This document shows positions 1-35,429 of a stretch of DNA of 35,429 bases, in pieces. Positions within the stretch are counted from its first letter, which is position 1, and the number at the start of each line of letters is the position of its first letter. Source of the DNA: Candidatus Poseidoniaceae archaeon. Lineage in GTDB: Archaea > Thermoplasmatota > Poseidoniia > Poseidoniales > Poseidoniaceae. Made by a program: the position numbers and the translations under genes. The stretch lies in the NCBI GenBank assembly GCA_028821785.1, contig JAPKFC010000012.1:1-35429 (forward strand), read 5' to 3'. Below the pieces are notes generated by a model. The model ran no database searches. It saw nothing but the letters and a program-made list of their open reading frames with translations, and was not told the DNA's origin.

Positions 1-1
1 A

Positions 2-3000
2 TCAAGCCTGGAATGTAGGATAATACTGTCTTGTATATGCCAATGCATCAGCAGCTGGATATCCTTGAGCGACTAAGCCATTGTAATAATCACGAGCTGG
101 ATCTGGTTGTACAACTGGTTGAGGTTGAGCAACTACTGCTGGCACTGTAGCAACCGGTGCAACATACTGTTGTGCAACAGGCTGAGCACCCATATTAGGC
201 ATTGCAACCGCTTGAGTTGGCTGAGCACTCATATTAGGCATTGCAACCGCTTGAGTTGGTTGAGCACCCATATTAGGCATCTCTGGCATAGGCGAGGCGG
301 CTGTCCAAGATTTGTCTTGAACTTCTTCTGGCTTTCTCCTGAGCATTACAAATGCTACTACACCGATAACGATGAGTACAACAGCAATTCCACCAGCGAT
401 AACGCCTGTTGATAATGAGGCTGTTGAACTACCTCCACCAGTAGATGCTTCCTTTATCCATCGAGTAGCATCATCAGGGTAAGCATCTGCTCCCTCTTCA
501 ATAGTCCAACCTTCACTTGGGTTTGACCACCCATCACCATCTACATCCAAGCAGCCAATTCGGTCATTGGTTGAATTGCCATAGGTATTAGGGCAAGCAT
601 CTGCACCCATTTCAACAGTCCAATCTGCATCAGGATCAGAGAGGTAATCTCCATCTGAATCTGGACATCCGGAACGATCTGTTTCCGACATACCAAATAC
701 GTCAGGACAGTTATCGCCCTTGGTTCCTTCTGCGTTATCACCAAATGTATCTGAATCTGAATCGGCCCATTGTGTTGGGTCATTGACGAAAATTACTGCA
801 TCTGCTCCTTGTGCTTGACTCCAATCAAAGTCAGGGTCTGAACGTCCATCTCCATCTGAATCCAAGCAACCAAAGCGGTCTACAGTTGAATTTCCAAATT
901 CAGAAGGACAAGCATCTGGCTCATTACCTTCAGCATTCTCACCAAATCCATCACCATCGGAATCAACCCATTGTGTGGTTTCTTGTGGTAGGGCATCAAT
1001 CATATCAGCCCAACCATCTCCATCGGAATCTTGGCAACCGAGTAATCCACCTTCGGTTGAATTTCCAGAAATAAGAGGGCAATAATCCTGCTCAGTTGCA
1101 TCTAGATGATATTGACCTGGCCAAGATGGGGTTCTATCATCCCAACTCATATTTGCCCAGTTATCACCAAATCCATCTTCATCATAATCTGACCATTGTG
1201 TTGGGTCATTAGAAAATACATCAGCGCCATCTTCAGCGTTCCAAGATGTGTCTGCATCTGAATATCCATCTTCATCTGCATCAAAGCATCCTAAGCGGTC
1301 TTCAGTTGATGTACCAGACATACTTGGGCAATCATCAGCATTCACACCTTGTGGATTATCTCCAAATCCATCTCCATCTGCATCAGCCCATTGAGAGATT
1401 TCAGTAGGGAATGAATCATCGACATCAGCCCAACCATCTGCATCCGTATCCAAACAAGCATTCTTTCCACCTAATGTGGAGTTACCTGCTTGTGTAGGAC
1501 AGTCATCGAATAAGTCTGACCAGCCGTCACCATCTTGGTCGACACAGCCTTGTTCGCCCAGCGTTGAGTTACCTGCTACAGTTGGACAATCATCCAATAC
1601 ATCGTCAATTGAGTCAGCATCGTCATCTAAGTCTTCATCACTGTCACGGCAGCCATCACCATCTACATCTGTTGCTTGGTCAGAAACCCAAGTAGGTCTA
1701 GGAGGATTATATCCAGTCCATGGACATAAGTCATTTACATCCTCAATGAGATCATTATCATCATCCAAGTCTTCATCACTGTCACGGCAGCCATCATTAT
1801 CCCAATCGGTTGAAGCGGATGGATTAGCAGTATCTTGAGTGCTAGTCCAATTATATGCACCACCGCGTGGGCAATTGTCGGGGAAATTATCGGTCAAACC
1901 ATCATTATCATCATCTGAATCACATGCATCTCCTTCACTATCAAAATCGGTATTTGCTTGTGTAGGGTTTGAATCGGAAGGACAATTGTCATTAATATCA
2001 GGAATGCCATCATTATCCATATCCTGCTTTGTTGCAGGGTCAAATGCCCAAAGGAATACATCGTAACTTCCAGATGTAGATACTGAAAATGTTCCTTTGG
2101 TTACTGTTCCGGAAAATCCACCAGCAACAGTAACTATATCCGACATATTGACACTAATTCCAGTTGCGACTTCATCAGCTGCACTTCCAGAAGTATCCAG
2201 CCATGCCCAAGCACCAGTGGAGTCTAATCCACCTATCAAAATCTCAGTATTACCTGTTGGAGATGCAGTGTTGCTACCTGCGGTGAAAGAACTGCTAATT
2301 GTTGCAGAAACAATAATTTCTCCACTGGATAATAAAGCGACACCCGAGAATGAATCATTATTCGAACTTCCTCCAGATGTAGCCCAACCATTACCGCTTG
2401 CTGAATCCATTATTAAGAAGGCATCTCTATTTCCTTGACTTGCAGAAAGCGACCAGCCTTGACCTTGGAGAGTTCCACCAAATCCACCGACATAGTACAT
2501 ATTGCCACTCATGTCTTCTGTAATACCAGTGATAAGTACAACCTCATTTGGCACGCCATACCCAACCAATGTGATTATTGCCCCATTAGTATCGATTTCT
2601 AAAATAAACGAATCTGCAACTCCCACATTGGCATATAATTGTTGACCAAATGTAACTGCGTTTTGATTGATTCCAGCCAAAGTAATTTCACCGGTCATTG
2701 ACACATGTAAATCTAAGACACCTGTATTTCCACTACCGCCACTAATGACCCAAATTAATTGTCCATTATTACCGTCATATTTTGCTACGTAAAGAGATGG
2801 TGAAACGGCGTTAATACTCGTCCCTCCAAAATCAGTATTGCCATCAAATGATCCAGCAATAATAATATCTCCATTCATATCGAGTTCAACTGCATCTACA
2901 GAACTTGTATTGTTATTTGTTCCAGTTGTTGCGTGGGAATGAGCCCACATAAAGTTTCCAAATGGATCCGTTTTTGCTAGGTAGCCATCACCTGCTTGAC

Positions 3001-3514
3001 TAGTTATTGTTTGGATTCCAAATTGTACTGAGCCGCTAAAGAATCCTCCGATTACAGCCTCACCGCCGAATCCAGCACCTACATCATAAACGAATGAATA
3101 TCCATTTGTGTGGTCTCCTGTGGAGACCCAATTCCAACCACCTGTGTCTGAAACTGAAGCTAAGAAAAATTCACAGTACCGACTTAGTACTTGAGCACAA
3201 GATGCGTGATATGGACTAGTAGGATTGATAGTTGTTTGACCAAATGTTGCAGCATTACCAAATTCTCCCGCAACAATATTACCGTCACCAAACCCTGCCA
3301 TAACTGAAGCATATTCAAAACCAGTACCGCCTGCAGCGGTCAAGTAATGATTTGCAGTTGCTCGGCCAGAGACGGACAATAAATCGAGTTGTTCCAATTT
3401 TTCCGATTCTTCTTCAACAATTTTCTCATCATACAATAAGATTGGAGTAAGTACTGAAAATAGTAGAATAACGATTATACTGCGGGCAATTACACTCTGA
3501 GATAGACTGCGCAT
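2..3514 (-). CDS. Large secreted surface protein: beta-propeller-like repeats, thrombospondin type-3 Ca-binding repeats, C-terminal membrane anchor
   Basis: The ORF is open from 3613, where its ATG overlaps the L30e stop. I prefer the Met at 3514 because it is followed at once by a signal peptide (MRSLSQSVIARS, then a hydrophobic run ending TPILL). From that Met, residues of about 60-490 hold repeated units of the type AGxFxGxxxFG, as in secreted beta-propeller proteins. Residues of about 500-1020 hold many acidic repeats with DxDxDG and DxCP patterns, typical of Ca-binding thrombospondin type-3 repeats. A Gly/Ser linker, a membrane helix (about 1036-1059) and an RRK stop-transfer follow, then a cytoplasmic tail of Met/Pro/Gln-rich 13-residue repeats and an aromatic end (GYPAADALAY...). 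The stop is at 2-4, so the gene is complete. The role is probably cell-surface adhesion or structure; the substrate is unknown. No clear ribosome site precedes 3514. Confidence 0.8.
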   Translation of the reverse strand: MRSLSQSVIARSIIVILLFSVLTPILLYDEKIVEEESEKLEQLDLLSVSGRATANHYLTAAGGTGFEYASVMAGFGDGNIVAGEFGNAATFGQTTINPTSPYHASCAQVLSRYCEFFLASVSDTGGWNWVSTGDHTNGYSFVYDVGAGFGGEAVIGGFFSGSVQFGIQTITSQAGDGYLAKTDPFGNFMWAHSHATTGTNNNTSSVDAVELDMNGDIIIAGSFDGNTDFGGTSINAVSPSLYVAKYDGNNGQLIWVISGGSGNTGVLDLHVSMTGEITLAGINQNAVTFGQQLYANVGVADSFILEIDTNGAIITLVGYGVPNEVVLITGITEDMSGNMYYVGGFGGTLQGQGWSLSASQGNRDAFLIMDSASGNGWATSGGSSNNDSFSGVALLSSGEIIVSATISSSFTAGSNTASPTGNTEILIGGLDSTGAWAWLDTSGSAADEVATGISVNMSDIVTVAGGFSGTVTKGTFSVSTSGSYDVFLWAFDPATKQDMDNDGIPDINDNCPSDSNPTQANTDFDSEGDACDSDDDNDGLTDNFPDNCPRGGAYNWTSTQDTANPSASTDWDNDGCRDSDEDLDDDNDLIEDVNDLCPWTGYNPPRPTWVSDQATDVDGDGCRDSDEDLDDDADSIDDVLDDCPTVAGNSTLGEQGCVDQDGDGWSDLFDDCPTQAGNSTLGGKNACLDTDADGWADVDDSFPTEISQWADADGDGFGDNPQGVNADDCPSMSGTSTEDRLGCFDADEDGYSDADTSWNAEDGADVFSNDPTQWSDYDEDGFGDNWANMSWDDRTPSWPGQYHLDATEQDYCPLISGNSTEGGLLGCQDSDGDGWADMIDALPQETTQWVDSDGDGFGENAEGNEPDACPSEFGNSTVDRFGCLDSDGDGRSDPDFDWSQAQGADAVIFVNDPTQWADSDSDTFGDNAEGTKGDNCPDVFGMSETDRSGCPDSDGDYLSDPDADWTVEMGADACPNTYGNSTNDRIGCLDVDGDGWSNPSEGWTIEEGADAYPDDATRWIKEASTGGGSSTASLSTGVIAGGIAVVLIVIGVVAFVMLRRKPEEVQDKSWTAASPMPEMPNMGAQPTQAVAMPNMSAQPTQAVAMPNMGAQPVAQQYVAPVATVPAVVAQPQPVVQPDPARDYYNGLVAQGYPAADALAYTRQYYPTFQA
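183..280. repeat. 39-bp tandem repeat, about 2.5 copies
   Basis: Units 183-221, 222-260 and a partial 261-280 are nearly identical; one C/T change and the last base of the unit differ. The period is 39 bases, so the frame is kept. It encodes the 13-residue unit MPNMGAQPTQAVA in the cytoplasmic tail of the surface protein. The low divergence suggests recent copy-number change. Confidence 0.9.
1629..1796. repeat. Direct 30-bp repeat inside the thrombospondin type-3 region
   Basis: A 30-base stretch at 1629-1658 recurs identically at 1767-1796. The offset is 138 bases (46 codons). Both copies encode the acidic motif DGCRDSDEDLDD. They are the most alike of many degenerate units between about 500 and 2040, which points to internal duplication as the way this region grew. 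Confidence 0.75.
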
Positions 3515-3609
3515 AGATATCCGGTCATACCAATAGACCATCAATCCTTGCATCAACAGTTTTGCCTTGCTTTCGCTAAATAGATTGAAAGTAATTGGGC
3601 AAATATTGC

Positions 3610-3909
3610 TCATTCGATGTTGTCATCGAGTGTTAACAAACTGCTATCGCCTGCATCTACAACACATATAGTTGAAACAGAAAACGGCTTACCACAAGCG
3701 ACACCAAGTTCACGGTTTACTTGTGATGTACGGAATTTGGTGACCTCTGGATGTGATGCTTGAAGAGCATCAACATATTCAGTCGGGCAGTTTGCTGCAA
3801 GAATAATCAACTTTGCTTCACCACGTGTACAAGCATCAATGGTTTGACGTTGTCCAAACAGTAGTTTTCCAGTTGTATTTGCATTTTTTAATTGTCGGCT
3901 TAGATCCAT
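3610..3909 (-). CDS. rpl30e: Ribosomal protein L30e
   Basis: The 99-residue product matches the L30e/L7Ae fold family of the large ribosomal subunit. It starts MDLSRQLKNA and includes GKLLFGQRQT, AKLIILAANCP and the closing DAGDSS. L30e is an RNA-binding protein that in many archaea sits directly behind rpoA2, as here. The reading frame is open further upstream to 3960, but ATG 3909 is preferred: GGAGG lies a few bases before it, and the length then fits the family. Its stop overlaps the ATG of the next open frame (ATGA). nusA, S12 and S7, which often follow L30e in archaea, are absent; a surface-protein gene follows instead. Confidence 0.88.
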   Translation of the reverse strand: MDLSRQLKNANTTGKLLFGQRQTIDACTRGEAKLIILAANCPTEYVDALQASHPEVTKFRTSQVNRELGVACGKPFSVSTICVVDAGDSSLLTLDDNIE

Positions 3910-3956
3910 TATATTATTCCTCCATTCTCCACATTTGTTTCTCATGGGTTGGAAAT

Positions 3957-5513
3957 TCATTCAGGGATGTAGAACAGTTCTACACTACCAGTACCAAGTG
4001 AAATCGGTTGACCTACGATAATGTTCTCTGCAACACCAGTTAGGTAATCCTTCTCACCGATAATACCCGCCTTGAGCAAGTGATTAACAGTAACTTCGAA
4101 CGCAGCACGAGCAAGAATACTGTGCTTTGAACCAGATACACCATGACGACCAATTGCACGAACTTCACCTTCTGAAGTCATTACATCTGCAACCATCAAT
4201 AAGTGACGTACATCGACTTCAAGACGAGCTCCGTCAAGTGTGTCTTGTAATTCGTTAATAATCGCTTGTCTAGCCGCTTCAATACCAAGATAATTGTAAA
4301 CTTCAAGAATGTTGTTGGTATAGGTACGAGAGCGATCTATAGTTTCAAGTTCGCTTACACGTTGAAGGTTTGAACCGATTGTAGAAAGGTAATACTCACC
4401 AGTTTTGTCATCCAATTGTACATTTGCACGAAGGACATTTGGAATCCCCTTCAAACGCATATCTCTAATCTTCTCTTCCAATTGAAGGAGCATTGTATAG
4501 GATGGCGGGTTATCAGCAAGTTCTGCCAAATCTTCGGCACTATGAATTCCTGGAATCAATGTTAAAGTGGAAGGTTTCTTTTCCTTATCCGCTTGAACAT
4601 AAAGCCTTGTAGCTCTTTCTAGTTTATCCTTAACTTCCAATTCAGTCATTCCCTTTTGCTTGAGCATGCCCTTGTTCAATTTCAAAACTAATCTCCTTTG
4701 AGCAACGTCTGTTTCAAGAGAAGCAATGTTTACAGTCGTAGTTACTTCAATACCAGCAGCTAATTTCTTCGCTTCTTCTGCAGAGTTTTTCTTATCTCCT
4801 GTCAAACGAATTGTCATTGTTGGTGTTTGTGGAACCTTTCGTGCATCGACCACTTCAATAATACGTGGAAGACCCATTGTAACGTTAATTGTAGCAACTC
4901 CCGCATAGTGGAAAGTACGTAGAGTCATCTGAGTTCCTGGTTCACCAATTGATTGCGCTGTAATAATACCTGCAGCTTCAAAGGGGTCAATACTCGCTCG
5001 CTCAAGTGCTTCAATGGAACCGTTAACTACTTTCTTTGCCTGTGGCTTAGTTAACTTGTTCATTCCTCTATCATGAACTGCTTGGGTTAAGTCATGAAGA
5101 ATTCGGTCATTAAAACGTTCACTGCCTGCTGCTTTAACTGCAACTTGCAAGGCTTTGAAAACTGGATCTTCGGACAATGAGTCTTCTAATGAAAGTAATT
5201 TTTTATCTTCATCATAAATTTCTAAATCAGCCGCTATCTTAATCGTTGAACGTTTCTTAGCCTTCTTTAGTTTGACATTTGTTACTGGACCAGTTGATTC
5301 GCTACCTTGGTCTTGTCCTTTCTTGGTCGCACCAATAATGATCGCATGAATTGTATCGCCGGTTTCAGAATCAGTTTCACAGATTTGAGCAATTTGTTGC
5401 GAAGTCAAAATTTTGACATCGTCCCATTTCTTGTCATCCGCTAGAACGTGTGCATAGTTATCTGCAATACCCAAATCCATTAACTTCTTCTTGGTTGCAC
5501 TCTTTACTACCAT
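3957..5513 (-). CDS. rpoA2: DNA-directed RNA polymerase subunit A'' with N-terminal helix-hairpin-helix-like extension
   Basis: This is the C-terminal part of the archaeal largest polymerase subunit. It supplies the trigger-loop and bridge-helix side of the active centre: TAQSIGEPGTQM and TLRTFHYAGVA at about residues 190-215. At 518 residues it is longer than usual, because the first 100 or so residues form an extra domain (MVVKSATKK, LMDLG, AH.LA.D, IAQIC) ending in a Lys-rich linker. The same domain starts the RpoH gene in this window. The start is firm: ATG shares its A with the rpoA1 stop (TGATG), and GGAGGTGA lies just upstream within rpoA1. This coupling implies translation from one transcript with rpoA1 and equal subunit supply. 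Confidence 0.96.
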   Translation of the reverse strand: MVVKSATKKKLMDLGIADNYAHVLADDKKWDDVKILTSQQIAQICETDSETGDTIHAIIIGATKKGQDQGSESTGPVTNVKLKKAKKRSTIKIAADLEIYDEDKKLLSLEDSLSEDPVFKALQVAVKAAGSERFNDRILHDLTQAVHDRGMNKLTKPQAKKVVNGSIEALERASIDPFEAAGIITAQSIGEPGTQMTLRTFHYAGVATINVTMGLPRIIEVVDARKVPQTPTMTIRLTGDKKNSAEEAKKLAAGIEVTTTVNIASLETDVAQRRLVLKLNKGMLKQKGMTELEVKDKLERATRLYVQADKEKKPSTLTLIPGIHSAEDLAELADNPPSYTMLLQLEEKIRDMRLKGIPNVLRANVQLDDKTGEYYLSTIGSNLQRVSELETIDRSRTYTNNILEVYNYLGIEAARQAIINELQDTLDGARLEVDVRHLLMVADVMTSEGEVRAIGRHGVSGSKHSILARAAFEVTVNHLLKAGIIGEKDYLTGVAENIIVGQPISLGTGSVELFYIPE

Positions 5514-8500
5514 CAGTTCTCACCTCCATCATACTCAGATGCATCTTCCCATGCACCAAGATCATCTTCTGCTACTTCATGTTCAAAGGACTCTCTCTCA
5601 ACGAGAGTTTTTCCTTCAGTTCCCAGTGCATCATCAACAATTACATCGATGTTGAACGCAGAGCCGTGAACACCTCTTGAAGGATCAATACCATCTTCAC
5701 CATATGAGAATTGAATAATACGATTTGCAGTATTACGAACAGAGAACATATTGTCACTGGTAACCTTCAAGTCATCCATTGCGTTAATCAAACGGCGTTG
5801 CATATATCCAGACTTAGATGTACGAACCGCTGTATCTACCAGAGATTCACGACCGGAAACAGAGAGCATGAAAAACTCCGTTGGTCTTAATCCACGCTTG
5901 AAAGAAGAATCGATGAAACCTCTTTCACTAGCACCTCGACCTCCACGTTGGAAGTGAGGAAGAACACGGTCTAGGTATCCACGCTCTAGACGCTTACCAC
6001 GAACCTTTGCTTGACCGATAGAACCTGCCATCATTGTCAAGTTGTCCATAGAACCACGTGCACCAGAAATAGCCATGTTAACCGCAGCATTTGTAGAACC
6101 GGATTGGTTTAACTCATCCTTTGCAATATCTCCAGCAGTCTGCTTACCTTCATCCAACATTACCATGATATTCTCTTCCAGAGTTTCACGAGTTGTACGA
6201 CCAGGTCTGGTTTCGTAATGCTTTCCATCCTTACCAAACTTTTCAAGTTCTGCGTTGACTAATTGACGCGCATCTTCATTTGCTTGCTCAATACCACTTA
6301 ATGCTTCAGCACTCAAATCTTCATCGTCAATACCAGTTGTAAATCCAAGAGATGTACAAGCTGCAATTGTTAATCGAGTGAATTCGTCCAAGAATTTAGC
6401 ACCTAATTCAGGCCCCTTAGTCTGAACAATTTGGTCCAGTAGGCGTCCGTCTTCAGCACCGATAGCACGCTTATCTAGAGTTCCTGTAACCTGTCCATTT
6501 TTGATTACAACATCGTCATTAGAACGGCTACGGAATCGAATATTGATGTCATCTGGAATAATCAATGAAATGATATCTGTTCCACGGAAAGCATCATTGC
6601 CATTTTCATCCTTAACAATCTCAGGTAGTTCTCCTGTCCAATCAATATTACCGAGCATCTCAAGTCCATGCTTAAAGGAAATCAAAGTTCCTGGGCGTGT
6701 CAATAGATAAGCACCGGAAATGTGATCGTGTATTCCACCGATAACCGCTCCACCATAACGAGGTGTTAGGATGTGCTCTTGTACTCTCATCAAAATATTA
6801 GCTTCTGCACGAGCCTCTTCAGATTGGATAATATGTAAGTTCATTTCGTCACCATCAAAATCAGCGTTATATGGTGTACAAACCGCTAAGTTGAAACGGA
6901 AGGTATGGCCTTCCATTACACGAACTTCGTGTACCATCATAGACATTCTGTGAAGTGAAGGTTGACGGTTGAAAATTACCACATCGCCATCAACTAAGTG
7001 ACGTTCAACCAAAAGACCAGGCTTCGGGTTACCGTTTCTATCAACGGTTGACAAACGATCTTCAACAAACGTTCGGTCTCCCCATTCATCTTCAGGACTT
7101 CCACAGTGTGGACAAGAAATGCTTAGGCTATCTGGAATTGGTTCCGGATGTGCCTTATCCGATTGTGCCAATTCCCACTTCCAACGGTTGTGAAGAACTG
7201 CACGTGGGTCATCTTCTTCAAGAGGATATCCATCAATATCTTCACCACGAAGGTTTGCGATAGTTGCTTCATCATCAACCACATATTTTTCTTCAGCGAT
7301 TTCACCATCGATTCCAAGAGAGGTTTCCTTACGGATTACTAGACCTGGAAGGAAGTTCGGTGCATGAAGTACAGAATGGAGGTCAGGGCGCAGAGTATTT
7401 TCTGCACCGCTCTCACGGCATTCTGGGTTTCCACAGCGGTATCCAGCATTGATTAGGCGGCTGCGTTGATTGATACGAACACGGCGACCGTCACCACGAA
7501 TAATGTAGTTAACACCAGGATGTACATCAGGACCACGAAGAATCATATGTCGCATTTGCTCCTTGTTTCTTGTAGTTACACGGATTGGAACTGTTAATTC
7601 CTTAGCAGTTACCAATGGGACACCAACTTCGTTAACACTGAGGTATGGGTCTGGTGAGATTACTGAACGTGCACAGAAGTTAACACGCTTACCAGATAGG
7701 TTAGAACGGAATCGTCCTTCCTTACCCTTCAAACGCTGTGTTAGAGTCTTCAATGTACGACCTGAACGATGACGTGCAGGAGGAATACCCGCTGTTTGGT
7801 TATCGAAATAGGTTGTAATATGGTATTGTAGAAGTTCCCACAAATCCTCAACGATCAGTTGCGGAGCACCAGTATCACGGTTCTCTCTTAGGCGTTGATT
7901 GATTCTCAATACATCGACTAACTTGTGTGTTAAATCGTCTTCTGAACGATCACCACTATCCAAAGTAATGGATGGGCGAACGGTGATTGGAGGAACTGGT
8001 AAAGCCTTGAGAACTATCCATTCAGGACGGTTTAGTTTGTCCATACCAATGAAAATTAGGTGCTCGGAAGGAATACCACGAAGCCATTCTCTGACATCTC
8101 TTGGGTTGAGTTTCCTCTCAGTTTCCTTACCAGTACCTGCATTGTCAATTCTCTCTTTGAAAGTTGTTGGCTTGTCAAGCATAATCTTGCCTTGTAGGTC
8201 ATCACAGTGCATACATTGCTTTCTCTTTACACCAGAAGTTACCTTCTCAACTTCCTTGATAATCTTTGTAAATTCAGTTGAACCAACACCGTGCTTGGTG
8301 ATGATATCACGAATTCGGTTGCGGTAATAATCTTGCTCAGAATGCTCTACGTTGGTTGGAGATGTACCTGCTTCATCGTGCAGTAAAATCTTGTTACAAT
8401 TGTTACATGTAGACTTCAAAGCGGTCTTAATCAAGTTCACGAAACCGATGTGAATAACTGGTAATTCCAGTTGAATATGCCCAAAGTGACCAGGTGATTC

Positions 8501-8716
8501 ATCATACTTACAGTTGTCAGTTGGACAAAGTAATCCTGGTTCGATTACACCCATGTGCGGGTCCATCAAACCTTGCTTGTATGCGTGTCCATCGTCCTTG
8601 TATGTATCAGCGGTCTTAACCTCAACTGAAGACATCTTGCGTATTTCATTCGGGTCCATTAGTCCGAAGCGAATCAATGAGATTCGCTTAGGTATCATTA
8701 TACTATTTTGGCTCAT
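5513..8716 (-). CDS. rpoA1: DNA-directed RNA polymerase subunit A' with cysteine-bearing insertion
   Basis: This is the N-terminal part of the largest polymerase subunit. It carries the catalytic Mg-binding motif NADFDGDEM at residues 617-625 and the preceding FNRQPSLHRMSMM. N-terminal zinc ligands are visible (CPTDNC 64-69 with H77 and H80; CNNC 104-107; CMHC 168-171). At 1067 residues it is clearly longer than most archaeal A' subunits. The excess is an insertion of roughly 150 residues at about 418-565, between RRVRI and LLVERHL. It contains CGNPEC (428-433) and CPHC (535-538), a possible fourth zinc site. The ATG overlaps the rpoB stop (ATGA) and GGAGG sits in the last rpoB codons. Confidence 0.97.
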   Translation of the reverse strand: MSQNSIMIPKRISLIRFGLMDPNEIRKMSSVEVKTADTYKDDGHAYKQGLMDPHMGVIEPGLLCPTDNCKYDESPGHFGHIQLELPVIHIGFVNLIKTALKSTCNNCNKILLHDEAGTSPTNVEHSEQDYYRNRIRDIITKHGVGSTEFTKIIKEVEKVTSGVKRKQCMHCDDLQGKIMLDKPTTFKERIDNAGTGKETERKLNPRDVREWLRGIPSEHLIFIGMDKLNRPEWIVLKALPVPPITVRPSITLDSGDRSEDDLTHKLVDVLRINQRLRENRDTGAPQLIVEDLWELLQYHITTYFDNQTAGIPPARHRSGRTLKTLTQRLKGKEGRFRSNLSGKRVNFCARSVISPDPYLSVNEVGVPLVTAKELTVPIRVTTRNKEQMRHMILRGPDVHPGVNYIIRGDGRRVRINQRSRLINAGYRCGNPECRESGAENTLRPDLHSVLHAPNFLPGLVIRKETSLGIDGEIAEEKYVVDDEATIANLRGEDIDGYPLEEDDPRAVLHNRWKWELAQSDKAHPEPIPDSLSISCPHCGSPEDEWGDRTFVEDRLSTVDRNGNPKPGLLVERHLVDGDVVIFNRQPSLHRMSMMVHEVRVMEGHTFRFNLAVCTPYNADFDGDEMNLHIIQSEEARAEANILMRVQEHILTPRYGGAVIGGIHDHISGAYLLTRPGTLISFKHGLEMLGNIDWTGELPEIVKDENGNDAFRGTDIISLIIPDDINIRFRSRSNDDVVIKNGQVTGTLDKRAIGAEDGRLLDQIVQTKGPELGAKFLDEFTRLTIAACTSLGFTTGIDDEDLSAEALSGIEQANEDARQLVNAELEKFGKDGKHYETRPGRTTRETLEENIMVMLDEGKQTAGDIAKDELNQSGSTNAAVNMAISGARGSMDNLTMMAGSIGQAKVRGKRLERGYLDRVLPHFQRGGRGASERGFIDSSFKRGLRPTEFFMLSVSGRESLVDTAVRTSKSGYMQRRLINAMDDLKVTSDNMFSVRNTANRIIQFSYGEDGIDPSRGVHGSAFNIDVIVDDALGTEGKTLVERESFEHEVAEDDLGAWEDASEYDGGEN

Positions 8717-11700
8717 CTTTGGTCCTCCAGTTCGAGACGCATGGCCACACCTAAACTCTTCATTTCGTCTAGTAGCAGCTTGAATGCATATGATGTTTGT
8801 ACTTTGTAAACTTCAGCTCCATCACCATGTATAGGGCTGACGTATGTTCTACGTTTTGGATCGTACCAAGCGATGTGACCGGATTCGGCACATACATACA
8901 TCTCAATACCATCTGATTCATCGAGTAGACGGTCTTTGATAACCATTGAAGCACCGTGTGCAATCAAACAATCACGTTCCATCTCACCAAATCGCAGACC
9001 TCCTTGACGAGCACGACCTTCGGTCGGCTGACGTGTTAGAATTTGAACACGGCCACGAGAACGAGCGTGTATCTTGGAAGATACAAGGTGGTGAAGGCGT
9101 TGGTAGAAAATACAACCTACGAAGATATCAGCAGGGTATTCTTCTCCTGTTTCTCCATTGATCATCAATTCACGGCCGGTGTGGTTTAGGCCATTACGGA
9201 CTAATCCATCACGTAGGCTGGATTCTTTTTCTCCACGGAAAGCAGTACCGTCAACACGGCGTCCTTCCATAGCACCAACTTTACCACCAATCATTTCCAA
9301 TACGTGAGCAACCGTCATTCGTGACGGAATAGCGTGCGGATTTATGATTAGATCTGGAACTACTCCATCAACTGTGAATGGCATGTCTTCAGATTCTACA
9401 AGACGTCCAATAACACCCTTCTGTCCGTGACGACTTGCAAACTTGTCACCAACTTCAGGAATCTTTTGGCTACGAACCATTACACGAACAAGTCGACCTG
9501 AGTCAAGAGATTCTGTAACATATACATTGTCAACCCAACCTTTCTCGCCATGACGAACTAGCATAGAGGATTCTCTACGCTCTTGAGCGGTAAGGAATGC
9601 TCCACCTGTTGATTCTTCTAAGAATCTAGGAGGGCTGGTCTTACCAACGAGGACATCGCCACCGGACAATTCGATTTCAGGCATAGGCAAACCATCATCT
9701 TCTAGATGATTATATGCATCAGGCGACTTCATTCCCTTTACTTCTTGTAAAGATGAACCTGGCTTCTCAATCAATTCTTCTTGACCACCTGGGAATCTTC
9801 TTCGCTCAGCATTGTAAGTTCTGTTAAATGTTGAACGTCCTAGAGCACGGTCTACAGAACCCTTGTTCATGATAACAGCGTCTTGCATATTGTATCCATG
9901 AAGAGACATAATTGCAACGATGTAGTTTTGACCACCTGGACGGTCGTCAAAATTTGTTGTTGTCATTGCACGAGTACGTGTAATTGAACGATGAGGGTAG
10001 TGCAGAATATGCGCACGTGTATCTGGCCGTAGACGGTAGTTAGAGCTAGGAAGTCCTAGAGATTGCTTAACCATTGCAGTTCCACCAGTAACACGAGGTG
10101 TTGAGTTGTGTTCTGGATAAGGAATCAATGAAGCACATACTCCATGAATCAATTGTGGATCAATTTCAACGTGAGTATGTTCCTCAGTATACAACAATGG
10201 TACATTCAAAGTTGCTTCTTCCCATGAACCGTTTGGCATGCGAACACGAGCGAGTAATTCTGCTTCGGTGGAGCCAGGGACTCCGAGATTAATCCACTTG
10301 ATTTCTTCATTGGTCACCAATCTTCCCTTTAGTGGGCCATCTTCAACCATTTCTGGAGTGATAAATGGGCGAGGTGCAATATACAAATCCTCTTCTTCCT
10401 CTGCGTCAACCCATTCAACGATTCCTTCGTTAACCAATTCCTTGAATGACATCTTACCTGTGCGGAGAGATTCCAAGTGGTCATTGGTTAAACGCGGTGT
10501 ACCATCATATAGAATTAACAGAGGTCTTAGAATACGGCCTTTGTCAGTATTGATGAAAATATCACTATTCGCTTTATCGAATCTAATGGATACTTCTGCT
10601 GGAATAACACCACGACGACGTGCAGATTTGAAGTGTCTAACTAAGTTTGCACCACGCTTATGAACACCATAAATGTCACCATTTACGTGAATTCGGTCAC
10701 CGCTGGTCCAGTCATCAGGTTGAACAACATCTAGTTCATCAAGACGCTCACGTACTTCGGTCTCATCAATATTTTCTGAGATGTCAATCATTTGAGCTGC
10801 GTTCTTTACCAAACCACAGTTTTGACCTTCAGGTGTCTCATTTGGACATAGACGGCCCCACTGTGTTGGGTGCAGGTCACGTGCTTCGAAGTGAGGTTGG
10901 CTGCGAACTAGTGGAGAAGTTACACGGCGCATGTGAGATAGTGCTGCTAGGTATGTTGTACGGTCTAGAAGTTGTGAAACACCAGAACGACCACCGACCC
11001 AGTTTCCTGTAGCCAATGCGTGCATAATCTTTGAAGTTAGAACATCTGGACGAAGGCAAGATGTGATCTTTAATTCTCGCTTGCGGTTGTGATGGCGCTC
11101 AAGTTGATACTTTAAGTCACGAGCAAGTTGCCCAGACGACACACGGAATAGATCTTCAATCAAGTCACCGGCAAGACGAACACGCTTGTTTGCATAGTGG
11201 TCCTTGTCGTTTGGTTCACTGTTGTTCATTGCCATTTCTAACACTTGACGGACGATTCTTCCAAGGAAGATAGCCTTCTTCTTACGATCCTCTGTTTGGT
11301 CACCCAAGTGAGGAAGAAGTTCTCTATCCAATAGTTGGTTAACACGTGCCTCTCGGTATTCACGTTGTTGACCTGCAGCGAATTTCTTCTGAAGCCATTC
11401 ATGTGATTCTGGGGTATTGGTAACCGCATACTCTTCGTTGTCGTTTACTTCGTTGATATTTGCAACGATATACTTGAAAGTCTCTGTTGGACCTGCGATA
11501 GCTTGGAACACTTCTTGGTCATTTTCAATTCCCAGTGCACGCATTAGCATTACTACTGGAATTGGTGTTGTTCCTACTGTACTAATCTTAACCATCAACA
11601 TTCCATCACGACGCTTTTCAACAGTCAATGGCTTTCTCATACCATCTTTCTGTGAGAAAATCTTAGCAACTTCAGTCTTCTTTACTGAACGCTTATTGAT

Positions 11701-12321
11701 TTCAACTGTAACTCTGTTAGGTGCTAGGTCTTCCATTGAGATTAGAACACGTTCTGTTCCGTTGATAATGAAATAGCCACCAGGGTCTAGTGGGTCTTCT
11801 CCCTTCTTGCGCAACAAGTCCTTCCACAAGTCAGCGTCTTCGCTAGAAGTTGTAGGGTCGAGTACTCGATCATTGATGATGTGCTCTGGATGTAGATTAC
11901 ATCTGCTAGAACGGATCATAATAGGCATATTTCCAACTACAACACTCTCTTCGAGAGGAGATGGTATCCCACTGCGGTATATTTGGAAATTAATTGAAAC
12001 AGGAGACATGTATGTCAACTTCCTCAAACGGCATTCCATTGGAGTAGATTCCATATTTGCACCATTTGCTTCACGAATTGTTGGCTTTCCAAGTTTGATG
12101 TTTTTCAAACGAATGACTATTTCTTGGTCAACTACATCGAGTTTGATGTATCCGCCTTCATCATCATCGATTTCCTCGTCGGTTCCGACGCGGATATTAC
12201 GGATGATCTTCTCCATACGTGATATAGTGCTGTCTCCCGCAGGAATACAGTCGTTATATGACGCTAATTGATGATTTACTAAACTGCGCTCTTTGAAAAA
12301 TGATTGAATTATTTCTTGCAT
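8713..12321 (-). CDS. rpoB: DNA-directed RNA polymerase subunit B (single chain)
   Basis: This is the second-largest polymerase subunit. It is unsplit, at 1202 residues, whereas methanogens and haloarchaea usually have B'' and B' separately. Family landmarks include GRLCPNETPEGQNCG, the MSLHGYNMQDAVI region and GDKFASRHGQKGVIG, the last with the active-centre lysine. The reading frame can be read from a GTG at 12330, but ATG 12321 is preferred because GGGAGGTG lies at normal spacing before it. The C-terminal zinc element is degenerate: where most archaeal B subunits have two CxxC pairs, this one reads CAES (1144-1147) and SPIH (1162-1165). The conserved tail SYAFKLLLDEMKSLG follows in frame, so this is not a frameshift. 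Confidence 0.97.
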   Translation of the reverse strand: MQEIIQSFFKERSLVNHQLASYNDCIPAGDSTISRMEKIIRNIRVGTDEEIDDDEGGYIKLDVVDQEIVIRLKNIKLGKPTIREANGANMESTPMECRLRKLTYMSPVSINFQIYRSGIPSPLEESVVVGNMPIMIRSSRCNLHPEHIINDRVLDPTTSSEDADLWKDLLRKKGEDPLDPGGYFIINGTERVLISMEDLAPNRVTVEINKRSVKKTEVAKIFSQKDGMRKPLTVEKRRDGMLMVKISTVGTTPIPVVMLMRALGIENDQEVFQAIAGPTETFKYIVANINEVNDNEEYAVTNTPESHEWLQKKFAAGQQREYREARVNQLLDRELLPHLGDQTEDRKKKAIFLGRIVRQVLEMAMNNSEPNDKDHYANKRVRLAGDLIEDLFRVSSGQLARDLKYQLERHHNRKRELKITSCLRPDVLTSKIMHALATGNWVGGRSGVSQLLDRTTYLAALSHMRRVTSPLVRSQPHFEARDLHPTQWGRLCPNETPEGQNCGLVKNAAQMIDISENIDETEVRERLDELDVVQPDDWTSGDRIHVNGDIYGVHKRGANLVRHFKSARRRGVIPAEVSIRFDKANSDIFINTDKGRILRPLLILYDGTPRLTNDHLESLRTGKMSFKELVNEGIVEWVDAEEEEDLYIAPRPFITPEMVEDGPLKGRLVTNEEIKWINLGVPGSTEAELLARVRMPNGSWEEATLNVPLLYTEEHTHVEIDPQLIHGVCASLIPYPEHNSTPRVTGGTAMVKQSLGLPSSNYRLRPDTRAHILHYPHRSITRTRAMTTTNFDDRPGGQNYIVAIMSLHGYNMQDAVIMNKGSVDRALGRSTFNRTYNAERRRFPGGQEELIEKPGSSLQEVKGMKSPDAYNHLEDDGLPMPEIELSGGDVLVGKTSPPRFLEESTGGAFLTAQERRESSMLVRHGEKGWVDNVYVTESLDSGRLVRVMVRSQKIPEVGDKFASRHGQKGVIGRLVESEDMPFTVDGVVPDLIINPHAIPSRMTVAHVLEMIGGKVGAMEGRRVDGTAFRGEKESSLRDGLVRNGLNHTGRELMINGETGEEYPADIFVGCIFYQRLHHLVSSKIHARSRGRVQILTRQPTEGRARQGGLRFGEMERDCLIAHGASMVIKDRLLDESDGIEMYVCAESGHIAWYDPKRRTYVSPIHGDGAEVYKVQTSYAFKLLLDEMKSLGVAMRLELEDQR

Positions 12322-12336
12322 GATAGACACCTCCCC

Positions 12337-12987
12337 TCAGTTACCCTCTACGATTAGACGGTATGCAACAGACTTGCCAGCCGACGGGGATCGGCGGACA
12401 ACTTTGATAACGCGGTCGGCAATCCAACCAGCAGGAAGAGGTGTGTGGTCTGCATCAGCAGCCAAGTCGGCCATGTCTGCAATTTCAGCGATTTCTTTAA
12501 TCGCTTGAACAGCAGGGTCGGAAATCAAGATCTTTGGAAGAAGTTCCTTTGCTAGACGAGGCAATTCAGTTTCCTCGTCCATTTCAACAATATTCCAAGG
12601 TGCTAGGTGCTCGCTTTCTATTGCGAATTGTTCCTCAGCTGAGATATTTGCTTTGCCGACTAATTCTTGGTGCGGCACTAATACGTGATTCAATGCATTG
12701 AATCTAGAAGTAATTTCTGGTCGGTCGAAATCATCAACAGTCTTTGCACGAATTGTAATTTTCTTGCTCTTCTTTGCTGCCCTACGACGAGAACCTTGTT
12801 CTGCGATAACAGACATTACATTGGTAAATTGCTCAGAATCTTTGGAAACACCTAGTACTGCAGCAATCTCATCAGAAGATAGACCCTTGATATCGGTCAT
12901 ATTTCTGTCGGTTGCTAACTTGTGGGCGAACTCTTCGGAGACTCCCAGTTCCATTAATCGCTTTTTTGTTGCGCTCTTTACTACCAT
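12337..12987 (-). CDS. rpoH: DNA-directed RNA polymerase subunit H with long N-terminal extension
   Basis: RpoH (the Rpb5 C-terminal domain equivalent) is normally about 80 residues. Here the recognisable part is the last 120 or so: FNALNHVLVPHQELV, LPKILISDPAVQAI and VRRSPSAGKSVAYRLIV. It is preceded by about 80 residues that begin MVVKSATKKRLMELG and closely match the start of RpoA'' in this window, followed by a basic linker (RRRAAKKSKK). The open frame extends to 13026, but the shared motif sets the start at ATG 12987. GGGG about 11 bases upstream may be a weak ribosome site. It lies directly upstream of rpoB, the usual archaeal order, and about 50 bases after tRNA-Lys. Confidence 0.92.
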   Translation of the reverse strand: MVVKSATKKRLMELGVSEEFAHKLATDRNMTDIKGLSSDEIAAVLGVSKDSEQFTNVMSVIAEQGSRRRAAKKSKKITIRAKTVDDFDRPEITSRFNALNHVLVPHQELVGKANISAEEQFAIESEHLAPWNIVEMDEETELPRLAKELLPKILISDPAVQAIKEIAEIADMADLAADADHTPLPAGWIADRVIKVVRRSPSAGKSVAYRLIVEGN

Positions 12988-13035
12988 GTCAAGTCCCCGT
13001 GCCCCGTTTGTACCCTCGCCTGCCACCCTTTCAGG

Positions 13036-13109
13036 CGGGCCTGACGGGGTTCGAACCCGCGACCATCGGATTAAAAGTCCGACGCTCTACCTGACTGAGC
13101 TACAGGCCC
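13036..13109 (-). tRNA. tRNA-Lys (UUU anticodon)
   Basis: The minus strand gives a complete cloverleaf. The seven-base acceptor arms (13103-13109 and 13037-13043) pair perfectly, the D-arm reads TAGCTCAG, and the T-arm has GGTTCGAACCC. The anticodon stem TCGGA/TCCGA encloses the loop CTTTTAA, with the anticodon at 13073-13075. There is no intron. The discriminator is G at 13036 and the next bases read CCT, so CCA is not encoded and would be added after transcription. It is transcribed toward rpoH and may share its promoter. Confidence 0.95.
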
Positions 13110-13150
13110 AAAGTAGCAACTTGGGCTTTTGGGCCGACTTGCAGACTCCT

Positions 13151-13160
13151 CTTATAACTT
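13151..13160 (-). promoter_or_regulatory. Candidate TATA box for tRNA-Lys / RNA polymerase operon
   Basis: Read on the minus strand this is AAGTTATAAG, about 42 bases upstream of the tRNA-Lys 5' end in otherwise GC-rich sequence. An archaeal TATA box lies about 25 bases before transcription start, which would leave a short 5' leader on the tRNA. No other TATA-like element was seen before rpoH, so this may drive tRNA and polymerase genes together. Confidence 0.45.
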
Positions 13161-13208
13161 GCGGAGCGGGAGAATAGCGCCTCGCAGCGCGAAGCTCGCT
13201 CCCTTAAG

Positions 13209-13245
13209 TGGCTTTGAGTTGGGCGAATATCGCCATCTGAGCCAC
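13209..13245. other. Nested inverted repeat in the rpo / methyltransferase intergenic region
   Basis: Outer arms GTGGCT (13209-13214) and AGCCAC (13240-13245) enclose a perfect inner hairpin GGCGA-ATA-TCGCC (13222-13234). It lies between the divergent tRNA-Lys promoter and the start of the methyltransferase/biotin ligase gene. It could be an operator, an RNA hairpin or a remnant of a structured RNA. The rest of 13110-13306 shows no gene. Confidence 0.4.
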
Positions 13246-13306
13246 TGGGCGCATTTTGTGTTACAAGTTAACAGCCATAAAGGCTTCGTCATATGACCTC
13301 TTCGGG

Positions 13307-14797
13307 ATGGTTATGGCGGACAAGAGACCCTTCGATTTTTCTAGCGCCGAGCAAGAAATCGACCGTTTGAAGCGGCCAATAAAATCAGTTATTTGGCAAG
13401 CCCCAAAGGGGGAATCTTTCACACTCAGTATTCCCCCAACTGTTTACCCCCCTAGAGAAGATACTGACCTTCTTGCTAATGCCATTGTTAGGATCGGTGC
13501 TGGGCGTGGAAAAAGATGTCTTGAAATCGGTTGCGGTAGTGGAGCACTGTCCCTATTAGCCGCTCGCCAAGGATGGAAGGTAAAGGCCTGCGACATCAAC
13601 CCATTTGCGGTGATGGCATCCCGACATTCAGCTGAAATTGCAGATATTGATCTTGATATTCAAGAAGGTGGTCCTGGCCCTAAGGAAGATGGTGAAATAA
13701 ATCAGTGGTCTGGCCAAGAACTGCATGACCTAATCATCTGGAATTTACCATATCTTGGATTGCCAAGTTCGGAAGATGATGTGCTTGGACCATTTGAAGA
13801 AGCCGCATTACTAGACACCGACTCAATTGGACTTGTTTCACGACTAGTAAAAATGATATCCACTGGAAAATTGATGACCCCCACTGGAATGGCTCTTATT
13901 TTAGTTTCAAATAATCAAAGAGGAAACGATACAAAAAGAATTTGCCTTCAAAATGGCTTGTCGTGCCGTGAATTTTCAAGCAAGCAATTCGAGGATGGTG
14001 AGGAATTAACCGTATATGCAATTTGGCAACCATTCTCAAATTGCCCAGTTAGCATACTTGATGAAGTTGATTCGACAAACAAAATGTTGCTCGATAATGG
14101 GGGGATAATTGGCGCCTCCATTAAGGCAAAAAAGCAACTTGAAGGGAAAGGGAGGCGAGGACGTACTTGGACTAGCGAGACGAATTCATTTGCAGGTTCT
14201 TGGATTGTTCACGATGGAAAAGGCGAACTGGTCCACTCCGACCTACAGTTGGTGGGTGGGCTTGCTGTTGTTGATGCCATAAGAGCAATTTCAAGCAGTG
14301 AGTGCCATGAACGAATTAGACTCAAATGGCCAAACGATATCCTATTAGAAAATGAATCTGCTGAATGGGCCAAAGTAGCTGGTGTTTTACTTGAAGGGAG
14401 AAGCATTGCATCCGAAATAAGGTTGGTTCTTGGAATCGGGGCTAATATTTTTTCTGCACAACCCTTAGAAAAGCAAGATTTTAAGATCGCAACACTAAAT
14501 CAAAGTCTGAATTTAGATATTGATTTTAATCAATTTTCATCGGTGATTAGTGCGGCTTTATCCTCGCTGCTCGAACAAAGGATCAACATTCCCAATTATT
14601 CCTCTACCAAACTGCTTAAAATCACTTTAGAAGAAATTAACAACACTGTAAGTTCATTGGGCAATCCAATCTATAGAAAGGATGTATGTGAGGTCATTGG
14701 ATTAGATGAAAAGGGTCATCTACGAGTAAAAACTACTTCTGGTGAACTATTGAATCTAGACGAAGGTGAAGATTTAATTTGGCCCAAATATAATTGA
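13307..14797 (+). CDS. Fusion of PrmC/HemK-type methyltransferase and biotin-protein ligase
   Basis: Residues 1-240 (from ATG 13307) form an SAM-dependent methyltransferase. It has YPPREDT (47-53), the SAM loop EIGCGSGALSL (73-83) and NLPY (146-149), in place of the NPPY typical of release-factor glutamine methyltransferases. Residues 247-496 form a biotin-protein ligase of the BirA catalytic type: DSTN (255-258), GKGRRGRTW (280-288), KWPND (340-344), KVAGVLLEG (356-364) and GIGANIF (376-382). The ligase makes biotinyl-AMP and attaches biotin to a carrier lysine; the likely target is the carrier protein at 33295. No N-terminal DNA-binding helix of the BirA repressor type is present. An upstream TTG at 13256 extends the frame but adds nothing conserved; ATG 13313 is also possible. 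Confidence 0.88.
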   Translation: MVMADKRPFDFSSAEQEIDRLKRPIKSVIWQAPKGESFTLSIPPTVYPPREDTDLLANAIVRIGAGRGKRCLEIGCGSGALSLLAARQGWKVKACDINPFAVMASRHSAEIADIDLDIQEGGPGPKEDGEINQWSGQELHDLIIWNLPYLGLPSSEDDVLGPFEEAALLDTDSIGLVSRLVKMISTGKLMTPTGMALILVSNNQRGNDTKRICLQNGLSCREFSSKQFEDGEELTVYAIWQPFSNCPVSILDEVDSTNKMLLDNGGIIGASIKAKKQLEGKGRRGRTWTSETNSFAGSWIVHDGKGELVHSDLQLVGGLAVVDAIRAISSSECHERIRLKWPNDILLENESAEWAKVAGVLLEGRSIASEIRLVLGIGANIFSAQPLEKQDFKIATLNQSLNLDIDFNQFSSVISAALSSLLEQRINIPNYSSTKLLKITLEEINNTVSSLGNPIYRKDVCEVIGLDEKGHLRVKTTSGELLNLDEGEDLIWPKYN

Positions 14798-14807
14798 TTT
14801 GGTATAA

Positions 14808-15338
14808 TTAAACATCTATTTCTGCATCAATAATTTCCTCTTTGGAACTTTCTAGCTCCTTCTCTTCTTTACGCTTATACAAACCAAAAACCAGTAGTAA
14901 AATTCCTAGTGGATATACGATCTTATCCAACATACTTTGTCTATCGATTGAAATGAATGCTTCGGTAATGCTAGTATTATCTTCCCCATTAACAGAAATA
15001 ACGAGGTTGTAGTCCTTACTAGATTCCACCTCGAAAACATATTTTTCTTCAGAACCCTCAGCCATTACAATTTCTTCTACAACCTCTCCTTCTAGACTAA
15101 TTGTCACCGTTGTTGCATTTGATGCACTGAATTGCATATTTATTTCATCACCCTCACTAAGAGAAAGATTCTTGGAATGAGATACATCGTTGCTAAGAGA
15201 TATTGGTTGAGGCCAAGAATGCATAATTAATGAACCAACTAATATCGAAATCGAGACCAATATGAATACATCACTCATCTTCATTGCTGGTGCTGTGCCT
15301 CCGCCGGACATATTGTACGCCACCGGCATTGGCATCAT
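14808..15338 (-). CDS. Hypothetical protein with two membrane segments and an extracytoplasmic beta domain
   Basis: I do not recognise a family. The 176 residues show a hydrophobic segment at about 24-41, a 90-residue segment rich in Ser, Thr, Val and acidic residues that looks like a beta-sandwich outside the cell (about 45-132), and a second membrane helix (about 136-153). The helix is followed by a basic stop (YKRKEEK) and an acidic tail. ATG 15338 is taken as start; MSDVFILV, 20 residues on, is an alternative. It ends 10 bases from the convergent biotin ligase gene and begins 28 bases after the RNase P-like gene, so the two may be co-transcribed. Confidence 0.65.
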   Translation of the reverse strand: MMPMPVAYNMSGGGTAPAMKMSDVFILVSISILVGSLIMHSWPQPISLSNDVSHSKNLSLSEGDEINMQFSASNATTVTISLEGEVVEEIVMAEGSEEKYVFEVESSKDYNLVISVNGEDNTSITEAFISIDRQSMLDKIVYPLGILLLVFGLYKRKEEKELESSKEEIIDAEIDV

Positions 15339-15366
15339 GAAGATAGTGATGCAGGACTGATTGAAA

Positions 15367-15777
15367 TCATCTACGCTCTCTACTTGGCTTAGGTAAATTC
15401 AATCTTTCTCTAATCAAACGTATTTTTCCGCTCATACTAACGCTAAGCATAGAGTATTCGTCATAACCTTGCTCGGTTTCAATCAGTTCTCTAAATTCAC
15501 TTGACACCTCGTGTGGAACCTGAATTATTGCCAATCCTTCATCTCCATTTAAGGAAACTTTTGGTAGAGTTTCTTTTAAGTTAGTATGTGCCAACTCAGC
15601 AGCCTCACTGCCACCATTGTAAAAATCCATAAGTTTTATTTCTTTTTTACTGCCCAAGAATTTTTGTAAGTTATTGACTGTTGTTTGTAACTGGCTTCGT
15701 GTTGTCATCTCAGGCGAAACAGCAACTCCGAACCAGCGCCTCTTACCACGCAGAGCCTTGGTCAGTTTCTTTGCCAT
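15367..15777 (-). CDS. rnp2: Probable ribonuclease P protein component 2 (Pop5/Rnp2 family)
   Basis: The 136-residue basic protein begins MAKKLTKALRGKRRWFGVAV. That resembles the LRxKxRY start of archaeal Pop5, a protein partner of RNase P RNA in tRNA 5'-end maturation. The later pattern also fits: a segment ending FLG, a strand GLAIIQVPHE, and the closing SVSMSGKIRLIRERL. Length is normal for the family. The similarity is weak and was judged by eye, so another small RNA-binding protein is possible. It diverges from the membrane protein gene at 15866 across an 88-base gap that must hold both promoters. Confidence 0.55.
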   Translation of the reverse strand: MAKKLTKALRGKRRWFGVAVSPEMTTRSQLQTTVNNLQKFLGSKKEIKLMDFYNGGSEAAELAHTNLKETLPKVSLNGDEGLAIIQVPHEVSSEFRELIETEQGYDEYSMLSVSMSGKIRLIRERLNLPKPSRERR

Positions 15778-15865
15778 GTATCAAGCCAGAATGCACTCCT
15801 TCAATTAGATTTCATATGAATATTCTTGCCATACACTGAAAATAGAGGACTGATTCCCTAGCAAT

Positions 15866-17356
15866 GTGGCAGATGATATAGAGGCTAATGCCTCCGCAGT
15901 TGAATCTGAAATTGCAATAGAGCAGGGTGTTAATTCAGTTCTTGAGGAATTATCTAGTCAAAAAACTTCAATTTGGGGTCTTATCAAGACACTATTATCG
16001 CCTCAAACACTGCCTCATATCGCACTCATAGTGATTTTTTCAACTACGTTTTACATAATTGCTAGCATTGATAGCCTGACCACATATGCCGCCATGAGTT
16101 TTATTTCTGTTTCCTTTGGATATGCAATTACTGCAGTTCTATCCAATACAGAGTTCGTACAGAAGTTGACAAAACTTCCAAGCAAAGAATTGCATGATTC
16201 GGATGAAGGACAAGCTACTAGTGATCAGGTAAGTAGATTGAAAAGAGTGATTTTTAGTTTCCGAATTTGTATATTCCCATTAGTGATGTCAGTATTTATT
16301 ATGCTTGGACTGATGGTTTTGTTCTCTGGTGACGGCGCACTGTCTGGCTTTGAAGGTGTAATCACATATGCTCTTGCCTCTTTATTCATCATTTGGAGCA
16401 TAGTCCAAGGACGATCATTTGCAAAATGGATCTCTACTATTTCTGTTTCAAATAGGCCTCAATCAACAGAGAAAAGAGGTAAGCCGATGGCACAAGCGAT
16501 CATCCATGGCCTTGCAATTCTTCTAATCGCATTCATTGGAGTATGCATATTCCACTTACTACAAGGAGATGATATCGTACCATGGAAAATACTGATTGCT
16601 AACTTCCCTTATCTAGCTGCAACTTTGGGATTACATGTTTTTGCTGTTATTTGGTCATGGAAATCAAGAGTTGCTGCATCTCGATATGTTGCAACATCTG
16701 CATTTACTTGGAAATGGACCTTAATGGCTCAAGCCTTCATTACCTGGCACGCACTAACAATTTGGCGCCATTCTGAATGGGCACCGATGGCAGCAAATGG
16801 TGCTGAATTGTTCATTGAAGAAATCATACTGATGATATTCACGGTATTCATGGCAATATGGACTCTTACTTCACGCGGCATTAAATCTAAATTACCATTA
16901 TTTAATCAAAATAATGCTCTTCCTTGGGGATTGGCATTCGGATATGCCTACGCAGGATCAGTTGCTATGCTAACAGTGGTTCTCAATGAAATAACCGTTG
17001 TTATGATGGCTGGACATTTGGTAGTAATATTAACTGTATTATGGATGCAACGTTCAGTATTAGCAAGTCTTGTAGAGAATAGAGACCAAGATATTGAAAT
17101 TAAGCGGATAACTAAATCTGTATTTGATAAAAAGGCTGCAAAATCTGAAGAATTATCAGAAGACATTGGTTCACAAGAAGTTGAAGAAATTACTGAAATT
17201 ACTGAAATAGATGACCTAACTGAAATTGTTGAAGAAGATACTCAAGAAATGGAAGGTAACTGGCAACAAGATTCCACCACTGAATGGGGCAAACCAGTAG
17301 AATCGATCAGTGATGACGTTGAATGGAATTCTGATGTCATAGAATTAGATGACTGA
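15866..17356 (+). CDS. Multi-pass membrane protein with acidic cytoplasmic tail
   Basis: I do not recognise a family. The 496 residues begin with a soluble acidic stretch of about 45 residues. About ten hydrophobic helices follow between residues 45 and 405, in pairs separated by short loops. The last 80 or so residues are highly acidic, with repeated EITEI-like units (EEITEITEIDDLTEIVEED). Start is GTG 15866; the ATG two bases before it is in another frame. It could be a transporter or a membrane scaffold; no transporter signature or ATPase motif is visible. It ends two bases before the convergent FtsZ-like gene. Confidence 0.7.
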   Translation: MADDIEANASAVESEIAIEQGVNSVLEELSSQKTSIWGLIKTLLSPQTLPHIALIVIFSTTFYIIASIDSLTTYAAMSFISVSFGYAITAVLSNTEFVQKLTKLPSKELHDSDEGQATSDQVSRLKRVIFSFRICIFPLVMSVFIMLGLMVLFSGDGALSGFEGVITYALASLFIIWSIVQGRSFAKWISTISVSNRPQSTEKRGKPMAQAIIHGLAILLIAFIGVCIFHLLQGDDIVPWKILIANFPYLAATLGLHVFAVIWSWKSRVAASRYVATSAFTWKWTLMAQAFITWHALTIWRHSEWAPMAANGAELFIEEIILMIFTVFMAIWTLTSRGIKSKLPLFNQNNALPWGLAFGYAYAGSVAMLTVVLNEITVVMMAGHLVVILTVLWMQRSVLASLVENRDQDIEIKRITKSVFDKKAAKSEELSEDIGSQEVEEITEITEIDDLTEIVEEDTQEMEGNWQQDSTTEWGKPVESISDDVEWNSDVIELDD

Positions 17357-17358
17357 GT

Positions 17359-18270
17359 TCAACTGTCAATTCCAGATAGCAATGTTACGACTCTGATGGA
17401 ATCGTGAAGGTCATCACTCACTCTCGCCCCGAGAATAACTTGGGCATCAACATCCAGCGCAGCGGTAAACATGCTTGCAACTGTTTCAACTTGACCAATG
17501 GTCATTCCTTGTCCACCCTCAATTTGAATTAAACATCCCTTAGCACCACTGACATCTAATTCTGCCAAAGGCGCCATCATCGCAGATTTCAAAATTTCTT
17601 CTGGTTCATCTGCCCTTCCTACACCGACTAGCATAGTGGCTCCGCCTTCGGTATCGACGATTGCCCGCAAATCCATTAAATCCAAATTGATTAAACCCAT
17701 TCTTAGCAGGGTTCTGACTAAACCATCTACTAAATCTTCAATCCACTCAGCACCCATCTGCCATGCTGTTCCCTTTTCTCTCGCTTGTCTTGCAAGTCTT
17801 TCAAGTGATAATTGTACTGTAATATGTGCATTGTTTTGTAAACGTTCAAGGCCTTCAGTAGCAATTTCTGCCCGTGTTTGTTGTATATCGAAAGGTAGTG
17901 CTGCCACCGATAATACAACCGCCCCAGATTGTCTTGCTTGACGGGCAAATTCATGAGCCGCCCCCGTGCCAGAGCCGCCGCCCAATCCGACTAGTAAAAC
18001 AACCAATTCAACATCTTCTAATATCGTTCTAGCAAGAGGTGCAAGGCCTCTCATTCGTTGTTCTGCCAAAGGAGGTAAAGCTGCACAACCTACTGAATCC
18101 AATGTATGTCCTAAGCGCAATACATGGGCCGATTCACAACCTGTTAAACTAGAATCGTCAGCGTCAATAAGAACTACATCTGCGCCTCTTCCGCACTTTT
18201 CATATGCTCTTTTCGCCCAAGCACAACCCAAACCACCAACACCGGCAATTAGGATCTGTGAGGCTTCCAT
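17359..18270 (-). CDS. Divergent FtsZ-family (tubulin-like) GTPase
   Basis: The FtsZ/tubulin fold is shown by an N-terminal nucleotide-binding glycine motif (AGVGGLGCAWA, residues 9-19), the GTP-binding signature GLGGGSGTGAA (95-105), ALPFDIQQTRAE, and a T7-loop-like NLDLMD (195-200) that keeps the NxDxxD spacing used for GTP hydrolysis. These residues suggest an active GTPase that assembles. At 303 residues it is shorter than standard FtsZ: it starts almost at the first strand and lacks the usual C-terminal tail for partner binding. ATG 18270 is preferred to the TTG at 18297. It could be a secondary FtsZ or a CetZ-like shape protein. A TPR gene lies 52 bases upstream on the same strand. Confidence 0.85.
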   Translation of the reverse strand: MEASQILIAGVGGLGCAWAKRAYEKCGRGADVVLIDADDSSLTGCESAHVLRLGHTLDSVGCAALPPLAEQRMRGLAPLARTILEDVELVVLLVGLGGGSGTGAAHEFARQARQSGAVVLSVAALPFDIQQTRAEIATEGLERLQNNAHITVQLSLERLARQAREKGTAWQMGAEWIEDLVDGLVRTLLRMGLINLDLMDLRAIVDTEGGATMLVGVGRADEPEEILKSAMMAPLAELDVSGAKGCLIQIEGGQGMTIGQVETVASMFTAALDVDAQVILGARVSDDLHDSIRVVTLLSGIDS

Positions 18271-18321
18271 CGGCCTAATGGTGGCAATGAACCTCAATGA
18301 ACTTTGGCTGTCGCGAGTTTC

Positions 18322-18627
18322 TTAATCCAACTCAACATAACGCAGATAGCGCCTTCTTGCATCTCTTGCCCATGCGTTATCTGGCTCCAATTCTAAAACT
18401 AAATCATAATACTTTATTGCATTCTCAAATTCCGAGAGGTGGCGTCCATACAAATGACCGAGATTGGATAGGACTGGAATGCACTCTTCTTCTTCCTCTA
18501 ACATCTTGAGCAGTAATTCTTCCGCAGCGCCAAGATGATTTTTCACCATTAACTCTTCTGCGTTATCGAGTTGCTCTAATTGTTCATCACTCAAGTTGTA
18601 AATATTATCGAAGGTATGACTTGACAT
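18322..18627 (-). CDS. Small tetratricopeptide-repeat protein
   Basis: The 101-residue protein is made of helical repeats with TPR spacing (NLGHLYGRHLSEFENAIKYY and LELEPDNAWARDARRRY), so about two TPR units after an acidic N-terminal helix. There is no signal peptide or membrane segment, so it is probably cytoplasmic. TPR proteins act as interaction scaffolds. Its position directly upstream of the divergent FtsZ gene suggests a shared transcript and perhaps a partner role; this is inference from position only. Confidence 0.75.
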   Translation of the reverse strand: MSSHTFDNIYNLSDEQLEQLDNAEELMVKNHLGAAEELLLKMLEEEEECIPVLSNLGHLYGRHLSEFENAIKYYDLVLELEPDNAWARDARRRYLRYVELD

Positions 18628-18860
18628 TCACTGCACCTATCTCGGGCAGGAGTGCGCAGTGAATCAAACCTTTGATTGCTAGACTCAAAAATATTGTAAA
18701 AATGGCTGATTTGACATTCTCGGGTGAATTAAATTTTAGCGGAATTACTTCGTATTATCCGGATATTCAAAACGCAACACTGCGAGGCATTTATTCATCA
18801 CAATTGCAAGCAATGTTTAAGGGGTCTATCCAAGTCGCTAAGAACATCTTGGGTGTGGCT

Positions 18861-19676
18861 ATGCGAGTTGGCTCTTTTTCTACGAGAATTACACTTCTTC
18901 TAGGACTGGTCGCGCTATTGCTCCTTCCGAGCCTTGCAACATCATACCACACCGGCATTGGTGGGGAACAATCCAATGCTGGAGAGACTATTGATGACGT
19001 GGCAAAACAGGGTTGTTTGTGCCACAATGGTGCTGCAGATAATTCGATTCAAGTGATTCTTGACAAGGTTCCATATGCTTGGAACGCGGGTGACACATAT
19101 GAATTCCATCTGCAACTAATCGGTGGACCTGCTGGCGGGACTTACACCGCCGGATTTTCAATGAGCACTAGTGCAGGCGAACTCGCCGGCACAAATCTAC
19201 AAAATTGGCAGGAAGATGTGACAACTCTCACTCACACCGACGCATCTGCAAGCCAAGATGATCGCTCGTGGCTTTTGACATGGACTGCCCCTGCCGCAGG
19301 AGAAGGTAGCGTTAATTTCTGGATTACTGGCAACTCGGTTTCAGGAGATGGAATTCCTGGTGAAGACGACAAGTGGAATCAATTATTATTCGCCATCCCT
19401 GAGGGAGATGCTGATAGTATCGCCCTTGGAACGAGAACTTTGTTTGCTGGTGATGGAAACGTTAGCCCCCCTGAACCGGAGTCACATGGAATCGATTTGC
19501 ACAGCATGGGAGCCCCATTAAGAGCGCACTGGCTCGGATTACTCGGATTTAGTGCTGTAATCTGTGTAATCATCTTCTCAGGTCTACTGCTAAGATATGG
19601 TTTCTCCACCTCATACAAGGGACGCAGTAATGTGTTACGACTTCGCTACAAATTGATGCAGAGAGGTGACCAGTGA
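18861..19676 (+). CDS. Secreted, membrane-anchored protein with CxCH motif and beta-sandwich domain (respiratory cluster)
   Basis: From ATG 18861 the product starts with a clear signal peptide (MRVGSFSTR, then LLLGLVALLLLPSLATS). Next comes QGCLCHNG, a CxCH motif resembling a shortened c-type heme site, and a domain of about 120 residues rich in Gly, Thr and aromatic residues, like Reeler-type or anchor domains (YEFHLQLIGG, WLLTWTAP, VNFWITGN). The C-terminus has one membrane helix and a basic cytoplasmic end. The frame stays open upstream to TTG 18672 and ATG 18702, but those starts would bury the signal peptide 50-60 residues inside. It overlaps the next respiratory gene (TGATG), so it is probably an electron carrier or assembly subunit of the same complex. 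Confidence 0.75.
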   Translation: MRVGSFSTRITLLLGLVALLLLPSLATSYHTGIGGEQSNAGETIDDVAKQGCLCHNGAADNSIQVILDKVPYAWNAGDTYEFHLQLIGGPAGGTYTAGFSMSTSAGELAGTNLQNWQEDVTTLTHTDASASQDDRSWLLTWTAPAAGEGSVNFWITGNSVSGDGIPGEDDKWNQLLFAIPEGDADSIALGTRTLFAGDGNVSPPEPESHGIDLHSMGAPLRAHWLGLLGFSAVICVIIFSGLLLRYGFSTSYKGRSNVLRLRYKLMQRGDQ

Positions 19677-20119
19677 TGGACGATACAATCACTATCCTAT
19701 TGCGAGGTGTTGCAAAAGGAAACATCAGCATTGCTGATGCTAGAACTGCTTTGGAAAACGCTTCACTGACTGAAGAACAGATGCAGAAAGCAATCGACCA
19801 TGGGGTATTCAATCCTGCCGAACCGGGCTCCATCATTAGTGCAACTCTAGCCCCTTCAGGCGCATCACATTTGGCAATGTTCTTCTTCGTATGGGGATTA
19901 TTCTGGAGTTGCTACTGGTCTTTTTCATTAATCTATGGACTGTTCAACGGCTGGGATCAACAACAATTATCATTCCATTTAGCAATGACACTAACGACCA
20001 TCACGCTGATGGGAATAATCTATCTCAAATATGTCTTACCCGACACTATTATCGTCAAGTATGCTAGGAATAAGTTCGTACCTGAGCATACAAAGGACTG
20101 GAAGGAGTACAACTGGTGA
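19676..20119 (+). CDS. Small two-helix membrane subunit of the respiratory cluster
   Basis: The family was not recognised. The 147 residues begin with a soluble helical segment (residues 1-55, with ISIADARTALENASLTEEQ), then two membrane helices (about 64-87 and 100-121) and a short basic/aromatic cytoplasmic tail. ATG 19676 shares its A with the preceding stop, and GAGAGGTGA lies upstream. Its stop lies five bases before the Rieske ATG. The tight coupling suggests a small accessory subunit of the cytochrome b complex. Confidence 0.7.
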   Translation: MDDTITILLRGVAKGNISIADARTALENASLTEEQMQKAIDHGVFNPAEPGSIISATLAPSGASHLAMFFFVWGLFWSCYWSFSLIYGLFNGWDQQQLSFHLAMTLTTITLMGIIYLKYVLPDTIIVKYARNKFVPEHTKDWKEYNW

Positions 20120-20124
20120 TTGTT

Positions 20125-20973
20125 ATGTCTCGTGAATACGACCTCAAACCAGCACCGAGTGGTGAACAATCTTCTGCCAAAGCGATAGGAGATTCATTAA
20201 TCAATAGGCGCCAATTCCTTAGTTATGGATTCAATACTGCTACAGGCATATTGGCGGCTTCTCTAGGAGTTCTTGGTTTTGCATCCCTATTACTGCCGCC
20301 TACCGATAGCACCGGTGGCGACCTTGCTGCAAAATATTGGGCCAAGGGTCGTGAAGATGAAGCATGGTATGGAGCAATGCACGAGCAAGTAATGAAAAAA
20401 TCAGATTTCGTTGCTGAAGCAGCAAAGAGTTCTACCGGATCATCAGGAGCTGCTGGTGTTTGGAACGGAGTCCCGATTGTAGTCACATATGTACACCATT
20501 CCAAGAATTATGGAAGTCCTGTATCAAATGGTAAAGCAAGATTCCAATTCATGGAAGGATATGATGGTACTGGAAAGTATGTTGGCCATTTTGATGACTT
20601 GGCAGATGCAGACCCAAGATTATCCCCTTCCGAAGATTTGGTAATGATTTTTGCAAGATGTACTCATTTGTGCTGCATTCCAGGATGGCAATTAGTTTCT
20701 AACTCTTTTACTGAAGACACATGGACTCCTGGTGGAGGCGATGATGGTGGAACTAAATTATTCTGTATTTGTCATTCATCTCGTTTTGACCCTACTGCGT
20801 TAGAAATGAATTCTAATACAAATCGTTCCAATGGTGCTAAATTCAAGTACGCAGGTATTCGCAGAGCCGGTGGCCCTGCCCCTGTAGGATTGCCAATAAT
20901 TCCGATTGCCTTGAATGGCGATATTATTGAAGGATTACCAGATTATGTGGATTGGTACACATATTGCGACTGA
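20125..20973 (+). CDS. Rieske 2Fe-2S protein with Tat-type signal anchor
   Basis: This is the Rieske subunit of a quinol-oxidising cytochrome bc/b6f-type complex. Both cluster motifs are present: CTHLCC and CICHSS, giving two Cys and two His ligands plus the pair of disulfide cysteines. The first motif has Cys where Gly is common (CTHLGC), adding an unpaired cysteine. The N-terminus has a twin-arginine pattern (NRRQFLS) before a hydrophobic segment, so the folded protein is probably exported by Tat and stays anchored, with its cluster outside. ATG 20125 is chosen; a GTG at 20116 overlaps the previous stop. Cytochrome b follows 11 bases downstream. Confidence 0.93.
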   Translation: MSREYDLKPAPSGEQSSAKAIGDSLINRRQFLSYGFNTATGILAASLGVLGFASLLLPPTDSTGGDLAAKYWAKGREDEAWYGAMHEQVMKKSDFVAEAAKSSTGSSGAAGVWNGVPIVVTYVHHSKNYGSPVSNGKARFQFMEGYDGTGKYVGHFDDLADADPRLSPSEDLVMIFARCTHLCCIPGWQLVSNSFTEDTWTPGGGDDGGTKLFCICHSSRFDPTALEMNSNTNRSNGAKFKYAGIRRAGGPAPVGLPIIPIALNGDIIEGLPDYVDWYTYCD

Positions 20974-20984
20974 GGTGAAATGAA

Positions 20985-21851
20985 ATGACAACAATGTTCT
21001 GGATTCTTTGGTTCTTCATCGCTTTCGTAGTGGTTCTTGTAGCATTCACCCTGCGCAAGGAATCAGAAGATATGCCTCGTAGAGACATTCTTCGTGCTGT
21101 TGAGTCAACCGGAAAAATGGGTGTGGCAGAGAGGTCATTCCTTTGGGTATTCTCTTGGCTAGATACTAGATTTAGATTACAAGACTATTGGAATATGTCG
21201 AAAGGTGCTTACTACAATATGCACAGACAAATGCCGCTTAGTCACGCTGAAAAATACAAGTTGAGAATCATTTGGTACTGGTATCCACTATACTGTCTAG
21301 GTGGAATCTCATTCCTATCATTCATTATTTTGGTAATTACCGGAACTGTTCTTGGGATTTATTACGTACCTGGTGGGGAAGGTGACCCTGCCCCTGCATA
21401 TGCCAGTATGCAATATATCATGACCGAATTGCCATTTGGATATATCCTTCGTGCAGTTCACCATTGGGGTACTCACTTCATGGTAGCAAGTGTATTTCTA
21501 CATATGTGTAGAGTTTACTTTACAGGAGCATACAGAAACCCTCGTGAATTAAACTGGCTTATCGGAGTCGCACTAATGTTCCTAACCATCTTCTTTGGTT
21601 ACTCCGGATATTTACTGCCGTGGGATTCCTTGGCATATGGTGCTGCAGTTATCGGAATTAATATGGCTAACTCATCACCATTGATCGGAAAGATTGCTTC
21701 AACTGCTCTATTCGGCGGCACATCACTTACTCCTAGGACAGTTACAAGAATGTACTTTATTCACGTATTTATTCTACCTGTGATTGTGACATTATTGATC
21801 ATCATTCATTTGTTTATTGTTTGGGTACAGGGCATTGCGGAGCCACATTGA
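20985..21851 (+). CDS. Cytochrome b, N-terminal (b6-like) subunit with candidate heme-ci cysteine
   Basis: This is the diheme membrane core of a quinol-oxidising complex. The heme ligand pairs are H159/H173 (VHHWGTH and FLHM) and H260/H275 (YFIHVFILP and IIIHLF). Spacings of 14 and 15 match cytochrome b6 and Bacillus-type proteins more than mitochondrial bc1. YCLGGI at 103-108 puts a cysteine (C104) where b6 has the Cys that binds the extra heme c(n)/c(i) at the inner quinone site. An extra N-terminal helix (residues 3-23) precedes the core. It is split after the fourth core helix, like b6f; the missing C-terminal half starts the next gene. GAGGTGA gives a good ribosome site. Confidence 0.95.
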   Translation: MTTMFWILWFFIAFVVVLVAFTLRKESEDMPRRDILRAVESTGKMGVAERSFLWVFSWLDTRFRLQDYWNMSKGAYYNMHRQMPLSHAEKYKLRIIWYWYPLYCLGGISFLSFIILVITGTVLGIYYVPGGEGDPAPAYASMQYIMTELPFGYILRAVHHWGTHFMVASVFLHMCRVYFTGAYRNPRELNWLIGVALMFLTIFFGYSGYLLPWDSLAYGAAVIGINMANSSPLIGKIASTALFGGTSLTPRTVTRMYFIHVFILPVIVTLLIIIHLFIVWVQGIAEPH

Positions 21852-21870
21852 TATTTTGGAGGATTAAATT

Positions 21871-24684
21871 ATGGGATTAGTAGAAAATCTTGGAAGAGTT
21901 GCTTCCTCCTACATGGATGAGAAGGAGAACTTGCAAAGTGTTAGTGAAAAGAGAAAGCGTACACCAATGGGTCATGCTTTTTGGCCACATGAAGTTCTTC
22001 GCGACGCACTTATCTTTGCGTTTATGACTGCGGTATTATTATTCTATTCTTGGCTAATTCCACCACCATTGCACAGTGCTGCTGACCCATATGCTCAAGC
22101 GGGATTCGTTTTCCCTGATTGGTATGTATTATTCTCATATGGTTACCTTCGCTGGGGAGAATATTTACCACAATTTTCCGTACCTACTGGCTTCCTAGGA
22201 GATATATTTGGCCAACCTTCGTTCCCTTGGAACGCTGCATGGTGGGGAGCAGCTCTTACTGGAGTCCCAGTAGGAATTCTAACACTTCCACCATTGCTTG
22301 GAGGGCGTGAAAAGAGACCTGTAGAAGACCCTTGGTTTGCAAGTGCAGGAGTGGTATATATTGCGCACGTGTGGTTTATCTCTGTCTTTTCGATTAATAT
22401 TTTCTTACAGTTATATGGCAATAATAGGTCTGATTATTGTAAATTGGATTCTCATGGAGACCTGTTATGTGGTGTAAGAGAACCCTGGATTGCGGATGCA
22501 TTCAATGCCATTCCATGGGTCTTAACTGGGATTTTAATATGGATTGTCATATATTTCGTGACTCGATCTATGATGGTAAAGGCTTGGGGTGCTGGCTTTA
22601 CTCCAGCACATGGCAAAAGAATTCTTGTTGGAGCATTGATGGTTTCAACTGCAATATCAGTTTCTACTTGGGATGTTTATGATGATGGTTTCTGGGATGC
22701 AAAGGGATTGCTTACAATTGCTGATTACGGTGAACTTGAAGAGATGAGGTCACAACCAGTTGATGTTCATGTTCATTCTGCCAATGAATTTACCGACTCG
22801 CAGGGTTGGTCTTCTACAGAGATAGTACCAACCACTGCTTGGCTCGATTGGAATTTGTACCAGCCCGCTAGATATATTATTACTGATTTTGGAGATGCCA
22901 ACGGGCACCAAGATGCTGCTAATGGAATAAATGCGGCATTGGTTACAGATTCATTCTCTGGAGATGTTGAATGGATTGCTGCAGGTTCATTTACAGTTAC
23001 TGAAGATACAACTTATTTCCCTCACGGGCATCACAAGTCTGTAGAAACAATTACCACTGATATGGCTTGTGAGTATAGATCTAGTGAAAGAAAAATCAAT
23101 GAACAATCTACTGCAGATATGCTAACTTCAACCTTTATGCTTACTGACTCATCTGGAAAGACCGTTTCATCATTCACAAACTGTGATGGAGCAACAGTTG
23201 AACTCAAAGTAGGAACATATGACTATCAAATGACGGTCCAAGCAACTGGTTTACTTGCTCAAAATTCCTCTATTACAACTGAAACTTCTATGAATATCGC
23301 TTCTTTCCAACCACTATTGGTTTGGGACGATGATGCACACGAGAGTCTTGCAGGGACGAGTGTCAACCTTTCAAGTTCTGAGGATATGGTTCTTGGAAAT
23401 GGCAAGTTCTCTCCTATTGAAAATCCATCATACCATAGAAATCCTAAATCAATGGATGCAAAACTAACCTATGCTATGTTTATTCCATGTCTAACATTCG
23501 GTGCCCTTGTATTCGTATTACTAAGATACATGGCTCGTGGATATGAGTTTGAGATGAACAAGTGCTACGGCTGTGACCTTTGTGACGATGCTTGCCCTGT
23601 TCGCTTATTCACTGGTGGAGACAAATTAAACATCATTTACAATTCTTGGAATAATGAGGATGATGGTGTCCCGATGTATTCATGTTTGACATGTTCTGCT
23701 TGTACTAACGCCTGTCCGCAACTTGTCGATTACGATTCTTATGTTGACATTAGGCGTGGACTAATCGTGGGTGCATCTCAAGCAGAGATACCTCACACAG
23801 TCCTTCAGGCAGTTCTTGCTGCTGAAGCAGAGGAAGAAGCTGATGCTGACTTCATCACAACTGAAGATTACCCAATTACTTCCAAGGTGGGATACTATCC
23901 TGGATGTGTTGACTATCTTGACCAAGAGATGGTATTTTCACATGTCAATGATGGTGAGATGAACTTAGGAGCCTCAACAACCGCTGCTTTCACTTTGTTT
24001 GAAGAGATGGGCAATGAAGTTTCATATCTTGGAAGAGACTTCCTAAAGTGCTGTGGTCACGATCAAAAGTGGCAAGGTCTTGATGAAGTATTTGAAAAAC
24101 TAAAGGCATACAACCAACGCAAGATTGTGGAATCGGGAATAGACACCTTAGTATCTTCTTGTGCTGAATGTTTCAGAACTTTTGCTCGAGATTATGAACT
24201 AGAGGGTATCAAGGTAATGCACACAACTGAATACTTAACAGAGCAAGGATTCGATATGGACTTGAGTACTGAAGAGACTACTGTAACATATCATGATCCA
24301 TGTAGATTAGGACGTCAGATGGGAGTCTATGATGAACCACGTGAATTGATTACTGCCGTTGAAGGAGTTAATTTGGTTGAGATGGAACACAGTGGAGAGG
24401 ATGCAATGTGTTGTGGTGTTTCAAGCATGATGTCATGTAATGAAGATGCTCGTTCACTTCGTGTCTCTCGTATGGAAGAAATCCGTGCTACTGGAGCAGA
24501 TACGATGATCACATCATGTCCAAAGTGCGTTGCTCACTTTGAGTGTTTGAAGTTTGAAGGTGATGAAAAGTATGCAGATATTGAAATCCTTGATGTTGTT
24601 ACATTCTTGGCAAAACAAGTTGATGCAAAGAAATCTGAAGCAGTTGCTGCAAATACTGATGCGCTAGACCAAATTAAGGCTTGA
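21871..24684 (+). CDS. Fusion: cytochrome b C-terminal half + extracytoplasmic domain + HdrD-like iron-sulfur module
   Basis: Residues 40-265 resemble the C-terminal half of cytochrome b (subunit IV): PDWYVL at 82-87 corresponds to the quinol-site PEWY motif, with about five hydrophobic helices. Residues 268-527 are a hydrophilic domain predicted outside the cell. A helix at about 529-551 returns to the cytoplasm. Then come two [4Fe-4S] motifs (CYGCDLCDDACP 565-576; CLTCSACTNACP 605-616) and two complete CCG domains: C679, C727-C728, C764, C767 and C811, C847-C848, C883, C886. That order is that of HdrD or GlpC-type subunits, whose CCG motifs can bind non-cubane clusters. GGAGG precedes the ATG. 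I infer electron transfer between a cytoplasmic redox partner and the quinone pool. Confidence 0.9.
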   Translation: MGLVENLGRVASSYMDEKENLQSVSEKRKRTPMGHAFWPHEVLRDALIFAFMTAVLLFYSWLIPPPLHSAADPYAQAGFVFPDWYVLFSYGYLRWGEYLPQFSVPTGFLGDIFGQPSFPWNAAWWGAALTGVPVGILTLPPLLGGREKRPVEDPWFASAGVVYIAHVWFISVFSINIFLQLYGNNRSDYCKLDSHGDLLCGVREPWIADAFNAIPWVLTGILIWIVIYFVTRSMMVKAWGAGFTPAHGKRILVGALMVSTAISVSTWDVYDDGFWDAKGLLTIADYGELEEMRSQPVDVHVHSANEFTDSQGWSSTEIVPTTAWLDWNLYQPARYIITDFGDANGHQDAANGINAALVTDSFSGDVEWIAAGSFTVTEDTTYFPHGHHKSVETITTDMACEYRSSERKINEQSTADMLTSTFMLTDSSGKTVSSFTNCDGATVELKVGTYDYQMTVQATGLLAQNSSITTETSMNIASFQPLLVWDDDAHESLAGTSVNLSSSEDMVLGNGKFSPIENPSYHRNPKSMDAKLTYAMFIPCLTFGALVFVLLRYMARGYEFEMNKCYGCDLCDDACPVRLFTGGDKLNIIYNSWNNEDDGVPMYSCLTCSACTNACPQLVDYDSYVDIRRGLIVGASQAEIPHTVLQAVLAAEAEEEADADFITTEDYPITSKVGYYPGCVDYLDQEMVFSHVNDGEMNLGASTTAAFTLFEEMGNEVSYLGRDFLKCCGHDQKWQGLDEVFEKLKAYNQRKIVESGIDTLVSSCAECFRTFARDYELEGIKVMHTTEYLTEQGFDMDLSTEETTVTYHDPCRLGRQMGVYDEPRELITAVEGVNLVEMEHSGEDAMCCGVSSMMSCNEDARSLRVSRMEEIRATGADTMITSCPKCVAHFECLKFEGDEKYADIEILDVVTFLAKQVDAKKSEAVAANTDALDQIKA

Positions 24685-24751
24685 GTCTTTTTGGCTCTCA
24701 ATATTTTCAAGTCACCCCTAGTGCTAAGAAGTGTTGTCACTAGCGCCATTC

Positions 24752-25426
24752 ATGAACAGACCTGCTTTGTATGTACTTACAATCGGCATCGGTTTGTACA
24801 TCAGTGCTACTGGTCTGAATGGAATTATTCCAGACCTTTGGGCTGAATGGCCAGTCAACATTTGGTGCTGGTCTATATTTGGATATATATTCTATAAGAC
24901 CACTCGAAAAGAACGGATAGAAATGTTGACAGTGTTGGCATTTGCCACCCCAATGGAATTATTCTTCAGTGAAGTTTGGCTAATCTATGAATACCAACGT
25001 GGACTAATGCCACTATTCGTTCCAGTCGGTCATTATTTCCTATTTGATCTTGGTAGGATTATTGCTAATAAGATGAGAGAAAACCTCGCCATGCTTTCCT
25101 TAATGCCATTTATTCCTCTTGTCGCTTATGGCGTATACAGTGGAGGCGATACATCAGCACTATTCCTCCTAATACTCGTACTCGCATTCACAAAATGGGG
25201 CCCTCAACCTCGATTGTATGCTGCGATGGCTTGGGCGGCCTTAGCCATGGAATTGTGGGGCACACACTTGACCAATTGGACTTGGGCCAACGAAGTACCA
25301 TGGACGGGGTTAACCGCTTGGAATCCACCTCTATTGGTTGGTGCATTCTATTGTATTGGAGATTTATTAGTCAACCTAAGTGTTGCCAAGTTTGAAAGAG
25401 AAGGGATGGACGAGGTGGTAGCATGA
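24752..25426 (+). CDS. Integral membrane protein of unknown function (respiratory cluster)
   Basis: The family was not recognised. The 224 residues contain about seven hydrophobic segments with few charged loops. Acidic and histidine residues lie in or near helices (FATPMELFFSEVW, VGHYFLFDLG, MAWAALAMELWGTHL), which could serve quinone or proton chemistry. ATG 24752 is preferred to a TTG at 24731. It starts 67 bases after the HdrD-like fusion, and its end overlaps the ferredoxin start (ATGA), so it is probably translated with the cluster. A membrane subunit linking ferredoxin to the complex is plausible but unproven. Confidence 0.65.
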   Translation: MNRPALYVLTIGIGLYISATGLNGIIPDLWAEWPVNIWCWSIFGYIFYKTTRKERIEMLTVLAFATPMELFFSEVWLIYEYQRGLMPLFVPVGHYFLFDLGRIIANKMRENLAMLSLMPFIPLVAYGVYSGGDTSALFLLILVLAFTKWGPQPRLYAAMAWAALAMELWGTHLTNWTWANEVPWTGLTAWNPPLLVGAFYCIGDLLVNLSVAKFEREGMDEVVA

Positions 25427-25755
25427 CCACCAGTGACGAGTTGGCCAAGAGACGAGCGGCTGAGGCTTTGGCCATCCGCACCTCCCTAAATCGTCAGCGT
25501 GGAGAACAACGCGCTAATACAAAGGGTGGAGAAGGAACTGTTGCATATGTAACTGCAGAGAAATGTATTGGCTGCGACCAATGTACAATAGTCTGTGATG
25601 ATGATGCCATTGACCTATACAAAGTAGAGATGGCCAGTCAATTCATCAAAGTGGAAAGTAATCGTAAGGCCAAGATAATTCGCGATGCGTGTACTGGCTG
25701 TAGATTGTGCGTACTCGCTTGTCCTACAGATGCGATAACAATGATTGATTTGTGA
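25423..25755 (+). CDS. 2[4Fe-4S] ferredoxin-like protein
   Basis: The 110-residue protein carries two CxxCxxCxxxC motifs: CIGCDQCTIVC at about 47-57 and CTGCRLCVLAC at about 88-98. The second is followed by the usual Pro; the first has Asp there. A charged N-terminal extension of about 40 residues precedes them, and there is no signal peptide or membrane helix, so it acts in the cytoplasm. Such proteins pass electrons between clusters. ATG 25423 overlaps the previous stop (ATGA), with GAGGTGG upstream. The setting beside an HdrD-like fusion makes it a candidate electron donor or acceptor for that module. Confidence 0.9.
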   Translation: MTTSDELAKRRAAEALAIRTSLNRQRGEQRANTKGGEGTVAYVTAEKCIGCDQCTIVCDDDAIDLYKVEMASQFIKVESNRKAKIIRDACTGCRLCVLACPTDAITMIDL

Positions 25756-25764
25756 GGGATTACC

Positions 25765-26064
25765 ATGACAAAAGATGACAATGAAGAAGCTCAAAGATTC
25801 GGAGGAGAATTCGGACCATACCGCAAGGAGGGGACTCCTGGTGTCAGCCTTGGAACATTCAAGACATTGGTATGGACTTCCAATATCGGTGGTCTGTTAC
25901 TATGTGCATTATCCCTTGAAATGCTATTCGTTCGCAAAATGTTTGGATGGGGTCTGTTGTCCCTAATAGCTGCAGTTGCTATCGCATTATTCCCTTCAAA
26001 TTATGAAATAGTTGGAATGGGTGATGATTCAATCACCAGTGATGATCAAAGCCCGCAACAATGA
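25765..26064 (+). CDS. Small membrane protein at the end of the respiratory cluster
   Basis: No family was recognised. The 99 residues have a soluble charged N-terminus, two adjacent hydrophobic segments (about 34-50 and 55-73) and an acidic tail. GAGGG lies upstream of the ATG and the gap to the ferredoxin stop is nine bases, so it is probably co-transcribed as the last gene of the cluster. Only 17 bases separate it from the convergent glutamate-cysteine ligase gene. Confidence 0.65.
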   Translation: MTKDDNEEAQRFGGEFGPYRKEGTPGVSLGTFKTLVWTSNIGGLLLCALSLEMLFVRKMFGWGLLSLIAAVAIALFPSNYEIVGMGDDSITSDDQSPQQ

Positions 26065-26081
26065 TTAGAACTCGAATCAAA

Positions 26082-27314
26082 TTATTGAATCGATGATTCA
26101 TTAGCATACTTTATGGCTTCTGAACCCATTGCCAACATCGACAATTCTGCTACCAAAGCATGCCATCCTTTTGCATGCTCGCCATAGAGATGACCAACTT
26201 CTGATGAATCAAAGAATTCTGCATTAGGCGAGTTCAAATTATCCATATCACCCTTCTTATCATTTATTCTATAGAACCATGACGCAGCCTCACCATCGAC
26301 CAAATAAACAACAGGTTCAACCGGTGCTCCACCCTTTTCTGTTAGAAGAGTTGGGACTCCTTCTTGAATTAAGAAATTTTCAACATCGGCACCGCCTTTA
26401 GAATACATTAATTTCTTCATCTTTCTATTGGACAGTTCAAGTAATTCTTTCCCTTCCTTAACCGCCATAATACCAAGCCCATATGTTCCTCTATCATTTT
26501 TTACAAAAACGACTGGTTCTCTTTCTATTCCAAGTGATTCGTATTTAGCTCTTATATTTTCAATAAATTCGTCTACTTCTTTTGCCAACGCTACCCTGCA
26601 AGTCTCTTCATCAAGACATTTATTCTCTGAAACAAACCAATTCGCCATCAAATGCCAACTATCAATTTCTAACAATTGTGCCATCTCATCAACATATTTT
26701 TGCAAACAGATATAGTGTTCAGATTTCCTACGCCGATGCCATCCCATGCTCGGTGGTGGGCTTACATTATTGGCAGATAATCCAGGTACTATCCCTTCTG
26801 TAAGATCATTATTCAGTAATATCAAGCAAGGTCTTTTTCCTTCCACAAATAACTCCTCTATTCCATTTTCAAGTTTCAACTCAACTCTTGACAATTGCAA
26901 CGGACCTGAAATTCCCGCTAATGAACCATGAGCAGATAATTCCGGTGAACCAACTGTACATCTAAAACCTGAAAGGATAAGTAAACGTTGTATAGTTGCC
27001 ACATTCTCAATATAACCTGCATTTCTAGTATGAGATTCAGGATACAAATGAACCCATTTACATTCGCCTTTAATCCTCAAAATATGATTTTTTAGAAGCG
27101 CTGCAAGATGTGGTTCATCCTCCTTTGAAACATTGTTAAATCCAGCTGGGAAGTGATTCGCATCAACAACAGCAACTTTCCATCCAGCATCCCTTACATC
27201 GACACTACCGTAAATAGGAATTGGAACTTCACTGCGCTTTTTTGTCATCCATGCTGTGATCTGTTCTCTCTTAGATTCAAGGATTTCCGAGTATTCATGT
27301 ACGTAATTCATCAT
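26082..27314 (-). CDS. gshA: Glutamate-cysteine ligase, GshA type
   Basis: The 410-residue protein resembles the GshA family first noted in sulfur-oxidising proteobacteria, distinct from E. coli GshA and plant enzymes. Diagnostic stretches are SVDVRDAGWKVAVVDANHFP, GFNNV, HLYPESHTRN and VFVKNDRGTYGLGIMAV, the last with a grasp-like nucleotide-binding look. The reaction would join glutamate and cysteine with ATP to form gamma-glutamylcysteine, a thiol buffer in its own right or the precursor of glutathione. No glutathione synthetase is in the window. The ATG overlaps the asnB stop (ATGA) with GAGGTG before it, so both genes are translationally coupled. An origin by transfer from bacteria is plausible. 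Confidence 0.75.
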   Translation of the reverse strand: MMNYVHEYSEILESKREQITAWMTKKRSEVPIPIYGSVDVRDAGWKVAVVDANHFPAGFNNVSKEDEPHLAALLKNHILRIKGECKWVHLYPESHTRNAGYIENVATIQRLLILSGFRCTVGSPELSAHGSLAGISGPLQLSRVELKLENGIEELFVEGKRPCLILLNNDLTEGIVPGLSANNVSPPPSMGWHRRRKSEHYICLQKYVDEMAQLLEIDSWHLMANWFVSENKCLDEETCRVALAKEVDEFIENIRAKYESLGIEREPVVFVKNDRGTYGLGIMAVKEGKELLELSNRKMKKLMYSKGGADVENFLIQEGVPTLLTEKGGAPVEPVVYLVDGEAASWFYRINDKKGDMDNLNSPNAEFFDSSEVGHLYGEHAKGWHALVAELSMLAMGSEAIKYANESSIQ

Positions 27315-29092
27315 ATCACCTCATCTAGTAAATCAATTGCTGTTCCTGAACGCTTACTTCTACCACCATCAAGGATGTGCATTGCTTCAAACAATCCTAA
27401 GCCTATCGCCAAATCCGGTTGATCCTTGAAGGCACCGCTAATAAGCGGATACTTACTCATTATTTGCTGCGCTCTTCCATCCAATTGTTCTAACATATTC
27501 TGCAACAACATAGGAGATGTTGCTGTACCGGCTGGTAATTTTGCTCTGCGTACAATTTCTGCTGGTAACTTGGTTAAATCTGCAGCACGGCGCAGGGCTA
27601 TTTTCTCTTCAAATGAAGGCGGAAGACGCCACTGCATCGGTAATTTATGAGATGCTTGGCGGTGCGACTTTCCAAGGAATGGAACTCTGACCTCAACAGA
27701 ATGGGTCATAGAATGTCTATCGACTAAACGTAATTGGAAATTACTCAACTGTCCACTATCCAATTCGAATTGTAAGAAGTCATCTAATGAAGAGGTGTGG
27801 GCTGTTGCTGAATGGTCATTTGAATAATAATAATCACCAACTGGTAATTGACCATTTTCAATGATTGATTTCGATGGATGGCTCATCATATCAAAGCGGG
27901 ATTGAATAACGCTAGAATGATGATTAAGATCTCTATAACGAGGATATCCTGCATGCAGTTCATCCGCTCCTTGACCACACAATCCGACTGTTACCGATTC
28001 TGACATCTTCTCGAATAGAGGCTGGAAGAATAGGACTGTCACATCTAAATCTTCACCATGCCAAGCCAAATTAGGTAACATTTTGTCAAACGAATCCTCT
28101 TGTAAAATATGTTGGTGATGTTCTAACTCAAGGCTTGATGCTACTAACTCAGCAGCTTGCCAATCCGGGTTCTCTTCACTCTCCGCAACCGTCCAACATG
28201 CTGGAACTGGATTACCGCTTCTTTGGGCTGCTTCATGGGCAACTGCAGCAACTAAACTAGAATCAAGTCCGCCTGAAAGAACTATCCCAACTGGTACATC
28301 TGACATCAATCTCTCTTCAACACTGACTACGAAAGATTCCAGTAACTTACTAGCCTCTAAATCAGGATTCCATGTATCTGCAGGTTCAACCTTCTGTTTT
28401 TCCACTGTTGCTTTGCCAGTTAATACTGCGCAACCATTGTGGTCAAGACTCCATGTTTCAACTGTTCCTGGCCTTATTTGTGCAACATCCTTCAGCAATG
28501 TTGTTCCATCTAACGGGTACTCCCAAGCCAACCTTGCAACCAATGCTAGTTCATCGATTTGAGGAGTATGCCCTTCATGCGCCCTAAGGGCTTTGGCTTC
28601 ACTTGCAAATAGCAGACTACCATCAACCTCAGTCCTCATCAACGGTTTAATCCCCATCGGGTCTCTAGCCAATAGCAACTGCTTATCTCTTGGATTCCAT
28701 ATCGCTATAGCATACATTCCATTGAGTTGAGATATCCATTTTGCATGTTGTTTGGCCGATAGTGCACCTTGATTTGTTGCTATTGCATTTTCATGCAGAG
28801 CGAGTATCGCCTCACTATCACCATTTGTAGTCCATGGATAGTGAGAATGATTTGCTCGGATAGTGAGATGATTGTAAATCTCTCCATTGGCGATTAAGAT
28901 ATTTCCACTCTGCGCAGATATAGGCTGATCACTTCCGCTGACATCAACAATCGCTAATCTAGTGTGTCCGAGTGCTATATTTTCATCAGTCCAAACATCA
29001 TTACCATCCGGACCTCTATGGCGCATTAACCAATTCATCCGCTCTATGATAGCAGAATCGGGGTTTCCAAGCATACCACCAATACCGCACAT
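27311..29092 (-). CDS. asnB: Asparagine synthetase (glutamine-hydrolysing)
   Basis: This is a class II amidotransferase. The start is set by the catalytic cysteine, which must be residue 2: ATG 29092 gives MCGIGGM, and the frame further upstream to 29161 is not used. RHRGPDG (24-30) and NGEIYNH (69-75) form the glutaminase site. The synthetase half carries the ATP-pyrophosphatase loop SGGLDSS at about residue 270. Length (593 residues) is normal. The enzyme makes asparagine from aspartate, glutamine and ATP. It overlaps gshA by four bases, which is unexpected for a plain asparagine pathway. Related enzymes amidate other substrates, so another acceptor cannot be excluded. Confidence 0.9.
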   Translation of the reverse strand: MCGIGGMLGNPDSAIIERMNWLMRHRGPDGNDVWTDENIALGHTRLAIVDVSGSDQPISAQSGNILIANGEIYNHLTIRANHSHYPWTTNGDSEAILALHENAIATNQGALSAKQHAKWISQLNGMYAIAIWNPRDKQLLLARDPMGIKPLMRTEVDGSLLFASEAKALRAHEGHTPQIDELALVARLAWEYPLDGTTLLKDVAQIRPGTVETWSLDHNGCAVLTGKATVEKQKVEPADTWNPDLEASKLLESFVVSVEERLMSDVPVGIVLSGGLDSSLVAAVAHEAAQRSGNPVPACWTVAESEENPDWQAAELVASSLELEHHQHILQEDSFDKMLPNLAWHGEDLDVTVLFFQPLFEKMSESVTVGLCGQGADELHAGYPRYRDLNHHSSVIQSRFDMMSHPSKSIIENGQLPVGDYYYSNDHSATAHTSSLDDFLQFELDSGQLSNFQLRLVDRHSMTHSVEVRVPFLGKSHRQASHKLPMQWRLPPSFEEKIALRRAADLTKLPAEIVRRAKLPAGTATSPMLLQNMLEQLDGRAQQIMSKYPLISGAFKDQPDLAIGLGLFEAMHILDGGRSKRSGTAIDLLDEVI

Positions 29093-29172
29093 AGTAAAAG
29101 GTGCAAACCACACCCTTTTCAATGGTTGTAAATTACCATGAATCAATTCACAGTAATACACTTAGTTTGACA

Positions 29173-29283
29173 TCACCAAAGAGGCCATTTGAACATAGTA
29201 AATACAAGAGCTAAGACCGCAATACCAAAAAATATGTAATATGCAGTTTGTGGTGGGTCATTGGATTCATTTTCCTCAGACAT
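29173..29283 (-). CDS. 36-residue single-helix membrane peptide
   Basis: A short frame starts at ATG 29283 and ends with TGA at 29173. The first 12 residues are acidic and polar (MSEENESNDPPQ), followed by a membrane helix (YYIFFGIAVLALVF) and a short KWPLW end. The amino-acid layering is what a real small membrane protein shows and is unlikely by chance. It sits in the gap between asnB and the lipid-kinase-like gene, same strand as both. No ribosome site is visible; it may be translated leaderless or not at all. Confidence 0.45.
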   Translation of the reverse strand: MSEENESNDPPQTAYYIFFGIAVLALVFTMFKWPLW

Positions 29284-29358
29284 GATAGTTCACTATTCCA
29301 AAGGGGGGAGCAACCACCATTTCAACATATTGAGGAATATGAATGGCTTTTTGTTGAA

Positions 29359-29991
29359 TCATAGCAAGCCAATGAATGGGTCAAACAGTAAAATTGCGCA
29401 TAATGGAATTAACATCATTGTTGCATTATCATCTATCCATCGCAGTCGAGGCCATTCGCTTATCATGCAAAGTGGCGCCATTATCGGAATTAACCATAGT
29501 GGAGTACCAACGCAATTCCAGCATGCTAGCCAAATAATTGTGATAGCCAGAGTTGAATATATCATTACCTGCTTATCATCAAACTCTTTTCTTCTCAACT
29601 CTCCCATCAAAGGATCACCTAACGATAGTGAAAGAACAAGTGGCCAGATATATTCCTTAGTTGGCGCCATCAAAAAGGCCAATCCAATTCCGATTGCACC
29701 CCATGCTAATGCTGAAACTTGGTGAGCCTCGTATTCTCTTTGGCCGAAGATTGTTATTGAAAATTTAAGCCTAATCGCCTCAGCGGCAAGCATCAATAAC
29801 ACGATTGTAGAAACTAATTGAGGCAGGTCCAATCCAATAAATTCTGCACATTCCTCACCATATTCAAAGTAAATGAGTGGAATGAAGGATAAGCTCAAAT
29901 GAATTGCTCTTCTAAATATATGTCCATAAAGTCCACCCTTGGATTGTTCTATTGGGTCTGTCATCGCAACTTGTCCATTATTTTCGCCCAT
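29359..29991 (-). CDS. Membrane protein resembling CTP-dependent lipid kinases (dolichol/phytol/diacylglycerol kinase family)
   Basis: The 210-residue protein has about six membrane helices and short motifs shared with the SEC59/VTE5/Dgk1 family. These are a basic-histidine start of the first helix (RRAIHLSLSFIPL), AEAIRLKF, LSLGDPLMGELRR and the closing DDNATMMLIPL, which recalls the family's DDN-TIPL. Those enzymes phosphorylate polyprenols, phytol or diacylglycerol using CTP. In archaea such a kinase could recycle the polyprenol carrier for glycosylation or salvage isoprenoid alcohols. Start is ATG 29991 with AAAGGTGA before it; a GTG at 30000 is the upstream alternative. It lies 17 bases after meaB. 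Confidence 0.6.
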   Translation of the reverse strand: MGENNGQVAMTDPIEQSKGGLYGHIFRRAIHLSLSFIPLIYFEYGEECAEFIGLDLPQLVSTIVLLMLAAEAIRLKFSITIFGQREYEAHQVSALAWGAIGIGLAFLMAPTKEYIWPLVLSLSLGDPLMGELRRKEFDDKQVMIYSTLAITIIWLACWNCVGTPLWLIPIMAPLCMISEWPRLRWIDDNATMMLIPLCAILLFDPFIGLL

Positions 29992-30007
29992 ATTATTCAC
30001 CTTTCAT

Positions 30008-30913
30008 TCAATTATTTAAGTTCTTAATCGCCTCATCCAAATCTATAGAACCGGATGCTAATGACAATAATGTTTCCTCTAAGTGTGGATTCTGTAGTAT
30101 TTTTTGTTCAAGACCAGACAACAACCGTTCACGCCATCTAGCCTTTGAGGAACGTCCTGTTGACTGTAAATTAAGCAATACATCGGAGGCAAATTGGCAT
30201 CCATCACCATTCAACGCACAAGTCAATAATACTGGAGGAGATTGCCCATCACCCAACTCAAATGATTCTTTGATTTCGTCTGCATGCTTCCTAGCACCCA
30301 CAATATCAGATTTATTGACAATTACAGCATCTGCTAATTCTAATAATCCTGCCTTTTCTGCTTGAATTCCATCACCTCTTGCCGGACCTTCAACCACTAC
30401 AATTCTATCTGCAATTGCTGCACATCTAACTTCCGACTGTCCTGCACCAACAGTTTCAATCACGACCTTATTCCAGCCAAGCGCCAGTAATAATTTAGCC
30501 ATATCGGAAACGACTGCTGGAACGCTACTAGAAGACTTGCGAGTAGCGACTGAGCGAACATAAACCATATCTTTTAGCATAATGTCATCGACTACAGATA
30601 AGCGAACTCGATCGCCTAATAATGCTCCACCAGTTCTAGAAGAGGAGGGATCAACTGCTAGTAATGCAATTTTCTTACCTTGACTTGCCCACTGAGAAAT
30701 TATTTTGTCCACCAGACATGATTTACCAACTCCAGGAGCACCCGTAATTGCCATTATACTCCAATCGGATTGTTGAGAAGCATCATTATTGGTTTCACCT
30801 AGCATTGATAATGCATCAGCAATATCGAGTGTGTTATTTTCAAGCGCTGAGAGAGTTCGTGCTAATGACCTGCGGCAACCGTCTTTTGCGGCCAACACAA
30901 TGTCGCTATTCAC
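30008..30913 (-). CDS. meaB: Methylmalonyl-CoA mutase chaperone GTPase MeaB
   Basis: This G3E-type GTPase loads and protects the B12 cofactor of methylmalonyl-CoA mutase. It has Walker A GAPGVGKS at 58-65, DPSSSRTGGALLGDR, the switch-like ETVGAGQSE and the guanine-specificity NKSD. Length (301 residues) is normal. The start is GTG 30913, directly after the stop of the B12-binding subunit of the mutase, so the two are one operon, a common arrangement. It acts in the cytoplasm on the mutase, whose large subunit is not in this window. Confidence 0.95.
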   Translation of the reverse strand: MNSDIVLAAKDGCRRSLARTLSALENNTLDIADALSMLGETNNDASQQSDWSIMAITGAPGVGKSCLVDKIISQWASQGKKIALLAVDPSSSRTGGALLGDRVRLSVVDDIMLKDMVYVRSVATRKSSSSVPAVVSDMAKLLLALGWNKVVIETVGAGQSEVRCAAIADRIVVVEGPARGDGIQAEKAGLLELADAVIVNKSDIVGARKHADEIKESFELGDGQSPPVLLTCALNGDGCQFASDVLLNLQSTGRSSKARWRERLLSGLEQKILQNPHLEETLLSLASGSIDLDEAIKNLNN

Positions 30914-31357
30914 TCAAACACCCTGCCAATACCAATCGCTTGATTCCCCTACACCAATTCCATCCTTTTCGCTTGCAACTTCAATGAAATTAAGTATTTC
31001 TGCAGTAGAGGTTCCTGGCCCAAAAATCGCTTTGATTCCACAAGAGAATAGCGCTTGCCTATCAGTTTTAGGAATAATTCCTCCACCGAATACGATCACA
31101 TCATTCAATCCCGATTTACGGAGTTCTTCGCAAACCTTTGGAAATAAATGACTATGTGCGCCAGAAAGTGAGGATAATCCAAGGAATGAGGCATCCTCAT
31201 CGCGTACCGTTTCAACTATTTGGCTCGCGGTTCTACGCAATCCTGTATAGATTACTTCGTGTCCTGCATCTCTTAATGCCCGAGCCACAACCTTAGCTCC
31301 GCGGTCATGACCATCAAGACCCGGTTTTGCAACTACTACGCGAATCATTGCACCCAT
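30914..31357 (-). CDS. Methylmalonyl-CoA mutase, B12-binding (small) subunit
   Basis: The 147-residue protein is the cobalamin-binding domain as a separate chain. It has [14 protein letters not shown], containing the DxHxxG motif whose His binds the cobalt from below, and GLSSLSG, VFGGGI and FGPGTS in the Rossmann-type half. With the large catalytic subunit it isomerises methylmalonyl-CoA to succinyl-CoA. Separate chains are common in archaea. ATG 31357 is given; ATG 31348, giving [10 protein letters not shown], is equally good. It diverges from the acyl-CoA carboxylase genes across about 170 bases, so the two halves of the pathway can be controlled from one region. Confidence 0.93.
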
Positions 31358-31472
31358 GTCAAAACCGAGTAGGGCTTAGCCTATCAACAAAACCCATCCA
31401 AGAGGTGTAATCATAGTGATTTAGGTGTGGATATGAAACCGGTCAAAGGAGTCATACAGGGTACATTTTGAC

Positions 31473-31480
31473 TGTATATT
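31473..31480 (+). promoter_or_regulatory. Candidate TATA box for the acyl-CoA carboxylase operon
   Basis: TGTATATT lies about 50 bases before the carboxyltransferase ATG, so transcription would start near 31500. AGGAGGG at 31494-31500 is then at the transcript edge and too far from the ATG to act as a normal ribosome site. The divergent mutase genes must start from the other side of the same 31358-31529 gap, where no second clear TATA element was seen. Confidence 0.3.
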
Positions 31481-31529
31481 GTCGCAACGCATAAGGAGGG
31501 AGTTTTCTTAGAGATAATTGGCGAAGCCT

Positions 31530-33083
31530 ATGGTATCCACCGAGGAACGACTCAAAGACCTGCGTAATCGTAAGGCAAGAAGTGAAGCAGGCGGTGGTCA
31601 AGCACGTGTTGAGTCTCAACATAATCGTGGTAAAATGACTGCCCGTGAACGCATGGAATTACTTCTCGATGATGGTTCATTCCAGGAAATGGATGCTCTT
31701 GTTGAACACCGATGCAAAGATTTTGGAATGGAGAAGAACATCATTCCAGGTGATGGAGTAGTAACTGGTCATGGAACAATAAATGGACGCGAAGTATTTG
31801 CCTTTGCTCAAGATTTCACAGTTTATGGCGGTTCACTCGGAGAAATGCATGGCCTGAAAATCTGCAAAGTATTGGACATGGCTCTAAAAACAGGTAGACC
31901 TGTTATCGGAATGAATGATTCTGGTGGAGCTCGAATACAAGAAGGAGTGGCTAGTCTAGGAAGTTATGCTGAAATCTTTTTCAGAAATGTAAGGGCATCA
32001 GGAGTCATCCCTCAAATCTCCGTAATAATGGGCCCATGTGCTGGTGGTGCAGTATATTCACCTGCGATAACAGACTTCGTAATCATGGTCGACCAAACTG
32101 CACACATGTTCATCACTGGACCTGAGGTTATCAAGACGGTAACAAATGAAGAAGTTTCTTTTGAAGACCTCGGGGGTGCTTTGACACATGGTAGTAAATC
32201 CGGAGTATCTCATTTCACAGCAGTAAGTGATGAAGAAGCAATACACCTTGCAAGAGAATTAGCAGATTTACTTCCTCAGAATAATATGGAAAAGCCACCG
32301 ATAAGAAAGACATCTGATCCAAAGGATCGGGTATGTGAGAAATTGGACAATATTATTCCAACCGAATCCAACAAACCTTACGATGTAATTGATGTAATCA
32401 ATGAAATCGTAGATGATGGTGCATTCTTAGAAGTTCAGGCTGATTGGGCAAAGAATATCGTAATCGGCTTTTCACACTTAGGCGGAAATACAGTTGGAGT
32501 TGTCGCAAATCAACCAAAGTTCCTTGCTGGCTGCTTGGATATTGATGCGAGTGACAAAGCCGCAAGATTTGTTAGATTCTGTGATGCCTTCAATGTCCCA
32601 ATTCTAACTTTGGAAGATGTCCCTGGATTCTTGCCTGGTACTAGCCAAGAATGGGGTGGCATTATTCGTCACGGTGCAAAATTATTGTATGCATATGCAG
32701 AGGCTACTGTGCCATTGCTAACGGTGATATTGAGAAAGGCATATGGAGGTGCGTACGACGTTATGTCAAGTAAGCATATCCGAGGTGATTACAATGTTGC
32801 ATGGCCAAATGCAGAACTAGCGGTCATGGGTGCTGATGGTGCTGTAGAAATTATTCATCGCAAGCGCATCGCAAACTCGCGCAATGCAGAAGAAGAGAGA
32901 GCGAGATTAACCGAAGATTTCAACGATACTTTCGCAAATCCATACAAGGCTGCGGCTCTGGGATATCTAGATGATGTCATCGAACCTAGAGAAACCCGAA
33001 GCAAGTTAATTCGTTCTCTTGAAATGCTAATGGATAAAGAAGAATTAAGACCGGCAAGAAAGCACGGTAACATTCCACTTTGA
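31530..33083 (+). CDS. pccB: Acyl-CoA (propionyl-CoA) carboxylase, carboxyltransferase subunit
   Basis: The 517-residue protein is the carboxyltransferase that moves CO2 from carboxybiotin to propionyl-CoA or acetyl-CoA. Signatures include [46 protein letters not shown] with its oxyanion glycines, [12 protein letters not shown], the second-half [13 protein letters not shown], and [14 protein letters not shown]. Length fits PccB/MmdA proteins. Start is ATG 31530; a TTG at 31518 is in frame. The genes for a small subunit and biotin carrier follow directly. Link to the mutase genes favours propionyl-CoA as substrate. A decarboxylase role would need a membrane beta subunit, which is not seen. Confidence 0.93.
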
Positions 33084-33095
33084 GGAGATTTTGTC

Positions 33096-33290
33096 ATGGG
33101 TAAAACAGATGAAAAAACTCTGCGAATGGCAGCGATCGCTGGAGTTTTGGCAATGATCCAATCTCAAGGAGACGACCCTGCACAAATTGCAAGGAATCCT
33201 GGTATGCCTTGGTCACAAGACCATAGGAGAATGTTTTGCGGAAAATCTTCATTGTTAAATCACAGAGCTAGTCGCTCACCATGGAAGTGA
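33096..33290 (+). CDS. Small carboxylase-associated protein (OadG/epsilon-like)
   Basis: The 64-residue protein lies between carboxyltransferase and biotin carrier genes, where acyl-CoA carboxylase and decarboxylase operons often have a small subunit. The N-terminal half has a short hydrophobic stretch (MAAIAGVLAMIQ) and the protein ends SRSPWK, both features I associate with such small subunits. The middle is unlike anything I recognise (WSQDHRRMFCGKSS). GAGGAGA gives a ribosome site. It may help assembly of the carboxylase. Confidence 0.55.
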   Translation: MGKTDEKTLRMAAIAGVLAMIQSQGDDPAQIARNPGMPWSQDHRRMFCGKSSLLNHRASRSPWK

Positions 33291-33294
33291 AATT

Positions 33295-33705
33295 ATGTCT
33301 GACACTAGAAAGGTCATCATTGATGGAACTGAATTTGAGGTTGAGATTGAAGGTGAAGGTACTACCTTTTCTGCAACCGTTGAAGGTAGGACTTTTGAAA
33401 TTCAAATACCTGATGCAGCACCTGTGATAAAGAAAAAGCGCAGTGCTGGTGGGAAGAAGAAGAAATCAGGAACTGTTACCTCCAGTATTCCTGGGAAAAT
33501 CGTAACCGTCGAAGTAAAGCAAGGTGATGAAGTTACTGAAGGGCAGGTCGTATTGATTTTAGAAGCGATGAAAATGCAGAATGAAGTTCAAGCACCTGTT
33601 ACTGGAACTGTGATCTCAGTAAATATTTCTGAAGGCGATGCTATTGAAGCAAATATCCCTCTTCTAGTGATTGAGCCTGCTGTCACCGATGAAGATTCCG
33701 AATGA
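33295..33705 (+). CDS. Biotin carboxyl carrier protein
   Basis: The C-terminal 75 residues form a biotinyl domain with the canonical EAMKMQNEV, where the lysine carries biotin, preceded by VEVKQGDEV and followed by GTVISVNI and EGDAI. The N-terminal 60 residues are a separate small beta domain ending in a Lys/Gly-rich linker (IKKKRSAGGKKKK) that gives the swinging arm reach. The substrate lysine should be loaded by the biotin ligase half of the fusion at 13307. GTGA lies seven bases before the ATG. No biotin carboxylase gene follows; it must lie elsewhere. Confidence 0.95.
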   Translation: MSDTRKVIIDGTEFEVEIEGEGTTFSATVEGRTFEIQIPDAAPVIKKKRSAGGKKKKSGTVTSSIPGKIVTVEVKQGDEVTEGQVVLILEAMKMQNEVQAPVTGTVISVNISEGDAIEANIPLLVIEPAVTDEDSE

Positions 33706-33751
33706 TTTGTAAATCAATTCTATAATTCCAGATTCTAGTGAAAATGTGGTG

Positions 33752-33759
33752 TTTTTTTT
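33752..33759 (+). terminator. T-run terminator after the carboxylase operon
   Basis: Eight T residues follow the biotin carrier stop by about 45 bases, with no strong hairpin before them. Archaeal polymerase ends transcripts at such U-tracts, and the next gene appears to start anew downstream. Confidence 0.5.
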
Positions 33760-33789
33760 AACATTGATGCAATAGTTAAAGTGAGTCCT

Positions 33790-34044
33790 ATGTTAGCGTA
33801 TAACATGGCGGAGACTGCAGTCTGTGATTTACCTGGTTGTGGCGATGAAGGAGTGATTGTTTCTCGCCTTTCTCCAGAAGGATATCTTGTTGCAACCGGC
33901 AAAAAAGCCTATTCATTTAGAGAGGCATACCGTCGTTTCCACTACTGTCAAAATCATCATGATGAATTGATGAGCGGAGTTTGGTCAAGAGTTAGAACTC
34001 CTGAAGATAAGAAAGAAGGACATGTTGCACCAACTGCGATTTGA
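33790..34044 (+). CDS. Small putative zinc-binding protein
   Basis: The family was not recognised. The 84 residues (from ATG 33790; GTG 33781 is in frame) contain CDLPGC (12-17) and YCQNHH (52-57), a Cys4-spaced pair and a CxxH pair about 35 residues apart that could bind one zinc. Between them lie an Arg-rich segment and SFREAYRRFHY. It is cytoplasmic by composition. It is preceded by a T-run and followed by about 70 bases before the next gene, so it is probably a single transcription unit. A nucleic-acid or protein-binding zinc ribbon is one possibility. Confidence 0.6.
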   Translation: MLAYNMAETAVCDLPGCGDEGVIVSRLSPEGYLVATGKKAYSFREAYRRFHYCQNHHDELMSGVWSRVRTPEDKKEGHVAPTAI

Positions 34045-34066
34045 GTAAACTGTGCCAATTCCGAGA

Positions 34067-34075
34067 GTTTTTATC
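34067..34075 (+). promoter_or_regulatory. Candidate TATA box for the partial surface-protein gene
   Basis: GTTTTTATC lies about 40 bases before the ATG at 34115. A start of transcription near 34098 would leave a leader of fewer than 20 bases. The G-run in AAGGGGG at 34091-34097 could be part of the initiator region. Judged by position and base composition only. Confidence 0.3.
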
Positions 34076-34114
34076 CTACATGACTATGATAAGGGGGTTG
34101 TCATTGCATGGTTC

Positions 34115-35429
34115 ATGCGTGATAATGCAATAACTGCCACATCTGCAAAAATTAGACCTATACTCGTTGCATTATTGATGCTATTGAGCACCGTTGTAAC
34201 TGTTGCTGGCCCTGTTCAAGCAGTCGGTGTAAATCAAACTGACTTCGGTCTACAAGGTGACCTACCAGACAACATGTCGGCCGTTACTTCAAACTTTACA
34301 GCACCCCTTGCTGGATTGGCACCATTTACTGCAACTGACTATGGCCAGTTAGACGTCAATGATGACGAAGATTGGCTTGCAATCAATCTCTCGGCTAATG
34401 AAGGTTTAACACTTAGTCTCTCTTTCAATACCTCATACACATCTTCAAATGGTTCAACATATATTAACGATTTTGACCTCGCAATCTACGATGCCAGTGG
34501 CAATATTTTAGACAGTTCATATGCCAATAATCCTGAAATTGTAAGTACAAATAATTCAGCCACCCAGCACACAGGTCTTGTCTATGTTCAGATATATCGT
34601 TATGACGGATATGGTTGGTATGTACTCGACATATGGACATTCAGCACTTCATCGGGCAATGGAACGGGCGGCAATGGAACTACTACCCCATCCAATTGTG
34701 TCGGCAACAATACACTTGCCTCCGACATATTAGAGCCTAATGACACTCAAGCAACTGCCACACAGGCAACTACCCTACCTGTATCTTGTACCGGATTAAG
34801 CCTCCACACAACTACAGATGAAGACCATTTTGAGGTTCAAATGATCTCTGGTGTCACTTACTACACCAATATTACTTTCCTGCATAGCGGCGGAGATATT
34901 GATACTAATTGGCTCTCTACGAGTGGTAGCTTTTTGGATTCGTCAGGATCTGTCAGTGATAATGAAGCGATGTCATACACTTCAACAACAAACCAAACCA
35001 CATACATCAAGGTATATGGCTATAATTTTGCAACCAATACATACGACATTGACATTACTACCAACCTACCCGGTGGTGGCCAAAGTATGGAAAGTATTGA
35101 TGTAACAACCACGGGTCTAACTTCTGCAATGATAACCTTTAGTGGGCTAAGCATTGGTACTAATTACAATTATAATTATTCAAGTGCACAGGCAATGCTT
35201 GATGGCACTATCTCTTGGTCCAATTCTACCAATGTTTCATTCAATGCTACAGCAACTACAATGGTATACAATGTATCAGTATCCCAACCTCAAAATGTTG
35301 AATCTGAATACTATATTATTTCATACTTCAAGGATTCAATTGGTGGCTACATTGCCTATGATGAAGATTACACATACATAGAGATGGTAGAAGTTACTAC
35401 TTCTTCTTCTTCAACTGGAGAAATATCGT
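34115..35429 (+). CDS. Large secreted, probably glycosylated surface protein (3' end beyond window)
   Basis: The frame is open from ATG 34115 to the last base (438 full codons), so the gene is partial. The product begins with a signal peptide (MRDNAITATSAKIRP, then ILVALLMLLSTVVTVAG, cut near VQA). Two domains follow that resemble pre-peptidase C-terminal (PPC) beta domains: one around residues 45-175 (DVNDDEDWLAINL, DFDLAIYDASG) and one around 200-315 (ILEPNDTQATA, TTDEDHFEVQ, YIKVYGY). A Gly/Asn/Thr linker joins them and a further beta-rich segment continues to the edge. N-x-S/T sites are very frequent, which suggests N-glycosylation. Peptidase, adhesin or surface-layer roles are all possible, as no catalytic domain is seen yet. 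Confidence 0.8.
   Translation, partial: MRDNAITATSAKIRPILVALLMLLSTVVTVAGPVQAVGVNQTDFGLQGDLPDNMSAVTSNFTAPLAGLAPFTATDYGQLDVNDDEDWLAINLSANEGLTLSLSFNTSYTSSNGSTYINDFDLAIYDASGNILDSSYANNPEIVSTNNSATQHTGLVYVQIYRYDGYGWYVLDIWTFSTSSGNGTGGNGTTTPSNCVGNNTLASDILEPNDTQATATQATTLPVSCTGLSLHTTTDEDHFEVQMISGVTYYTNITFLHSGGDIDTNWLSTSGSFLDSSGSVSDNEAMSYTSTTNQTTYIKVYGYNFATNTYDIDITTNLPGGGQSMESIDVTTTGLTSAMITFSGLSIGTNYNYNYSSAQAMLDGTISWSNSTNVSFNATATTMVYNVSVSQPQNVESEYYIISYFKDSIGGYIAYDEDYTYIEMVEVTTSSSSTGEIS

Follow-up and report, generated by a model that had tools for sequence, protein, structure and literature searches.

The closest precedents for the protein described here are mycobacterial EtfD for its module and anammox b6f-like complexes for its architecture. 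Mycobacterial EtfD (Rv0338c / MSMEG_0690; PDB 9ojn) and EMO combine a membrane cytochrome with two [4Fe-4S] clusters and two CCG domains. The membrane part of EtfD is its own, with five helices and haem b. EtfD is a wire whose cluster chain runs to menaquinone and whose CCG domain 1 is changed, with Thr and His at key positions (PMC13083937). The same order of two [4Fe-4S] motifs and two CCG domains, with ten CCG cysteines, is found in HdrDE and HdrBC.

Rieske/cytochrome b complexes can also carry a redox module on the inner face. The anammox complexes Kustd1480-1485 and Kuste4569-4574 consist of cytochrome b6, a five-helix subunit IV and a Rieske protein together with such a module. The module is of the flavin NAD(P) oxidoreductase type, and multihaem cytochromes c lie on the outside (PMC12954380).

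The gene described here lies in a 35,429-nucleotide stretch of DNA (the window) from a Marine Group II (Poseidoniales) genome. It resembles EtfD in its clusters, but its membrane part is the subunit IV (PDWY) of a Rieske/cytochrome b complex and its CCG motifs are intact. Unlike in HdrDE and HdrBC, its membrane partner is not HdrE, and its scores fall far under the Hdr cut-offs. Compared with the anammox complexes, it has HdrBC/EtfD-like clusters in subunit IV's own chain, plus a ferredoxin. Pfam and NCBIfam scans of nine operon-region proteins detected neither a flavin nor an NAD domain; where an NCBIfam model bears the name of an NAD enzyme, its match is confined to a ferredoxin stretch of these proteins. 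With cytochrome b6f it shares a split cytochrome b, the haem c_n cysteine and a Rieske protein, with PDWY in place of PEWY. It differs from b6f in the added HdrBC-like module and outside domain, in the choice-of-anchor-V and DUF7318-like proteins of its operon, and in having no cytochrome f (or c1) recognised by Pfam or NCBIfam among the nine proteins.

Literature searches aimed at this complex found no description of it, in keeping with the original prediction of an undescribed respiratory complex. The principle is not wholly new, because anammox b6f-like complexes already have an inside-facing Fe-S module (PMC12954380).

The operon and its fusion protein

All genes are on the forward strand (+). 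The conserved operon begins with a choice-of-anchor V domain protein (18672..19676; NCBIfam NF041895, E 7.5e-25), whose TTG start is mechanical. It has a C-terminal hydrophobic anchor, judged by eye, and a GCLCH motif; C-L/T-C-H, which is CxCH and not CxxCH, occurs in every one of the 85 loci where a homologue was aligned. A DUF7318-like membrane protein follows (19673..20119; PF24002, E 0.0025, below cut-off), with two hydrophobic stretches by eye and homologues in 12 of 20 loci (L165-L184). The Rieske [2Fe-2S] protein (20116..20973) reads CTHLCC ... CICHSS. It had no Pfam match at E 0.01 and passed no model's cut-off, its NCBIfam match to Rieske_proteo (E 4.8e-9) lying below the equivalog cut-off. 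Both Rieske motifs are present in 88 of the 91 matched loci, and one further locus has an X in the motif.

Cytochrome b6, the N-terminal half of cytochrome b (20985..21851; PF00033, E 1.5e-41), aligns with the cytochrome b6 of 1vf5 (E 9.1e-44), with four haem-ligand histidines and the cysteine of YCLGG in register. This cysteine corresponds to the carrier of haem c_n in b6f. It is kept in all 93 f1 and f2 loci where the motif was found (f1 being Poseidoniaceae), and also in families f22 and f25 and in genus g23 of family f3. One of eight unfused rows has it, and f31 has the cysteine without the module. Haem c_n is not obligatory, because four f3 genomes of g24 bear the module and have Ser at this position. 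With cytochrome b6, the haem c_n cysteine, a PDWY subunit IV and the Rieske motifs all present, the sequences indicate a complex of the b6f type. The operon content, cytochrome b6 and subunit IV, rules out a cytochrome partner of the HdrE/NarI type and bears out the pairing with Rieske/cytochrome b6 proposed in the original prediction.

The fusion gene (21871..24684) starts with ATG and encodes a single chain of 937 residues with no internal stop. Its subunit-IV-like part (22000..22677, residues 44-269) has five helices by hydropathy, at about 46-64, 126-144, 161-179, 213-231 and 251-269, with PDWY at residues 82-85 (22114-22125). Some 260 residues separate the fifth helix from a return helix (23464..23529, residues 532-553; hydropathy peak 532-550). 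Most of this interval is a beta-rich extracytoplasmic domain (22678..23451, residues 270-527) with a conserved cysteine pair, 400/438. The two [4Fe-4S] motifs (23563..23715, C565-C615; Pfam Fer4_8/Fer4_9, dicluster stretch 561-617) use cysteines 565/568/571/575 and 605/608/611/615. Pfam matches CCG twice (E 7.5e-24). The cysteines of CCG domain 1 (23905..24171; CCGHD ... CAEC) are 679, 727, 728, 764 and 767, and those of domain 2 (24301..24528; DPC ... CCG ... CPKC) are 811, 847, 848, 883 and 886. Pfam, hydropathy and alignment thus agree with the domain order first read from the DNA, and the ten located cysteines, aligned across relatives, make up the two complete five-cysteine sites that had been claimed.

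Pfam (E up to 0.01) did not call the subunit-IV half in the window protein itself. Its identity follows from its place after cytochrome b6, from PDWY, and from homologues that are recognised, as Cytochrom_B_C in locus L176 and as cytb6_f_IV, below cut-off, in L136.

AlphaFold2 models a block of the outside domain, 291-520, at pLDDT 67-92. Fold searches gave weak GOLD-domain-like beta-sandwich matches only, and a redox role for this domain finds no support. Other families have different outside domains in the complex: Laminin_G_3 in the subunit IV of f21, and an Ig-like Big_5 before the cytochrome b6 of f22. The full-length model reaches pLDDT 56.6 and is of low quality across the membrane part and the [4Fe-4S] part; return helix plus module reach 60.6. 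These single-chain models, which cannot show docking, were used only for fold ranking and for the outside domain.

In seven Thermoplasmatota families, unfused subunit IV proteins have tails of the YExxLNxxYYKxR type (f23 is more diverged) and stop where the clusters start in fused proteins, which read GYEFEMNKCYGCDLC at the junction. By this comparison the first cluster begins about 10 residues past the last helix. The orientation of subunit IV in the membrane is known. Together with the helix count and the charge pattern, it places the module inside the cell. The Fe-S module would therefore sit on the cytoplasmic face, by the n-side quinone site and, where the cysteine is kept, by haem c_n.

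Behind the fusion lie a 231-residue membrane protein of no Pfam or NCBIfam family (24731..25426), a 110-residue 2x[4Fe-4S] ferredoxin-like subunit (25423..25755; PF14697, E 3.7e-14; RnfB-like in NCBIfam at E 1.9e-13, below cut-off) and a small membrane protein of 99 residues (25765..26064) that usually adjoins the ferredoxin. The 231-residue protein accompanies the ferredoxin in f1 loci and is absent from f2 loci. In 89 of 100 loci the ferredoxin gene lies at most 2.6 kb from the fusion, although its orientation is reversed in 65 of those 89. It is missing from seven of the 100 despite a continuing contig, four of these with 8 kb clear and three with 2.9-4.8 kb. The ferredoxin-like subunit is likely the partner through which electrons enter or leave the fusion.

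Conservation among relatives

The relatives' genomes that were compared all belong to the window's phylum, Thermoplasmatota. A scan of genome contigs kept 80 loci of 308 confirmed, from records titled Poseidoniales/Poseidoniaceae/Poseidonia, Euryarchaeota, euryarchaeote or Thermoplasmatota. The f1/f2 set holds 99 locus sequences, 98 of them distinct (L109 equals L133); the f1 rows L097 and L105 are cut at the contig start. A search of a plasmid collection matched 71 records, all covering less than 80% of the query; in the ten that were listed, the match is to the module alone.

The fusion is in a single frame in 99 of 100 loci fetched from relatives, the exception, L098, being broken in the outside domain. 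A split-gene artefact was considered and rejected: in the loci checked, stops inside some matches are the genes' own ends, and all 20 loci fetched to check the split (15 f2, 5 f1) have one ORF. In the genome lists, breaks within a contig occur in G059 and G134, and further genes are cut by contig ends.

All 18 cluster cysteines are invariant in 102 rows (85 f1, 15 f2, 1 f22 and 1 f25), as are D83, W84 and Y85 of PDWY; Cys438 of the outside domain is missing in 6 of the 85 f1 rows. Conservation is highest in the Fe-S part, where the window and f2 loci share about 74-80% identity, against 42-46% for residues 1-530. Such constancy, of the module and of its 18 cysteines, makes it scarcely credible that the module is a relic, kept for structure or regulation and exchanging no electrons with the cytochrome.

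The same fusion occurs in f22 and f25, two further Thermoplasmatota families, and the fused CCG modules form one clade (support 100/99). In the cytochrome b6 tree the grouping of fused against unfused proteins is weak (63/20, with 32 of 39 rows used), and long branches were flagged. Locus L168 is the contig-broken half of the fusion of its own genome, G279. In f3, the sister lineage of the class and probably Marine Group III, the next gene along encodes the CCG pair separately. The covalent link stressed in the original prediction thus holds as one gene in Poseidoniales, f22 and f25, where homologues are not always two genes, but the f3 arrangement means that linking all parts in one chain is not essential.

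Likeness of the module to Hdr and EtfD

The fusion has the Hdr-type features of two [4Fe-4S] motifs and two five-cysteine CCG domains. It fails the curated NCBIfam scores for Hdr, with 21.1 of 345 bits for CoB_CoM_SS_B and 16.9 of 160 bits for CoB_CoM_SS_C; its best NCBIfam match is TfrB, at 110.7 of 385 bits. Among solved structures, the module's best match is EtfD, both by sequence (E 2.9e-23) and by fold. In each of the two fold searches, HdrB structures take ranks 3-6, ahead of racemase-fold matches.

This likeness to EtfD, along with an ETF family in 19 of 21 genomes, would suit an entry of electrons from ETF (beta-oxidation), as for EtfD/EMO. That route is nevertheless very unlikely. The genome has a separate EtfD-like paralogue, L002, a 701-residue membrane protein with two CCG domains and EtfD-type changes in domain 1 (CSG and CPHC), and ETF was downgraded as donor because of it. 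The fusion has CCG and CAEC instead, and L002 is far from the fused modules in the CCG tree. An annotated CCG protein from a haloarchaeon, about 706 residues long and so close to L002 in size, lies directly behind etfBA. Pfam and NCBIfam scans found no ETF-like gene among the operon-region proteins of the window.

Alternatively, the CCG sites may be true Hdr-type non-cubane clusters, coupling cytoplasmic thiol/disulfide redox chemistry to the quinone pool. All ten CCG cysteines are invariant in Poseidoniales, f22 and f25. The fusion is intact where L002 is altered and where EtfD has Thr and His (PMC13083937), and the HdrB fold ranks point the same way. The low heterodisulfide reductase B score argues against this chemistry, as does f3, where one domain 1 cysteine was lost in two ways (CSG in four g24 genomes, CAEG in three g23 genomes) with the operon kept. 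This loss means that the complex as such can do without intact CCG chemistry. The Hdr-type reading is, on balance, unlikely.

Electron flow and its meaning

The family comparison points to ferredoxin or flavodoxin as the most likely partner of the module. In f3 and f22 a ferredoxin gene lies directly behind the module. The reading is favoured because the f3 ferredoxin is itself fused to a zinc-ferredoxin-like domain in four of seven genomes, with partial matches under the curated cut-off (61-74 of 280 bits), or to a flavodoxin domain in two of seven; in the seventh the gene runs off the contig. Of the partners first proposed (thiol, lactate, glycerol-phosphate or ferredoxin), ferredoxin, now with flavodoxin, gains from this comparison and the others are less favoured. 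In f25 an HdrA-like flavoprotein stands directly behind the fusion; L168, the 9.8 kb contig that follows, gave no match to the window's ferredoxin.

The preferred reading, given about an even chance, is a b6f-type complex III with a cytoplasmic electron port, acting as ferredoxin:quinone and quinol:acceptor oxidoreductase in one. The fusion would be the C-terminal cytochrome b subunit, with an HdrBC/EtfD-like Fe-S module attached where subunit IV ends on the cytoplasmic side. Reduced ferredoxin would be made by 2-oxoacid:ferredoxin oxidoreductase (POR), and the 110-residue protein would relay electrons from it, or from flavodoxin. Their onward path to haem c_n or haem b may lead through the CCG clusters, the two [4Fe-4S] clusters or both, and quinone would be reduced at the n-side site. 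Quinol would be oxidised at the PDWY site in the usual Q-cycle, the Rieske protein sending electrons outwards. Ferredoxin-driven cyclic flow at the n-side has been proposed for b6f. A survey of 21 genomes suits this reading, with NuoF in none, POR in 19 and the complex I 49 kDa family in 19; the 49 kDa (PF00346) counts may include hydrogenase-like subunits, because the family also matches in Methanocaldococcus.

Some observations sit less well with this port. Ten invariant CCG cysteines in Poseidoniales, f22 and f25 are more than an EtfD-like wire needs, some loci are without the ferredoxin (7/100) or, in f25, have the HdrA-like flavoprotein, and neither the fusion nor its neighbourhood gives the direction of electrons.

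The same anatomy also fits a reverse run. Quinol would be bifurcated at PDWY, one electron going to the Rieske protein and oxygen, the other through haem b/c_n and the Fe-S module to ferredoxin or flavodoxin. A like scheme, with an energy balance worked out for menaquinol, has been proposed for the anammox b6f-like complexes, whose NAD(P) oxidoreductase is on the inside (PMC12954380). Complex I without NuoF leaves the supply for other low-potential needs unaccounted for. POR, in 19 of the 21 genomes, already supplies reduced ferredoxin, however, and an intact n-side quinone site would short-circuit bifurcation. Reverse operation is therefore possible, if on the unlikely side.

Marine Group II archaea are globally abundant in the sea, and to our knowledge there are no cultured isolates. 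Ferredoxin input at the n-side of b6f is debated; the fusion is a natural covalent test case for it or, should electrons flow the other way, for quinone-based bifurcation to ferredoxin. For Marine Group II, Tully 2019 reported cytochrome b and Rieske genes with no canonical complex III; an orphan 'RnfB' was reported as well (PMC6336850). Both points would be explained by the genes described here, as a b6f-type complex that has a port for ferredoxin, with an RnfB-like ferredoxin alongside, which would be that orphan 'RnfB'. If oxygen-driven bifurcation is true, these marine archaea would gain low-potential ferredoxin through aerobic respiration. The complex III of these ocean archaea may thus also trade electrons with the cell's ferredoxin pool.

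The fused gene and its conservation

The host of the window is a Marine Group II archaeon of the order Poseidoniales. At 21871-24684 (+) the reading frame is open from ATG through stop, and the encoded protein is 97% identical over its whole length to the closest public records among the matches listed. The original prediction, that one polypeptide joins a subunit-IV-like membrane part to an outside domain, a return helix and two sets of cluster motifs, is borne out in each of its parts. Hydropathy gives five hydrophobic helices and later one return helix, the outside domain has about 260 residues, and the cluster cysteines number eight in two [4Fe-4S] motifs and ten in two CCG domains.

Upstream lie, in order, a choice-of-anchor-V protein, a DUF7318-like protein, a Rieske protein and cytochrome b6. 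Downstream follow a 231-aa membrane protein, a 110-aa ferredoxin with two [4Fe-4S] motifs (25423-25755, +) and a 99-aa membrane protein. The first of these operon genes (18672-19676), that of the choice-of-anchor-V protein, encodes C-x-C-H, one residue fewer than the CxxCH of haem c, in all 85 of the 100 Poseidoniales loci that have an aligned homologue (CLCH in 70, CTCH in 15); its counterpart in family f31 of the Thermoplasmatota has CTSCH. The protein could take the place of cytochrome f/c1 or hold some other cofactor. Elsewhere in the window, ORF 13256-14797 appears by eye to be a further joined protein, whose motifs suggest an N-terminal PrmC-like methyltransferase and a biotin-protein-ligase-like C-terminal part.

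Some match to the fusion protein was found in 241 of 243 sampled Poseidoniales genomes, with a best E-value of 1e-100 or better in 229 and weaker matches only in 12, for most presumably of paralogue size; G236 and G177 gave no match. Membrane and CCG parts form one ORF in all 20 loci fetched by place (15 from family f2, five from f1, the Poseidoniaceae) and one open frame in 79 of 80 loci from a contig scan (80 of 308 found), two of the 79 being truncated at the start by a contig edge. In the exception, L098, the frame is broken within the outside domain. All 18 cluster cysteines are invariant in 85 f1, 15 f2, one f22 and one f25 rows, which include one exact duplicate and near-duplicates. Against the f2 loci, the Fe-S part of the window's protein is about 74-80% identical and residues 1-530 about 42-46%. 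That the module is a relic is scarcely credible.

Fused, split and unfused forms

Of 389 sampled Thermoplasmatota genomes, 142 had a match to the membrane half. Twenty of the 142 are from outside Poseidoniales, and gene context was viewed for 19 of these, all except G276. Three have the complete fusion: from family f22, G266 (789 aa), and from family f25, G274 and G279 (606 aa, the G279 gene being truncated where its contig stops). A further seven are members of f3, a different family within the class that we infer to be Marine Group III; an eighth f3 genome, G376, had no membrane-half match. In f3, subunit IV and two [4Fe-4S] motifs form one chain of 342-378 aa (430 aa in G473, where the start was assigned mechanically), and the CCG pair is a separate gene immediately after it, a layout seen at ORF level in six of the seven and from reading frames in G245. 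In the remaining nine genomes, from seven families, cytochrome b6 is followed by a simple subunit IV that lacks such a cluster motif.

Unfused subunit IV ends at the junction in tails such as GYEFNLNRTYYKVR-stop, and the fused proteins run across the same junction as GYEFEMNKCYGCDLC. Because the unfused tail ends where the fused chain continues, the clusters were gained or lost at one precise place, immediately behind the final helix. In the CCG tree, the modules of the fused lineages group as a single clade (support 100/99), distant from the EtfD-like paralogue; the cytochrome b6 tree is concordant, but weakly so (63/20). Other outside domains also occur in this complex in related families: the subunit IV of family f21 (L176, 4994-6733) has an internal Laminin_G_3 outside domain, and in f22 (L165, 10086-11975) an Ig-like Big_5 domain stands ahead of cytochrome b6.

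Alignment with cyanobacterial b6f places the four histidines and the haem c_n cysteine of cytochrome b6 in register; in b6f this cysteine carries haem c_n. It is present in all 93 f1/f2 loci where the motif was located and is kept in f22, f25 and genus g23 of f3; four genomes of f3 genus g24 have Ser. In unfused rows the position is Ser, Thr or Ala in seven of eight, and Cys in f31. Cysteine and module co-occur, with exceptions either way.

Chemistry of the CCG clusters

Among solved structures, the top match by both sequence and fold is mycobacterial EtfD. According to PMC13083937, in CCG domain 1 of EtfD Thr replaces the second Cys and His occurs in CxHC, and its cluster is a linear [3Fe-4S] in a cavity closed off from the cytosol. 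The host genome encodes a paralogue with substitutions of the EtfD type (CSG, CPHC): L002 (563-2668 (-), G000:C82), a membrane protein of 701 aa that is encoded apart from the fusion and has [4Fe-4S] motifs and two CCG domains. To judge by its sequence, this protein is probably an ETF:quinone oxidoreductase. In a haloarchaeon, the gene of an annotated CCG protein of comparable length comes immediately after etfBA, and members of the ETF family occur in 19 of 21 genomes (the host and 20 relatives). ETF as the electron entry of the fusion is very improbable.

Unlike EtfD and the paralogue, the fusion retains CCG and CAEC, as Hdr does. These unaltered motifs are the best argument for thiol/disulfide chemistry of the Hdr type at the CCG sites, a live rival that we nevertheless consider improbable: in f3, domain 1 has lost one cysteine by two distinct routes, to CSG in four g24 genomes and to CAEG in three g23 genomes. 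We accordingly prefer to see the CCG part as a wire or port for electrons.

Electron partners and direction

In 89 of 100 loci the ferredoxin gene lies at most 2.6 kb from the fusion; 65 f1 loci have it on the opposite strand yet still near. Together with its small neighbours (24731-26064 in the window) it is inverted in these 65 of the 74 ferredoxin-bearing f1 loci, and codirectional in the other nine (the window's own clade, L128 and L130), as it is in every one of the 15 f2 loci. It was not found in 11 loci, where four contigs end shortly past the fusion and seven continue for 2.9-8 kb.

The f3 counterpart is longer. In four of the seven genomes its N-terminal region is similar to a Thermoplasmatales ferredoxin that contains zinc (E 1.3e-16, 1.6e-17, 5.6e-18 and 1.7e-20, every match partial and under the curated cut-off), and in two it has a flavodoxin domain, by PF00258 in G449 (94.7 bits, over the cut-off) and by a CysJ-type flavodoxin match in G371; in the seventh, G310, the contig ends there. 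Both flavodoxin domains (L171 and L172) resemble the CysJ FMN domain (E 2.8e-37 and 2.5e-37, under the whole-protein cut-off). As low-potential carriers, ferredoxin and flavodoxin classically replace one another, so their exchange at the same place in f3 points to them as partners of the complex. In f25 an HdrA-like gene comes next after the fusion (E 2.1e-17, under the cut-off); the HdrA-type flavoprotein of the methanogen HdrABC-Mvh complex exchanges electrons with ferredoxin (PMC4153887).

What the sequences show directly is how the gene is built, how far it is conserved, what surrounds it and where the junction lies; the path of the electrons, the cofactors and the direction of flow are inferred. 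Electrons would enter from ferredoxin or flavodoxin through the 110-aa ferredoxin, pass to the cluster chain of the module and reach quinone at the n-side site by way of haem c_n/b_n, while quinol would be oxidised in the usual manner at PDWY and the Rieske protein. Flow may instead be reversed, quinol bifurcation raising a second electron to ferredoxin; bifurcation has been proposed, with NAD(P), for anammox complexes (PMC12954380), and for the present complex we think it unlikely.

The same paper describes b6f-like complexes with an inside redox module. The general kind is the same, but module type, covalent link and ferredoxin partner differ and are new as far as the literature searched goes (mostly open-access and not exhaustive), in which no account was found of an HdrD-type module joined to a subunit of a Rieske/cytochrome b complex.

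To ferredoxin- or flavodoxin-fed quinone reduction at the n-side, combined with ordinary quinol oxidation in one complex, we give about an even chance. Among the host and its 20 relatives, NuoF (PF01512) was found in none (controls positive in 9 of 14), and 2-oxoacid:ferredoxin oxidoreductase and the complex I 49 kDa family each in 19 of 21; complex I thus seems to be without an NADH module. This pattern does not fit the "canonical NADH dehydrogenases" credited to Marine Group II in PMC6336850; it is consistent with a ferredoxin-based economy.
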